In this document: positions 1 to 64,000 of the stretch, piece by piece
Layout: each line of letters opens with the position of its first letter
How positions within the stretch are numbered: position 1 is the first letter of the stretch
From: Candidatus Gastranaerophilales bacterium
Lineage (GTDB): Bacteria; Cyanobacteriota; Vampirovibrionia; Gastranaerophilales; Gastranaerophilaceae
DNA: 64,000 bases
Direction: 5' to 3'
Assembly: GCA_016282705.1 (NCBI GenBank)
Contig: JAEELO010000083.1
Span: forward strand, 21,877-85,876
Notes under the pieces: generated by a model
What the model was told of the DNA's origin: nothing
Database searches by the model: none
Seen by the model: the letters and a program-made list of their open reading frames with translations, nothing else
Position numbers and translations under genes: made by a program

Positions 1-1
1 T

Positions 2-916
2 GCGTATTGTTTTTGGAACAATATTTGCTTTCTTAAATTCTTCTGTTGCTGCAATGTTACCTTTTATGCCTAGAATAGCAGCTATTATTCTTTCATTAAC
101 ATTTTTCATTGCTGGATTTAACTTAAATTCTCTGATTAATTCCTTTTGTGATTTACCGAAATATGGTTTAATTTTGTTGATAATATAATTTTCAAATCCT
201 TGTTTTTCAAGTTGTGCTTTATTATCAATAAGAGTTTCTTCTTGTTCTTGGTTTAAAACATAATTGTTCAAAATATATGTCATGTAAGATTGCTTAAGAG
301 AATATGCTCTTTGATTAGCTTTAACTGAATTATAAGGTTGTGGTCTTAAATCTTTTTCTCCGCCAGCTCCTTTGCGGCAAGCTCCAAGATATAAGGTATC
401 TCCCTCTGATAATTCATGAGCTCTCCCTTCTCTTATTTTATGAACAATCTTTTCCCAATCCTGTTTAATAACAATTAAGTCTTTTTCAGGATATTCATAT
501 AAAAGAGTTTCTAATATTTTAAAGTCTGAAATAGATACATCTTTGAAATATTCATAATACATTAGCAAAAGAGTTTTGTTCTTATGCCAAAAGCTACTAT
601 CTTCAAAAGATTTATTAACTTCAGTCATGTAGTCAATGATATTTAATACTAGTCTTTCTTTTGCCACATATTTATTTGATTTGTTTTTTATGCACGGGGT
701 AACTTTTAATTCAACACCTAACTCAATAAAATCAGCTTCAGCACGGCTATTTACTTTTCTTTCAAACCAACATTCCTCAAACATTTGTCCGACATTACCC
801 TTATTTTTAGCCGTACAGAGTCTTCCTGTTGTATCGATTTGACCAAAAGGAATGTTAATTGCTTCTTTTGACCTTCTTAATAATTCCTCTTTTGAATTGT
901 AACGTTTTTCTTGCAT
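2..916 (-). CDS. Sau3AI-family (MutH-like) type II restriction endonuclease, truncated at the left window edge
   Basis: Own translation of the minus strand from ATG at 916 gives an open frame of 305 codons to the edge: MQEKRYNSKEELLRRSKEAINIPFGQIDTTGRLCTAKNKGNVGQMFEECWFERKVNSRAEADFIELGVELKVTP...KERLVLNIIDY...IKQDWEKIVHKIREGRAHELSEGDTLYLGACRKGA...RPQPYNSVKANQRAYSLKQSYMTYIL. This resembles my recollection of Sau3AI (GVELKxTP, KERLVLNII, AHELSEG, KAxQRAxSLKxxYM). Not in the ORF track because it is edge-truncated. Confidence 0.88.
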   Translation of the reverse strand, partial: MQEKRYNSKEELLRRSKEAINIPFGQIDTTGRLCTAKNKGNVGQMFEECWFERKVNSRAEADFIELGVELKVTPCIKNKSNKYVAKERLVLNIIDYMTEVNKSFEDSSFWHKNKTLLLMYYEYFKDVSISDFKILETLLYEYPEKDLIVIKQDWEKIVHKIREGRAHELSEGDTLYLGACRKGAGGEKDLRPQPYNSVKANQRAYSLKQSYMTYILNNYVLNQEQEETLIDNKAQLEKQGFENYIINKIKPYFGKSQKELIREFKLNPAMKNVNERIIAAILGIKGNIAATEEFKKANIVPKTIR

Positions 917-969
917 TCATACTACCTGCTTGATTTTATGATAACATAATAATGGGGTAGAACAAGAAT

Positions 970-2244
970 ATGTTAAGCAATGATGAAAAGATAAAAGTAG
1001 TTGAATTATTTGCTGGCGTTGGGGGTTTTAGACTCGGTTTTGAACGTTGCTCTGATGCATTTGAAACAATTTGGGCGAATCAATGGGAACCGGGGAGAAT
1101 ATCTCAATACGCATATGATTGTTATGTTGCACACTTTAAAGAAAACCATAATTGTGTAAATGAGGATATAGCAAAAGTAAAAAATCAAATACCTGACCAC
1201 GACTTGCTTGTGGGAGGTTTCCCATGCCAAGATTATTCCGTTGCAAGAACGGGGGCTAAAGGAATTCAAGGCAAAAAGGGTGCTTTATGGTGGGATATAA
1301 GAGATATTGTTGAATCGAAAAGACCTAAGTATATTTTACTTGAAAATGTAGATCGCTTATTAAAATCTCCAGCTAAACAAAGAGGCAGAGATTTCGGAAT
1401 TATTTTAAGATGTTTATCTGATTTGGGTTATGCTATTGAATGGCGAGTTATAAATGCTGCCGAGTATGGTTGTGCTCAAAGACGTCGTAGAACATTTATT
1501 TTTGCCGTTCATAATACAACAGATTTTTATGAACACTTATTTAATGAAGAAAAGCTCAATCTTCTTACCAAAAACGGTTTTTTTGCAGACGAATTCCCTG
1601 TTGAAACCAATAATTTAACTATAAATAATGTTGATATTTACAGAATTTCGAAGGATAAATATAAAACTCTTGAATCTTTTTCTGAAAAATTTGCTGCGAA
1701 ATTTTTTAATACAGGTGTTTGTATAGACGGTAAAGCATATACTATTGAAACTACTCCTATTTTGCAAACACCACAAACACTAAACGATATATGCGAAGAA
1801 GGTTTGGTAGATAAAAGATTTTTCTTAAATGGCAATTTAGACAAGTGGAAATATTTAAAAGGCTCTAAAAGAGAAGAACGAAAAAGACCTAATGGTGAAA
1901 TCTATTATTATACCGAAGGATCAATGGCATTCCCTGATAAAATGGATATGCCAAGTAGAACAATGCTTACAAGTGAGTCTTCTTTAAATAGAAGTACACA
2001 TGTTGTTATTGACAAACAAACTGGGTATTATAGACTTCTAACACCTCTTGAATGTGAGAGATTAAATGGATTTGATGATAATTGGACTAACACGGGAATG
2101 CCGGAAAAATTTAGATATTTTGTAATGGGCAATGCTCTTGTAGTTCCGTTAATTGAAAGAATGGGTTCTAGAATTTTAACCATAACGACTCCACAAAAGG
2201 TATATAGTATCAAAAGGCAAAAACAAGTAGCTTTGTGTTCTTAA
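970..2244 (+). CDS. C5-cytosine-specific DNA methyltransferase
   Basis: m5C MTase motifs: I VVELFAGVGGFRLGFE, IV GGFPCQDYSVA, VI LLENVDRLL, VIII QRRRR, X GNALVVPL. Confidence 0.96.
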   Translation: MLSNDEKIKVVELFAGVGGFRLGFERCSDAFETIWANQWEPGRISQYAYDCYVAHFKENHNCVNEDIAKVKNQIPDHDLLVGGFPCQDYSVARTGAKGIQGKKGALWWDIRDIVESKRPKYILLENVDRLLKSPAKQRGRDFGIILRCLSDLGYAIEWRVINAAEYGCAQRRRRTFIFAVHNTTDFYEHLFNEEKLNLLTKNGFFADEFPVETNNLTINNVDIYRISKDKYKTLESFSEKFAAKFFNTGVCIDGKAYTIETTPILQTPQTLNDICEEGLVDKRFFLNGNLDKWKYLKGSKREERKRPNGEIYYYTEGSMAFPDKMDMPSRTMLTSESSLNRSTHVVIDKQTGYYRLLTPLECERLNGFDDNWTNTGMPEKFRYFVMGNALVVPLIERMGSRILTITTPQKVYSIKRQKQVALCS

Positions 2245-3407
2245 ATTTTATTAAGAATAATTTCACCAGTTTTTTCGTTGTAATCATATTCTATAAGTTT
2301 AAGATTATTCCATTTCCTTGTTTCTGCAATATGTGAACCAATTGAATAAAACCTTTGAGCTTCTTCATCCCTATATTTTTTTACATTTTTGGATATTTTA
2401 TTTGCAATCAAATATGCTTCAATCATGCTATAATCACCACAAGCATATTCTTTATTAACATAATCAATATATTTTAAAATTTGATTAATATGTAGTTTTT
2501 GTGCCCTGTCTTTCTTTAATTCAATGATTAAATATTTATTTCTAATTTTATATTTATTACTAATATATGAATATCCAAAAATATCTATTCTATCCATATA
2601 ACTAATAGGCTTAAATGGAGATGCAATAACTTGGTGCGAAATATAATCCCAACTATGATTACCTAGAACTCTAATCGTATTCTTATTTTTCGATACAAGT
2701 TGTTTAACAAGTTGTAACTCAAGCCCTGATTCCAACATAGTACTCTGCTGAATTATTTTGAAAGGGCTAAAAATATACTTATCTATGGTATTTTTTAATA
2801 ATTTCTGTTTTATACTATTATGTACTCGTTCATAATTTGAATTAATAATATTTTCTTTATTTTTTAGGTTATTTTCATTTTTTCTTAGAAAAATATCGAA
2901 TAATGCATTCTCTTCTAAATCATCGATTTTTATAAATGATACATCTTGGAAAGCTCTGAGCATTTTAAATGCTTGTGGATTTGAATTTAAGACATCGTCC
3001 ATATCGATACAATTTTCTTCATTAAAAAAGAATGGAGAAGGTTTGAAGAAACAGACCACACGAATTTTTTCATAAGATGAAGCTGTATTTAATAACATAT
3101 CATTTTTGATTTCATTATAATTCATATGACCAGGCTGGTTTGCTTTTGGGAAATTAAAATATTTGCAATCCTTGACTATATTAATTAATTCTCCTCGTCC
3201 ATATATTTTTCTATTATGAAAAAAATATATATAATCTCCAGCTTTCATAGAGGCATAATCAGTCAATGTTCCAAAATGACTGCGAGTCCATTTTACAGGA
3301 GTCTTCTCCATATTAAAATTTAAAAAGGTTCCATATGTCCCACTTTTGATACATTCTCTTAAAATATTGACTTTATCCTGTGCTATTGCAATGACATACC
3401 CAGCCAT
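2241..3407 (-). CDS. Putative PD-(D/E)XK nuclease with possible EVE/PUA-like N-terminal domain
   Basis: C-terminal MDRIDIFGY...KYLIIELKKDRAQKLHINQILKYIDYV fits a PD-(D/E)XK (NucS/RecB-like) core. N-terminal GDYIYFFHNRKIYGRGEL...VVCFFKPSPFFF suggests a small beta-barrel reader. Convergent 4-nt overlap with the methyltransferase. Confidence 0.6.
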   Translation of the reverse strand: MAGYVIAIAQDKVNILRECIKSGTYGTFLNFNMEKTPVKWTRSHFGTLTDYASMKAGDYIYFFHNRKIYGRGELINIVKDCKYFNFPKANQPGHMNYNEIKNDMLLNTASSYEKIRVVCFFKPSPFFFNEENCIDMDDVLNSNPQAFKMLRAFQDVSFIKIDDLEENALFDIFLRKNENNLKNKENIINSNYERVHNSIKQKLLKNTIDKYIFSPFKIIQQSTMLESGLELQLVKQLVSKNKNTIRVLGNHSWDYISHQVIASPFKPISYMDRIDIFGYSYISNKYKIRNKYLIIELKKDRAQKLHINQILKYIDYVNKEYACGDYSMIEAYLIANKISKNVKKYRDEEAQRFYSIGSHIAETRKWNNLKLIEYDYNEKTGEIILNKI

Positions 3408-3897
3408 ATATTTCTCCTTGTTGTCTATATAGCTATAAATATTAGAAAATTATATATAAGTCAAGTTAGATAAATTTTTTAATTCTATTATTTAAGAATT
3501 ACGAACTACCAGCTTATTATCTAATTTTACCGAGTTCTATTTTAATAAAAGTTAGCGAAATTTATGAAAAATTTTTTAAAATTTTCAAACTACCATCCAT
3601 TCAGAAAAAGTTAATACTGCCCGAAATTCTTGAACCGTCTGCAAAACGATTCATTGGGCTAAAGCCCTTATGTAGAGCCAAATTACAAAAATTTCCAAAA
3701 CTGTCTGCAAAATTGGTAATTTCGGTAGTTCCGGAATTCGGATTCTCATAAATTTTTCCAAGTTAGAATGCCTGATATTACTGCGTTTTAACGATAATTC
3801 CAGAACTGTCTGCAATTCCGAAACTACCAAAAAAAGTATATTCTTTACTTTAACATCAATATAAAAAGGACTTATCAAACGACAAATCCTTTTTATT

Positions 3898-3969
3898 AGC
3901 GGGCGACGAGACTCGAACTCGCGACGTCAACCTTGGGAAGGTTGCATTCTACCACTGAATTACACCCGC
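3898..3969 (-). tRNA. tRNA-Gly(CCC)
   Basis: Reverse strand GCGGGTGTAATTCAGTGGTAGAATGCAACCTTCCCAAGGTTGACGTCGCGAGTTCGAGTCTCGTCGCCCGCT folds as a cloverleaf: acceptor GCGGGTG/CGCCCGC, anticodon arm CAACC-TTCCCAA-GGTTG, T-loop GTTCGAGTC. No encoded CCA. Confidence 0.95.
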
Positions 3970-4068
3970 ATTTCTACTTAATTATACCCCCAATTTTTTA
4001 AACTAACAATTGTAAATTTATTTTCCATAAATTCCGCACACTTTCTAATACTGTATTAAAATACAATT

Positions 4069-5841
4069 ATGGGGAGAATTAAACAACTATCTGTTAATCT
4101 TATTAATCAAATCGCTGCGGGCGAGGTTATTGAACGTCCTTACAGTGTCGTTAAAGAGCTTGTTGAAAACTCTATTGATGCAGGTGCTACAAAAATAGAA
4201 ATCTCTGTTTCTAATGTCTGCAGAGATATTCGTGTAGCCGATAACGGCTCAGGCATCCACCCCGACGACATTCAGCTTGCTTTCACTAAGCACGCAACAA
4301 GTAAATTAACCGATGAAAAAAGCTTATTCAACATTCAAACTCTCGGGTTTCGAGGTGAAGCACTTGCCAGTATAATCTCCATTGCAAAAGTTTCCTGCAC
4401 CACAAGAACCAAAGATTTTGATTTCGGAACAAAAGTTGAATCCCAAAATTCCGTTGTTAAATCTTCTAAAACAGGCTGTGCGCAAGGCACTATTATGGAA
4501 GTTACAGACCTCTTTTTTAATCAGCCGGCAAGGCTTAAATTTCTTAAAAGCGAAAAAACAGAGTTCTCATATATCCAAGAATTAATACAATCTCTGGCCA
4601 TTTCTCACCCTGATATAGCTTTAATACTCAAAAATAACGGTATAACAATCATTTCCACTACCGCTAATGCAGATTTATTAACCAGAATTACTGAAATATA
4701 CCCGTCTGACATCATAAACGAACTCAGACCGCTTGATAAAACAGATAAGCTCTCTGACCTTAAAATTACGGGTTTTGCATCTGTTCCAAGCTACACGCGC
4801 TCAAGTAAAAAATCAATTTACATGTTTGTTAACGGCAGAATGGTTAAATGCCCCATAATCTTAAAAGCTATTGATGTGGCATACAAAAATATGATGCCCT
4901 CCGGCAGATATCCGTTTGTAGTTTTAAATCTGCAAATTAACCCCGAAGATGTAGATGTTAACGTTCACCCCACAAAACGCGAAGTAAGATACAAAAACCC
5001 TAATCAAATATTTAATTTTGTGCAAAGTGCAATAGATTACGCTCTTAATGCCGTAAAAAACGATTTTCAACAAAATCAGCAGGAAGAAAAACCCTTGCCT
5101 TTTGCAAAGTCATATGATTTCGTTTCTACGGAAGATACGAATGAAAATCCTGTTTTCCCTTTAAAAATAAGACCGCAAAATGAGTCAAAACAGGAATTTG
5201 TTACCCCTAAAGAGCCTGTATACACTACAACTCAAACAAGAATGGAAATTAATTTTGATAATCCCATAGAAGAAAACAAAGTTAACGTAATAGGTCAGTT
5301 TAAAAACACATACATTCTTGTAGAAAACGATGATAACCTTGAAATTATCGACCAGCATATTGCAGAAGAACGTTTTATTTATGAAAAATTGAAAAAGCAA
5401 AAAGAAATTGCATCACAATTGCTAATAGTATCTGATGTCATTGATATTGAGCCTGCAGATACAGAACTTTTAATGAATGCAAAAGCTAATTTGAATAAAT
5501 TCGGATATCAAATAGAAAAAATATCAGATACTCAGGTTATCTTCAAAAAAATACCGCAAGTATTATCAAGGGCAAATTTAAAAGATGTATTATCGGAATT
5601 GCTTGAAAATCTGAGAAACTCTCCCGATAATGATTTAGACACTATAGAAGAAAAAATACTAATAACAACCTCTTGCAAAGCATCAATTAAAGCCGGAGAT
5701 AAGTTAACCCTTTGGCAGATGGAAGAAATTGTGAAAAATTTAAGAACAACGAAAAATCCTTATACATGTCCGCACGGAAGACCTATTTCGCACTTTATTC
5801 CATACAAAGAAGTAGCTGCGTTTTTTGCAAGAAATATATAA
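4069..5841 (+). CDS. mutL: DNA mismatch repair protein MutL
   Basis: N-terminal GHKL ATPase: INQIAAGEVIERPYSVVKELVENSIDAGA...GFRGEALASI; C-terminal TCPHGRPI. Confidence 0.97.
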   Translation: MGRIKQLSVNLINQIAAGEVIERPYSVVKELVENSIDAGATKIEISVSNVCRDIRVADNGSGIHPDDIQLAFTKHATSKLTDEKSLFNIQTLGFRGEALASIISIAKVSCTTRTKDFDFGTKVESQNSVVKSSKTGCAQGTIMEVTDLFFNQPARLKFLKSEKTEFSYIQELIQSLAISHPDIALILKNNGITIISTTANADLLTRITEIYPSDIINELRPLDKTDKLSDLKITGFASVPSYTRSSKKSIYMFVNGRMVKCPIILKAIDVAYKNMMPSGRYPFVVLNLQINPEDVDVNVHPTKREVRYKNPNQIFNFVQSAIDYALNAVKNDFQQNQQEEKPLPFAKSYDFVSTEDTNENPVFPLKIRPQNESKQEFVTPKEPVYTTTQTRMEINFDNPIEENKVNVIGQFKNTYILVENDDNLEIIDQHIAEERFIYEKLKKQKEIASQLLIVSDVIDIEPADTELLMNAKANLNKFGYQIEKISDTQVIFKKIPQVLSRANLKDVLSELLENLRNSPDNDLDTIEEKILITTSCKASIKAGDKLTLWQMEEIVKNLRTTKNPYTCPHGRPISHFIPYKEVAAFFARNI

Positions 5842-5848
5842 TAAAAAA

Positions 5849-5874
5849 AGCCCGAAGTTTTTTCTTCGGGTTCT
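5849..5874. terminator. Bidirectional intrinsic terminator between convergent mutL and clpB
   Basis: AAAGCCCGAAGTTTTTTCTTCGGGTTCTT hairpin (CCCGAAG/CTTCGGG). Confidence 0.75.
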
Positions 5875-5900
5875 TAGTAATGTGTGTACGTTTAATCAGA

Positions 5901-8507
5901 TTATATACTTTCAAATGTTAATTCGTCGTTATTAACATCTATTTTTACTTTAGAATGTGGCATGATTTCCTGCTTCAATATTTTCTTAGACAATGGATTT
6001 TCTATTAATTGTCTTATTGTTCTCTTAAGAGGACGTGCGCCATATACAGGGTTATAGCCTTTTTGAGCCAAAAATTCTTTTGCATCATCTGTAATATCAA
6101 GCGTAATATCCTGTTCAGACAATAATTGATGTAAATGTGCAGCTTGAATATCAACGATTTTAGCTAATTGCTGCATTGTTAATGCTTTAAAGAATACAAT
6201 TTCGTCTATTCTGTTTAAGAATTCAGGTTTGAATCTTTGCTGCATTAATGCCATTACTTCTTCTTTTGTCTGCTCTGATTGCTTTTCGGATACCATTGAT
6301 TCTAAAGTATTATTTAGAATAATTTCACTACCTATATTACTTGTTAATATAATTAAAGTATTTTTAAAGTCAACAGTTCTTCCTTTAGAATCCGTTAATC
6401 TGCCGTCATCAAAGATTTGCAGCATTATATTAAATACATCCGGATGAGCTTTTTCAATTTCATCAAACAAAATAACGGAATACGGTTTTCTTCTTACATG
6501 TTCTGTTAATTGACCGCCTTCATCATAACCGACATATCCCGGAGGAGCACCGATTAATCTTGCAACTGTATGTTTTTCCATATATTCAGACATATCAATT
6601 CTTATAAGAGCATCTTCATCATTGAACATAAACTCTGCTAATGCTTTTGCAAGTTCGGTTTTACCTACACCCGTAGGTCCTAAGAATATGAACGTACCTA
6701 TTGGTCTGTTCGGATCTTTTAATCCGGAACGAGCACGTCTTATTGCATCCGATACTACTTCAACAGCTTCATCTTGTCCAACAACACGCTTATGTAAAAA
6801 GTCTTCCATATTAACAAGCTTTTCTTTTTCGCTTTCCATAAGCTTATTAACGGCTATTCCTGTCCATTTACTTACTATTTCCGCAATATCATCTTCGTCA
6901 ATTTCTTCTTTTAATAAAGTATTTTTATGCTCGCTTGAATTCTCTCCTACTTCTTTGAGCTGTTTTTCAAGAGCCATTAATTTACCGTATTTTAATTCTG
7001 CAGCTTTTTGTAAATCCATATCACGTTCTGCGGCTTCAATTTCTATTTTTACTTTTTCTATTTCTTCTTTTATTGAAGCTTCACCTTGAATGCTCTTTTT
7101 TTCAAGTTCCCACTGCGTTTTTAAGTTATTTATTTTTTCATTGATATCTTTCAAAATATTTTCTATATTCTGAATTTTTTCTGTATTTTCAGTACTTTCT
7201 TCCTGTTTTAATGCTTCACGCTCAATTTCTAACTGCATTTTTTGACGTACTAACATATCGAGTTCTTCCGGCATGGAGTCTATTTCTATTCTTAAAGAAG
7301 ATGCTGCTTCATCAACAAGATCTATTGCTTTATCGGGTAAAAATCTGTCCGTAATATATCTGTCGGATAATTTAGCGGCAGCCACAAGAGCGGAATCTTT
7401 GATTCTTACTCCATGGTGAACTTCATATCTTTGTTTTAGACCTCTTAAAATACTGATGGTATCTTCAATAGAAGGTTCATCAACCATAACAGGTTGAAAT
7501 CTTCTTTCTAATGCTGGGTCTTTTTCAATGTATTTACGATACTCGTTTATAGTTGTTGCACCGATACATCTTAAAGTGCCTCTTGCAAGCATTGGTTTGA
7601 GCAAATTGCCTGCATCGGTTGAACCTTCCGTTGCACCTGCACCGACAACCGTATGTAATTCATCTATAAACATTATTATTTCACCGTTTGAATCTTCTAC
7701 TTCTTTTAAAACAGCTTTTAAACGTTCTTCAAACTCGCCTCTAAATTTTGCACCGGCAATTAAAGCACCTAAATCTAATGAAATTAATTTGGATTCTTTT
7801 AAGTTTTCCGGAACATCTCCTCTGACAATTCTTTGTGCTAAACCTTCTATGATAGCAGTTTTACCAACACCCGGTTCACCTATTAAAACAGGGTTGTTTT
7901 TTGTTTTTCTGTTTAATACCTGAATAACACGTCTTATTTCATCATCTCTGCCTATAACAGGGTCAAGTTTGCCCTTGCGAGCCATTGCCGTTAAATCGGT
8001 TGAATACTTTTCAAGAGCTTTATATGAATCTTCTGCATTTTTACTGTCCACTTTTCTGTTACCTCTTACTTTCTTCATTGCGTTTAATATAGAGCTTTTA
8101 TTTATTTTGTTATTGCTCAATATTTGCTGAATTTTTGAATTTTGTAATTCCGTCATAGCCATTAAAATATGCTCTATGCTTATAAAAGAATCTTTCAAGC
8201 TGTCTGCATTTTCCTGTGCCATATCAAACATTGTATTGGTTATTTGAGATAAATATAATTGTTGATTTGGGTTTGAAGATTGCACTTGAGGCAGCTGTGA
8301 TATTTCATTTACTATTTGATGTTTGAAATTATCCGTATTAATTTTTAATTCGCTGCAATAATCTTTTGCAATTCCTTCATTATCCTCAGCTATTGCAAGC
8401 ATAATATGCAGTGGCTCCAACTGTGAATTATGATATCTGTACATAATCTGTTGTGATGCATATATAATTTCTTTTGTATAATCCGTAAGTCTGTTAAAAT
8501 CTATCAT
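5901..8507 (-). CDS. clpB: ATP-dependent chaperone ClpB
   Basis: Two AAA+ modules ([37 protein letters not shown]), Clp N domain and middle coiled coil. Confidence 0.97.
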
Positions 8508-8697
8508 CTAAGAACACCTCTTTTCTTTTGATTGAAAATTCTTAGAAATTTTCAGTTCCTATTCTTAGTTTAATAGCTTTTTTTAAAAAATCAGAAAAAA
8601 TTTATAATTAATTAAGATTTTGTTTTTTATATTTAATTAGAAATTGGCAGAAAACTTCATTAACCTCTTTGTTATCTGTATTTAAATACTCAAGTTA

Positions 8698-8718
8698 ATT
8701 TCAGGCACTGCCTGAAAT
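8698..8718. repeat. Perfect 10-bp inverted repeat
   Basis: ATTTCAGGCA-C-TGCCTGAAAT followed by CAAGTTTTTT. Confidence 0.7.
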
Positions 8719-8794
8719 CAAGTTTTTTGCAATTTCGAGGCGATTAAACCGAGAAATCCGGCTGACTGAAAACTTGGAAAATATAAAATTGACC

Positions 8795-8830
8795 GGATTG
8801 TTACGTCGATTCTCTCCTCACAATGACGGA
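8795..8830. repeat. Dispersed palindromic-type intergenic repeat (GGATTG..ACGTCG..TCTCCTC.CAATGACGG)
   Basis: GGATTGTTACGTCGATTCTCTCCTCACAATGACGGA matches from memory a repeat common in bacterial genomes (GGATTGCCACGTCGCTTCGCTCCTCGCAATGACGG). Confidence 0.55.
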
Positions 8831-8964
8831 GAATAACTCTCTCCTCTACCCGTCTCCAAAGGGCGGCGAAATCTGTTATTATGTAAAGAAGTCATAAACT
8901 ATAAAAATTATTTTTATAGTTATGATATTATATAGTTATTGGTAAATAGGAAAAAACAGTAACG

Positions 8965-9705
8965 ATGATAAGTTTTCTCGGGCTTTGTGTACAAAATTTA
9001 ATACAAACAATGAAGTACATTTTAAAAGGAAATGTTAAATTGTCGTCTGTATTTTCGCAAGCCGCTATGATAAGCTATGACTCTCTTCCGATAAGTTTAT
9101 GCATAGTTTTTATTGCAGCGGTTGTAATCGCATTGCAGGTATCAAAACAATTTTTGATGTCGGGTGCTGAAAGTTATGTCGGCGGTTTTCTTGCCGTTGC
9201 TTTAATAAGAGAATTAGCTCCCGGATTTGCCGCACTTGCTATAAGCGCAAGAGCAGGTACCGCAATAAGTGCGGAAATAGCAAATATGCAGGTTACTTCT
9301 CAGGTAGACGCAATAAAAACATTAAAAGTTGACCCGATAGGATATTATTTTGCACCGAGAATAATTGCAGGTGCAATAACAGTCCCAATGGTGGTTATTC
9401 TTGCCGAATTATTCGGAATTATAGGTGGTATGATGATTTCATATATTACAATAGAATTGCATCCGAATCGTTATATGACCTCAGTATGGTCTTTTTTGAA
9501 TACAAGAGATATTTATATAAGTATTTTAAAAGGTTTTATATTTGGTATAATAATTCCGTTAATATGCGCAACTCAGGGCTATGAAACATCAGGCGGTGCA
9601 AAAAATGTAGGTATATCTACAACAAAAGCCGCCATTAAATCGACTGTTTTCTTATTAATGGCGGATTTGATAATAACTTTTATATTTTATGTTAATTTCA
9701 CTTAA
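8965..9705 (+). CDS. MlaE-family lipid ABC transporter permease
   Basis: REL.PxxxALxxSARAGTAISAEIANMQVTSQVDAIKTLKVDPIGYYFAPRIIAGAITVP is characteristic of MlaE/TGD1 permeases. Confidence 0.92.
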   Translation: MISFLGLCVQNLIQTMKYILKGNVKLSSVFSQAAMISYDSLPISLCIVFIAAVVIALQVSKQFLMSGAESYVGGFLAVALIRELAPGFAALAISARAGTAISAEIANMQVTSQVDAIKTLKVDPIGYYFAPRIIAGAITVPMVVILAELFGIIGGMMISYITIELHPNRYMTSVWSFLNTRDIYISILKGFIFGIIIPLICATQGYETSGGAKNVGISTTKAAIKSTVFLLMADLIITFIFYVNFT

Positions 9706-10796
9706 TCGGAATCGCTGCCGACATTAGCGCTTATACCTGCTAATCTTCTGAGTTCTTCAGGTCTTTGTGATTTAGCAAGAGCATCCTCTGCCGTTACAAG
9801 TTTTTTCTTGTATAAATCTGCAAGTGCTGTTTCAAGAGTTTGCATACCCTGACCTGCACCTGTTTGAATAGCTGAATATATTTGAGCTGATTTACCTTCA
9901 CGAATCATATTTGAAACAGCATTGTTTTTTACTAAAATTTCTTGAGCCATAACACGACCTTTTTTTGTTCCGTCCGGCTGTAATTTTTGAAGAAGTGTTT
10001 GAGCAAATACGGCTTCAAGGCAACCGCCTAATTGAACACGAATTTGCTGCTGCTGACCTTCGGGGAATACATCTATAATACGGTCAATAGTTTGGCTGGC
10101 AGATGATGTATGCAATGTTCCGAACACCAAGTGACCTGTTTCTGCTGCCGTCAGAGCAAGTCCTATTGTCTCGATGTCACGCATTTCGCCGACCAGAATG
10201 ATATCCGGATCTTCTCTTAAAGATGATTTCAATGCATTTGCAAATGACCTTGTATCCTGACCGAGTTCTCTTTGGTGAATTACACTTTTCTTTGATTTAT
10301 GAACAAATTCAATAGGGTCTTCAATTGTAAGAATATGTTCGCTTCTTGTTTCATTGATATGGTCTATCATAGATGCTAAGGTTGTAGATTTACCGCTACC
10401 TGTAGGCCCTGTTACAAGTATTAGACCTCTCGGACGTTCTGTAATTGTTTTTACTACTTCAGATAATCCCAATGATTCAAAAGAGGGGATATCCGTTGTA
10501 ATTGTTCTGAAAGCTGCAGCATATGTACCGCGGTTTTTATAAATATTTACCCTGAAACGCCCTAAACCTGATATACCATATGACATATCAAGCTCCCAAA
10601 CTTGTTCCAGATTTCTTCTTTGTTCATTGTTTAACATTGGGAAAAGCAACTCTTCCACATCTATCGGAGTTAACGGTTCATATTTTGTTCTTAAAAGATT
10701 TCCGTCAACTCTTATTATAGGCGGCATTCCTGCAGAAATATGCAAGTCACTTGCTTTATACTGTATAACCTCTTTTAATAAGTCATCTATTACCAT
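9702..10796 (-). CDS. pilT: Twitching motility ATPase PilT
   Basis: ASDLHISAGMPP, Walker A GPTGSGKSTTLASMID, GEMRDIETIGLALTAAETGHLVFGTLHTSSA. Confidence 0.96.
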   Translation of the reverse strand: MVIDDLLKEVIQYKASDLHISAGMPPIIRVDGNLLRTKYEPLTPIDVEELLFPMLNNEQRRNLEQVWELDMSYGISGLGRFRVNIYKNRGTYAAAFRTITTDIPSFESLGLSEVVKTITERPRGLILVTGPTGSGKSTTLASMIDHINETRSEHILTIEDPIEFVHKSKKSVIHQRELGQDTRSFANALKSSLREDPDIILVGEMRDIETIGLALTAAETGHLVFGTLHTSSASQTIDRIIDVFPEGQQQQIRVQLGGCLEAVFAQTLLQKLQPDGTKKGRVMAQEILVKNNAVSNMIREGKSAQIYSAIQTGAGQGMQTLETALADLYKKKLVTAEDALAKSQRPEELRRLAGISANVGSDSD

Positions 10797-10935
10797 ATTC
10801 TACCTCAACTGTTTGTACTTAATAAGAATATGATACAAGTTTATTTGATTTTACACAAGTTTTTTTATGTAACCTTTTTATTAATTTGAAAAATAAATGG
10901 TGCTTATATGGTAGTAGTGATATATAGGTATATAA

Positions 10936-11076
10936 CAATTATCTGAAAAATTAGGTAAAAATGATAAATATATTGGACATGTCGAAAGATTTGAAAGGTA
11001 TATAAGTATGAAGGTATTGGCAAAGATATTAGAAATATTGCAAATTGAACCTTCAGAATTCTTTAATTTTAAATAA
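10936..11076 (+). pseudogene. Remnant of an XRE/Cro-type HTH transcriptional regulator (C-terminal half)
   Basis: Frame reads QLSEKLGKNDKYIGHVERFERYISMKVLAKILEILQIEPSEFFNFK*, preceded by an in-frame stop (TAA 10933-10935) and lacking a proper start. Confidence 0.6.
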
Positions 11077-11112
11077 AAGAAAATTTGTAATAAATATAAT
11101 AAAAAGGTGCTT

Positions 11113-12507
11113 TTATATAGATTCGGAGTTTGTTTTTATTTGACGTTGTTTGATTTTTTTCCAAACAAAGTATATTGGAATACCTGTTGCTATAATAACA
11201 AGTGCTTTCATAGAATTTTCAAATTTATGTACTGTTAAAGAATAAATAATATAGCTGCCTATGGTAATAAAAAATATATTAAACAAACAATTAACTTTAT
11301 TCAAAACTGCTTCTTTATATTTAATTCTGTATACAAAAATACCTATAGCCGTTAATACATAGAAAATTAATGCCGCATATATTACGTAATCCAATAATTC
11401 ACTGTAATTACCGCAGAATATTATTAATACGCTTGACCAGATACATTGAAGAATCAAGGAATTAACAGGAACATTTGTATCTTTATTAATAACGGCAAGT
11501 TTTTCAAATAAGAGATTATCTTTTGCCATTTGATAATAAACTCTTGCACCTGTCATTATCAATCCGTTTGCACTTCCGCAAGCTGAAATTAAAATAATTA
11601 AAGCAATAATATAAGTTCCCAATGAGCCTGTTATATTTTGCATAAGAACTACCGCTACAACATCCTCAGGTGCCGTTGCAATTTCATCTAACGGGATTGA
11701 ACATACATAAAGAATATTTATTAATAAATAAATAACCATTACAATAACAACACCCCAAAATAAGGCTAAAGGTATATTTTTTTCGGGTTCTTTTACTTCC
11801 GCAGAAATAAAAGTGATATTATTCCAAGTAACCATTGCAAAAATTGCACCGACCGTTGCAGTTGCAACAATTTCCATTGTAGAAAATGTTAAGTCGCTCA
11901 TGCTAAAAATGTGCTGAAAATTTGCACTTATTACTTCGTGATTACAGCCTAAAAATATCCCAAAAAGAATTACTCCGACGATAGATAAAACCTTTGTTAA
12001 AGTGAATATGTTTTGTGTTAAAACTCCGTATTTAATACCTCTGGAGTTAATATATGTAAGAATTGCACATATAACAAGTGCGCATAATTGTTGTGTGGAA
12101 AATTGAAAATAAGTTGTATCTATTAAGTAGTTAACGGAGCTGATTTGAGGGAATAAAAATCCCATAAATTTACCTACGGCAATACATACAGCACCGATTG
12201 TAGCAGTTTGAATAACAAGCAATAGCGACCATCCGTATAAAAATGCGGTTAAATCATTAAACATTTTCTTTAAAAACATATATTGACCGCCGTCTTCTTT
12301 AATATTCAATACGGGTTCAGCATATGCTATAGCTCCTGCCAAAGAAAACAAACCTGCTATTAACCATACCATTAATAATAAAAATGCAGATTGTGTATAT
12401 CTTGCTATATCGGCAGATACAATGAAAATCCCGCAGCCAATCATTGAACCTACTACTACGGAAATAGAATCTTTTAAATTTAAAGTCCTTTTTAAATCAT
12501 TGCTCAT
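11113..12507 (-). CDS. APC-family amino acid permease
   Basis: Multi-TM protein starting LNLKDSISVVVGSMIGCGIFIVSADIA, typical of APC transporters. Confidence 0.9.
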   Translation of the reverse strand: MSNDLKRTLNLKDSISVVVGSMIGCGIFIVSADIARYTQSAFLLLMVWLIAGLFSLAGAIAYAEPVLNIKEDGGQYMFLKKMFNDLTAFLYGWSLLLVIQTATIGAVCIAVGKFMGFLFPQISSVNYLIDTTYFQFSTQQLCALVICAILTYINSRGIKYGVLTQNIFTLTKVLSIVGVILFGIFLGCNHEVISANFQHIFSMSDLTFSTMEIVATATVGAIFAMVTWNNITFISAEVKEPEKNIPLALFWGVVIVMVIYLLINILYVCSIPLDEIATAPEDVVAVVLMQNITGSLGTYIIALIILISACGSANGLIMTGARVYYQMAKDNLLFEKLAVINKDTNVPVNSLILQCIWSSVLIIFCGNYSELLDYVIYAALIFYVLTAIGIFVYRIKYKEAVLNKVNCLFNIFFITIGSYIIYSLTVHKFENSMKALVIIATGIPIYFVWKKIKQRQIKTNSESI

Positions 12508-14038
12508 CTGTAAACCATACTTTATTCATTTTGAAAATCAAGTCATGTCTTTTGCAATATTCGATTAATTCTGCTTTAATTTCTTTAAGCAGGAATAAAA
12601 TTGCAATTAAGTTTGGTGCTGCCATTACAAGATAGGTTGCATCCGTAAAGTCTACCACGCTTTTTACATTCATAGAAGAACCTACAATTATAAATAAACA
12701 AAATACTATTTGATAAAAAATAGTTCTTTTTTTGCCTTCACCAACCAAAAATGACCATGCTTTTTGTCCGTAATATGCCCATGAAAGAATTGTCGAAAGT
12801 GCAAATAAAATAATAACTACAGCTAATATATACGGGAAAAAGTGCATTGTTGGCACACTTGCAAATGCTGCAGAAGTTAATTCAACGCCCGAAATACCTT
12901 CTGTATAATGCAGATATTCACCCGTTAAAACAATAACAAATGCTGTCATGGAGCAAACTATAACCGTATCAAGAAACGGTTCTATCATAGAAACGAAACC
13001 TTGAGAAGCTGGTTCATTTGTTTTAACCGCAGCATATGCTATAGGAGATGAACCTACACCTGCTTCGTTTGATTGAATAGAACGTCTTAAACCTATAATT
13101 ATTGAGCCGATTACACCGCCATATATTGCTTTCGGGAAAAAGGCTTCATGAACGATTGTATATATTGCTTGAGGTATATGTGTAAAATGAGTCAATATTA
13201 TAATCAAACAAGCTGTTATATATACAAGACACATAACAGGTACTACTTTAGTTGTAACATTAGATATACTCTTTATTCCGCCAACTATAACAAGACCTAC
13301 AACTATAGCGACAAACAAGCCGAATACCCAAGTATGAATTCCGAAAAATCCTGTTGTACCTCCGGTAATAACAATAAATTGATGTGCTGCCTGATTTGTC
13401 TGCAACATACAGCCGCCGCCGAAGGTTCCGGGGATACAAGCAAGGGCAAATATATATGCTAAAGTTTTTCCTAATTTATGGTAGCCTTTTTTTGCAAATC
13501 CGCGTTCAATATAAAACATTGGCCCGCCTGATACCGAACCGTCTCTGTTAATATGTCTGTATTTTAACGATAGAGTAACTTCGCAGAATTTAAGCGCCAT
13601 ACCGAAAATAGCACCTGTTGCCATCCAAAACATTGCTCCCGGCCCGCCTATTGATATAGCAATTGCTACACCGGCAATGTTACCCAAACCTATAGTTCCC
13701 GATAATGCCGTAGCTAAAGCACCAAAAGAAGATACTTCACCTTTGTGTCCTTCTGTATCGGTTTTTTTATGAAATATTTGAAATAAGGAATGTTTAAATC
13801 CCCATATGCCGATACATCTTAAATAGAATGTACAAAAAATACTTGTTGCTATCATTAAAAATATTAATATGGGAACTTCTGCACCCATTATGTTTATAGG
13901 GGCAAAAATTACTTCCGAAAACTTATCCGAAAACGGGGCAAAATATTTTTCAATTGTTTCATCCACGCCCATTGCATATGTTTTTTGAGCCAATAGTAAA
14001 AGTCCTAAAATGCTCAATAAAATATAGTTTTTTTTCAT
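12497..14038 (-). CDS. AGCS-family sodium:alanine/amino acid symporter
   Basis: SSFGALATALSGTIGLGNIAGVAIAISIGGPGAMFWM...SNEAGVGSSPIAYAA. Confidence 0.95.
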   Translation of the reverse strand: MKKNYILLSILGLLLLAQKTYAMGVDETIEKYFAPFSDKFSEVIFAPINIMGAEVPILIFLMIATSIFCTFYLRCIGIWGFKHSLFQIFHKKTDTEGHKGEVSSFGALATALSGTIGLGNIAGVAIAISIGGPGAMFWMATGAIFGMALKFCEVTLSLKYRHINRDGSVSGGPMFYIERGFAKKGYHKLGKTLAYIFALACIPGTFGGGCMLQTNQAAHQFIVITGGTTGFFGIHTWVFGLFVAIVVGLVIVGGIKSISNVTTKVVPVMCLVYITACLIIILTHFTHIPQAIYTIVHEAFFPKAIYGGVIGSIIIGLRRSIQSNEAGVGSSPIAYAAVKTNEPASQGFVSMIEPFLDTVIVCSMTAFVIVLTGEYLHYTEGISGVELTSAAFASVPTMHFFPYILAVVIILFALSTILSWAYYGQKAWSFLVGEGKKRTIFYQIVFCLFIIVGSSMNVKSVVDFTDATYLVMAAPNLIAILFLLKEIKAELIEYCKRHDLIFKMNKVWFTDEQ

Positions 14039-14154
14039 TATAACAGTTTCTCTTTCATTATTTCGGCATTATGTACTTCCATTCAAGGATACAAAAAACA
14101 CAATACAGATACAAGTTTATAAGTAAAAAGTGTTACAAAAACGGAAGATACTTT

Positions 14155-15288
14155 TTATAATATATTTATTTTATTGTCTTTTATCTCAAAAATTTCAACG
14201 TTTTTAAGGTATTCTTCTTTGAAATTTAATGTATCAACCGATGTAATAATAGTTTGCGTATCTTTATCAATTGCATTTAAAAGATAGTTTTGTCTTATAT
14301 CGTCTAATTCTGCCAGTACATCATCCAAAAGCAAAATGGCATTTATATTTATTTTTTCTTTAATAAATGCAAGTTCTGCCAGTTTTAACGAAAGAACAAT
14401 TGTTCTTTGCTGACCTTGTGAAGCATATTTTTTTGCTTCCGACTTATTTATGAAGAATGAAATATCATCTCTGTGAGAACCAATAATACTTTGACCTCTT
14501 ATAATTTCTTCCTGTTTTTTTTCTTCAAGTTTTTTTCTGAAGTTTTCCAAAATATATTCATTATTATGTTCAAATTTTTCGGTTGATGGAACATCGCCGA
14601 TAATTGAAGAATTATAAACTATAGATAAATCTTCGTTTTCAGAAATTTGTTTATGTTTTTCTTTTGCTATTTTTTGTAATTCATATAAAAAATTAATTCT
14701 TATAAAAATGATATTACTGCCTGTTATAGCCAGTTGTTCATTCCAAATATCAAGCATTGATGTATCTGAATTAATATTACCTTTTAAGCTTTTTAAATAA
14801 TTATTTTTTTGTGTGCGGATTTTATTATATTTAGCCAGACGTTCAACATATGCGGGAAATATTTGGCTTATAGCCAAATCCAGCCATTTTCTTCTGTCAT
14901 CAGGGGTTCCTCTTAATAACAATAAATCATTTGTGGTGAAACAAACAGTTGACATATTACTTATAAAATCGGAAGATTTATTTTTGTTTAAACCGTTTAC
15001 TTTTAGTTTTTTTCTGTTTGGAGGATTAATTGTTACTTCAAGTTCAATATCTACATCAAATTTTTTTACTTCTGCTTTAATATTACATATTTCTTCGTTC
15101 CATTTTATTAATTCGGCATCACTTTTTGCACGCAAAGAATCAAGAGAAGAAAGATAATAAACAGCCTCTAAAAGATTTGTTTTTCCCTGTGCATTCTTTC
15201 CTATAAATAATATTTTTTCGGAATTAAAATTAATACTTATGTCCGAATAATTTCTGTAATTTTTTAAACTTAACTTCTTAATGAACAT
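14155..15288 (-). CDS. recF: DNA replication/repair protein RecF
   Basis: LSLKNYRNYSDISINFN...IGKNAQGKTNLLEAVYYLSSL...LLLDDVLAELD. Confidence 0.95.
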   Translation of the reverse strand: MFIKKLSLKNYRNYSDISINFNSEKILFIGKNAQGKTNLLEAVYYLSSLDSLRAKSDAELIKWNEEICNIKAEVKKFDVDIELEVTINPPNRKKLKVNGLNKNKSSDFISNMSTVCFTTNDLLLLRGTPDDRRKWLDLAISQIFPAYVERLAKYNKIRTQKNNYLKSLKGNINSDTSMLDIWNEQLAITGSNIIFIRINFLYELQKIAKEKHKQISENEDLSIVYNSSIIGDVPSTEKFEHNNEYILENFRKKLEEKKQEEIIRGQSIIGSHRDDISFFINKSEAKKYASQGQQRTIVLSLKLAELAFIKEKININAILLLDDVLAELDDIRQNYLLNAIDKDTQTIITSVDTLNFKEEYLKNVEIFEIKDNKINIL

Positions 15289-15365
15289 AAAATAATTATA
15301 TCAAATGAAATAAAAATAGACTTCACGTTAAAATCTGATAATATATTATTAAGGGAAAAAATAAA

Positions 15366-16013
15366 ATGTTTAAAGATAAATTAACGGAAGCAGCAAAAAG
15401 AATAAAAATAATAGAGACCGGAAGACGTCTTTATGAAAGAAATTTAACTGTCGGAACTTCAGGAAATCTCAGTATAAGAACAAACGAAGGGATTTTGATT
15501 ACAGCTTCAGGCACGGCACTTGGCGGTCTGACATTAGAAGGTATTGTATTAATGGACTTTGACGGAAATGAACTATCCGCAGGCAAAGCATCGTCTGAAA
15601 AAATGCTTCATGTTGAAATATATAAACAAAGACCGGATATTAATGCAATTATTCATGTGCATCCTGTTTATTTAACAAGTTTTGCCGCTTGTCGATTGCC
15701 TTTAAATGAACCTATAATGTCTGAAAATATTTTATATTTTGAAGAAATTCCATTGGCTGATTATGCAATGCCTTCATCTGGGGTGCTTGTAGATAATACA
15801 GTTAAATTTATTGATAACCATGATGTTGTTTTAATGGCAAATCATGGAGTTGTTGTTTGTGCTAAAGATATTGAAACAGCATTTTTAAAAACAGAAACAG
15901 CCGAATATTATGCACAGGTAACAATTAATACTAAATTGCTCGGCGGAGCCAAAAATCTTTCCGAACAAGATGTTCAGGATTTAATAAATTTAAAGAAGAT
16001 GGCTAATAATTAA
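15366..16013 (+). CDS. Class II aldolase/adducin family protein (fuculose-phosphate aldolase-like)
   Basis: NLTVGTSGNLSIRT...HVEIYKQRPDINAIIHVHPVY...MANHGVVVCAKD. Confidence 0.92.
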   Translation: MFKDKLTEAAKRIKIIETGRRLYERNLTVGTSGNLSIRTNEGILITASGTALGGLTLEGIVLMDFDGNELSAGKASSEKMLHVEIYKQRPDINAIIHVHPVYLTSFAACRLPLNEPIMSENILYFEEIPLADYAMPSSGVLVDNTVKFIDNHDVVLMANHGVVVCAKDIETAFLKTETAEYYAQVTINTKLLGGAKNLSEQDVQDLINLKKMANN

Positions 16014-16033
16014 TATTATTTAACAGTATAAAA

Positions 16034-17368
16034 CTATTTACCGATACAGAAATTATCAAAAATATTATTTAAAATATCATCGGTAATAACTTCACCTGAA
16101 ACCTCGGAAATAAACATTAATGCTGATTTTATATCAATAGAAATTAAATCCTGAATTTCTTTATTTTGAGCCGCAACTAAAGCATTTATTAATGAGTTTT
16201 TTGTTTCTTCAAGTGCTTTTTGTTGTCTTTGATTTGTAATAAATTCAATTTCGGTAAGATTTTGACTTATTACGGCTTTTTTTATTTTTTGCTTTAAAAT
16301 ATCAAGATTTTCACCTGTTTTTAGGGATATACAAACAGCATCAGCATCTTTTGTTTGCGTTAAATCGCATTTTGTTGCGACTTTAATGTGCTTTTTATCT
16401 TTAATTGAGTTGTATATTTCTTCATCTTCTTTCGTATATCCGTCGTTTAAATCATATAAAAATAAAACAATATCGGCATCTTGAACATATTTCTTTGAAT
16501 AATCTATACCTATTGCTTCAACTTTATTTATATTTTTATCATCTCTTATTCCTGCCGTATCAATTATTGTTGCTGCAATACCGTCTATATCAATTGTTTC
16601 TTGTATGACATCACGCGTTGTTCCTGCAATATCCGTAACAATTGCCCTCTCCAAATTTAACAATGCATTAAATAATGATGATTTACCGACATTAGGTCTG
16701 CCTGCAAGTACTATTTTTATTCCTTGTCTGTATATATTTGAACTTTTAGAAAAGCTCAAAATGTAGTTAATTTCTTCAATGATTTTTTCAATGGTTAGTT
16801 CTATAAATGAATATTCCGGCTCTTTAACATCTTCAGGAAAATCTACAGCTGCAATAATTTTTGATAATAAATCAGTAATTTCCTGTCTTATTTTTCCGAC
16901 TTCGATTGATAATTTCCCAAATAAATTCTGAGCACTTGTTACTGCAAATTTTTCGCTTCCGGCATGAATTAAATCCAAAACAGCTTCGGCTTGAGATAAA
17001 TCCATTTTATGATTTAAAAATGCACGTTTTGTGTATTCTCCCTTTTCTGCACATCGTGCACCGTTTTTTATCGTTAAATCAAGAATTTTATTTGTTATAT
17101 GAATACCGCCATGGCATTGTATTTCTATAATGTCTTCACCCGTATAACTGTTCGGTGCTTTAAACGGAAGGACTATGACTTCATCAATTTTTTCTGAATT
17201 ATCCAATATCCAGCCGTGGTATATTTTTCCTGCTTCAAGGTTTTGAGAAGAAAACATTTTATTTATTATATCAAAAGCTTTTTCACCTGAAATTCTGACA
17301 ATACTAACACCGCCGTTTCCTATCGGTGTTGCAATTGCGGATATTGTATCTGTCATTGAATTAATCAT
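16034..17368 (-). CDS. mnmE: tRNA modification GTPase MnmE (TrmE)
   Basis: DTISAIATPIGNGGVSIVRISG, GRPNVGKSSLFNALL, C-terminal FCIGK. Confidence 0.97.
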   Translation of the reverse strand: MINSMTDTISAIATPIGNGGVSIVRISGEKAFDIINKMFSSQNLEAGKIYHGWILDNSEKIDEVIVLPFKAPNSYTGEDIIEIQCHGGIHITNKILDLTIKNGARCAEKGEYTKRAFLNHKMDLSQAEAVLDLIHAGSEKFAVTSAQNLFGKLSIEVGKIRQEITDLLSKIIAAVDFPEDVKEPEYSFIELTIEKIIEEINYILSFSKSSNIYRQGIKIVLAGRPNVGKSSLFNALLNLERAIVTDIAGTTRDVIQETIDIDGIAATIIDTAGIRDDKNINKVEAIGIDYSKKYVQDADIVLFLYDLNDGYTKEDEEIYNSIKDKKHIKVATKCDLTQTKDADAVCISLKTGENLDILKQKIKKAVISQNLTEIEFITNQRQQKALEETKNSLINALVAAQNKEIQDLISIDIKSALMFISEVSGEVITDDILNNIFDNFCIGK

Positions 17369-17477
17369 ATTAACCTCAAATCATGATAATTATATGATAA
17401 AAAATATAATTTAATAAATTTATAGCCGAAATAAATAATATGATGTAAAATTATTGAAAATAACATTGAGGTTAAAA

Positions 17478-17810
17478 ATGGCAGATTGTATTTTTTGTAA
17501 AATAGCGAACGGTGAAATACCGACAAATTTGATTTATGAAGATGAAAATGTTGTGGCATTTAATGATTTAAATCCGCAGGCTCCCGTGCATTTTCTTGTA
17601 ATTCCGAAAAAACATTATGCTTCATTAAATGATATTGATTCAAAAGAAGCATTTGGTTATATTTTTTCTGCAATTCCAAAAATCACTGCTAAACTCGAAA
17701 TAAAAGAATACAGAACAGTAGTAAATACAGGTGCAAGTGCAGGACAAACAGTATTCCATATTCACGTACATGTAATGGCAGGCAGAGATTTCGGCTGGCC
17801 GGCAGGTTAA
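17478..17810 (+). CDS. HIT-family (histidine triad) hydrolase
   Basis: MADCIFCKIANGEIPTNLIYEDENVVAF...GQTVFHIHVHVMAGR. Start moved to the Met preceding ADCIFCK. Confidence 0.95.
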   Translation: MADCIFCKIANGEIPTNLIYEDENVVAFNDLNPQAPVHFLVIPKKHYASLNDIDSKEAFGYIFSAIPKITAKLEIKEYRTVVNTGASAGQTVFHIHVHVMAGRDFGWPAG

Positions 17811-17811
17811 T

Positions 17812-18135
17812 ATGTATAACAGATGGTATGACAAATATCCGGATTTAAAACAACTGCTCAGCCTTTTAGAGGCTGTAGATGAAAATTATGCAAATATAAT
17901 TTCACAGGATTTTTTGCAGATTATTGTTGCAAAATACCGCAATCAATTTGATGAAGTTATAAAAAAATTATCAGACAATGCACCTCCGAGATATAGCAGA
18001 TGGTATGATAAGAATTATGACCTGCATACATGTATTGAATTTATAAAGACATTGGATGATAATGAAAAAACAGCATTAATTAATGATTTAATAATGTCTT
18101 TGTACAGTTATATAACGAATGTAGATGATGAATAA
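17812..18135 (+). CDS. Uncharacterised small protein with two RWYDK repeats
   Basis: NRWYDKYPDLKQLLSLLEAVDENYANIISQDFLQIIV and SRWYDKNYDLHTCIEFIKTLDDNEKTALINDLIMSLY align. Packed between HIT and SDR genes. Confidence 0.8.
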   Translation: MYNRWYDKYPDLKQLLSLLEAVDENYANIISQDFLQIIVAKYRNQFDEVIKKLSDNAPPRYSRWYDKNYDLHTCIEFIKTLDDNEKTALINDLIMSLYSYITNVDDE

Positions 18136-18853
18136 AAAAAATATATTAATTACAGGTTCTTCTCAAGGTATAGGTTTAGCAATTGCAAAGCATTTTGCGG
18201 CTAATCATAACGTATATATATCAGGAAGATACGAAGATAAACTCAAAAAATTATGTGAAGAAAACAAGTTTGCGGGGTATTGCGCCATTGATTTAACTGA
18301 TTTTAATGCAGCTGAAAAATTGCATATGCAGCTTGGTGTAAATATTGATATTTTGATAAATAATGCAGGAGTGTATTATTATTCCGCAATAGAAAATATG
18401 AAAAAAGAAGATATTCAAACTTCGGTTAAAATCAATATGCTTGCACCATATGAGCTCAGTAAGTTTTGTATACCTTATATGAAACAGCAGAAATGGGGCA
18501 GAATTATAAATATAGGTTCTATTTCGGGTGTTGTAGGTGAGGCAAATGCAACCGTTTATACAATGACAAAATCAGCTTTGATTGGTTTAACAAAATCACT
18601 TGCACTTGAACTTGCACAAGATGATATAACCGTCAATATAATTAATCCCGGCTGGGTAGATACGGAATTAATTAATAATGAAAAGCTGGAAGAAGATTTT
18701 TCTAAGGAAGAAATCTTAGAAACTATTCCGCAAAGGAGATTTGTTACTCCCGAGGAAATTGCAAATACATGCGAATTTTTAATTTCAGATAAAGCAAAAA
18801 CGATAACGGGTCAATCGATTAATATTTGTGCCGGTTTATCATTAGGCTGTTAA
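18125..18853 (+). CDS. Short-chain dehydrogenase/reductase
   Basis: ILITGSSQGIGLAIAKHF...NNAGVYY...YTMTKSALIGLTKSLALELA. Confidence 0.95.
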   Translation: MMNKKNILITGSSQGIGLAIAKHFAANHNVYISGRYEDKLKKLCEENKFAGYCAIDLTDFNAAEKLHMQLGVNIDILINNAGVYYYSAIENMKKEDIQTSVKINMLAPYELSKFCIPYMKQQKWGRIINIGSISGVVGEANATVYTMTKSALIGLTKSLALELAQDDITVNIINPGWVDTELINNEKLEEDFSKEEILETIPQRRFVTPEEIANTCEFLISDKAKTITGQSINICAGLSLGC

Positions 18854-18855
18854 TA

Positions 18856-18888
18856 AAAAAGGATATCATTTATTTGATATCCTTTTTT
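18856..18888. terminator. Bidirectional intrinsic terminator
   Basis: AAAAAAGGATATCatttatttGATATCCTTTTTTATT between convergent genes. Confidence 0.85.
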
Positions 18889-18906
18889 ATTTTGTATTTT
18901 AATTGT

Positions 18907-21312
18907 TTATTTTTTCTGTGCTGCTTGTTTTTCAAGTTTTGCAAGACGTTTTTCAAATGCTTTGTTTTGTTCCTTTAACTGTTTGTTTTGTTGTTCAAGA
19001 GCTGTAATTCTCTTATCCAAACCTGTAATTTTAGCAGTTAAATCTTGTATTTGTTTGCATAATTCTTTGATTGAATTAACCATTGCATAGAAAATGTCTT
19101 CTGTCCTTATTCTCAAATATCCGTCTTCATCTTTAGAAACAGCATTTGGGAATATTTTTTGCAATTCCTGAGCGATTACACCAACGTGAGGTGTTTTCTT
19201 TTCATCTTTTTTATATGTGAAGTTTTTAACCTGCAATGCATTGATTTCTTTCAATCCTGCAGTGTTATCACCAGATACGTTTTTCAAACGAATATCGGAT
19301 GCTGTTGCTAATTGTTGTATTTGTTGACGTATTTCTGTAAGGGCATCTTTTATAGCTTGAAGAGAATTTTTTAAAGAACCATTTGCGTTACCATCAAAAA
19401 TATTTGCAGTTCCTCTAACATTTATATCACCTTTTACATCTATTTGAACATCATTATTATCTACAATTGTTAAATTATTAAATAATATTCTACTTGTATG
19501 AGCTGGTACAGTACTTGGTAGAGTAGAAGTAGCATGTACTGCAAATAATTCATTTGCTTTGAAGAATAAACCATATTTTATTGTATATGGATTATTATTA
19601 TTTTCTCCTGCATAAAAATCAAAATCTTCACCGATTCTAACTTCTCTTCTTGTAGGTGACGAGAAATCGTTTATTTTAACAGCATTTTTATTTGAATCTG
19701 TAGATAAAATAATTTCCTTTGCTGACGGATTTACAGTAATCATATCATTAATTAATAAAGGATAATTATTTCCTTGTTCAGAACCGTCACCTTTAGGACT
19801 TTCTGCTCTTATAGCAACTATAGCCTGATTATCTATTTTTGATCCCCATTGCCATACTTCTTTTGGGAAATCCAGTGTAAGCATATTGTTAAAGTTAATA
19901 TCGTTATAATAAGTATCAGTCGAACTTGTATTATATCTGTCAAATGATTGAATATATGCTGTTCTGTTAGGATATGGTGCGCTGAATTGGAGAGTTGTAG
20001 AAGCTTCATTATAATTGCTGATTATACCGCCGACATCTCTTAAATTGAAATTAGCAATACCAAAACGACCTTTTTCATGACTAGCATCTTGTTCTTCATA
20101 TCCTGTTACTCCGGATAAAGATAAAAATTCAAATATATTTGCACTTCCGTTAAACGGTCTAAAAGCAACACGTTTAGCATTAATTGTTAATTCTTTATCA
20201 ACACCGCTTTCGTATTTCATATGTCCGGTAATTATTGAAGGTTCAAAGTACTCATCTTCTCCTACCATTTTCGGAACACCTATATATAGTCCGTAATTTT
20301 TAGTAAGAGTACTACCCGACATTGGTCCTGTTTCAAAACCTGCACCGTAACCTATACAAACATTTCCCTTACCTTCTGTTACAAGTCCACAAGACCACTG
20401 ACCTACAGCGGTGTTTCCTTTACCGCTTGTAAGTTCGGATAAACTGGCACTACCTATAGCAGTATTTTTATCTCCTGTTTTATTGTTATACAAAGAGCCA
20501 TATCCAACGGCTGTATTATCTCTGCCTTCAATATTATATCTTTGAGACAATGCACCTATAGCTGTATTATTTACCGGTGTTTTAGAATCGTCATAACCCA
20601 AATCATACAATGTTCCAAACCCAATAGCTGTATTATTGTGCCCGTGAATATTTTTTGTAAGGGTTTTTCTTCCTAATGCAGTATTTCTTTTACCGTCATA
20701 GTTGTTAGTTAAAGCAAGGTGACCTATTGCAGTATTTTCACCAAATATGGTTGTGCTTTCAGGATTTTGATTTTGCAATGAACCTATACCTATTGCAATA
20801 TTACCCGGATCCATAGAGATTCTTCCGGCATAATTAAATTCCGCTTCACCTGTATTTTTTATAACCGTATTATAAAAAGAAATATGAGAACTTAATGTCG
20901 CAGGTTCATCCTGATATGCTTTTCTTTTTAATATTACAAATTTATCACCTTTGTTTGAAAATTTAATTTTATTTGCTTCCGGAGCTGTCCAGCTTTCGGT
21001 TAAAGTAATATTTTCATCAGGATCTGTCGGTGCTGTTGCATCATCTATTACTAATTTTGTTGAATCAGTATCCGGAATTCTGTCAAGACCTAATAATGCT
21101 GCTTGATTACTTCCCATTGTGGCATAAATACTATTATTCTGGTCGCTCCAACGCCAAATATTTTCTCTTGAAGCTCCGTTTTTCTTTGTTATTGTAGGAA
21201 TTGCAGCTGATAAAACAATACTTATAATAAGTAAAGAAATCAATAGTTCTGCAAGAGAAAAACCCTTTTGTTTTTTATTCATCATCAGTTTCTTTCCATT
21301 TCTTATAATCAA
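18907..21312 (-). CDS. Prepilin-type N-terminal signal protein with YadA-head-like repeats and C-terminal peptidase S74 intramolecular chaperone domain
   Basis: N-term MNKKQKGFSLAELLISLLIISIVLSAAIPTI (type IV prepilin motif); central xNTAIGxxxL repeats; C-term SDIRLKNVSG...FTYKKDEKKTPHVGVIAQELQKIFPNAV (S74) plus coiled coil. Real start probably 21282-21285 (MMNKKQKGFSL). Confidence 0.88.
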   Translation of the reverse strand: MIIRNGKKLMMNKKQKGFSLAELLISLLIISIVLSAAIPTITKKNGASRENIWRWSDQNNSIYATMGSNQAALLGLDRIPDTDSTKLVIDDATAPTDPDENITLTESWTAPEANKIKFSNKGDKFVILKRKAYQDEPATLSSHISFYNTVIKNTGEAEFNYAGRISMDPGNIAIGIGSLQNQNPESTTIFGENTAIGHLALTNNYDGKRNTALGRKTLTKNIHGHNNTAIGFGTLYDLGYDDSKTPVNNTAIGALSQRYNIEGRDNTAVGYGSLYNNKTGDKNTAIGSASLSELTSGKGNTAVGQWSCGLVTEGKGNVCIGYGAGFETGPMSGSTLTKNYGLYIGVPKMVGEDEYFEPSIITGHMKYESGVDKELTINAKRVAFRPFNGSANIFEFLSLSGVTGYEEQDASHEKGRFGIANFNLRDVGGIISNYNEASTTLQFSAPYPNRTAYIQSFDRYNTSSTDTYYNDINFNNMLTLDFPKEVWQWGSKIDNQAIVAIRAESPKGDGSEQGNNYPLLINDMITVNPSAKEIILSTDSNKNAVKINDFSSPTRREVRIGEDFDFYAGENNNNPYTIKYGLFFKANELFAVHATSTLPSTVPAHTSRILFNNLTIVDNNDVQIDVKGDINVRGTANIFDGNANGSLKNSLQAIKDALTEIRQQIQQLATASDIRLKNVSGDNTAGLKEINALQVKNFTYKKDEKKTPHVGVIAQELQKIFPNAVSKDEDGYLRIRTEDIFYAMVNSIKELCKQIQDLTAKITGLDKRITALEQQNKQLKEQNKAFEKRLAKLEKQAAQKK

Positions 21313-21613
21313 AATTTATATCTTTTATTTTAATGCCCGTTTCGTGAGCTTTTTTATTCATTTTATCTACCAATTTTGCTTTTTCTAAATATAATTCATT
21401 TGCAACAAATGAATCGGAACATACTATTGTTAGTTTATTATCGTCAGAAAAACTATGAACTTTAGCTAAATTTATAATTTTTTTACCGACAACCTCCTGC
21501 CAAAAATTTTGTAATACTTCAATATTTTGAATTTTTTGGGGATTATAATTAAAATCAAGTTCTTTAATTACATCCTCAAGCAGTTCGAAATTAGAATAAT
21601 TTATTCTTTTCAT
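21275..21613 (-). CDS. DUF721-like protein
   Basis: VLQNFWQEVVGKKIINLAKVHSFSDDNKLTIVCSDSFVANELYLEKAKLVDKMN. Confidence 0.75.
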   Translation of the reverse strand: MKRINYSNFELLEDVIKELDFNYNPQKIQNIEVLQNFWQEVVGKKIINLAKVHSFSDDNKLTIVCSDSFVANELYLEKAKLVDKMNKKAHETGIKIKDINFDYKKWKETDDE

Positions 21614-21677
21614 ACTTTAACAATTATAAAGGTTTTTTTAAAATATTTCAAAGTCTTAATAATAATTGTAATGTAAT

Positions 21678-22337
21678 TTATACATCAAGAATATTTTTTA
21701 CTTGTGCAATTATTTTTTTATGAATTTCTTTTTCGCTTAAAGTGCCGTCAATAGATACAAAACCGTATTCGTTTATCATCTTATGGTATTCTTCAATACA
21801 TTTACTTTGATAAATTTGGAAACTTGTATAAAAATCGTTACTTAGACCTATATCTCTTCCTGATTCCCAATAATCCAGCCCCGTTGTTCCTATAATTCTT
21901 TTTAACAAGGTTTTAACAGGAACGTCCAAATAGAATACCATATCAGGTTCAGGTGCATAATCATAAAGATTTTTTAACCATTCTATGTCATGACCTCTTA
22001 CAACATCTCTTGCATATGCCGTATATATGTATCTGTCTAAAATTACTACAAATCCAGCTTTTAAAGCCGGAATAATTACCTGCTCAAGCCTGTCTGCAAA
22101 ATCTGCTGCATATAAAAGGCTGAATGTGGTTGCATTTAAGAGATTTCTTTCTTTTGCATCATTAATTGCATCCGCAATAAATTTTGATGTTTTCCATTCA
22201 CTAACCATAACTCCGTATGACTGGTCTTCTATCCATCTTTTTAAACGACCGATTTGAGTTGATTTTCCGGAACCGTCTGTCCCTTCTATTACTATTAATA
22301 AGCCTTCATAGCCATGTTTTGATTTGTATTTTACCAT
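21678..22337 (-). CDS. tmk: Thymidylate kinase family protein (copy 2 of tandem pair)
   Basis: LIVIEGTDGSGKSTQIGRLKRWIE...DRYIYTAYARDVVRG. Confidence 0.88.
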   Translation of the reverse strand: MVKYKSKHGYEGLLIVIEGTDGSGKSTQIGRLKRWIEDQSYGVMVSEWKTSKFIADAINDAKERNLLNATTFSLLYAADFADRLEQVIIPALKAGFVVILDRYIYTAYARDVVRGHDIEWLKNLYDYAPEPDMVFYLDVPVKTLLKRIIGTTGLDYWESGRDIGLSNDFYTSFQIYQSKCIEEYHKMINEYGFVSIDGTLSEKEIHKKIIAQVKNILDV

Positions 22338-23021
22338 TTATAAAATTATTCCTTTCGGAGCAAGTATTTTTTTAACTTCTTCTCTGAAAAATACTTGTTT
22401 TTTATGAATGCTTTCATTTGCATCTATTTCTACAAGTCCGTATTCATCAATCATTTTTTTGTATTCATCATTTACTCGTTTTTGGAAAATTTTGTAACTT
22501 TCATACGGGTCAGGACTTATTTTTAAATCCATACCGGCTTCATAAAATTTAGGTGCTCTGTTAGAACAAATTCTTTCAAGTGAAACGTCTTCGGAAACTC
22601 TAAAATACAGTGTCAAATCAGGTTTAACGGCAAAACCGTATACTTTTCTTACCCAGTCTCTGTCTACACCTCTTGCAACATCACGTGCAAATGCCGTATA
22701 TACATATCTGTCTGCCAGTACAATAAAACCTGCTTTTAAAGCCGGAATAATTACCTGTTCAAGTCTGTCGGCAAAATCTACCGCATGAAGAAGAGAAAAG
22801 GTTCTGGGACTTAATAAATTTTTCTTTTTTGCAAGTTTTGTAGTTTGGGATATTAAATCGGACGAATTCCATTCCGTAAAAATAACGTCCTGTTTAAGTG
22901 ATTTTAGCCAATCACGAAGTATAACAAGCTGAGTTGACTTGCCTGAACCATCTATACCTTCAACGCAAATAAGTGTCCCCGGTAATTTATGCGGTTTATT
23001 TAATCTCGATTTTGTTTTCAT
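22338..23021 (-). CDS. tmk: Thymidylate kinase family protein (copy 1 of tandem pair)
   Basis: LICVEGIDGSGKSTQLVILRDWLKS...DRYVYTAFARDVARGVDRDW. Confidence 0.88.
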   Translation of the reverse strand: MKTKSRLNKPHKLPGTLICVEGIDGSGKSTQLVILRDWLKSLKQDVIFTEWNSSDLISQTTKLAKKKNLLSPRTFSLLHAVDFADRLEQVIIPALKAGFIVLADRYVYTAFARDVARGVDRDWVRKVYGFAVKPDLTLYFRVSEDVSLERICSNRAPKFYEAGMDLKISPDPYESYKIFQKRVNDEYKKMIDEYGLVEIDANESIHKKQVFFREEVKKILAPKGIIL

Positions 23022-23073
23022 AATAATATTCTTTTTAAAGATAATAGCATGCTTTATTATAAATATTCAATTA

Positions 23074-25449
23074 TTATTTTGTCTCTATATGCATAAATTT
23101 TCTGTATTTGGGAGAATATGCAAATATTGAGGTTTTATTTCCGTCAGGTATTATTTTAATTGCATTATGATTGTCTGTTCTTAAATATTCGGAATTATTT
23201 TGTTTTATTGTGTTAATTGTTTCAATGTGAGGATGGTTATATATGTTTGGTCCTGTAGAAATGATAAATAAATCGGTGTTTTTTGCCATTTCATCGTTTA
23301 CGGTTTCTTTTGCGCCATGATGTCCTGATTTCATAATTGTTATTTTATCTTTAAATTCATCAGAAAGACTGTTATATGTGTTTATATCACCGTCTCCCAT
23401 AAATAGACAACTTTGATTTTTATATTTAATGTGTACAATTAATGATTTTTGATTTTCGCTTTTAATTAATTCGCCCTCGGGTTTTATTAAAGATACTTTA
23501 AAATCATCTTTATCATATATTGTTTTTGTACCGTTAAATATTGTGCTGTTTCTATTATTTAATTTTATAAATTGATTAATATTTTCTGATAATTGCGTAT
23601 TTTCAGATACATCGGTAATATACAAATTTGAAACATTAATTTCTTTTAAAATATCAACAGTTCCGCCTGCATGGTCAGAGTCAAAATGGGTGATAATTAA
23701 AGAATTAATATTTCTGATTCCGTTATCTTTCAAATATTTAATCATTATATTTTTTGCTTGAGAAGGAGAATTAAGGTAACCCGTTTTTGCAGTATCAATC
23801 ATAAAATAGTTATTATCCGGAGATTTTATTAATATGGAATCGGCATTGCCCACAGAGAAAAATAAAATATAAGGTTTTCTATCAGGGATATTAATAAATG
23901 AAGAACAAAAAGAAAGCAATAAAATTGAAATTACGATTATGGTTTTCTTTTTTGAAAATTTAAATTTAACAGCCAAGGTCAAAGAAATAATAATTGCAAA
24001 ATATAAAATAATCTGTATTAATGACGGTTTTTGAACATTTATTATTGAATGAGGAAGATTGGAGAAGAATTTTGCCACTTCAACAATATATACAAGTAAC
24101 GGATTTAATATAAAATCGGCGGCTTTACATACTGTTTGAGCAATAGGAGAAATCATTGCAATAATAGAGCTTATAAACCCTATAAAGGAAACAATACTTA
24201 AAACAGGTATTATTGCTATATTTGCCAATACCGAATACATTGAAAAAGTGTTAAAATAATACATTTGTAACGGTGCGGCATAAAATTGCGCGATAATCGG
24301 AATACAACAAGCGCCCAATATATAATTTACAGACTTGTATTTAAAATTAAATGTTAATACCGGTGTCGTTAAAATCAAAGCGAAAGTGACTATAAAAGAT
24401 AATTGAAAACCAATATCAAATAACATCAGAGGATTAAATGCCAGCATTAAAAATCCCACCAAAAACAATAATGAAATAGTAGAAGTTACCTTATCAAGTA
24501 ATTTACCTATTAAAATTAAAGTAAGCATAAGAGTTGCTCTCATAATAGGCGGTCCGAAGCCGGTCATAAATGTATAAAATATTATGAGAAGAATACCTGT
24601 TATTATTGAAAATCTGTAATTTAATCTTAAATTTCTTGCAAAAAAGAACCATATTCCGAAAATCAGAGTAACATTCATGCCTGAAGCTGCAAGAATATGA
24701 AAAATTCCCGAATTAATAAATGATGATTTTGTTTCTTCATCAGGATTTACAGCATCATCTCCGAATATAATACCGCCAAGTATTTCCAGCATCGGAGATT
24801 TTATATTTTGTGCGTGAATTGTCAGTATATTATTTCTTGTATCATTGAGTTTTCTGATGAATTTGCCTGTAAAATCAGCTGAAGTTCCGGTTATTTGCCA
24901 ATCTTTATCGGTATATAATAAAGAAAATGTTTTTCTGTATTGAAGATATCTGTAATAATCAAATTGTGAAGGATTTTTTGCTTGCTGAGGAGTTTTTAAT
25001 CGACCTCTTAAATTAAGTGTATCGCCTATTTTTATAAGTTTTATTTTTTCATTTTCATCATTTATTGTTACAAGTATTTTGGCTTTTATATTTGAAATTT
25101 CCGCAGAGTCATTTTTTATTGATATGACATCAGCATAAAATTTTGTTCGGTCTTTTATATTATTAGTCGGGATGGAAATTACTTTTAGTACGGCTTCAAC
25201 ATTAGTGTCGGCAAACGAGGTTGTTTCATCATCAAATTTAAGATTAACGGCACAATTAAAAATTCCGAAAAGAAAAATTATTACAAATATGATGATATGT
25301 TTAACGTCGGGAATATATTTCTTTAATAAGCAAAATAATAATGTAATAAATACAAATAATGCACATAATAATGTGTGATTATAAATAAATGCAATAATTC
25401 CGAGCATATACAGACAAGAGAATAAAATTATACCTGTCTGCTTATTCAT
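23074..25449 (-). CDS. comEC: ComEC/Rec2 family DNA uptake channel protein
   Basis: Competence TM domain (NSGIFHILAASGMNVTLIFG) and C-terminal metallo-beta-lactamase (THFDSDHAGG, MKSGHHGA). Confidence 0.95.
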   Translation of the reverse strand: MNKQTGIILFSCLYMLGIIAFIYNHTLLCALFVFITLLFCLLKKYIPDVKHIIIFVIIFLFGIFNCAVNLKFDDETTSFADTNVEAVLKVISIPTNNIKDRTKFYADVISIKNDSAEISNIKAKILVTINDENEKIKLIKIGDTLNLRGRLKTPQQAKNPSQFDYYRYLQYRKTFSLLYTDKDWQITGTSADFTGKFIRKLNDTRNNILTIHAQNIKSPMLEILGGIIFGDDAVNPDEETKSSFINSGIFHILAASGMNVTLIFGIWFFFARNLRLNYRFSIITGILLIIFYTFMTGFGPPIMRATLMLTLILIGKLLDKVTSTISLLFLVGFLMLAFNPLMLFDIGFQLSFIVTFALILTTPVLTFNFKYKSVNYILGACCIPIIAQFYAAPLQMYYFNTFSMYSVLANIAIIPVLSIVSFIGFISSIIAMISPIAQTVCKAADFILNPLLVYIVEVAKFFSNLPHSIINVQKPSLIQIILYFAIIISLTLAVKFKFSKKKTIIVISILLLSFCSSFINIPDRKPYILFFSVGNADSILIKSPDNNYFMIDTAKTGYLNSPSQAKNIMIKYLKDNGIRNINSLIITHFDSDHAGGTVDILKEINVSNLYITDVSENTQLSENINQFIKLNNRNSTIFNGTKTIYDKDDFKVSLIKPEGELIKSENQKSLIVHIKYKNQSCLFMGDGDINTYNSLSDEFKDKITIMKSGHHGAKETVNDEMAKNTDLFIISTGPNIYNHPHIETINTIKQNNSEYLRTDNHNAIKIIPDGNKTSIFAYSPKYRKFMHIETK

Positions 25450-25592
25450 ATGATATCCCCTATATTTATAATAAGTATAGTTTAACTAAATACACGTTAT
25501 AGGGCAATTAAAATAGCTGAATGTGTTATATATTTTTTTAAATTAAAACAAATGTTATAATAGCTAAAAACATATATCTTAAGGATAATTAA

Positions 25593-26546
25593 ATGAAAAA
25601 ACTTATATTAATACTTTTTCTTGTTTTATTGGGACTTTTTATTAAAACACAATATTTTAAAAAAATAGATGTTCCGATTGTTAAACAATGTGTTAATTAT
25701 AATTTTGAATGGAAAAAAGATTTTACTTCATATTTTAATAAAAATAATATGCCTGAAAAATTAGCAAATTTAAAACAAGGTTTGGATGATATTTCACTAC
25801 AGTATATTGATAAATTTATGGATAATTCAAAATACTGGTATAAATGCGTAAATATGTGTGAGGACTATAACCCCGATAACTTATGGACAGTATATGATAA
25901 AGAACTGTTTAAAAAATTTAAAAAACAAGAAGTTCCATCTATATACAAATTTAACCCTTATATATACAAAAGTTTATACGGAATGCTGGATTTACCCCAA
26001 GAAGTAATTGAACAAATTAACGGAAAAGACATTATAGATATCGGTTCTTGGCCAGGGGATACAATATTTACTTTTCATAAATATTTTCCAAAATCAAATA
26101 TATATGCATATGAACCTGTTGCAAAGCAAATGGATGAAATAAAAAGCTTTATAGAACAAATGAAACAGGAAGAACCCAATTTAGATGGAATTTATCCGAT
26201 ACAAAAAGGTTTGAGCGATAAAGATGAAACAAAGGCAATATGTTTTAAAGATTGTGATGAAAAGGCAGTCATAACAAAGCTTGATACCGAATATAAATTA
26301 ATGGAAAGAAATAATCTCGGTTTAATAAAAATGGATACGGAAGGTTATGAACGATATATAGTAAAAGGTGCAAGCGAGGTAATAAAAAAATATAAGCCGG
26401 TTTTAGTTATTGCAATATATCATACACCTAATGATTTCTTTGAAATGAAAGATAAAATAAAAGCACTAAATCCTAATTACAAATTTATGATAAGACGTAG
26501 TGAAGATATTTTACCGGATGCAGATTTGGTATTAATTGCATACTAA
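25593..26546 (+). CDS. FkbM-family methyltransferase with N-terminal membrane anchor
   Basis: KDIIDIGSWPGDTIFTFHKYFPKSNIYAYEP...LIKMDTEGYERYIVKGASEVIKKYKPVLVIAIYH. Confidence 0.85.
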   Translation: MKKLILILFLVLLGLFIKTQYFKKIDVPIVKQCVNYNFEWKKDFTSYFNKNNMPEKLANLKQGLDDISLQYIDKFMDNSKYWYKCVNMCEDYNPDNLWTVYDKELFKKFKKQEVPSIYKFNPYIYKSLYGMLDLPQEVIEQINGKDIIDIGSWPGDTIFTFHKYFPKSNIYAYEPVAKQMDEIKSFIEQMKQEEPNLDGIYPIQKGLSDKDETKAICFKDCDEKAVITKLDTEYKLMERNNLGLIKMDTEGYERYIVKGASEVIKKYKPVLVIAIYHTPNDFFEMKDKIKALNPNYKFMIRRSEDILPDADLVLIAY

Positions 26547-26571
26547 AAAATACTCCGAAGAGTATTTTTTA
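26545..26571. terminator. Intrinsic terminator
   Basis: AAAAAATACTCcgaaGAGTATTTTTTA. Confidence 0.75.
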
Positions 26572-26589
26572 GTTATATTATTTTTATAT

Positions 26590-27054
26590 TTAAATCATTG
26601 TTTTTCTGATTTGATTTTTTGATTTTTCAATATCTTTTATACGTTTTTCAACAGCTTTAACCTGTTCTCCGAGAACTCTTCTTTGTTCTTTAATTAATTG
26701 ATATTGTGTATCAACTTCCTGATATTTTGCTTTATATTCTAATAACTCATTTCTTATATTTACTTGAGCATTATCAAGTTCATATAAAGCATTATTAAAG
26801 TTTGATGTTTGTCCTGAAACACTGTTTTGAGAATAAGCAGATGCTTCTTTAATATTAGATTCTATTTTTGCATTTGTTTCAGCTTGAGTTGGAGTTGCTT
26901 GTGCTGCTGAACCAAAATTATCTTTTACAACTGTTTTTGCAGGAGTAGTTTCTGTTATTTCAAATTCTGTCGGATCAAAAACCATACCGTTTGCAAATGC
27001 TGCACCTGTTACCATTGTCATAAATAATGTTAAAATTAAAAAATTCTTTTTCAT
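26590..27054 (-). CDS. Secreted coiled-coil protein of unknown function
   Basis: Signal peptide MKKNFLILTLFMTMVTGAAFA followed by a helical region. Confidence 0.75.
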   Translation of the reverse strand: MKKNFLILTLFMTMVTGAAFANGMVFDPTEFEITETTPAKTVVKDNFGSAAQATPTQAETNAKIESNIKEASAYSQNSVSGQTSNFNNALYELDNAQVNIRNELLEYKAKYQEVDTQYQLIKEQRRVLGEQVKAVEKRIKDIEKSKNQIRKTMI

Positions 27055-27160
27055 GCCATGTCCCCAATTTCTTATCTATATATGTATTAAATCATTTGTT
27101 GTATATGCGGACATCATACATATAATTGATAATTTCTGTTTTCAGATTTAAAATTATTAA

Positions 27161-30100
27161 ATGCAGAACTTTATTAAAAATCTTAAATGCGAATATTCCG
27201 AAAAAGTTTCAGCTTTGGTTAAAAAGGGAATTTCTTTTGCCGTATCAGGTATTACAAATTGTGCTAAGCTTGTAATTCTTGCTCAATTAATAATTAAAGA
27301 AAAGAAAAAGGCTGTTTTTACCGTTGAAACCGAACAAAATGCTTTAAAATTTCAAAATGACTTAAAAAAGCTTTTTAACATAGATGCCGTAATATTTCCT
27401 TATCAGGATGGCTCTATTTATGATACAAATTCTAAAAATCTGTATAAATATGCTAAGCAAATAAATATATTAACAACAGAAAACAATGTTATTATAATCC
27501 CGCAAAAGGCATTGTTTGAAAAATTTCCAAATAAAGAATTTTTTGAAAAAAATAATATTAAAATCAAAATAAATGAAGATATTAATGTTGAAGATATAAT
27601 AAGAAAGCTTATAAAGCTTGGCTATAAAAGGAAAACTTTGGTTGCAGATATAGGAGAATTCAGTGTAAGAGGCGATATTCTCGATATATATCCGTTAAAT
27701 GAAAATCCTTTTAGAATAGAACTTTGGGGAGATACAGTTACCGATATCAGAATTTTTGATGCCGCAAATCAAAAAAGTATTCAAAAAACCGAAGAAGCTG
27801 TAATACAGCCTATATATAAATTTATTCTTAATGAAAATTCTTTTAAAGAAATAGAAAAAATCATAAATAAAACAGATGATAATAACCTTGAACTGTTAGA
27901 ACATATTAAAAATCAAGACTATTTTGAAGGAATTGAATATTATGAATCTTGTTTTAATAAGGATTTATATACTATATCAGAGTTAATTTCCAACGATTAT
28001 ACTTTTATTTTTGATGATTATACACAATTTAAAACTAAATATGAAAATATTGAAGAAAATTTATCAAAACAATATGAAGAAAATATAAATACGGAACTTA
28101 CACTTCCGTTAAAAGAAAAAAATCATTTGGATTTAAAAGAATTTTTGACTACGGTAAGTAATTTTCAAAAAATATATTTTGATAATTTTATATCGGACGA
28201 GTATAAAATAAATATCGAGCTTACGACTGAACTAATACCGTATTTTGCTTCAGGCTTGGATGATATAGCAGAATTTATCAAACAAAAGCTTCACCGGCAT
28301 TATAAAATTATTACTGCAAGCGACTATAAAAACAGAATAGAAGAAATTTTAAACGAATATGAAATCCCGTATTCATATAATTATAACGAAATGAATTCGG
28401 TTTTTATTACGGATAACATAGTATTGGCAGGCAGTATTATTGAAGATTGTAAGCTTATTATAATAACGGATAAAGAATTTTTTAATAAGCGTTCAAAAGA
28501 TATAACCGGTGTAAGATTTAATTACAGACGTGAAAACCTTGATTTTATAGAAACTTTAAATGATATAAAAGAGGGTGACTATATTGTACATATGGTTCAC
28601 GGAATAGGTATATTTAAAGGTCTTTCAAAGCAAGTTATAGATAACGAAGAAAAGGATTATTTAACACTTGAATATGCAAAAGGAGATAAATTGCATATTC
28701 CTGCAGAGCAAATTAATATGCTATGCAGATACAGAGGTTCAGGAAATGTATTGCCTCAATTATCTAAAATGGGCGGTAACGACTGGAATACAACCAAAAC
28801 AAAAGTTAGAAAGGCAGTTGAAGATGTTGCTAAAGATTTAATAAATCTTTATGCGTTAAGGAAACTTTCTCAAGGATATGCTTTTGAACCGGATACCGTA
28901 TGGCAGTACGAAATGGAGGATGCTTTTGAATATACCGAAACTCCTGATCAAATGAAGGCTATAAATGATACAAAAGCAGATATGGAATCAGACCGTCCGA
29001 TGGATAGACTTATATGCGGAGATGTAGGTTTTGGTAAAACAGAAGTTGCAATAAGGGCAATTTTTAAGGCAGTCATGGCAGGAAAACAAGCTGCTATAGT
29101 TGTTCCTACAACAATCCTTGCTTTGCAGCATTATCAAACAATTTCTGAAAGATTTAAACCTTTTCCTGTTAAAGTTGAGTTGTTATCAAGATTTAAAACA
29201 TCAAAAGAACAAAAAGAAATTATTAAAAAACTTATTTTAGGTGAAGTTGATGTTGTAATCGGTACTCATAGGCTTCTTCAAGATGATATTCAATTTAAAG
29301 ATTTAGGTTTGCTTGTTATAGATGAAGAGCATAAATTTGGAGTAACACACAAAGAAAAATTAAAACGATTAAAGAAAAATATTGATATTCTTACAATGTC
29401 GGCAACACCTATCCCCAGAACTTTATATATGTCTTTGTCCGGCATAAAAGATATGAGTATTATAAATACCGCACCAACAAACAGACTTCCCATTAAAACA
29501 TTTGTTTCCGAATTTAAAGAAAATATAGTAAAAAATGCTATAAACTATGAGCTTGAAAGAGAAGGACAAGTTTTTTATTTATATAACAGAGTTGAAAGTA
29601 TTTATGAATTTGCTCAAGGCTTAAAAGAACTCATGCCGAATATACGTCTTGCAGTAGCTCACGGTCAAATGGATAAAAATGAACTTGAAAGAATAATGAC
29701 GGATTTTCTAAACAGAGAATATGATGTTCTTTTGTGTACAACAATTATAGAGTCAGGCTTGGATATTCAAAATGCAAATACAATGATAATCCACGATGCT
29801 GATAAATTCGGACTTGCACAGTTATATCAAATAAGAGGCCGAGTCGGAAGAACAGACAGACAGGCTTTTTGTTACTGTTTCTACAAGAACGGAAAACAAC
29901 TTACACAGGATGCTATTAAGCGTTTAAATTACATAAAAGAATTTACAACTCTCGGAAGCGGCTATCAGATTGCTATGAGAGATATAGAAATAAGAGGCGT
30001 TGGTAATGTGCTTGGAACAAAACAGCACGGTCAAATGCTAAATGTCGGGTTTGATACGTACTGTCAATTACTTGAAGATGCCGTTATGGAAATAAAAGAA

Positions 30101-30598
30101 GGAAAAACGATTGAACATAAACCCGCAATTGTTGATATAAATGTAACTGCATATATTCCTGATGAATGGGTCGGTTCAAAAGAACAAAAAATGATTGAAT
30201 ATAAGAGATTAGCTGATGTTAAATCCATTAATGAACTTGATATTATTCAATCGGAGTGGAAAGACAGATTTTCAAAAATATCCGAACCTGTAGAAAACCT
30301 TATAAAGCTGGTTCATTTGAGATTACTTGCCACACAAGCAGGTGTTTCTTTAATAAGAGAAGTTGATTCTTCAATCAGGATATATACAAACCTTTCAAAA
30401 GGTGAATGGAATATAATAACAGCAAAAGCAGATAAAAATATTACGAAATATATTAAATTTACTATTGCCCCAAACACTTGTACAGACGGAAAAAGTATAC
30501 TTTTGTTAAACAGAACTTATTTTAATTTTGATGAATTGTTTAACATTCTTTCAGGTTTATTTTATCATATATTGAAGATAGGATACGATTATAATTAA
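27161..30598 (+). CDS. mfd: Transcription-repair coupling factor Mfd
   Basis: CarD/RID-like GDYIVHMVHGIGIFKG; helicase motifs DRLICGDVGFGKTEVAIRA, DEEHKFGV, QIRGRVGR. Confidence 0.97.
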   Translation: MQNFIKNLKCEYSEKVSALVKKGISFAVSGITNCAKLVILAQLIIKEKKKAVFTVETEQNALKFQNDLKKLFNIDAVIFPYQDGSIYDTNSKNLYKYAKQINILTTENNVIIIPQKALFEKFPNKEFFEKNNIKIKINEDINVEDIIRKLIKLGYKRKTLVADIGEFSVRGDILDIYPLNENPFRIELWGDTVTDIRIFDAANQKSIQKTEEAVIQPIYKFILNENSFKEIEKIINKTDDNNLELLEHIKNQDYFEGIEYYESCFNKDLYTISELISNDYTFIFDDYTQFKTKYENIEENLSKQYEENINTELTLPLKEKNHLDLKEFLTTVSNFQKIYFDNFISDEYKINIELTTELIPYFASGLDDIAEFIKQKLHRHYKIITASDYKNRIEEILNEYEIPYSYNYNEMNSVFITDNIVLAGSIIEDCKLIIITDKEFFNKRSKDITGVRFNYRRENLDFIETLNDIKEGDYIVHMVHGIGIFKGLSKQVIDNEEKDYLTLEYAKGDKLHIPAEQINMLCRYRGSGNVLPQLSKMGGNDWNTTKTKVRKAVEDVAKDLINLYALRKLSQGYAFEPDTVWQYEMEDAFEYTETPDQMKAINDTKADMESDRPMDRLICGDVGFGKTEVAIRAIFKAVMAGKQAAIVVPTTILALQHYQTISERFKPFPVKVELLSRFKTSKEQKEIIKKLILGEVDVVIGTHRLLQDDIQFKDLGLLVIDEEHKFGVTHKEKLKRLKKNIDILTMSATPIPRTLYMSLSGIKDMSIINTAPTNRLPIKTFVSEFKENIVKNAINYELEREGQVFYLYNRVESIYEFAQGLKELMPNIRLAVAHGQMDKNELERIMTDFLNREYDVLLCTTIIESGLDIQNANTMIIHDADKFGLAQLYQIRGRVGRTDRQAFCYCFYKNGKQLTQDAIKRLNYIKEFTTLGSGYQIAMRDIEIRGVGNVLGTKQHGQMLNVGFDTYCQLLEDAVMEIKEGKTIEHKPAIVDINVTAYIPDEWVGSKEQKMIEYKRLADVKSINELDIIQSEWKDRFSKISEPVENLIKLVHLRLLATQAGVSLIREVDSSIRIYTNLSKGEWNIITAKADKNITKYIKFTIAPNTCTDGKSILLLNRTYFNFDELFNILSGLFYHILKIGYDYN

Positions 30599-30656
30599 AT
30601 TAATATAAAATTTGTATTCTAAATAAAAAACGGTTAGTTAATCCAAGGAGAGATAT

Positions 30657-31802
30657 ATGAATAAATTAAAAATTGCGATTTTTGCATTACTTGCAATAGT
30701 TGTATTTACAGGTTGTTCTATTAAAAAGAATGATAGTGATATTATGAAAATCAATGATACCGTTATCACAAAATCGGAATTTGATAAAGCATATGAGGCA
30801 ATGGCTGAAAATAATGTGTTTGCTCGAGTAGGTATTGATATAAAAAATGATTCCGATAGTGTTTTTGCTTTAATGTTTAGAGATAAAGTTGTATCAGCAC
30901 TTATAGTTAAAGCTCTTTTAAATGAAGAAATAGAAAAAAGAAAAATTGAAGTTTCTAAAGATGAACTTGAAAATGCAGAAAAAGATATTATCGGAAAATT
31001 CGGCTCTAAAGACCAATTTTTACAATTATTAAAGGTAAACGATATAACATATGACAAATTTAAAAAAGATATTGAAGATGAAATCAAAATGAAAAAATTT
31101 GTCGATTCTATTGCAATGGTTTCAATCGGCGAAGGTGAAGCAAAAAAATATTATGATGCAAATAAAGATCAATTTAAATACCCGAAAAGAGTTAGAGCTT
31201 CTCATATATTAATAGCTTCTAATCCGGAACAAATTAAAGAAAAATTAAAAGAAGAAAATAAAGATATTTCTGATGAAGAATTAGCTGCTAAGACAGAAGA
31301 AATCATGCAAGCTAATCGTAAGAAAGCTGAAGAATTACTTGCAAAAGTTAAAAAATCTCCTTCAAGTTTTGCTAAAGTTGCAAAAGAAAATTCACAAGAT
31401 AGTTTAAGTGCAATAAGAGGCGGAGATTTAGGTTTCTTTGCTAAAGAAGAAATGGTTGAACCTTTTGCGGAAAAAGCATTTTCAATGAAGCCTAATACAA
31501 TATGCGATAAAATTGTTGAAACTCCATATGGTTATCATATTATAATGGTTACAGACAGGAATGAAGCAGGAACTTTATCATTTGAACAAAGTAAGAAAGA
31601 TATTATTACTTATCTTGAAGGCAGAGATAAGACGGAAATATTGAAAAATAAAGTAGAAGCTTTAAGAAAAGAGGCTAAAATAGAGTATTTTGACGATGCT
31701 TATAATCCTGAAACAATACAAACGAAAATAAAAGAAGCCGCAAAAGAAAATCCTGAAGTTCAAAAAAACTTTGAAAATCAAGGTAAAGAGGAAAATAAAT
31801 AG
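30657..31802 (+). CDS. Parvulin-type peptidylprolyl isomerase lipoprotein (PrsA/SurA-like)
   Basis: Lipobox VFTGCS; parvulin domain RVRASHILIAS...GGDLGFFAKEEMVEPFAEKAFSM...TPYGYHIIMV. Confidence 0.93.
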   Translation: MNKLKIAIFALLAIVVFTGCSIKKNDSDIMKINDTVITKSEFDKAYEAMAENNVFARVGIDIKNDSDSVFALMFRDKVVSALIVKALLNEEIEKRKIEVSKDELENAEKDIIGKFGSKDQFLQLLKVNDITYDKFKKDIEDEIKMKKFVDSIAMVSIGEGEAKKYYDANKDQFKYPKRVRASHILIASNPEQIKEKLKEENKDISDEELAAKTEEIMQANRKKAEELLAKVKKSPSSFAKVAKENSQDSLSAIRGGDLGFFAKEEMVEPFAEKAFSMKPNTICDKIVETPYGYHIIMVTDRNEAGTLSFEQSKKDIITYLEGRDKTEILKNKVEALRKEAKIEYFDDAYNPETIQTKIKEAAKENPEVQKNFENQGKEENK

Positions 31803-31810
31803 TTAAATAC

Positions 31811-31840
31811 AAAAAGGGACGATTTTTGTCGTCCCTTTTT
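31811..31840. terminator. Intrinsic terminator
   Basis: AAAAAGGGACGAtttttgTCGTCCCTTTTT. Confidence 0.9.
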
Positions 31841-31850
31841 CGGAGAAAAT

Positions 31851-32315
31851 ATGCTCGTACAAAGAAGTGATTTAAATAATTTAATAAAAAAACTAAAATC
31901 AGAAGGCAAAACAATAGTAACTACAAACGGATGTTTTGATATTCTTCATGTCGGACATGTTCGATATTTAGAAAAAGCAAAAAGTTTTGGCGATGTTTTA
32001 ATTGTGGCATTAAATTCCGATAAATCCGTAAAGAGCATAAAAGGAGACAGCCGTCCTATAAACAACGAAAACGACAGAGCAGAAGTTTTAAGTGCATTGA
32101 GAAGTGTTGATTATGTTGTTCTGTTTGATGAGGATTCTCCTATTGATTTATTGCTCCAAATTAAACCAGATGTACATACAAAAGGTGCTGATTATACAAT
32201 CGAAACTCTTCCTGAAGCAAAAGGAATAATGGATGCGGGAGGAAGAATAGAATTTATTTCTTTTGTTGAGGGTAAATCGACAACATCAATAATTGAAAAA
32301 ATGCGTAAATCGTAA
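31851..32315 (+). CDS. RfaE2/HldE C-terminal-type ADP-heptose synthase nucleotidyltransferase
   Basis: TTNGCFDILHVGHVRYLEKAKSFGDVLIVALNSDKSV...KGDSRPI. Confidence 0.92.
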   Translation: MLVQRSDLNNLIKKLKSEGKTIVTTNGCFDILHVGHVRYLEKAKSFGDVLIVALNSDKSVKSIKGDSRPINNENDRAEVLSALRSVDYVVLFDEDSPIDLLLQIKPDVHTKGADYTIETLPEAKGIMDAGGRIEFISFVEGKSTTSIIEKMRKS

Positions 32316-32373
32316 TAATTTGTTTTTTTTAAACATACGTATTAAAATTAATAAACAACAAATATAGAGGGAT

Positions 32374-33495
32374 ATGAATAAAATGAGCGAATATACATTA
32401 GAAGAAATTGCCGAAATAGTAGGCGGAATTTTAACAAAGGTAGAGGATGTTAAAATTTCAAGATTAGGTCCTCCTTTGTTAGCGGATGAAAATACTCTGG
32501 CGCTTGCATTAGGTGAAGAAGAAATAGAAAATCTTTCAAAAACAAAAGCTAAAGCAGCATTAGTGCCGATTGGTGTTACTTCTGAACTCCTTTCTACAAT
32601 TGAAGCCGAACGTCCTCGTTTGGCTATGATGAAATTGCTCCATTTATTTTATATGCCTCCGGAATCAACACCCGGTATACATCCTTCTGCGACAATACAT
32701 CCTACAGCAAAATTGGGTGAAAATGTTTCAATAGGTCCAAATGTTGTTATTTCAAGAAATGCTTCAATCGGAAAAAATTCAAAAATTCTTGCAAATACAT
32801 ATATAGGACGTTCGGTTCAAATCGGTGAAAATTGTTTATTTCATCCGGGATGTAATATAGGTGATAATGCTATAATCGGAAATAAAGTTGTTTTACAGCA
32901 CGGTGTCAGTATTGCTGCTGACGGATTCAGTTTTGTAACAGAAAATCCAAACAATATAGAAAATGCACGTCAAGAAGGCAGCATAAAACAAGACAATTCA
33001 GACCAAAAAATATTTAAAATTCCATCAGTCGGTTCCGTAGTCATTGGTGATGATGTTGAAATAGGTGCTAATACTTGTATAGACAAAGGGACTATAGAAA
33101 ATACGGTAATCGGTGAGCAGACAAAAATAGATAACCTTGTTCAAATCGGACATAATTGCAAGATTGGAAAAGGTTGTATGATAGTTTCTCAAGTCGGAAT
33201 TGCAGGAAGTTGTAAAATTGGCGACAGAGTCGTAATTGCAGGTCAAGTTGGTATGGCAGATCATATTGAAATCGGAAGCGATTCAATTATTATGGCACAA
33301 GCAGGAGTAACAAGAAGTTTTCCCGAAAAATCAATTCTTATAGATGCACCTGCTATGACAAGAAAAGATTTCTTAAAGAAATTAAAGACAATGAAAAAAG
33401 TTGAAGAATTTGCAACTAAAGCCAAAGATTATGAAAAATTACTTAAAAAGGTAGAAGAATTTGTCGGCAATTTAGATGATGAGAACAAAGAATAA
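32374..33495 (+). CDS. lpxD: UDP-3-O-(3-hydroxymyristoyl)glucosamine N-acyltransferase
   Basis: Left-handed beta-helix hexapeptide repeats; [21 protein letters not shown]...[17 protein letters not shown]...[13 protein letters not shown]. Confidence 0.95.
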
Positions 33496-33524
33496 AACCG
33501 AATATATACTAAAGGACTAATGTA

Positions 33525-34325
33525 ATGGGAACAATAAAACAGGAAGTTGTTTTAAAATCGGTAGCATTGATGACAGGTGCTCCGAGTGAAGCAAAAGTTT
33601 GTCCGTCCGATAAGAAAGGAATAAGATTTCATTTTGGCGGGAAAACCATAGAAGCAGTCATAGATAATGTAGTTTCTACCGAACATTGTACGGTAATTGG
33701 AAATAGTGAAATCAAAGTTATGCTCATAGAGCATTTTATGGCTGCATGTGCAATATGCGGAATTGATTCACTTGATATCTATCTTACTCACTTTGAATTA
33801 CCTATATTAAACGGAGGTTCAAAGGAATGGGTGGATGCATTTAAAAACGCAGGCATAGAAAATCCTGATAAGTCGCCGTGTTCCGTAAAAGAAGGAGTAT
33901 GGTATTTAAACGGGAAAACACATCTTGTTGTTTTACCGTCGGATAAGTTAAATGTTACATATGGGGTTAACTTTAGACATAAAGATTTAAAAAATCGATG
34001 GGTAAGCTTGAATTTAGATAAGCTTGATGAAGTAATTGAAGCAAGAACTTTCGGATATTTAAGTGAGCTTGAAATGCTTCAAAAAGCAGGATACGGCAGA
34101 GGAGCTAGTCTTGAAAATACTCTTGGCTTAACGGATGACGGATATACTGCTGAATTAAAATCTGAATTTGAACCGGTAAAACATAAAATATTAGATTTAA
34201 TTGGCGATTTTTATTTGGCAGGATGTAATATCCTTAATTTTAAAGGTGAAATTATTGTAAAAGAGGCAGGTCATACAGTTCATACAATAGTTGCAAAAAT
34301 GTTAAAGGACAAACTGGAGGCATAA
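33525..34325 (+). CDS. lpxC: UDP-3-O-acyl-N-acetylglucosamine deacetylase
   Basis: VMLIEHFMAACAICGIDSLDI, EARTFGYLSE, KHKILDLIGDFYLAG, AGHTVHT; operon context. Confidence 0.93.
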   Translation: MGTIKQEVVLKSVALMTGAPSEAKVCPSDKKGIRFHFGGKTIEAVIDNVVSTEHCTVIGNSEIKVMLIEHFMAACAICGIDSLDIYLTHFELPILNGGSKEWVDAFKNAGIENPDKSPCSVKEGVWYLNGKTHLVVLPSDKLNVTYGVNFRHKDLKNRWVSLNLDKLDEVIEARTFGYLSELEMLQKAGYGRGASLENTLGLTDDGYTAELKSEFEPVKHKILDLIGDFYLAGCNILNFKGEIIVKEAGHTVHTIVAKMLKDKLEA

Positions 34326-34780
34326 TGACAGAACAAGATAAAGTATTGACGTTTGATGTAGTTGATATGATGAAAATGATACCTCACAGATATCCGTTTT
34401 TATTGATAGACAGAATAACGGAATGTGTACCCGGTAAATATTGTAAAGGCTACAAAAATTTAACGATGAATGAAGAATTTTTTCAGGGGCATTTCCCCGG
34501 GAATCCTGTATTCCCCGGAGTATTACAACTGGAAGCAATGGCACAAATGTCTGCCAGTGTGTTAATGCCTTTAGATGAATATAAAGACAAATTATTCTTT
34601 TATGCGGGTATTGACGGAGTAAGATTCAGAAAACAAATCAAACCGGGTGACAGATTTGATATGGAAGCAGAGCTTGTTAAATTAAAAGGACCTATAGCAA
34701 AAGCCCATGCAAGAGGTTTTGTTGATGGTCAATTAGCAGTTGAAGCGGATTTGATGTTTTCTGTTGTAGGAAATAAATAA
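34325..34780 (+). CDS. fabZ: 3-hydroxyacyl-ACP dehydratase FabZ
   Basis: IPHRYPFLLIDRI...EEFFQGHFPGNPVFPGVLQLEAMAQ. Confidence 0.97.
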   Translation: MTEQDKVLTFDVVDMMKMIPHRYPFLLIDRITECVPGKYCKGYKNLTMNEEFFQGHFPGNPVFPGVLQLEAMAQMSASVLMPLDEYKDKLFFYAGIDGVRFRKQIKPGDRFDMEAELVKLKGPIAKAHARGFVDGQLAVEADLMFSVVGNK

Positions 34781-34794
34781 CGGGGGATAAAATA

Positions 34795-35598
34795 ATGACA
34801 ATTCATAATTCAGCAATAATAGCAAAAGATGCGGTTATTCCTGCAAGCTGTGAAATCGGACCAAATACAATTATCGGTGAAGATGTTGTACTTGGTGAAA
34901 ATGTAAAAATTATAGCAAATGCATATTTAGAACATTGTACAATTGGCGACGGGACTTTAATTTCTCCGTTTGCAAGTATAGGTACAGCTCCTCAAGACTT
35001 GGGGTATCACGGTCAAAAAACAAGAACGGTTGTAGGTAAAAATTGTATAATTAAAGAATATGTAACTTTAAACAGAGCTACGGGTGAAGAAGGCTCAATA
35101 ACTAAAATCGGTGATAAATGTTTATTTATGGCATCAAGTCACGTAGCACATAACTGTGTAGTAGAAGACGAAGCAATATTTGCAAATCTTGCTACTATAG
35201 GCGGAAATTGTTTTGTAGGAAAAGGCGCATGGCTTGGAGGAATGAGTGTATATCATCAAAATTTAAGAATAGGTGAATATGCAATAATTTCAGGTTTCTC
35301 TGCATCAAGAATGGATATACTTCCTTTCTGTAAAGCAGACGGTCGTCCCGCTATATTACACGGTATTAACACCGTAGGCTTAAAAAGACGTAATTTCTCG
35401 CCGGAAGAAAGAAAAAATCTTAAAGAAGCATTTAAACTTATTCAGGCAAGAACACATTTGTTGTCGGATGTTGTTAAAATGCTTGAAGAACAGTTTCCGA
35501 ATGATAAAAATGTATTAAAACTTACGGAATTTATTAAGACTTCAAAAAGAGGTATTTACTTAGGCAGAGACAACAAAATGGAAAATGTGGAAATGTAA
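34795..35598 (+). CDS. lpxA: UDP-N-acetylglucosamine O-acyltransferase
   Basis: Hexapeptide repeats; FASIGTAPQDLGYHGQKTRTVVGKNCIIKEYVTLNRAT; C-terminal helical domain. Confidence 0.96.
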   Translation: MTIHNSAIIAKDAVIPASCEIGPNTIIGEDVVLGENVKIIANAYLEHCTIGDGTLISPFASIGTAPQDLGYHGQKTRTVVGKNCIIKEYVTLNRATGEEGSITKIGDKCLFMASSHVAHNCVVEDEAIFANLATIGGNCFVGKGAWLGGMSVYHQNLRIGEYAIISGFSASRMDILPFCKADGRPAILHGINTVGLKRRNFSPEERKNLKEAFKLIQARTHLLSDVVKMLEEQFPNDKNVLKLTEFIKTSKRGIYLGRDNKMENVEM

Positions 35599-35606
35599 GG
35601 TGTTTT

Positions 35607-36710
35607 ATGGATAATTTATGGGAAAAATATGCAAAAGTACTTGTTGATTATTCCGTAAAAGTACAAAAAGGCGAACTGACAATAATTAGAGCAGGTTCAT
35701 ATGTAGCCCAGCCTTTGGTTAAAGAAATTTATAAGCAAGTGCTTAAAAGAGGCGGTTATCCTGTTGTAAGAATGTCTGTAGACGGCTTAAATGAAGTATA
35801 TTTTCAAAATGCTTCGGATGAACAGCTTGAATACATTGACCCTATGACGGAAATAGAATATGAACAGGCAAAAAATCTGATATCAATAGGTGCGCCTTTA
35901 AATGTTAAAAACATGGCAAGACAAGATTCAAAAAAGATGGCGAAACGATCGGGAGTTATGAAAAAACTTTCGGAAAAAATGTTGAAGCGTTCGGCTGAAG
36001 GTGATTTAAACTGGGTTATTGCTGATTTTCCCACACATGCACTTGCACAGGAAGCTAAAATGTCGCTTGATGAATATACCGATTTTCTGATTAAAGCATG
36101 CTGGCTGCATTTGGATAATCCCGTAGAAAAATGGAAGGAAATCGGAGAAAAACAGGAAAAAATAGCTCAATATCTAAACAGTAAATCCAAAATAAGAATA
36201 ACCGGCGATAAAACAGATATAACATTTAATGTCGCAGGCAGAATTTGGAAAAGCTGTGCGGGTGAATACAATTTCCCCGACGGTGAAGTTTATACTTCTC
36301 CTGTTGAAGATAGTGCAAACGGTCAAATATACTTTGATTTTCCTCAAATTTATCATGGAAATGAGGCTCAAAAAGTCTTATTAACATTAGAAAACGGGAA
36401 AGTTGTTAAAGCTCAGGCGGAAAAGGGCGAAGAGTTTTTAAACAGTATGTTGGATATGGATGAAGGCTCAAGATTTATAGGTGAAATTGCCGTAGGTACA
36501 AATGAAATGATACAGGATGTTACAGGTAATATTTTATTTGATGAAAAAATCGGCGGTTCGATACATATGGCAGTGGGGGCTTCATATCCTGATACCGGCG
36601 GAAAAAATGTATCCGGACTTCATTGGGATTTAATTAAAAATATGAAAAACGGCGGAAAAATTTATGCCGATGATGTTCTAATATATGAAAACGGTAAATT
36701 TTTAATATAA
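35607..36710 (+). CDS. M29-family aminopeptidase
   Basis: EIYKQVLKRGGYPVVRMS...GRIWKSCAGEYNFPDGEVYTSPVEDSANGQI...GGSIHMAVGASYPDTGG. Confidence 0.93.
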   Translation: MDNLWEKYAKVLVDYSVKVQKGELTIIRAGSYVAQPLVKEIYKQVLKRGGYPVVRMSVDGLNEVYFQNASDEQLEYIDPMTEIEYEQAKNLISIGAPLNVKNMARQDSKKMAKRSGVMKKLSEKMLKRSAEGDLNWVIADFPTHALAQEAKMSLDEYTDFLIKACWLHLDNPVEKWKEIGEKQEKIAQYLNSKSKIRITGDKTDITFNVAGRIWKSCAGEYNFPDGEVYTSPVEDSANGQIYFDFPQIYHGNEAQKVLLTLENGKVVKAQAEKGEEFLNSMLDMDEGSRFIGEIAVGTNEMIQDVTGNILFDEKIGGSIHMAVGASYPDTGGKNVSGLHWDLIKNMKNGGKIYADDVLIYENGKFLI

Positions 36711-36728
36711 ATTTAGGTTTTAATATGA

Positions 36729-36759
36729 TAAAAGCACCATTTTATATGGTGCTTTTTAT
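36729..36759. terminator. Intrinsic terminator
   Basis: AAAAGCACCATtttatATGGTGCTTTTTATT. Confidence 0.85.
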
Positions 36760-37763
36760 TTATTAAGAAGATATTTATCAACCACATAACGGGTTTTATC
36801 CCATAAGTGTAAATTCATATTTTTTTCTTTACAAAGTTGTTCGAAATGCAGATAAAGCTCTTTATAATGTTTCGGCATTGGCGTTTTATCCAAATCAGTA
36901 AATAACAAATATTTGTTATCAATCATAAATTCTACGGTTTTTATACCTATATCGTGCATTAGGTTTATAAAATTTGTTATTTCTTCAATATTATCGTTAA
37001 AATGTTCAATTATTATGTATCTTACAATTACATTTATACTGTTGGGACTTTTTGCATATTTCTTTAGATTGTTAATACAATCATTAAATTTATCAACTCT
37101 TTTTAGTTTGTAATATAATTCTGCGTTTGCACAATCAAGGGCGGTTGTAAAATGAGTTTTATTTAAATCAAGCAGCTTTTTTACAATAGGCTGATATTTA
37201 ATATTGTTAGATAAAATATAAAAGTGGTTTATGCCTTGTTTTAAAAATTCTTTTACGACAGGTTCAAATTCTTTTAAAACTGATATATCACCGCCTTGAA
37301 TACAAGCAGTAAGATTTTCTCTGTCCAGTAACTCATTTTTGTATAATTGCTTTAACAAAGGAAGAAAATCATAATAACCGCTCTTTTCGGTTTTTTGTGA
37401 GATTTTTCCTTTAGAATCAAGCATTCTTGCACAGTATATGCATCCGCAATTACATTGAGTCCAATGGCTTACGTTAATTAAATTAAATTTATCCGAAATA
37501 ATATCTGTTTCTTTGCGTTCTCTAAGGAAAAAACATCCTTTACAAGGTGAATTTTCAATGTCTTCTTCATTTAACAAATCAAAAGCTTTATGTTTAATAT
37601 CCAAAAATAAATTTTTATCTATTTTTTGTCCTTTATAAGCTTCAAAATAAACAGGCCCGATTTGCCCTGAACAGCAAGACATTATTCTGTCATGAAAACA
37701 AGATATTACATTATTAAGTTCTTCACAAAAAAATCGTTTCATAATTAAATAAGATTTTATCAT
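36756..37763 (-). CDS. Radical SAM protein (paralogue A)
   Basis: CxxxCxxC in SHWTQCNCGCIYCARM; N-terminal Cys-rich SCCSGQIGPVYFE...CKGCFFLRERK. Confidence 0.85.
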   Translation of the reverse strand: MIKSYLIMKRFFCEELNNVISCFHDRIMSCCSGQIGPVYFEAYKGQKIDKNLFLDIKHKAFDLLNEEDIENSPCKGCFFLRERKETDIISDKFNLINVSHWTQCNCGCIYCARMLDSKGKISQKTEKSGYYDFLPLLKQLYKNELLDRENLTACIQGGDISVLKEFEPVVKEFLKQGINHFYILSNNIKYQPIVKKLLDLNKTHFTTALDCANAELYYKLKRVDKFNDCINNLKKYAKSPNSINVIVRYIIIEHFNDNIEEITNFINLMHDIGIKTVEFMIDNKYLLFTDLDKTPMPKHYKELYLHFEQLCKEKNMNLHLWDKTRYVVDKYLLNK

Positions 37764-37837
37764 AATTGTAAAGAACTTTACTATATTTACAAAAATGTAA
37801 TAAAATTGAATATTAGTTTTGTCGGATAGGTGGAAGA

Positions 37838-38383
37838 ATGTCTAAAAAAGTTTTGATAATTTCAACAAGTTTAAGATTACACAGTAATTCTGAAATACTT
37901 GCAAAAGAATTTGAAAAAGGTGCTTTAGAAGCAGGACATGAAGTAGAATATATAAGCTTGAAAGATAAAAAAATCAATTTTTGCAGAGGTTGTCTTACAT
38001 GTCAAAAAACAGGCTGCTGTGTTATACAAGATGATGATGCAAATGAAATAACGGATAAAATGTGTGAAGCAGATGTACTTGTTTGGGCAACACCTGTATA
38101 TTATTATGAAATGTCCGGACAGATGAAAACAATGATAGACAGAGCAAACTCTCTATTTGACAGAGATTATAAATTCAGAGAAGTTTATGTAATTACTACA
38201 TCGGCTGATGCATCTGAAGGTGTTGCAAAATCTGTATTATTCGGAATGAAGGGTTGGTTAGATTGTCTGCCTAAAGCACACTTGGCAGGTTGTGTTGAAG
38301 GTAAGGGTGTAAATAATCCTTTGGAAATAAGACAATTTACCGATATTCTTGTCCAAGCATATAATATGGGTAAAGAAGTTTAA
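37838..38383 (+). CDS. NADPH-dependent FMN reductase / iron-sulfur flavoprotein-like
   Basis: VLIISTSLRLHSNSEILAKEFEKGALEAGHEVEYISL...CRGCLTCQKTGCCVIQDD...VWATPVYYYEMSGQMKTMIDR. Confidence 0.9.
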   Translation: MSKKVLIISTSLRLHSNSEILAKEFEKGALEAGHEVEYISLKDKKINFCRGCLTCQKTGCCVIQDDDANEITDKMCEADVLVWATPVYYYEMSGQMKTMIDRANSLFDRDYKFREVYVITTSADASEGVAKSVLFGMKGWLDCLPKAHLAGCVEGKGVNNPLEIRQFTDILVQAYNMGKEV

Positions 38384-38454
38384 ATAAGTATATTCCCCGT
38401 ATATACTCATATACAGTTTTTGGATGATATTTTGTCCTGTTTTGGTGTATTTCC

Positions 38455-38483
38455 TTTAACATTACAGGTAAAAATGCTATAAT
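38455..38483 (+). promoter_or_regulatory. Sigma70-type promoter upstream of helicase-nuclease gene
   Basis: TTTAAC - 17 nt - TATAAT, about 27 nt upstream of the ATG. Confidence 0.6.
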
Positions 38484-38510
38484 TAACTATCAATTGTTAT
38501 AGGGGAAATT

Positions 38511-41500
38511 ATGCTTCAAGAAGCCACAAAAATGTTAAATTCAGCATTTAACAACAGTTTTATAAAAAAATTGTGTTTATATCTTCATGACTGTGTCAGA
38601 GAAGAAGTTCAAAGTTCTACTTTTCGTAATTTAAAACAGGACAAAGATAATAAATGGATTTTTTTGGAAACGGAAAATGCGGATAATAAAGAAAAATCTT
38701 CTATAACCGATAGTGAAAAACTTTTTACAAATTATCCTCAAACATTAAAGCTTGACGGTTCTGATTCTTATTTGACCGAATTAATGTTGTTGAGTGAAAA
38801 CAGTCAAAAAGATAAATATTTAATATACGGCTATTTATTTTTAGTCGGTAAAAATACAAAAACGAAACGTAAAAATGAATTTTTAACACCATTATTATAT
38901 TCAACTTGTAAGCTTGAAAGAGTTGGGATGAATATAGAATGTTCAATTCAGGAAGAGGGTTTATCTTTAAATACAGCTGCATTAACAAGTTTGATGAATT
39001 TATCAGGAGAAGAAGACGAAATAGATAATATGCTTGACGGCTTATTGGATGTTGTTCCTAAACTTCCTTTAAAAGAAGAAGATTTGAATATCTTTTTGAC
39101 AACATTAAAATCATTAATTCCGGATTTGGAATTTGAGCTTAATGAAGAAGAAAAATTTGAAAATAATGTTCAGGATGATGCTGCTGATTTTTATGAAGAA
39201 AGAAAAATCAATTATGAAAATCTTGAAGAAACAATAGAAGAAATTGAAGCAGACAAACCAAAACCAAAATTAAAAGCGGATAAAGTTGTTTTAACAAATA
39301 AAAGTGCAATAATTCTTACAAAAAGACCTTTAGTTACGGCAGGTGTTTTATATGAGCTTATGCAGATAGCTGAAAAACCTTCAGGTATTATAAGAGAAAC
39401 AGCATTAACTCTTGTAAATGAAGAATATTCGCAAGGAAAGGCTGCATCTAAAATTATAAAAGAGAATAATAATAGAGATTTTGCTGCAATAACGCCATTA
39501 TCTTTAAGTGATTCTCAGGAAGATGTTATTAAAAATTTAGAAGATAATACTATTTTATCGGTTTATGGACCTCCGGGTACGGGAAAATCACAAACAATAG
39601 TAAATTTAATATGTCATTTAATATCAAACGGAAAAACGGTTCTTGTAGCTTCAAGAATGGATAAAGCAACAGATGTGGTTGCAACCAGACTTAATGATTT
39701 TGGTGCGCCTTATCTTGCTTTAAGAGCAGGAAGAACTAATTATCAAAAGCAATTATCATTCGATTTACAGGATTTAATTTCCAATAAAGTTGATTTGGAT
39801 ACAGATTTTGAAAATTCTATTCTTGTAGATGTTGATGATATGAGAAAACTTATTGCGACAGTTAAGGAAAAAGAGAATAACTGTGAAGAGATAATAAAAC
39901 TGGAAGAACAATGGCATAACATTATAAAAGAAAGAGATGAAAAAGCAAAACAAATAGGCGAATTACAATTTCTTACAGGCAAATTAACAATGCAAGAGAT
40001 TGATGATATAGACGGTGCAATTAAGAACTTAGAAAAAAATACTGAAAAACAAGGATTTTTTGCTGATATTACAACAAAATTTGCAAATCATCAATTAAAG
40101 AAAATTATTCAAAATAATAATTTCAAGCCGGATTTTGAAAATCTTGAAAGATTAAAGCTTGAACTTGAAATAGCAAGATTATCAACAAAAGCAAGATATA
40201 TAGAAACTCAAATGATTAAAATAGGAAATATCCATACTCTTCTTGAAGAAATAAAATTATTAAAGAAAAAACAAAAAACTCTTGCTATAGAAATATTAAA
40301 AGGTAAAAGAAGAAATTCTTTAAAAGGACTGTTAAGAGACCAAGTTAAACGTCAAAGATTAATTGTTCATACAAAAGCACTGATAACAAGAAAAAAGAAT
40401 CTTCAAAACAGATTATTGGAAGATGAAGATTTTAAACCGTTGTTGGAAGCATTCCCTTGTTGGTGTTGTACAACTTATGCAGTTTCTGATTCACTTCCTT
40501 TAAAACCGGGAATGTTTGATGTTGCTATTATTGATGAAGCTTCTCAATGTGATATAGCAAGCTGCGTGCCTATTTTATACAGATGTAAAAAGGCAGTAAT
40601 AGTAGGTGATGATAAACAATTGCCTCATTTATCCTTCCTTGAAAAATCAAAAGAACAATCATTTTTGAGTCAGTATGAAATTCCCGATAAATATCAATTA
40701 ATGTGGAAATTCAGAACAAATTCGATGTTTGATTTGGCAAATTATTATTCTACAAAACCGGTTCTTTTGGATGAACATTTCAGAAGCTATGCACCGATTA
40801 TAGATTTTAGTAATAAAGAATTTTACGGTGACAGAATAAGAATAATGTCACAATGTAATGATAAAAAAGTACTGGAACTGGTACAGGTTCCGGACGGAAA
40901 AGTTGATTCCGAAATGACACGTAACATGCCCGAAGTTGAAGCAATTATGCAAAGATTGCAGGAAATTCTTCAGGAAGATGACAGAATAAAAGATGAAGAC
41001 CATGAGCCGGTAACCGTAGGTATTATATCTCCGTTTAGAGGACAGGTTGAATTAATAAAAAAAGCATTGATGCAATTATATCCCGAATCCGTTCTAAGAC
41101 GGCACAGAATTGAAGTCGGTACGGCACATACCTTCCAAGGTGATGAAAGAGATATAATGATGCTTTCATGGGCTGTTGCAAACAATAGTTATAATCAGAG
41201 TTTAACCTTCTTACAGATACCGAATTTGTTTAATGTTGCCATTACACGTGCAAAGAAAAAACAAATTATATTCTTATCAAAAGATCCGAAATCACTTCCT
41301 CAAGGCTTATTAAAAGACTATATTGAGTATGTTCAAACTTATATTGCAAGAAATAATTTAAGTGAAAGCTTAAATATAGATGAAAATATCTATAAGAATT
41401 CATTTGAAAAAGAAGTTGCAAACTACTTGCGTGATGAGGGTTTTGAAGTAATTGCAGGTCAAACCGTTGCGGGTTTAAGTGCTGATTTGATTGTAACTGA

Positions 41501-41696
41501 CCCGACAGGAAGAAGTATAATAGTTGAATGTGACGGTGTTGAGGATAATACAAAGACTAATAAAACTCAAATAAAAAAACAAACATTAATGGAGCGTACA
41601 GGTACTATTGTTGAAAGAATTTCATACAGAGAATGGTATATAAGTCCTACAGGCTGTATTGAAAGAATAAAAACCATTTTTACGGAAATGATATAA
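38511..41696 (+). CDS. UPF1-like superfamily 1 helicase with C-terminal MTES_1575/Vsr-like nuclease domain
   Basis: Walker A VYGPPGTGKSQTIVNLI, DEAS motif VAIIDEASQCDIAS, GDDKQLPHLS, GTAHTFQGDERDIMMLS; C-term FEKEVANYLRDEGFEVIAGQ...ADLIVTDPTGRSIIVECDGV. Confidence 0.9.
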   Translation: MLQEATKMLNSAFNNSFIKKLCLYLHDCVREEVQSSTFRNLKQDKDNKWIFLETENADNKEKSSITDSEKLFTNYPQTLKLDGSDSYLTELMLLSENSQKDKYLIYGYLFLVGKNTKTKRKNEFLTPLLYSTCKLERVGMNIECSIQEEGLSLNTAALTSLMNLSGEEDEIDNMLDGLLDVVPKLPLKEEDLNIFLTTLKSLIPDLEFELNEEEKFENNVQDDAADFYEERKINYENLEETIEEIEADKPKPKLKADKVVLTNKSAIILTKRPLVTAGVLYELMQIAEKPSGIIRETALTLVNEEYSQGKAASKIIKENNNRDFAAITPLSLSDSQEDVIKNLEDNTILSVYGPPGTGKSQTIVNLICHLISNGKTVLVASRMDKATDVVATRLNDFGAPYLALRAGRTNYQKQLSFDLQDLISNKVDLDTDFENSILVDVDDMRKLIATVKEKENNCEEIIKLEEQWHNIIKERDEKAKQIGELQFLTGKLTMQEIDDIDGAIKNLEKNTEKQGFFADITTKFANHQLKKIIQNNNFKPDFENLERLKLELEIARLSTKARYIETQMIKIGNIHTLLEEIKLLKKKQKTLAIEILKGKRRNSLKGLLRDQVKRQRLIVHTKALITRKKNLQNRLLEDEDFKPLLEAFPCWCCTTYAVSDSLPLKPGMFDVAIIDEASQCDIASCVPILYRCKKAVIVGDDKQLPHLSFLEKSKEQSFLSQYEIPDKYQLMWKFRTNSMFDLANYYSTKPVLLDEHFRSYAPIIDFSNKEFYGDRIRIMSQCNDKKVLELVQVPDGKVDSEMTRNMPEVEAIMQRLQEILQEDDRIKDEDHEPVTVGIISPFRGQVELIKKALMQLYPESVLRRHRIEVGTAHTFQGDERDIMMLSWAVANNSYNQSLTFLQIPNLFNVAITRAKKKQIIFLSKDPKSLPQGLLKDYIEYVQTYIARNNLSESLNIDENIYKNSFEKEVANYLRDEGFEVIAGQTVAGLSADLIVTDPTGRSIIVECDGVEDNTKTNKTQIKKQTLMERTGTIVERISYREWYISPTGCIERIKTIFTEMI

Positions 41697-41703
41697 AAGA
41701 ATA

Positions 41704-42273
41704 ATGACCGATAAATTTCAAAACTTTGAAATATTTTTAAAAAGTGTAGATGATGATTTAAAAAAAATTTTTGATTATCAAAAAGAGTACATTTTTTGTA
41801 AAAAAGGCTGTTCTTTATGTTGTGAAAACGGGGATTATCCCCTTTCGCAAATTGAATTTGAATATCTTATGGATGGATTTAAAAATCTAAATGCGGGAGA
41901 ACAGTCAATAATAAAAGAAAATATAGAAAAAATAAAACAAGAAAAACAGGAATTATACAAGTGTCCTTTTTTAATTAATAATGCTTGCAGTGTGTATAGT
42001 CATAGACCTTTTGTTTGCAGGACATTTGGAGTTTTAACGGAAGATGCAAAGGGAAATCCTGCATTTCCGTCTTGTGCGGTACATGGTCTGAATTTTTCAC
42101 AAATATATGATAAAGAAAAACATCATCTTTCGGCAGAATTGGTAGAGAAAAATCACTTTAAAATATTTCCTAAGATTTTTAGATTAAGTAATAAAGTTAT
42201 AATGAATTTGCCTAAAGCAAAAGAATTAGATATAAATTTTGGCGAAGCAAAAAGAATGATAGATTTTTTATAA
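41704..42273 (+). CDS. YkgJ-family cysteine-cluster (putative Zn/Fe-chelating) protein
   Basis: FCKKGCSLCCENGDYPLSQIEFEYL...CPFLINNACSVYSHRPFVCRTFG. Confidence 0.88.
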   Translation: MTDKFQNFEIFLKSVDDDLKKIFDYQKEYIFCKKGCSLCCENGDYPLSQIEFEYLMDGFKNLNAGEQSIIKENIEKIKQEKQELYKCPFLINNACSVYSHRPFVCRTFGVLTEDAKGNPAFPSCAVHGLNFSQIYDKEKHHLSAELVEKNHFKIFPKIFRLSNKVIMNLPKAKELDINFGEAKRMIDFL

Positions 42274-42276
42274 AAT

Positions 42277-42304
42277 AAAAACCTCAAAAATTTTGAGGTT
42301 TTTA
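42277..42304. terminator. Bidirectional intrinsic terminator
   Basis: AAAAACCTCAAAAaTTTTGAGGTTTTTA. Confidence 0.85.
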
Positions 42305-42326
42305 TTTGAAATATTTATTTGGTCTG

Positions 42327-43787
42327 TTAACCGTCTAAAGCTGATTTTAAAAGTTTATTAAGTAATTGAGGGTTAGCTCTGCCTTGAGTTTCTTTCATAA
42401 CCTGACCTACAAAGAAGCCGAATAATTTATCTTTACCGCCTCTATATAATTCAACCTGACTCGGGTTATTTGCAATTACTTTATCTACAACAGCTTTTAA
42501 AGCACCTTCATCAGAAATAACACCCAGACCTTGTTTTTCAACAAGTTCTTTAGCGCTTCCGCCTTCTTTTAACAGGGTAACTACCAGTTGTTTTCCTATG
42601 TTATTGGAAATTGTTCCTGCCGTAACAAGGTTGATTAATTCTGCAAAAGATTCCGGTGTTAATTTCGTTTCTTCAAGAGTGACTTTTTCTTCTTTTAAAT
42701 ATGCTGCTATTTCTTTCATTAAGAAATTGTTTGCAACTTTAGGGTCTGCTTTTAAATCAACAACTTTATCATAGAAATAAGCAATATCCTGCTGTTCAAC
42801 CAGAACGTTTGCATCATAAGGAGTTAAACCGTATGATACATATCTTTCACGTCTGTGTTTCGGAAGTTCAGGCATTTTTGCCGCAATTTCATTTACCCAT
42901 TCCCTTGAAATTTCAAGAGGCATAAGGTCAGGGTCAGGGAAATATCTGTAGTCATGAGCATCTTCTTTGCCTCTCATTGACTTTGTTACACCCTGATTAT
43001 CATCCCATAATCTTGTTTCCTGAACAACTTCTTCACCCGCTTCAACTATATCAATTTGTCTGTCTATTTCGTATTCTATAGCTCTTTGAAGTGCGCGGAA
43101 GCTGTTTACATTTTTTATTTCTGCTCTTGTGCCAAATTCCTTTTGTCCTACCGGTCTTACGGAAATATTGGCATCGCATCTCATAGAGCCTTCTTCAAGG
43201 TTTCCGTCGCATACGCCTATATATCTTAGAGTTGTTCTTAATTCTTCCATATATGCTCTTGCTTCATCAGATGAACGCATATCGGGTTCTGATACTATTT
43301 CCAATAATGGAGTACCAGCTCTGTTTAAGTCCACTAATGAATAACTTGAACCTGCAATACCTGTCGAACCCATATGAACAAGCTTTCCTGCATCTTCTTC
43401 AAGATGTGCTCTTGTAATACCGATTCTTTTACCTTCAATTTCGATATATCCGTTTACACAAATCGGCTGGTCATATTGTGAAATTTGATAGCCTTTCGGT
43501 AAATCCGGATAAAAATATTGTTTTCTGTCAAACTTACAATATTGCGGAATAGTACAGTTTAATGCAAGACCTGTCAAAATCCCCATATTTACACATTCTT
43601 TATTTAATACGGGTAATACTCCGGGCATGCCCAAAGTGATAGGACTAGTTTGAGTATTTTGTTCGTTGCCGAATTCGGTTGAATCACACGCAAATATTTT
43701 AGATTTTGTTTTTAATTGTGCGTGAACTTCCAATCCTATTACAACTTCATATTTTTTTCTTAATTCTTCCATTGTTGCTGTTGACAT
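42327..43787 (-). CDS. gatB: Asp/Glu-tRNA amidotransferase subunit B
   Basis: YEVVIGLEVHAQLKTKSKIFACDST...GMPGVLPVLN...DLNRAGTPLLEIVSEPDMRS. Confidence 0.97.
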   Translation of the reverse strand: MSTATMEELRKKYEVVIGLEVHAQLKTKSKIFACDSTEFGNEQNTQTSPITLGMPGVLPVLNKECVNMGILTGLALNCTIPQYCKFDRKQYFYPDLPKGYQISQYDQPICVNGYIEIEGKRIGITRAHLEEDAGKLVHMGSTGIAGSSYSLVDLNRAGTPLLEIVSEPDMRSSDEARAYMEELRTTLRYIGVCDGNLEEGSMRCDANISVRPVGQKEFGTRAEIKNVNSFRALQRAIEYEIDRQIDIVEAGEEVVQETRLWDDNQGVTKSMRGKEDAHDYRYFPDPDLMPLEISREWVNEIAAKMPELPKHRRERYVSYGLTPYDANVLVEQQDIAYFYDKVVDLKADPKVANNFLMKEIAAYLKEEKVTLEETKLTPESFAELINLVTAGTISNNIGKQLVVTLLKEGGSAKELVEKQGLGVISDEGALKAVVDKVIANNPSQVELYRGGKDKLFGFFVGQVMKETQGRANPQLLNKLLKSALDG

Positions 43788-43884
43788 ATTAAAACCTCTA
43801 TTTGTCGTTTATCTACACAAAATAATAACATGAATATGATAATAATAAAAAATAAATATTGGTTTACGTATAAACTTTTACTTT

Positions 43885-45072
43885 TTGAAATTCGTTTATA
43901 AATATAGTAAAATGTCATTAGGTAAAGGTTTTATGAAAAAGAAAATAATTTCGTTATTAATAATATCTGCTATGTTGCTGCCGAATACAGCACTTGTTGT
44001 AAGTGCTCAAACACCATATCAAGGTCATATTGAAGAGACGGACGTAAACAAAAAACAGCAGGATGATAAAATATTTACTAAAGAAAAAGCAAAAATTGAG
44101 GCTACAAAAGATATTGAACTAACGGTTTCTCAAGTTTTAAACGGTGCAACATCAATAGAAGGTGATGAATTTTTTGCGGAAGTTTCTACGGATGTTTTGG
44201 CAGGCAGTGGTGTACTTCTTCCGAAAGGAACCATTGCACACGGTCGAATTAAAGATATAATTGAACCAAAACGAATGGGAAGAAACGGATATATAGAATT
44301 AAGCTTTGATTATTTAATTACACCTGACGGAAGAGAAATTCCGATAGAAGGTGACATGACTTCTAAATTGAATCCAGCGCAAACAACGGCAAAAGTAGTA
44401 GGAGAAAGTGTTGCTTCTACGGCAATTGGTGGTGTAACAGGTGCTATGGCTGCAATTGAAATCGCGGGTATAGAAGGTGCAATAGTAAGTCATGGTTATA
44501 CGGTATTGGGAGGTGCCGCAATTGGCGGTGTAATTGCTCTGGGTATGAGTCTTTTCAGAAAAGGGCAGGATGTTCTTATTTCACCCGGTGATGTTATAAA
44601 GGTGAAAATTAAAAGCACGGATGATATCCAAATAATGACACATGAAGCCGTAAGACAAGAAGAAATATCATATGAGGGTTTGGATGTTGAGATAACAGAT
44701 ATATTACTGGAAAAAGACCCTTTTGATAATTTGAATACACTGACACTTGATTTGGTTATTAAAAATAATTCTAAATCTGATTTTTCAAGTTTTGATATAG
44801 AAATGATAAATGATTTACATAACAGCTATCATCCGTCTATATTTATGGGATATACAAATTCTCTTGCTATGAAAACAATAAAAAGAGGAGAAAATGTATC
44901 AGGAGTTCTGTCTTTTGCTGTAGATAATCCTAAAAGACAGCATTGGCTTGTATTTTATGACAGACGAACACATAAACCGCTTGCTAAAATTTCGGTAGAT
45001 AATGCTAAAAAGAGATTAAATCTTACCGATTCGGATTTGAAAAAGAAACGTAAAAAGAGAGCGAAATTCTAA
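43885..45072 (+). CDS. Uncharacterised secreted/envelope protein with glycine-rich membrane segment
   Basis: Signal peptide MKKKIISLLIISAMLLPNTALVVSA (likely start about 43933); Gly/Ala-rich stretch ASTAIGGVTGAMAAIEIAG...GGAAIGGVIALGMSL. Confidence 0.75.
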   Translation: MKFVYKYSKMSLGKGFMKKKIISLLIISAMLLPNTALVVSAQTPYQGHIEETDVNKKQQDDKIFTKEKAKIEATKDIELTVSQVLNGATSIEGDEFFAEVSTDVLAGSGVLLPKGTIAHGRIKDIIEPKRMGRNGYIELSFDYLITPDGREIPIEGDMTSKLNPAQTTAKVVGESVASTAIGGVTGAMAAIEIAGIEGAIVSHGYTVLGGAAIGGVIALGMSLFRKGQDVLISPGDVIKVKIKSTDDIQIMTHEAVRQEEISYEGLDVEITDILLEKDPFDNLNTLTLDLVIKNNSKSDFSSFDIEMINDLHNSYHPSIFMGYTNSLAMKTIKRGENVSGVLSFAVDNPKRQHWLVFYDRRTHKPLAKISVDNAKKRLNLTDSDLKKKRKKRAKF

Positions 45073-45075
45073 TAA

Positions 45076-45711
45076 ATGCTTGATATTGATTTATTTGAAC
45101 ATATAGAAAATTCGGAAGTTCTTGAACTGCTTCAATGTATAGGAATTAAAACAAAAACTTTTAAAAAAAATTCTTATATATTAAAAACAAATGCCAAAAT
45201 AGATTTTTTAGGTGTAATTGTTGACGGAAAAGCAGTAATAAAAAAGTTTAATTATAACGGAAATCCGATAGAAATAGATAAGCTGAATACTAATGATATA
45301 TTCGGGCATAATATAGTATGCTGCGGTATAAATAAAAGTCCCGTGGATATTATAGCTCAATCTGATTGTGAAGTACTTTTTCTTCCTTTTGAAAAAGTTG
45401 TTACTCCTTGTGAAAAACTATGCAAATATCATATTCAATTAATAAAAAATATTATGAAAATGATATCCAAGAGAAATTCCGTACTTAACAAACAAATTGA
45501 CATAATAGGTCAAAAATCAATTCGTGAAAAAATACTAGCTTTTCTTAATACATACAGAAATGAGAAAGAGATTTTTTCAGTTCCTTATTCAAGAGAAGAA
45601 ATGGCAAAATTCTTATGTACTGACAGATGTGCGCTTTCACGAGAATTAAGCAGAATGCAAAATGAAGGAATTCTGCGTTATAAGAAAAATTTATTTGAAA
45701 TACTGAAATAA
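45076..45711 (+). CDS. Crp/Fnr-family transcriptional regulator
   Basis: cNMP-binding-like domain and C-terminal HTH: PYSREEMAKFLCTDRCALSRELSRMQNEGILRYKKN. Confidence 0.9.
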   Translation: MLDIDLFEHIENSEVLELLQCIGIKTKTFKKNSYILKTNAKIDFLGVIVDGKAVIKKFNYNGNPIEIDKLNTNDIFGHNIVCCGINKSPVDIIAQSDCEVLFLPFEKVVTPCEKLCKYHIQLIKNIMKMISKRNSVLNKQIDIIGQKSIREKILAFLNTYRNEKEIFSVPYSREEMAKFLCTDRCALSRELSRMQNEGILRYKKNLFEILK

Positions 45712-45716
45712 AAAAG

Positions 45717-46964
45717 CTATGCTTTCTCAAACATCAATACTGCATTATGCCCTCCAAAACCAAAAGAATTGGATAATGCAACTTTAACTTCTTTTTTCTT
45801 TGCTTTATTAGGAACATAATCTAAATCGGCAATTTCAGGATCTAAATTATCAATATTAATAGTTGGAGGAATAATTCCTTCATTAATAGTTTTAATTGCA
45901 ACTATAGCTTCTGCACAGCCTGTTGCTCCAAGCATATGTCCTGTCATAGATTTTGTTGAACTTACCGATAAGTTAGGATTTTTCTTTCTGTCACCGAATA
46001 CTTTAGCAACTGTGTTAGCTTCTGCAAGGTCACCTAAATGAGTACTTGTTCCGTGCATGTTGATATAATCAACTTCTTCCGGTTTTTTGCCTGCCTCTTT
46101 TAAACAATTAATCAGAGCAAGTTCAACACCTCTGCCTTCCGGATCTGGTGCAACCATATCATAAGCATCGGAACTTTGACCGTATGCGGTAATTTCTGCA
46201 TATATTTTTGCACCACGTTTTATAGCTCGTTCTCTTTCTTCAAGAATAATAACAGCACCGCCTTCTGCTAATACAAATCCGTCCCTGTCTCTGTCAAAAG
46301 GTCTTGAAACTTCCTGAGGAGGTCTGGTACTTTTGGAAAGAGTTCTTGCGCTTGTAAAAACACCTATACCGAAGTCACATACAGAGTATTCCGCACCGCC
46401 GGCAAACATAACATCAGCATCTCCGTATTGAATTGAACGAAATGCATCGCCTATTGAATGAGCACCTGTTGCGCAAGCTGATAATACGGCTTTACTTAAT
46501 CCTCTAAGACCGTATTTTATTGAAATTTTACCTGATGACATATTAGCAATCATTGTAGGAACAGTAAACGGAGAACATTTATGAAAACCTCTTGCCATCA
46601 TATCTCTATATGCTGTTGTAACAACAACAAGTCCGCCTGATGCAGTTGAAACAATAGTTCCTATTCTTGTTTTGTCTTCTTTATCAAGATCAAGTCCGGA
46701 ATCTTTAAAGGCTTCTTCTGCAGCAATTAATGCAAATACGATACTTTTATCGAGTCTTTTTGCTTCCTTAGGGTCGACATATGAGTCTACATCTATATCT
46801 GGAGGGACTTGTCCGGCTATTTTTACTTGATGTACGGTTTTATCAAGATTATGTTCTCTTATTCCGCTGATACCGTTTTTTAGGTTATTCCACATTAAGT
46901 CTACACCAATACCATACGGTGATACACATCCCATACCTGTCACTACTACTCGTCTTTTTGACAT
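45717..46964 (-). CDS. fabF: Beta-ketoacyl-ACP synthase II
   Basis: VVVTGMGCVSPYG...SACATGAHSIGDAFRSIQYGDADVMFAGG...HGTSTHLGD...KSMTGHMLGATG. Confidence 0.97.
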   Translation of the reverse strand: MSKRRVVVTGMGCVSPYGIGVDLMWNNLKNGISGIREHNLDKTVHQVKIAGQVPPDIDVDSYVDPKEAKRLDKSIVFALIAAEEAFKDSGLDLDKEDKTRIGTIVSTASGGLVVVTTAYRDMMARGFHKCSPFTVPTMIANMSSGKISIKYGLRGLSKAVLSACATGAHSIGDAFRSIQYGDADVMFAGGAEYSVCDFGIGVFTSARTLSKSTRPPQEVSRPFDRDRDGFVLAEGGAVIILEERERAIKRGAKIYAEITAYGQSSDAYDMVAPDPEGRGVELALINCLKEAGKKPEEVDYINMHGTSTHLGDLAEANTVAKVFGDRKKNPNLSVSSTKSMTGHMLGATGCAEAIVAIKTINEGIIPPTINIDNLDPEIADLDYVPNKAKKKEVKVALSNSFGFGGHNAVLMFEKA

Positions 46965-47140
46965 TTTTCCTCCGAAAGCAGAAATTGTATTTCTGTAACT
47001 ATCCTCAATTAATAAATTATATCATATGACATATAGATATTAACGTGAAAATACCATTAAAGCAATAATTTTATAGTTTTTTTGTAAATAATATATGAAT
47101 ATAAGTTCTTAACATGAATAAATAAAGCAATCACAGCTTA

Positions 47141-47169
47141 TTGACAATGATTTTTGTGCAAGGTAAACT
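47141..47169 (+). promoter_or_regulatory. Sigma70-type promoter for rplU-rpmA
   Basis: TTGACA - 17 nt - TAAACT. Confidence 0.6.
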
Positions 47170-47179
47170 TTATTTCATA

Positions 47180-47252
47180 ATGTACTATTATGTACATAAG
47201 TGTAGATAGGTAAATCGCTAATAAATGCCGATGGCTGCGATTGCCTCAAATG
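47180..47252 (+). promoter_or_regulatory. Structured 5' leader of rplU, L21 autoregulatory leader candidate
   Basis: Hairpin ATGTAC-tattat-GTACAT, then AGGTAAATCGC ... GCGATTGCCT long stem upstream of the RBS. Confidence 0.5.
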
Positions 47253-47265
47253 AAAGGAATAAGAA

Positions 47266-47628
47266 ATGTTCGCAATTATTGAAACTGGCGGAAAACAATA
47301 TCAAGTAACAGAAGGTCGTTATGTTGATATTGAATTACTTGAAAATGAAGCAGACTCTAAAGTTGTTTTCAGCAACATAATAATGCTTGTAAACGGAAAA
47401 AAATCAAAAGTAGGTCAACCATACGTTAAGAATGCAAGTGTTGAAGGAACTGTTGTTAAACATGACAGAGCAAAAAAAGTTCTTGTATATAAACAAAGAG
47501 CTAAAAAAGGCTACAGAAGAAAGAACGGTCACAGACAAAACTTTACAAGAGTTATGATTAACAAAATCAGAACAACTGCTGCAAAATCAGCAAAAGCTGA
47601 AACAGCAGAAACAACAACAGAAGAATAA
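47266..47628 (+). CDS. rplU: 50S ribosomal protein L21
   Basis: MFAIIETGGKQYQVTEGRYVDIELL...YKQRAKKGYRRKNGHRQNFTRVMI. Confidence 0.98.
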   Translation: MFAIIETGGKQYQVTEGRYVDIELLENEADSKVVFSNIIMLVNGKKSKVGQPYVKNASVEGTVVKHDRAKKVLVYKQRAKKGYRRKNGHRQNFTRVMINKIRTTAAKSAKAETAETTTEE

Positions 47629-47651
47629 AAATAATTTAAGGAGAATATAAA

Positions 47652-47909
47652 ATGGCACATAAAAAGGGCGGCGGCTCAACCAAGAACGGACGCGACAGTG
47701 AAAGTAAGCGATTAGGCGTAAAAAAATTCGGCGGAGAATCCGTTACTACAGGTAATATTATTGTTCGCCAAAAAGGTACAAAATTTCATCCCGGAAATAA
47801 CGTAGGCATGGGTAAAGATTATACTTTATTTGCTCTTACTGACGGTGTTGTTAAATTTGAACCTCACAGACGTGACAGAAAACAAGTCAGTGTTTACGCT
47901 GCTGAATAG
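47652..47909 (+). CDS. rpmA: 50S ribosomal protein L27
   Basis: [29 protein letters not shown]...[21 protein letters not shown]. Confidence 0.98.
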
Positions 47910-47918
47910 TATTAGTTA

Positions 47919-47960
47919 AAAAAGAAAAAGAACAGCTTTATAGTTGTTCTTTTTCTTTTT
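47919..47960 (+). terminator. Intrinsic terminator after rpmA
   Basis: AAAAAGAAAAAGAACAgctttatagTTGTTCTTTTTCTTTTT. Confidence 0.85.
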
Positions 47961-47980
47961 GTTATAACGGGAGAGAATTA

Positions 47981-49009
47981 ATGAATAATCTTGGATGCAT
48001 TTTTCTTGAAAACGGAATAAATTTTGATTTGGATAAAGTAACAGATTGCTGTATTCTTCATAATGACGGCAGAGGGTTACCGATTTTAATTGAAAATTAT
48101 AACGGAGAACCTATCGATTGGAATAATCTGTTTGATAAAAAAGCCAAAAGGGTAGAAGCACAGAAGGAAAAAACCATTTATGATTGTGAAGGCTGCTATC
48201 ATTTAGGTGAATATTCTTTTACCGGCGAAAGAAAAATATCCGAATTTCATTTTTCTCAATGCAGAATTTGTAATGCAAAATGTGTATATTGTTCACAATA
48301 TAATCACAGCTATAAGTTAAATTATAATCCATATCCTATAATTAAAGATTTAATTGAAAAAGGATATTATAAAGCAGGCGGTGAAGCAACACTTCAAGGC
48401 GGAGAACCCACAGTAATGCCGAATTTTGACGAACTCGTTCAGTTGTTTTTAGAAAACGGTACTTCAGTTAGAGTTCATACAAGCGGAATTCGTTATAGTG
48501 ATAAAGTTAATGATGCGCTTAAACAAAAAAAAGGTACTGTTGTTATATCTCTGGATTCAGGATGCAGTAATACATATAACAGAATTAAACGAGTAGACAG
48601 ATTTGAAGAAGTTGTTGAAAACATTAAGAAATATTCCGCTTCCGATGTTGATAATGTGATTATTAAATATATTATTGTTCCCGGATATAATGATAATATT
48701 GATGAAATAGATAAATTCTTTAAATTAATGAATAAGTTAAATGTAAAAAATCTTGCTTTGGATATGGAGATTCAGTATGCAATGAAATATAATTACAAAG
48801 ATGTTTCAGAGCATATATTTATGTTAATTGATTATTTTTATTACACAGCAAAACAATTAAATTTAAATGTAATAACATATAGTTTTCTTTCATATCTTTT
48901 AAAGAATAGAACTACACCGAAGAAAGAGACATTTGGCAATAAATTTCTTTACAAGTTTTATGTAAACAGTAAAAAGGACAAAAGCAAAGAAATAAAATAT
49001 AATCATTAA
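47981..49009 (+). CDS. Radical SAM protein (paralogue B)
   Basis: FSQCRICNAKCVYCSQYNH (CxxxCxxC); N-terminal CCILHNDGRGLPILIENYNG...CEGCYHLGE parallels 36756-37763. Confidence 0.87.
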   Translation: MNNLGCIFLENGINFDLDKVTDCCILHNDGRGLPILIENYNGEPIDWNNLFDKKAKRVEAQKEKTIYDCEGCYHLGEYSFTGERKISEFHFSQCRICNAKCVYCSQYNHSYKLNYNPYPIIKDLIEKGYYKAGGEATLQGGEPTVMPNFDELVQLFLENGTSVRVHTSGIRYSDKVNDALKQKKGTVVISLDSGCSNTYNRIKRVDRFEEVVENIKKYSASDVDNVIIKYIIVPGYNDNIDEIDKFFKLMNKLNVKNLALDMEIQYAMKYNYKDVSEHIFMLIDYFYYTAKQLNLNVITYSFLSYLLKNRTTPKKETFGNKFLYKFYVNSKKDKSKEIKYNH

Positions 49010-49040
49010 ATTGTAAAACTTTTTAACTAAATTGTGACAG

Positions 49041-49069
49041 TTGACATAATTTGGATTAGAATATAGAAT
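49041..49069 (+). promoter_or_regulatory. Sigma70-type promoter
   Basis: TTGACA - 17 nt - TAGAAT. Confidence 0.65.
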
Positions 49070-49161
49070 GTAATGACGGTTGGGGGAACCTGGGTGCCGA
49101 GCAAAATATCAGAGAGGACAATTCTCTTTCTATGTGAGAATATATAAGGCAAATTTAATAT

Positions 49162-49743
49162 ATGGTTAATTCACTTATAAATAAAGAAATTAAAAAACAA
49201 ACTAAAACAAATATTTCGGTTGACAGCCTTTTAAACGATGTTTATCTTCTTCCTAAATGGGAGATGATAAAGTCGTTTAATTTGCCGGAAATAACATTTT
49301 TATTAAAAAGAAAATCAGTAAATTATAAATTATACAGAAAATTTTCTTCAAAAAATAAATTGGAGAAATATCAAATAAGAACTGCTGACAAAAAAGTTGT
49401 AGCATCTATGGATTTAAAAGTATATAAAGACAGTGTATATGTTATTAATATAGATGTTGCATCAAAATTCCAATTTGACAGAATTGCGGGAAAAATAATC
49501 CAAGTAGCTGTTGAAAAAGCATTATATAATACAACGGAACAGGAAGTTGTAATAAATCTTACTTCAGGATTATTGGTTAATTATAAAATCAGAAAATTTA
49601 TAGTTAATAATGAATTTATAGCTGAAGAAGCTCAAAGTAATTATGAGAAAGATTTATTCGGAGAAACATATACCTTAAAAGTAAATAATAATTCCAAATG
49701 GATGAAAAAAATTAAAATGTTTCCGTTTTTAATTAATAAATAA
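49162..49743 (+). CDS. Uncharacterised protein, 193 aa
   Basis: Long ORF with its own promoter and leader; no family recognised. Confidence 0.75.
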   Translation: MVNSLINKEIKKQTKTNISVDSLLNDVYLLPKWEMIKSFNLPEITFLLKRKSVNYKLYRKFSSKNKLEKYQIRTADKKVVASMDLKVYKDSVYVINIDVASKFQFDRIAGKIIQVAVEKALYNTTEQEVVINLTSGLLVNYKIRKFIVNNEFIAEEAQSNYEKDLFGETYTLKVNNNSKWMKKIKMFPFLINK

Positions 49744-49836
49744 TTTTCCGAAACTTCATATATATATATGATTTGATATTTTGACTATACGAATAAAATA
49801 AGTGTAGTATGGTCTGACGTATAATTCGGAAAAGTA

Positions 49837-50667
49837 ATGAGTGAAGAAATAACAAATAATTCATACAATAATATCAAAAGGCTATCTGACAGCGAATTAG
49901 AAAATTTGTGGATGGCATATTTGGCTGATAGAACAAATAAAAAATTACGCGATCAGATAATAGTTCAATATATTTATCTAACAAAATATGTAATAGGCAG
50001 AATAAAATTAAATCTTCCTCCAAACTTTGCAATAGATGATATAACCAGCTTCGGGGTTGAAGGTTTGATAGATGCTATAGAAAAATATTCTCCTGATAAA
50101 GGTGCTCATTTTGAAACATATGCCATTATGAGAATAAGAGGAACAATAATAGATAAAATACGTTCTCAAGATTGGCTGCCGAGAAGTACCAGAAAAAAGA
50201 TAAAAGATGTAAAAACGGCAACAGAAAATTTAAGATTAGAATTGGGCAGAATGCCTACGACTCAAGAAATTGCAAATCATTTAGGAATAGAAAAAGAAAA
50301 AGTAACGGATATATTATCTGAAGATACGTCAGTTGGCTCATTATATGATAAAAAATATTCAGGTGATGAAGGCATTGAATTAATTGATACCATTGAGGAT
50401 ACCAATTCCGTTAATCCGTTGGAAAAACTTGAAGAAAAGGATGTAAAAAATGAACTTCAAGCTGCATTAAAGAAATTGCCCGAACGTGAACGTATGGTAA
50501 TGGTGCTTTACTATCATGAAAATATGACATTAAAAGAAATTGGTGCAAGTATTGATGTGTCAGAGTCAAGAGTTTGTCAAATTCATGCTCAGGCAATTAT
50601 GAAATTAAGAAATATACTTAATGAAGCAAATAATACTAAAATTAATTCAAAATCAAGAATAAGTTAA
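49837..50667 (+). CDS. FliA/WhiG-type RNA polymerase sigma factor
   Basis: FGVEGLIDAIEKYSPDKGAHFETYAIMRIRGTIIDKIRSQDWLPRSTRKK; region 4 LKEIGASIDVSESRVCQIHAQAIMKLR. Confidence 0.93.
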   Translation: MSEEITNNSYNNIKRLSDSELENLWMAYLADRTNKKLRDQIIVQYIYLTKYVIGRIKLNLPPNFAIDDITSFGVEGLIDAIEKYSPDKGAHFETYAIMRIRGTIIDKIRSQDWLPRSTRKKIKDVKTATENLRLELGRMPTTQEIANHLGIEKEKVTDILSEDTSVGSLYDKKYSGDEGIELIDTIEDTNSVNPLEKLEEKDVKNELQAALKKLPERERMVMVLYYHENMTLKEIGASIDVSESRVCQIHAQAIMKLRNILNEANNTKINSKSRIS

Positions 50668-50693
50668 TTTATCAGGATAAAATAATTATTCAA

Positions 50694-50724
50694 ATGTCTC
50701 TTTAAATGAGACATTATTTTTTTT
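50694..50724 (+). terminator. Intrinsic terminator of the sigma factor gene
   Basis: AATGTCTCtttaaatGAGACATTATTTTTTTT. Confidence 0.8.
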
Positions 50725-50749
50725 ATACAAAAGTATAACTGTAAAATTT

Positions 50750-50870
50750 AGGTACTAAGTGCAATGCGGCGGTATCAAAATTTGTATATTATATAAGAGT
50801 AAATCCTCAACTCTTCTGATTGCTTATTCTTAGTGCTCATCCCCTTCTTGAAAAAGAAGGGTTTTCTTTT
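50750..50870 (+). ncRNA. Candidate intergenic small RNA with its own terminator
   Basis: Long-range stem ACTAAG.GCAAT (50754-50765) with ATTGC...CTTAGT (50819-50834), inner hairpin AAGAGT/ACTCTT, then terminator CCCTTCTTgaaaAAGAAGGGTTTTCTTTTT. Confidence 0.45.
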
Positions 50871-50928
50871 TGTTGCGGCTGATGTTTGATTAATGTAAAA
50901 TATTATCGTGGTTAATTAGGAAATAGTT

Positions 50929-51510
50929 ATGTTAAAAGTTAAAGAAGAAGAGTTAGAAAAAATAAAATCAGAATGTAATAATTGCAAGAAATGCAGTTTA
51001 GGAATAACACGTACAAATATAGTTTTTTCTGACGGAAACCCCAATGCTAAAATTCTTTTAATAGGAGAGGCTCCGGGTGCTGATGAAGATGCAACGGGTA
51101 CTCCGTTTGTCGGAAGAGCAGGTAAGCTTCTTACAAAACTCATAGAAGAATGCGGTATGTTAAGAAAAAACGATTTTTATATTTGTAATACCGTAAAATG
51201 CCGTCCTCCGGAAAACAGAGTTCCGACTGATGAAGAAAAAGAACTATGTAAAAACTATTTATTAAACCAAATAAAAATCGTGCAGCCAAAAGTAATTGTT
51301 TTGTGCGGAGCAACAAGTGCAAAATCTTTTCTGGGAAATAAAATTAAAATCTCTCAAATAAGAGGTCAGTGGTATAAATTATTTAATAATATTGATGCAA
51401 CAGTTATTTTCCATCCTTCTTATCTTTTGAGAAATCATTCGGAAGCCGAAGGTTCTCCCAGATGGCTAACAAAACAGGATTTATATAAAATTAAGGATTT
51501 TGTATCATAA
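50929..51510 (+). CDS. Uracil-DNA glycosylase, family 4/5 (Fe-S)
   Basis: CNNCKKCSLGITRTNIVFSDGNPNAKILLIGEAPGADEDATGTPFVGRAGKLL...NTVKCRPPENR. Confidence 0.95.
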   Translation: MLKVKEEELEKIKSECNNCKKCSLGITRTNIVFSDGNPNAKILLIGEAPGADEDATGTPFVGRAGKLLTKLIEECGMLRKNDFYICNTVKCRPPENRVPTDEEKELCKNYLLNQIKIVQPKVIVLCGATSAKSFLGNKIKISQIRGQWYKLFNNIDATVIFHPSYLLRNHSEAEGSPRWLTKQDLYKIKDFVS

Positions 51511-51672
51511 CATTCTTAATTATTTGTAATATTTCAAAATTTTAGAAATCACTTATTGCAAGCATTTAAGACATTAGTTACATAATGATGAGAAAATAAA
51601 ATTATAAGTTGTGCCGTAAAGCCTTATGTTTGATAAAATAAAAATGAATAAAACTAAAAAAGAGAGTGCAAA

Positions 51673-54513
51673 ATGACAGCTGAAAATAAATACAAAGAAC
51701 TTCTTGAAGAAGTTTGTGAGAAACTTGATAATATTGATAATGTTAAAGAGGTAGATGTTCTGGATATAAAAAATTCAGTTGAATCTATTGAAAATTTAAT
51801 TACCGATACTCAGGCAAAACTTAATTTTCAGGATATAAAAGAAAAACTTGAAAAAATAGCTTTTCAGGTAGATAGTTGCAATGAGGCACTTTTAAAAGAC
51901 TTATATAATGATTTAAATACCATTAAAGAAACAACAGGTTCTGTCGGACAACACCTTGAAAATTTGCAAAATGTTCAGAACCTTGCGCTTACAAGTGCGG
52001 AGTTTGAAGAATATCAAAAACAGCAATTGGATTTGGCTTTAAAAACAAATGAAAATATTTTTAAAGAAATAAAAACTTTAAATAACAATATTGAAAATAG
52101 TGATAACCATGCAGATACTAAAAACATAGAAACACAGATTAATAATTTACATAAAACACTTACGGGTTATATAGAACAGGTTGTCTCTAAAATAGAACTG
52201 GTTCCCGGAGTTGAAGAAATAGGCTCGGTTGTTTCAGATTTAAACAGTGTTCAACAAAAAAGTATTAAACAAACAAATGCTTTAATTAAAGATGTTGAAG
52301 CTAAATTAACGGAATTTAAAACGAGTTTTGATAAAAAAGATTTATCTGACCAGCTTTCAAAAATCGGCGAAATCTATGATAGTTTGGGCATGATTTTAGC
52401 TTGGATTGAAAAAGTCGGTTATATTAATCAATCAATAGAAAATGTATATGCAAGACTCGGTGAAAGTATAGATTTTGATGATGTTTCCGAAAAAGTAGAT
52501 ATTATTTACGAAAATATAACAGCCTTAAATAATTGGACTATGAAAATAGATAATGTTGATGAATCAATGCAGGATATTCAATCAAAATTATCATATTTAA
52601 GCAATTACATGTCGGAAACTCAAAACATTACTTCCGTAATTGAAAGTCTTAAAGAAAAAATGAATTCTGCGGTTAAAGAGCAGTTTAACTTTGAAGATAT
52701 TGAAAATAAAATGGATGTTGTTTATGAAAACTTGTCTGCTGTTAATGAATGGGCAAGCAGAATAGACAATTTATCGGAAAAAGTAGACGGCATAAATAAT
52801 GTTATAGAAGAAGAATCTATAGCATCAAAAATAGATGTCGTTTATGAAAATATTTCATTGTTAAACGATTGGGTAAAGAAAATAGATAATCTTACCAATC
52901 GTAGTGAAGAGCTTGATATAAAGTATTCGGAAACGAATGAAAATTTAAATATCAAAATTGATGAAATTAATGAAATTCTTTCAAGAGCACTTAAAATTGT
53001 GGAAGAAGTTCCTGATGTTAAAGATAAATTAGAAGAATTATCATCTGAATTACATGCAATAACAAACGGAACAAAAAATGATACCGATTCATATATTTAT
53101 ACTTTATTGGATATTGAATCTGACTTTTTAAAATTGCATAAATCACTGGACGATAATTCTAAAAATACATCAAATGATATTAATGCATTAAAAGAAAGAT
53201 TTGCTGAATTAAATGATGATATTTCAAGCATAAGTATAAGAACCAATAAACTCATTCTTTCTGCGGATGATGCAAATAAAGAATTTAAAACTTGTTTAGA
53301 AACATTTAAAAGTACTTTACAAGAATTAGATGTACAAAGACAGGAATTTAATCCGGAATTAAAATTTGCAATGTTGACGGATAAAGTTAATGAAATGGCT
53401 TCATTAATAAAGGATTCGGTTGTTACATCCAAAAATTTAAATAATGCATTTATTTATCTTGCAGATTGGGTTGATGCAACAGGTTCAATGCTGAATAACA
53501 TGAACAGTGATTTAGCTGCTGTCAGAAATGATAATTCAACAGCTGTAAATCTGAAGCTTTTATCAGGTGATGTTGCGGATTTAATGAAAAAAGTTGAAGA
53601 AGTTGAAGTATCATTCAATAAATATAAGAAAAATGATATACCTGTATTAAATGAAGCTTTATCTTATATCATTACAAAAGCGGATGAATTATCTGAAAAT
53701 ATAGCAAAAGAAAATTTGAATGAATTAAAATCTCTTCATAATGAATTTTCACCGATACATGATGAAATATCAAACTTAGGCTCTATAGTAGAAACAGCAA
53801 GAGATGAATTTAGTAATGTAAATACCGGTATAGAAAAATTAAATGAAACTGTTTCTTCAATAAATTCAGAAGTTTCATTCACAAATGAAGGAATGGAGTC
53901 TATAAAAAATTGTTTGACAGTTGTTGGAGAAGCAATAGACGGCTTAAACAATAAATTAAACATAGATGACACAAATGAAAGTTCTTTGAAAGATGATTTA
54001 TCTGCAATAAAAGATGAAATAAAAGATATTAAACAATCTTTTAAAAATGTTGATGAAATGGTATCTGATTTAAAGACGGATGATATTTCCGAATTAAAGA
54101 GTTCTTTAACGGGAATAATGGTTCAATTAAATACGGCATTAACACCTGATATTGATACCTTAAATGAAAGAATAGATAAACTTGTTGAAGAGCATAATAA
54201 TCATATAAATAAATTTGAAGAAATCGTAGAAGAAAAACTGGAAAAACAGGAACAAAAAATTATTTCAATCGAAGGCAAAGTAGAAATAGTTAATTCTAAA
54301 ATCGATAAGCTTATTGAAACAATGAATGACGGCAATAAAAATGACGAAGTGAAAGATATTTTAAATTATATTGTCACACAATTAACAGCTTCAAATGAAA
54401 GTATAACAACAAATCAGCAAAATGCTCATAAAGTATTGGATAATGTTGCTGCAAAAGTTTCAAGTTTTGATGAAAACATAAATAAAATAGTTTCTTATAT
54501 AGAAGAAGAATAA
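51673..54513 (+). CDS. Large coiled-coil protein with internal repeats, no TM segment seen
   Basis: 946 aa heptad-rich; repeat units VDIIYENITALNNWTMKIDNVDE / MDVVYENLSAVNEWASRIDNLSE / IDVVYENISLLNDWVKKIDNLTN. Confidence 0.88.
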   Translation: MTAENKYKELLEEVCEKLDNIDNVKEVDVLDIKNSVESIENLITDTQAKLNFQDIKEKLEKIAFQVDSCNEALLKDLYNDLNTIKETTGSVGQHLENLQNVQNLALTSAEFEEYQKQQLDLALKTNENIFKEIKTLNNNIENSDNHADTKNIETQINNLHKTLTGYIEQVVSKIELVPGVEEIGSVVSDLNSVQQKSIKQTNALIKDVEAKLTEFKTSFDKKDLSDQLSKIGEIYDSLGMILAWIEKVGYINQSIENVYARLGESIDFDDVSEKVDIIYENITALNNWTMKIDNVDESMQDIQSKLSYLSNYMSETQNITSVIESLKEKMNSAVKEQFNFEDIENKMDVVYENLSAVNEWASRIDNLSEKVDGINNVIEEESIASKIDVVYENISLLNDWVKKIDNLTNRSEELDIKYSETNENLNIKIDEINEILSRALKIVEEVPDVKDKLEELSSELHAITNGTKNDTDSYIYTLLDIESDFLKLHKSLDDNSKNTSNDINALKERFAELNDDISSISIRTNKLILSADDANKEFKTCLETFKSTLQELDVQRQEFNPELKFAMLTDKVNEMASLIKDSVVTSKNLNNAFIYLADWVDATGSMLNNMNSDLAAVRNDNSTAVNLKLLSGDVADLMKKVEEVEVSFNKYKKNDIPVLNEALSYIITKADELSENIAKENLNELKSLHNEFSPIHDEISNLGSIVETARDEFSNVNTGIEKLNETVSSINSEVSFTNEGMESIKNCLTVVGEAIDGLNNKLNIDDTNESSLKDDLSAIKDEIKDIKQSFKNVDEMVSDLKTDDISELKSSLTGIMVQLNTALTPDIDTLNERIDKLVEEHNNHINKFEEIVEEKLEKQEQKIISIEGKVEIVNSKIDKLIETMNDGNKNDEVKDILNYIVTQLTASNESITTNQQNAHKVLDNVAAKVSSFDENINKIVSYIEEE

Positions 54514-54519
54514 TTTTAG

Positions 54520-55419
54520 TTAATTATCTAAGGCTTCAAATGCTCTTCTTAAAATACCGTTGTTTTCGGAAAGTATTTTTTGTGCTTCTTCAAAAGAACA
54601 GTTGTATTTAATTTGCAAAACAGCTTCTTTGACAAGATAATTGTTTTTTTCAAGGATATTTTTTGCTTTTTCCTGCGGACAATTTGCTATTTCTGCTACG
54701 ATTCTTTCTGCTCTGTCTTTTAATTTAATGTTGGTTGGTTTGACATCAACCATAAAATTTTTATATGTTTTTCCTATTTTAACCATTGCACCGGTTGTCA
54801 GCATATTTAGAACCATCTTTTGGGCAGTTCCTGCTTTCATTCTTGTAGAACCTGTTACTGCTTCAGCTCCTGTTTCTATACATATAACAATATCGGCAAA
54901 TTCTGACATTTTGGCATCATGGTTGCAAGTCAGAGCAATAGTTTTAATATTTTTTGAACGGGCTTGTTTTAAAATTTCAATTACGTAATTAGCATTTCCG
55001 CTTGCAGATATGGAAACCACACTGTCGTTTTCATTTAATTCATACTTTGCAAAATCTTTTTGTGCTTGTTCAACAGAGTCTTCAGCACCTTCTATAGCAT
55101 ATCTTAAGGCTCTGTCACCGCCTGCAATTATCCCTTGTACCATTTCCGGCGGGGTGTTAAATGTCGGCGGACATTCGGAAGCATCAAGAACGCCCAGCCT
55201 TCCGCTGGTTCCCGCTCCAAAATAAAATAATCTTCCGCCTTTTATAAAATTATCACTTATTATATCAATAGCTTTGGCTATACAGTTAAGATTTTCAGAT
55301 ATTTTTTGTGCTATTTTCAAATCTTCATTATTAATCATTTTTGCTATTTCAAGAGAAGAAGAAATATCTATATCAATTGTATTCGGATTTGTTTGTTCTG
55401 TTACAATTACATCACTCAT
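54520..55419 (-). CDS. murQ: N-acetylmuramic acid 6-phosphate etherase
   Basis: GGRLFYFGAGTSGRLGVLDASECPPTF...IAGGDRALRYAIEGAEDS...GSTRMKAGTAQKMVLNMLTTG. Confidence 0.96.
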   Translation of the reverse strand: MSDVIVTEQTNPNTIDIDISSSLEIAKMINNEDLKIAQKISENLNCIAKAIDIISDNFIKGGRLFYFGAGTSGRLGVLDASECPPTFNTPPEMVQGIIAGGDRALRYAIEGAEDSVEQAQKDFAKYELNENDSVVSISASGNANYVIEILKQARSKNIKTIALTCNHDAKMSEFADIVICIETGAEAVTGSTRMKAGTAQKMVLNMLTTGAMVKIGKTYKNFMVDVKPTNIKLKDRAERIVAEIANCPQEKAKNILEKNNYLVKEAVLQIKYNCSFEEAQKILSENNGILRRAFEALDN

Positions 55420-56287
55420 TTACTACTTCAACTCCTGTTTTTATAGTTTTTAAATGTTCAAATATATTATAATCCTTTGTGTTTAATTTTGCATTTAATA
55501 CGGGTTCTAAAACAAAAAATGTTGAACCGCTGCCGGACATTAAAGAATTCGGGATTTGTTCTTTTATATTTTGTAATTCAACATGCCGGGGGAAAATGGC
55601 TTTTTCAAAGCTGTTGTACAACAATGTTTTATCAAATTTCCCTTGTGATAAAAGTTGTTTTAACTTTGATGTATTATCAGGATTTGATTTATCTTTTAAT
55701 TCCGCAAAAGAGCCATAAGCTTCTTTTGTACTTATTCCGATATTTTTAGGTTTAATAAGTGTTATTTCCTGTTCATAACAAGGTAATTTTTCAATTTTTT
55801 CGCCTCTTCCGGTACAAAGAGCACATCCTCCGTACATACAAAAATTTAAATCCGAACCTAATGAGGCGCAAAGCTCATCTATTTGATTTTTGTTTAACGG
55901 CTTATTAAAAATTTCATTTAATGCAAAAAATGTTCCTGCGGCATTTGTACTTCCGCCTGCCAAACCGGCAGCTACAGGTATATGTTTTTCTATATTGATT
56001 TTTAAATGAACATTTTTAATATTAGTTTTTTCTAAGAATTTTGTTGCGGCTTTATAAACTAAATTCGATTCATTATATGGAATTTCATCAGAATTCCCGC
56101 TAAGTTCAATTATGGTATTATCTGAATTTTCAAGTTCAATAGTTATATAATCATATAAATTTACAGCTTGCATAATTGATTGGATATTATGAAACCCGTC
56201 TTCTCTTTTGTTTAAAATTTCCAAGGTTAAATTGACTTTTGCCGGTGTTTTAACTTTTATTTTTTTCATAGTTTTCCTTTCAGACAT
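55412..56287 (-). CDS. ispE: 4-diphosphocytidyl-2-C-methyl-D-erythritol kinase
   Basis: KVKTPAKVNLTLEILNKREDGFHNIQSIMQ...IPVAAGLAGGSTNAAGTFFAL; probable start about 56269. Confidence 0.96.
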   Translation of the reverse strand: MSERKTMKKIKVKTPAKVNLTLEILNKREDGFHNIQSIMQAVNLYDYITIELENSDNTIIELSGNSDEIPYNESNLVYKAATKFLEKTNIKNVHLKINIEKHIPVAAGLAGGSTNAAGTFFALNEIFNKPLNKNQIDELCASLGSDLNFCMYGGCALCTGRGEKIEKLPCYEQEITLIKPKNIGISTKEAYGSFAELKDKSNPDNTSKLKQLLSQGKFDKTLLYNSFEKAIFPRHVELQNIKEQIPNSLMSGSGSTFFVLEPVLNAKLNTKDYNIFEHLKTIKTGVEVVNE

Positions 56288-57102
56288 TCTGAAAGTGTTC
56301 CCATTTGATTAATTGATAGGGTTTCACCTCTTAAGTTTTCATCTATAGAAAGTTCTTTTAGCGTTTCTTCTACGGCATTTTTGGCAAAACCTGCATTAAC
56401 GAGTGAATTTTTAATATTTTTTCTTCTTGTAGCAAAGCAGGCTTTTATAACTTTTCTGAAAAAAGTATAATTTGTAAGCTTTAATAACGGTTCTTTTTTA
56501 ACAGATAATTTTACAATAGCGGAATCTACTTTAGGAGCAGGGAAAAAGGCTCTGGCCGGAACTTTTTTTATTATTTCAACATCTGCCCAAAACTGTGCCA
56601 AAATTGACAATAATCCAAATTCTTTTGACGGTGATTTTTCATTTGCACATAGTCTTTTTGCAACTTCCCACTGAACCATTAATAATATTTGCGAAATTGA
56701 ATTTCTGTTTAAGTTGTTTAAATCGTCAACTTCTCCGAGTAAATGTGCAAGAATAGGAGATGTAATATAATACGGAATATTTGCGACAACTTTTATATTT
56801 TCACCGAATTGCGAAATATCTGTTTTAAGGATATCTTTATGAATAATTTCTAAGTTGTCTGCGGGAATTTTGGATATTTCATTTACCATATCTTCATCCA
56901 ATTCAACCGCATATACCTTTTTAGCGAGTTTAACAAGATGTTCCGTAACAAAACCAAGCCCCGGACCTATTTCCAAAACCACATCATTTTTTGTTATATC
57001 TGAATTATCTAAAATGGTTTCAATTGCATTTTCATCAACCAGAAAATTCTGACCGAGTCTTTTTTTTGCTCTAAATTTTTTTGCACGTTCAAAATAATTC
57101 AT
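56266..57102 (-). CDS. ksgA: 16S rRNA (adenine1518-N6/adenine1519-N6)-dimethyltransferase
   Basis: KKRLGQNFLVDENAIETIL...VLEIGPGLGFVTEHL...VVANIPYYITSPIL. Confidence 0.97.
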   Translation of the reverse strand: MNYFERAKKFRAKKRLGQNFLVDENAIETILDNSDITKNDVVLEIGPGLGFVTEHLVKLAKKVYAVELDEDMVNEISKIPADNLEIIHKDILKTDISQFGENIKVVANIPYYITSPILAHLLGEVDDLNNLNRNSISQILLMVQWEVAKRLCANEKSPSKEFGLLSILAQFWADVEIIKKVPARAFFPAPKVDSAIVKLSVKKEPLLKLTNYTFFRKVIKACFATRRKNIKNSLVNAGFAKNAVEETLKELSIDENLRGETLSINQMGTLSECLKGKL

Positions 57103-57103
57103 A

Positions 57104-57280
57104 CTATTCTTTAATTATAATAAGGTTATTTGCGATTTTCATTTTACAAGTAGGAAGTACAACATCCTGAAGTCCGTTTGCAATACTTATAACGCTTCTT
57201 GCTTCAAGGGTTACATCTTTTCCTTGATATGTAAATGTATAATCAGTATCTCTATCAGATCTTATTGTAATCTGGCTCAT
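57104..57280 (-). CDS. Small 58-aa protein not in the ORF track
   Basis: ATG at 57280 preceded by an AAGGAGAACAAA RBS: MSQITIRSDRDTDYTFTYQGKDVTLEARSVISIANGLQDVVLPTCKMKIANNLIIIKE*. Fills the recR-ksgA gap on the same strand. Confidence 0.75.
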   Translation of the reverse strand: MSQITIRSDRDTDYTFTYQGKDVTLEARSVISIANGLQDVVLPTCKMKIANNLIIIKE

Positions 57281-57290
57281 TTTGTTCTCC

Positions 57291-57890
57291 TTAATCTATA
57301 ATACGTCTTCCTTCAATTGCCTTTGCAAGAGTAATTTCGTCTGCAAATTCAAGGTCTGAACCAATCGGCAATCCAAAGGCTATTCTTGAAATTTTAATAT
57401 TAAACGGTTTTAAAAGTTTTGTAATATACATACTGGTTGCTTCACCCTCAACGGAAGGACTTAATGCCAGTATAACTTCTGTAATACTTGCGTCCGCAAC
57501 TCTTGTTAAAAGTTCTTTTATTCTTATATCTTCAACACCAATACCATCTAACGGAGATAAAGTTCCCTGCAAAACGTGATAAAGTCCTTTATATTCTCTT
57601 GTTTTTTCAATTGCAATAAGGTCTTTTGTTTCCGCTACAACACAAATGACTGTTTTATCACGTCTTTCGTCCGAGCATATTTCACAAGGATTTGAGGCAG
57701 ACATATTAAAACATATATTGCAATAATGAATATTTTCTTTTGCTTCCACAAGAACATTGGAAAATCTTTGAACCTCTGATAACGGCATTTTAAGCAAATG
57801 AAAAGCCATTCTCTGGGCAGATTTAGGACCAATACCCGGGAATTTTTGAAAAAATTCAATTAATTGTGCTAAAGGTTTAGTGTATTCCAT
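57291..57890 (-). CDS. recR: Recombination protein RecR
   Basis: FPGIGPKSAQRMAFHLLK, CNICFNMSASNPCEICSDERRD, TOPRIM CVVAETKDLIAIEKTREYKGLYHVLQGTLSPLDGI. Confidence 0.97.
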   Translation of the reverse strand: MEYTKPLAQLIEFFQKFPGIGPKSAQRMAFHLLKMPLSEVQRFSNVLVEAKENIHYCNICFNMSASNPCEICSDERRDKTVICVVAETKDLIAIEKTREYKGLYHVLQGTLSPLDGIGVEDIRIKELLTRVADASITEVILALSPSVEGEATSMYITKLLKPFNIKISRIAFGLPIGSDLEFADEITLAKAIEGRRIID

Positions 57891-57892
57891 TA

Positions 57893-58228
57893 TTAGAATA
57901 ATCCGGGAATATTAATACCGGCAGGTACAATGCCTTTCATTTTATCTTGCATTTTTTTGTTTGCATCATCAGTAGCCTGTTTCATTGCTGTAGTAATTAA
58001 ATCTTCAAGCATTTCAAGACTTTCGTCATCAACAGATTCCGGTTTTTCAGGATTTATAGCTTGTTTAGAAAGCTTAATTGACTTAAATTTTCCGTTTCCG
58101 TCGCAAACAACTTTTACTGCACCATTTCCTGATTCAGCTGTGATTTCAGCTGCAGCCAAATCTTTTTGTGCATCTTGCAATTTCTTTTGTACTTGCTGTG
58201 CTTGTTTTATCATATTTGCTAAATTCAT
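57893..58228 (-). CDS. YbaB/EbfC family nucleoid-associated protein
   Basis: MNLANMIKQAQQVQKKLQDAQKDLAAAEITAESGNGAVKVVCDGNGKFKSIKLS; adjacent to recR. Confidence 0.95.
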   Translation of the reverse strand: MNLANMIKQAQQVQKKLQDAQKDLAAAEITAESGNGAVKVVCDGNGKFKSIKLSKQAINPEKPESVDDESLEMLEDLITTAMKQATDDANKKMQDKMKGIVPAGINIPGLF

Positions 58229-58313
58229 AATTTAAACTCCATATCACATAACCCATTGCAATTATTATAAGACAAGCTTATATGATTATCAAGTACATAA
58301 TTTAATATGAATA

Positions 58314-58985
58314 TTAATGCATATTGGCAATATATCCGAGAATAATCAATAAAATAACTGAACTAAACGATATTACGGATAAAGAAATTATCATTTTCCA
58401 GAAAAAAGATAAGTTTTTTATAAACGAAATTTTTTTATTATTTATTAATTGATTTTCTTTTTGTTTTTCTTGTTTATATTCTTGTTTTAGTATTTTTTGC
58501 GAGTTTTTTGCTTCTTCATATTTTTCTTTTAATGTTTTTTTAGATTTTTTATCTGTTATCAAAAGTTCTACATCATAGTTTAACTTAAGAATATCTGAAG
58601 AAGCTCCTTGATTGTATACGCAATATGAAATAGCAGTTTCAAAAGAGCGTTTTAAACATTCAAGAGCAGTTATTGCATCTTGTTTTACTTTTCCCGAATG
58701 AACGGCTTGATTCCCGTTCTTTTTAAGGAAATATAAGTCATCAATAAATTCTTTTTCCTGCGCATAACCATGTGATTTATCTTTTAATGTTGCAAGCATT
58801 TCATCAAAAGAGCCTGTAGGACGGTTATTTTGCTCCATCATATTTTTACATATTTGCTCGCCAAATCTTCTTGTTTGAGCCATACACTGTTCAAAATATT
58901 CATCTTTATATAATTTCTCGGCATCGGAAATTATATCAAACAAATTGCTGTCTACTTTTTTTAAAAATTGGAAATTATTACTCAT
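58314..58985 (-). CDS. DUF4145-like protein with C-terminal transmembrane segment
   Basis: YFEQCMAQTRRFGEQICKNMM...FIDDLYFLKKNGNQAVHSGKV resembles DUF4145; C-terminal FWKMIISLSVISFSSVILLIILGYI is a TM helix. Confidence 0.7.
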   Translation of the reverse strand: MSNNFQFLKKVDSNLFDIISDAEKLYKDEYFEQCMAQTRRFGEQICKNMMEQNNRPTGSFDEMLATLKDKSHGYAQEKEFIDDLYFLKKNGNQAVHSGKVKQDAITALECLKRSFETAISYCVYNQGASSDILKLNYDVELLITDKKSKKTLKEKYEEAKNSQKILKQEYKQEKQKENQLINNKKISFIKNLSFFWKMIISLSVISFSSVILLIILGYIANMH

Positions 58986-59118
58986 ATTTTTATTATATAT
59001 AAATATTTCCTTAAATTACCATACATTTGGAGTAGTTATGTTTTTTCGTTTTATGGTATAACTCAAATATAGTTGGCAAATGCATTGTGCATAGCCTTGT
59101 GGGAGAGGATACACCGGC

Positions 59119-59583
59119 ATGGGAAACATAAATGACAGTATTAAAAAATACTTATTATTAAAGCACGCAGAAACAAAATTAAAAGAATGTAATGCAAAAA
59201 TCGAGAAAACAATTCCTTGGATTCAAAGAAAAAGTATATATAATACAATACAATCTCATTGCCGAGTACTTTTGAATGAATTAATTAACAACAATGAAAA
59301 ACAATCTTTAAGATTGAATAAATATGTATTAGATTCTGTTTTAAAATACTCTATGGATAGGAGTGAAACAATATTAAAGACAAATAAAAAAGCTAAAGAT
59401 ATAAAAGATATTATGCAATTAAATTCATATATTGTTTTTGATGAAATTTCAAAAGGAATAAATGCTCACAAAAATAAAAAAGCCATAAAATATAATATTG
59501 AAAAACAGTTAGCATTACTACAAGAAAGAATTAAAGCTAAAACAACACCTGAAGAAATACTCAACAGTATTATAGGGGCATAA
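59119..59583 (+). CDS. Uncharacterised helical protein
   Basis: 154-aa ORF with leader RBS; no family recognised. Confidence 0.65.
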   Translation: MGNINDSIKKYLLLKHAETKLKECNAKIEKTIPWIQRKSIYNTIQSHCRVLLNELINNNEKQSLRLNKYVLDSVLKYSMDRSETILKTNKKAKDIKDIMQLNSYIVFDEISKGINAHKNKKAIKYNIEKQLALLQERIKAKTTPEEILNSIIGA

Positions 59584-59585
59584 TT

Positions 59586-60422
59586 TTATTCAGGCTTTCT
59601 GAAAAAGATTTCAAAAAAGTCTTTGAGCTCTTTATAGTATCCGCTTTCAAGCAATACAAGAAATCTTTTGGTTGTTTTGGGTGCTATTGTTGAAACAGTT
59701 TCCGGATTTATAAAATAGCCCTGTACAAAACGTGCAAATAATTCGGTTGGTTTTGTATAGTATTTATTTAATTTGTTTATTCTTCTGGTTATTCTGGCTT
59801 GTTTTCTTTGCATAGAACATAATTTTATATATGTTTGGAATGCTTTTGGCATATCGGGAAAATTATTTTCAAGATTTTTAACGGTTATTATGCGCTCTTG
59901 TTTAAAGAAAAAGCCGTGCATTAATCTTATAGCATCATATTTAACCAGATATTTAGCATCCGAGTTTTTTACATATTGTTCAAATTCTTTAAATCTTTTA
60001 GAACGTAAAAATGAAGGATAGTCATTTTTTATAGAGTTTTGCATGCTTTTAATTGTATTTGCAACTTCTGTTTTAGCATTTAGGAAAATTTTTAATCTTG
60101 AATTTTTATCAATAACATTAGTTACATTAATAAGTTCATTTTGAATTTCAGTTATATCTGAAGTATTAAAAATATTGGCTAAAGAACCTCCTGTTTTAAT
60201 AAAATCTTTATCAATTTTATAATGTATATGATGAGTGAATTCGTGAATAAGTACACTTATTGCCTGTTCTTCATTAAGCCCTTTTGCTATATCTATTCTG
60301 TTTTTTTGATAAAGACCGTTGTTTCCTCTTGCTTTTGTATTTGTTTTTACTTCAATATCCAGAGAACGCAAAAACTCTATGACATTTCGTTTTGTTAAGG
60401 GTTTTGTTCTGTCATATGTCAT
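59586..60422 (-). CDS. Putative zinc metallopeptidase (HEXXH), uncharacterised
   Basis: ISVLIHEFTHHIHYKID zincin motif encoded at 60222-60245. Confidence 0.7.
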   Translation of the reverse strand: MTYDRTKPLTKRNVIEFLRSLDIEVKTNTKARGNNGLYQKNRIDIAKGLNEEQAISVLIHEFTHHIHYKIDKDFIKTGGSLANIFNTSDITEIQNELINVTNVIDKNSRLKIFLNAKTEVANTIKSMQNSIKNDYPSFLRSKRFKEFEQYVKNSDAKYLVKYDAIRLMHGFFFKQERIITVKNLENNFPDMPKAFQTYIKLCSMQRKQARITRRINKLNKYYTKPTELFARFVQGYFINPETVSTIAPKTTKRFLVLLESGYYKELKDFFEIFFRKPE

Positions 60423-60477
60423 TTTTACTGTATATTCAGGTTCTTTTTGTTTAAAAATAAATATTTGTTTTACCCCG

Positions 60478-60798
60478 TTAATTTCTTATAATTTGTTCAT
60501 CAATCCAATCAAGATATTTTCTGTTGCCGTGTATAATCGGAGTACATATAATTTCCGGAATATCATAATTGTGCATTGTTTTTATTTCTATCTCTATTTG
60601 TTTATACAATTCTGTTTCGGTTTTCATTATCATTAAAACTTCATTATCTTCCTGAATTTTATTTTTCCATATGTATATTGAAGTAACGGAAGGAATAATA
60701 TTGCAGCAGGCAATTAATCTTTTTTTTGTCAAATTTTTAGCTATTTCAATGGCTGCCTTTTTATTTTGTACCGTGCAATGTATCATACAATATGACAT
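60478..60798 (-). CDS. cutA: Divalent-cation tolerance protein CutA
   Basis: NLTKKRLIACCNIIPSVTSIYIWKNKIQEDNEVLMIMKTETELY. Confidence 0.95.
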   Translation of the reverse strand: MSYCMIHCTVQNKKAAIEIAKNLTKKRLIACCNIIPSVTSIYIWKNKIQEDNEVLMIMKTETELYKQIEIEIKTMHNYDIPEIICTPIIHGNRKYLDWIDEQIIRN

Positions 60799-60809
60799 AA
60801 TTTATCCTC

Positions 60810-62210
60810 CTAAAAAATTTTTTCCGGATTTAATATGTTTTTCGGGTCAAGCATATTTTTAATTTGTTTCATTAATTTTAAATTATTGGGATCAAGAGCT
60901 TTATTTATAAAATAAGATTTTTCACATCCAATGCCATGTTCACCGGATAATCTTCCGTTTAAAGATAATGCAAGTTCAAATAATTCGGCTTTTGCCTTTT
61001 CAAAGTTCTTGCGTTCTTCGGTATTTCTTAGGTCAAGAGCAATATTAGGGTGTATATTACCATCACCTATATGTCCCATTATACAAGTTTTAAGATTATA
61101 TTTACTGCATATATTCCAAATTCCTTTGACCAAAGTTACTATGTTATCTCTCGGGACAACAACATCTTCTGTCAGTACATTTGGAGCAAGTTTTGCTGTT
61201 GCACCAAAAGAGGAGCGTCGTGTAATCCATATTTTTTCTTCTTCTTCTTTTGTTTTAGCTGTTTGAATATATGAAGAATTATTGTTTTTGCATATTTCTA
61301 TTATTTTTTCATATTGATTATCTAAAGTTGATTTGAATCCGTCGATTTCTATTAATAAAGCAGCTGTTTTATCGGTTAACAGTCCTGAAGGGTAGAAACT
61401 TTCGGTTGTTGCAAGAGTATTTTTATCAAGTAAATCAATAACAGATGGAGTAATTAAATTAGAAATAATATCATTTGCTGTCTTTGCAGTATCTTCAAGA
61501 GTGTCAAAATAGGCAAGCAAAACCCTTGTATCTTCCGGTTTGGGTATTAATCTTATGGTTGCACGGGTGATAATACCAAGAGTTCCCTCAGAACCTACAA
61601 ACAATTGAGTCATATTATATCCGGTTACATCTTTTGAACAGGAAGAACCTGTATGAAGAATAGTTCCGTCAGCAAGAACAACTTCTAAATCTATAATGTA
61701 ATCCTTTGTAGAACCGTATTTAAAAGTATGAGGACCGCCTGATGAAAGCCCTATACTTCCTCCAAGCATGGATACTTTTAAATTTGAAGGATCGGGCGGA
61801 TAAAATAAATTGTATTTTTCGGCTGCTTTTTTTAAATCTTCTATCACAACACCGGGTTCTGCAATACAAATAAGATTATCTTTGTTAACTTCAATTATTT
61901 TATTCATTTTCGCAAAATCAAGAACAATACCGCCTTTTTTGGGCAGACATGCTCCGCAAACGCTTGTTCCTGCGGCACGTGCTGTTACGGGAATATTATT
62001 TTCATTTGCATATTTCATTATTTTGGATACTTGTTCTGTGTTTTCAGGGAAAATAACAATATCCGCAATTTCATTGTCTTTTATTATATTTGTTGAATCG
62101 GTGGAATATGCATAACATGAATCATAATCATACAAAATATTATCTTTACCGGTAATATTTTCAAGTTTTTTTATATGAGTATTTTTCTTTGCTTCTGTTA
62201 ATTCCGCCAT
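60810..62210 (-). CDS. FAD-binding oxidase (GlcD/lactate dehydrogenase family)
   Basis: VTARAAGTSVCGACLPKKGGIVLDFAKMN...GYNMTQLFVGSEGTLGIITRATIRLIPKPE...RLSGEHGIGCEK. Confidence 0.94.
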   Translation of the reverse strand: MAELTEAKKNTHIKKLENITGKDNILYDYDSCYAYSTDSTNIIKDNEIADIVIFPENTEQVSKIMKYANENNIPVTARAAGTSVCGACLPKKGGIVLDFAKMNKIIEVNKDNLICIAEPGVVIEDLKKAAEKYNLFYPPDPSNLKVSMLGGSIGLSSGGPHTFKYGSTKDYIIDLEVVLADGTILHTGSSCSKDVTGYNMTQLFVGSEGTLGIITRATIRLIPKPEDTRVLLAYFDTLEDTAKTANDIISNLITPSVIDLLDKNTLATTESFYPSGLLTDKTAALLIEIDGFKSTLDNQYEKIIEICKNNNSSYIQTAKTKEEEEKIWITRRSSFGATAKLAPNVLTEDVVVPRDNIVTLVKGIWNICSKYNLKTCIMGHIGDGNIHPNIALDLRNTEERKNFEKAKAELFELALSLNGRLSGEHGIGCEKSYFINKALDPNNLKLMKQIKNMLDPKNILNPEKIF

Positions 62211-62376
62211 TATGCCCTCTAGGATATTATAAAATAAAACAATGCCTTATAACAATATTTTATACTTAATTTGAAGTTTTAATAATTGGATATATAAGTC
62301 AATAATATTTCTTTGTTACGGATGAATACATTTTATTCGGTATGTTAAATAAAAACAGTAAGAGAGGTTTTATAAT

Positions 62377-63063
62377 ATGTCAAAAAAAGTAATTTCAATT
62401 TTGCTGATATTATTTGTTTCTTTAATAAGCTGTATTACTGTTAATAATAAAGTTTTATCAAGAGATAATGATTATAATGGTGAAGAATTAATAAATGTAA
62501 CTGTTTACGAGAAGATAAATCCGGCAATTGTGCTTGTAGAAGCACAACTGTTGGATGGAATATCAAGCGGAACAGGTTGTATTATAAATAAAAAAGGAAT
62601 TATTTTAACCAGTTCACATGTTGTTGCAAAATCTTCATATATTGAAGTTACAACGATTAACGGTGAGGTATATAAAGCTGAAGTAATAAATAACAATACT
62701 ACAAATGAAGACTTGGCATTATTGAAAATAACACCGAAAAAGCCATTACCTGCTGTAATAAAATTAGGAGATTCTTCAATGGTAAAGGTGGGACAAAAAG
62801 TTCTTGCCATAGGTAATCCATTCGGATTTAACGGGACTCTTACAACTGGAATAGTATCCAGAATTGATTATGAGAGAAATAAAATACAAACCGATGCAGC
62901 CATAAATCCCGGTTCATCAGGCGGGCCTATATTAAATGCAAACGGTGAGGTTATAGGAATAAGCCAGTCGATATTTAATCCTGATAATAATAAATCAAAT
63001 ATCGGCATAGGGTTTGCAGTACCTGCAAATGAGGTAAAAAAATTAATCAGCTCTTATATGTAA
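62377..63063 (+). CDS. Trypsin-like S1C serine protease without a PDZ domain
   Basis: GTGCIINKKGIILTSSHVV...NEDLALLKI...QTDAAINPGSSGGPILNANGEVIGI. Confidence 0.93.
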   Translation: MSKKVISILLILFVSLISCITVNNKVLSRDNDYNGEELINVTVYEKINPAIVLVEAQLLDGISSGTGCIINKKGIILTSSHVVAKSSYIEVTTINGEVYKAEVINNNTTNEDLALLKITPKKPLPAVIKLGDSSMVKVGQKVLAIGNPFGFNGTLTTGIVSRIDYERNKIQTDAAINPGSSGGPILNANGEVIGISQSIFNPDNNKSNIGIGFAVPANEVKKLISSYM

Positions 63064-63120
63064 TTTGATAAATAATAGTAGAATAATAAATATAATTCGG
63101 TTATAATCTATAAAAAGCTT

Positions 63121-63705
63121 ATGGAAGGATTTCCGATGAAAGGCAATTTATATATTATAGCAGGATGCTCAGGTGTCGGTAAGGGTACTCTTATAAAATT
63201 ATTCTTAGAGAAAAATCCTGATATAAAACTTTCAATCTCCGCTACAACAAGAAGCCCGAGAGACGGTGAAAAAGATGGTGTTAACTATTTCTTTGTATCA
63301 AAAGAAGAATTCAAATCGGAAGTTGAAAATAATGAGTTTCTTGAATGGGCGGAATTTAGCGGCAATTTTTACGGTACTAAAAAGAGTTTTGTAGAAAAAA
63401 CGCTTGCAAAAGGAATAGATTTAATTTTGGAAATTGAAGTTCAAGGTGCAAAACAAGTAAAAGAAAAAATGCCTGAGGCAATAAGTATATTTATTATGCC
63501 GCCTTCTTTGGAGGAACTTGAAGCAAGATTAAGAGGACGACACACTGAAACGGAAGAAGCCATCCAAAAAAGATTAGAGCAAGTTTCAAGAGAAATAGAA
63601 GCAGGTAAGAATTTTGATTATAAAATAGTAAATGATAAGTTAGAAACAGCATTAGAAAATATGCAGAAAATATTTTCCGAAAGGAAGAACAATGTTAACG
63701 GGTAA
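63121..63705 (+). CDS. gmk: Guanylate kinase
   Basis: LYIIAGCSGVGKGTLIKLFLEKNPDIKLSISATTRSPRDGEKDGVNYFFVSKEEF; likely start MKGN. Confidence 0.97.
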   Translation: MEGFPMKGNLYIIAGCSGVGKGTLIKLFLEKNPDIKLSISATTRSPRDGEKDGVNYFFVSKEEFKSEVENNEFLEWAEFSGNFYGTKKSFVEKTLAKGIDLILEIEVQGAKQVKEKMPEAISIFIMPPSLEELEARLRGRHTETEEAIQKRLEQVSREIEAGKNFDYKIVNDKLETALENMQKIFSERKNNVNG

Positions 63706-64000
63706 GACTGTTTTAATAGGAATAACGGGTGCTATAGCAGCATACAAAGTATGCGAATTAATACGTTTGTTTAAAAAGAATAATGCAAATGTTAAAGTTG
63801 TTGTTACTCCGAATGCGCTTAATTTTGTAACAAAAACCACATTGGAATCCTTAAGCCAAAATCCTGTTGATATAGAACAATTTGATATTAAAGATTATAA
63901 ACCCGAGCATATTGCACTTACCGATGAAGCCGATATTTTTGTTATAGCTCCTGCCAGTGCAAATACTATTGCAAAAATGCGTTTCGGAATTTGTGATAAT
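63692..64000 (+). CDS. coaBC: CoaBC phosphopantothenoylcysteine decarboxylase/synthetase, truncated at the right edge
   Basis: Own translation: MLTGKTVLIGITGAIAAYKVCELIRLFKKNNANVKVVVTPNALNFVTKTTLESLS...EADIFVIAPASANTIAKM; overlaps gmk by 14 nt. Confidence 0.93.
   Translation, partial: MLTGKTVLIGITGAIAAYKVCELIRLFKKNNANVKVVVTPNALNFVTKTTLESLSQNPVDIEQFDIKDYKPEHIALTDEADIFVIAPASANTIAKMRFGICDN

Follow-up and report, generated by a model that had tools for sequence, protein, structure and literature searches.

Modular pilins that carry a Peptidase_S74 domain behind a prepilin signal (IPR012902-IPR030392) belong to the 15 commonest modular pilin architectures, and this combination has been read as a peptidase (Raynaud et al. 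2021, PMC8179133). Characterised S74/ICA domains cleave themselves once they have trimerised (PMC8326128, PMC3742443), and their Ser-Lys dyad is defined by S911/K916 in endoNF and S587/K592 in MYRF (PMC8326128). Among the minor pilins of type IVb pili, TcpB and CofB are homotrimers located at the pilus tip (PMC9565799, PMC8179133), so that a trimer on a pilus has precedent. The HIJK tip complex includes a K subunit that lacks Glu5 (PMC9934059), and in Neisseria a poly-G tract of G9-G20 within the reading frame switches the pilus-associated proteins PilC1 and PilC2 on and off (PMC5953494).

Here we analyse a prepilin-S74 gene in a window of 64,000 nucleotides (the whole stretch of DNA under study) from a Gastranaerophilales genome. 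Its features are collected in Table 1. The open reading frame runs from 18907 to 21312 on the minus strand; the TTG start under which it was listed falls within dciA, and the ATG at 21280-21282 is the likely start of the gene. In most same-genus loci with enough flanking sequence the block order is tmk-tmk-dciA-prepilin-S74. The two thymidylate-kinase-like genes stand side by side ahead of dciA (window 21678-23021), an arrangement that is kept across the genus.

Table 1. Features of the prepilin-S74 gene and of related genes in the window
Feature	Position	Strand	Basis
Prepilin-S74 gene	18907..21282	-	791 aa; ATG falls in the final codons of dciA
Leader peptide MNKKQKG, which prepilin peptidase is predicted to remove	21262..21282	-	Translation; N_methyl and TIGR02532 matches
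Alpha-1 N-terminal helix FSLAELLISLLIISIVLSAAIPTITKKN, Glu at mature position 5	21178..21261	-	Profiles; AlphaFold helix 2-29 of the modelled chain
Conserved post-helix segment IWRWSDQNNSIYATMGSNQAALLG, predicted fibre start	21085..21159	-	Alignment A1
Nine NTAIG-type repeats, period 17, beta-structured head	20350..20802	-	Motif count; head model; viral S74/tail-fibre fold matches
Middle region, beta-rich, variable among relatives	19393..20349	-	Predicted strands, confidence dropping towards the C-terminal part; alignment A1
Predicted stalk helix directly before the S74 domain	19309..19380	-	Modelled secondary structure, low confidence
Peptidase_S74 intramolecular chaperone, dyad Ser662/Lys667 in SDIRLK	19138..19299	-	Pfam; sequence resembles MYRF ICA and phage fibre chains
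C-terminal coiled coil	18910..19104	-	Coiled-coil profiles; modelled chain helical at 721-784
dciA, upstream neighbour	21275..21613	-	DciA profile E 2.1e-11; synteny
PilT-like T2SSE ATPase, filament machinery, not linked to the prepilin-S74 gene	9702..10796	-	PF00437 E 1.4e-47

The initial annotation had proposed a class III prepilin signal at the N-terminus, and the profiles bear this out: Pfam N_methyl (PF07963) matched residues 3-28 (E 4.7e-8) and TIGR02532 matched residues 5-28, both above cut-off. By these profiles the window protein has the hallmarks of such a signal, namely a small residue at -1, a hydrophobic residue at +1, Glu at +5 and a hydrophobic helix. Among 181 distinct prepilin-S74 relatives Glu5 was found in all, and the -1 residue was Ala in 93, Gly in 87 and Ser in one. 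The same Pfam and TIGR02532 searches returned no pilin-domain profile above cut-off in the window protein. A canonical alpha-1 helix has about 50 residues and is followed by a beta-sheet pilin domain, whereas the helix predicted here covers only residues 2-29 of the modelled chain, with low confidence beyond.

At the other end of the protein, Peptidase_S74 (PF13884) matched residues 662-715 with an E value of 4.2e-14, above the Pfam cut-off; the initial annotation had named the lack of such a match as a refutation. The SDIRLK motif is followed by HVGVIAQ and then by the coiled coil, and the positions of Ser (0) and Lys (+5) agree with the dyads of endoNF and MYRF. By sequence similarity, the nearest solved chains to the S74 region are the MYRF ICA, a phage fibre and a neck appendage protein. 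The proposed S74 chaperone, with its intact dyad and C-terminal coiled coil, is supported by the profile searches.

Between the two termini lies a body that had been likened to a YadA head with about eight repeats. The repeats themselves are evident: residues 161-307 hold nine N[TVI][AC][IVL]G motifs, 17 or 22 apart, while 20,000 shuffles of the protein gave a mean of 0.02 motifs and a maximum of 2. The YadA label had to be given up, since a YadA_head Pfam match was absent from the window head at E values up to 10 (one relative reached E = 3), and a fold search of the head model against the PDB gave nothing convincing. The C-terminus consists of S74 and coiled coil by Pfam, with no YadA membrane anchor. 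In a viral structure library, by contrast, the head model (pLDDT 84, pTM 0.84), on which the fold comparison rests, matched 66 viral proteins at E <= 0.001, including phage intramolecular-chaperone proteins, tail fibres and giant-virus S74 proteins, with viral S74 and fibre folds at E 5e-10. A corresponding search with the full-length protein was uninformative because its AlphaFold model, a monomer, is poor (pLDDT 66). Among the PHROGs, the repeats matched tail spike phrog_4636 (E 5.3e-26) and the S74 part matched tail fibre phrog_1980 (E 8.7e-18); in a relative from family f7, phrog_1980 covers residues 52-435 of 460, which is nearly the whole ectodomain. On this evidence from profiles and models, the head is identified as a phage tail-spike/fibre-like body. 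A recent capture from a phage was considered and rejected, since the closest phage relatives of the S74 region share about 41% identity or less.

Genes for filament machinery are present in the host. The PilT gene that the initial annotation placed in the window is indeed there, as a PilT-type T2SSE ATPase (Table 1), and elsewhere in the genome we found a secretin (E 1.9e-37) and two T2SSF genes, one of which shares a gene cluster with the secretin. The window also contains LpxC, LpxA, LpxD and FabZ-type genes, which indicates an outer membrane. A prepilin peptidase (PilD), for which the initial annotation had suggested a check, was not found in the host's own metagenome-assembled genome (MAG), which is 91% complete, and was present in 36 of 36 good-quality relatives. 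One short contig (C73 of G000, loci L094 and L032) carries a sigma-54 type regulator and a classical pilin in a coding style that looks unlike the rest, and is possibly contamination of the MAG (7.6% reported).

The gene is widely kept in the order. All 34 same-genus genomes searched contained S74, and in nearly every one the gene is open at a fixed place, usually beside dciA. Class-wide, S74 was found in 163 of 383 genomes with up to 12 copies. Across the order we counted the 181 distinct prepilin-S74 proteins with a detection pattern that demanded neither Ser, Lys nor Glu5, and SD.R.K was present in 180 of them. Of 243 distinct S74 ORFs obtained with a wider detection, 185 had a prepilin signal and 48 ran open into a contig end; several of the remaining 10 are frame-broken versions. 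All these counts come from sampled genomes and from loci picked from best-scoring lists, with related species not being independent. The best 80 matches resolved to 78 loci, whose informative titles were mostly Gastranaerophilales or Melainabacteria, such as Candidatus Adamsella avium. In other cyanobacterial classes S74 was rare (11 genomes), and the sole locus read from them (L263) has no prepilin signal. The paralogue expansion that had been suggested for the host genome is seen in relatives only, since profile searches of the host genome gave one S74 gene alongside nine N_methyl matches. Some assemblies (G139, G133, G182, G279, G333) have many S74 genes at contig ends with similar offsets, as though near-identical paralogues had broken the assembly. 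Three records titled Fusobacterium sp. CAG:439 (L199, L235, L254) carry prepilin-S74 genes and appear to be members of Gastranaerophilales.

Relatives showed two features that the initial annotation does not mention, G tracts and sets of three genes. In other genera of the family, a G9-G11 tract precedes the prepilin signal in 22 prepilin-S74 genes, in most of them inside the leader that prepilin peptidase would cleave off, and about one third of the tract loci (L121, L122, L124, L126, L137, L143, L147, L152, L155, L157, L160, L163, L166, L168, L175, L268, L270) are in frame as assembled. In loci L105-L184 and L264-L282, the 24 kb directly upstream of 98 genes contained 22 coding-strand tracts; the remaining part of the 514 kb contained 10, which put the expected number at 0.24. 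Some of those 10 likewise precede S74 prepilin genes. The Poisson P of about 1e-35 for this upstream excess overstates the certainty, since there is dependence among the genes and the zones were drawn only once the first tracts had been noticed; the excess is nonetheless large. Relative to the ATG with a Shine-Dalgarno sequence, 7 of the 22 tract genes were in frame, 14 out of frame and one unclear, with start codons chosen by rule such that individual calls may err; a 7:14 ratio is close to the 1:2 expected when tract length is free. Paralogues with identical leaders differed in state within single genomes: in G163 a G10 copy is on and two G11 copies are off (L124, L168), and in G118 a G11 copy is on and a G10 copy is off (L126, L166). 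Homopolymer assembly errors could alter single tract lengths. Within the genus of the window, the extra paralogues L040, L072 and L134 have the prepilin part and the fibre plus S74 in different frames with the junction at a G9-G10 tract of the linker that corresponds to the post-helix segment of Table 1, and in L047 and L053 the linker G tract leaves the reading frame intact. No G tract of 9 or more was found in or before the frame of the window gene. From these sequence patterns we infer slipped-strand phase variation of prepilin-S74 genes in relatives, which fits a surface-exposed product and suggests, for several of these relatives, a switchable surface attachment fibre. The leader in tract-bearing relatives would be about 30-50 residues, which is long for a prepilin and counts against the reading that we prefer below. 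In two loci, L148 and L150, a stretch common to two paralogues and translating to ...ASIIHVILNLFQDLLTG lies between the G tract and the prepilin signal, and resembles an inserted repeat element.

In two families of the order, f6 and f7, three prepilin-S74 genes stand in tandem, with a fourth prepilin, lacking S74, behind them (L056 5015-9822 and L067 3683-9605). Three S74 matches were also found in each of four genomes of genus g36 and in most genomes of genus g23, where a few have two or four and one has none listed. As S74 domains act as trimers, such sets raise the idea of a heterotrimer. The three paralogues of f6, f7, g23 and g36 may, tentatively, be the chains of an obligate heterotrimeric phage-like fibre on the three uppermost positions of a type IV filament, with other genera having either one gene (a homotrimer, the form that the window gene would take) or a phase-variable repertoire; we think this possible, though well short of an even chance. 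Unlike in the HIJK complex, where the top subunit lacks Glu5, all three chains of the f6 and f7 sets keep it. In a tree of 105 S74 columns the f7 chains formed one group (89/95), support for grouping the f6 chains was weak, and the three g23 types were separated; many forks are open and the bootstrap values had not settled. The tree permits, but does not prove, a repeated origin of the three-chain sets. The convergent S74 gene pairs of g23 looked invertible and had raised the idea of a shufflon, which was dropped because a conserved S-adenosylmethionine synthetase-like gene occupies the interval in several species and no recombinase was seen.

Our favoured reading, to which we give a probability of about 0.68, is a minor type IV pilin that serves as a trimeric phage-fibre-like adhesin on a type IV filament and carries a self-removing S74 part. 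The short prepilin helix would insert each chain in the inner membrane with the ectodomain in the periplasm, where the coiled coil and the S74 domain would bring three chains together and fold the beta-rich fibre. The S74 part would then cut itself off at Ser662. After presumed leader processing, a type IV filament or pseudopilus would take up the three N-terminal helices as it grows, most likely at the tip, and passage through the secretin would expose the fibre as an adhesin.

Some observations count against this reading. The 91%-complete MAG yielded no prepilin peptidase, the full-length monomer model is poor, and the window gene carries no G tract. A globular domain of the canonical pilin type is not evident behind the 29-residue helix, and the gene is surrounded by housekeeping genes, outside any pilus operon. 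These last two points would suit a helix that is a mere membrane anchor, with the trimeric fibre staying in the inner membrane or set free in the periplasm rather than joined to a filament, as would the numerous other prepilin-like proteins scattered across the genome. An anchor has little need for Glu5 and a small -1 residue kept in 181 proteins, however, and the phase-variation tracts of relatives point to a surface product, while the f6 and f7 genes are kept beside a fourth prepilin; we therefore consider the anchor unlikely. Glu5 is needed for joining a growing filament and is present in all chains, which could also place the protein along the length of the filament instead of at its tip, and shaft positions for modular pilins are not excluded by PMC8179133. 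Such a decorating subunit is quite improbable, given that a helical shaft would hardly accommodate a trimer whose chains each measure several hundred residues and that the trimeric minor pilins TcpB and CofB sit at the tip (PMC9565799).

The 2021 suggestion (PMC8179133) would make the S74 part a pilus-presented peptidase effector that acts on outside targets. It is the published reading of the architecture, but it agrees poorly with the self-cleavage of characterised S74/ICA domains after trimerisation (PMC8326128, PMC3742443) and with the place of S74 here, behind a phage-fibre-like body as in phage fibres; we regard it as very unlikely. That the whole ectodomain is phage-fibre-like could also mean a disused prophage tail-fibre remnant that became joined to a prepilin start by accident. 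This was already disfavoured by conservation, as the gene stays open at its fixed place in nearly every genome of the genus, with the dyad intact in 180 of 181 proteins; its best phage relatives are only 41% identical, no phage genes adjoin it, and the idea is scarcely credible.

The prepilin-S74 architecture itself is already known (PMC8179133). We found no other literature linking S74 with a prepilin in a search made mostly without subscription journals and preprints, and, as far as the literature searched shows, the new points are the reading of S74 as a trimerising chaperone behind a phage-fibre-like body, the extent of the family across the order, the proposed switching by poly-G tracts and the sets of three genes. 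If the favoured reading is right, bacteria carry on their type IV filaments a receptor-binding fibre of the phage type together with its trimerising, self-removing chaperone, and the published interpretation of prepilin-S74 proteins shifts from peptidase to chaperone. It would also give the Gastranaerophilales, common but little-studied gut bacteria, a candidate adhesin repertoire with on/off switching in several genera, and would open to test how a helical filament accommodates a three-fold fibre and whether the three-gene sets supply its three chains.

Like the modular type IV pilins PilB and PilC of Streptococcus sanguinis, the window protein joins a prepilin signal to a large extra module, in a combination listed in PMC8179133. 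That survey assigned S74 a peptidase role without analysing it, and the module here is a complete phage-fibre-like body with a trimerising chaperone, without an evident pilin globular domain. With CofB and TcpB the protein would share trimer formation by a minor pilin at the tip; these differ in domain make-up, neither an S74 chaperone nor an NTAIG fibre having been reported for them. Neisseria PilC1/PilC2 have a poly-G switch like the one proposed for the relatives, the window gene itself being tractless, but PilC lacks S74 and is not itself a pilin. Like the fibre proposed here, that of YadA-type trimeric autotransporters is a trimeric surface fibre with short NTAIG-like repeats, but they have the head profile and membrane anchor missing here and use another export route. 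Phage endosialidases, tail-fibre S74 proteins and the MYRF ICA share with the window protein the S74 domain, its Ser-Lys dyad and a coiled coil, all behind a beta fibre that is predicted to be trimeric here as well, and differ from it at the N-terminus, which joins the virion in phages, is a DNA-binding domain in MYRF and is a pilin helix here.
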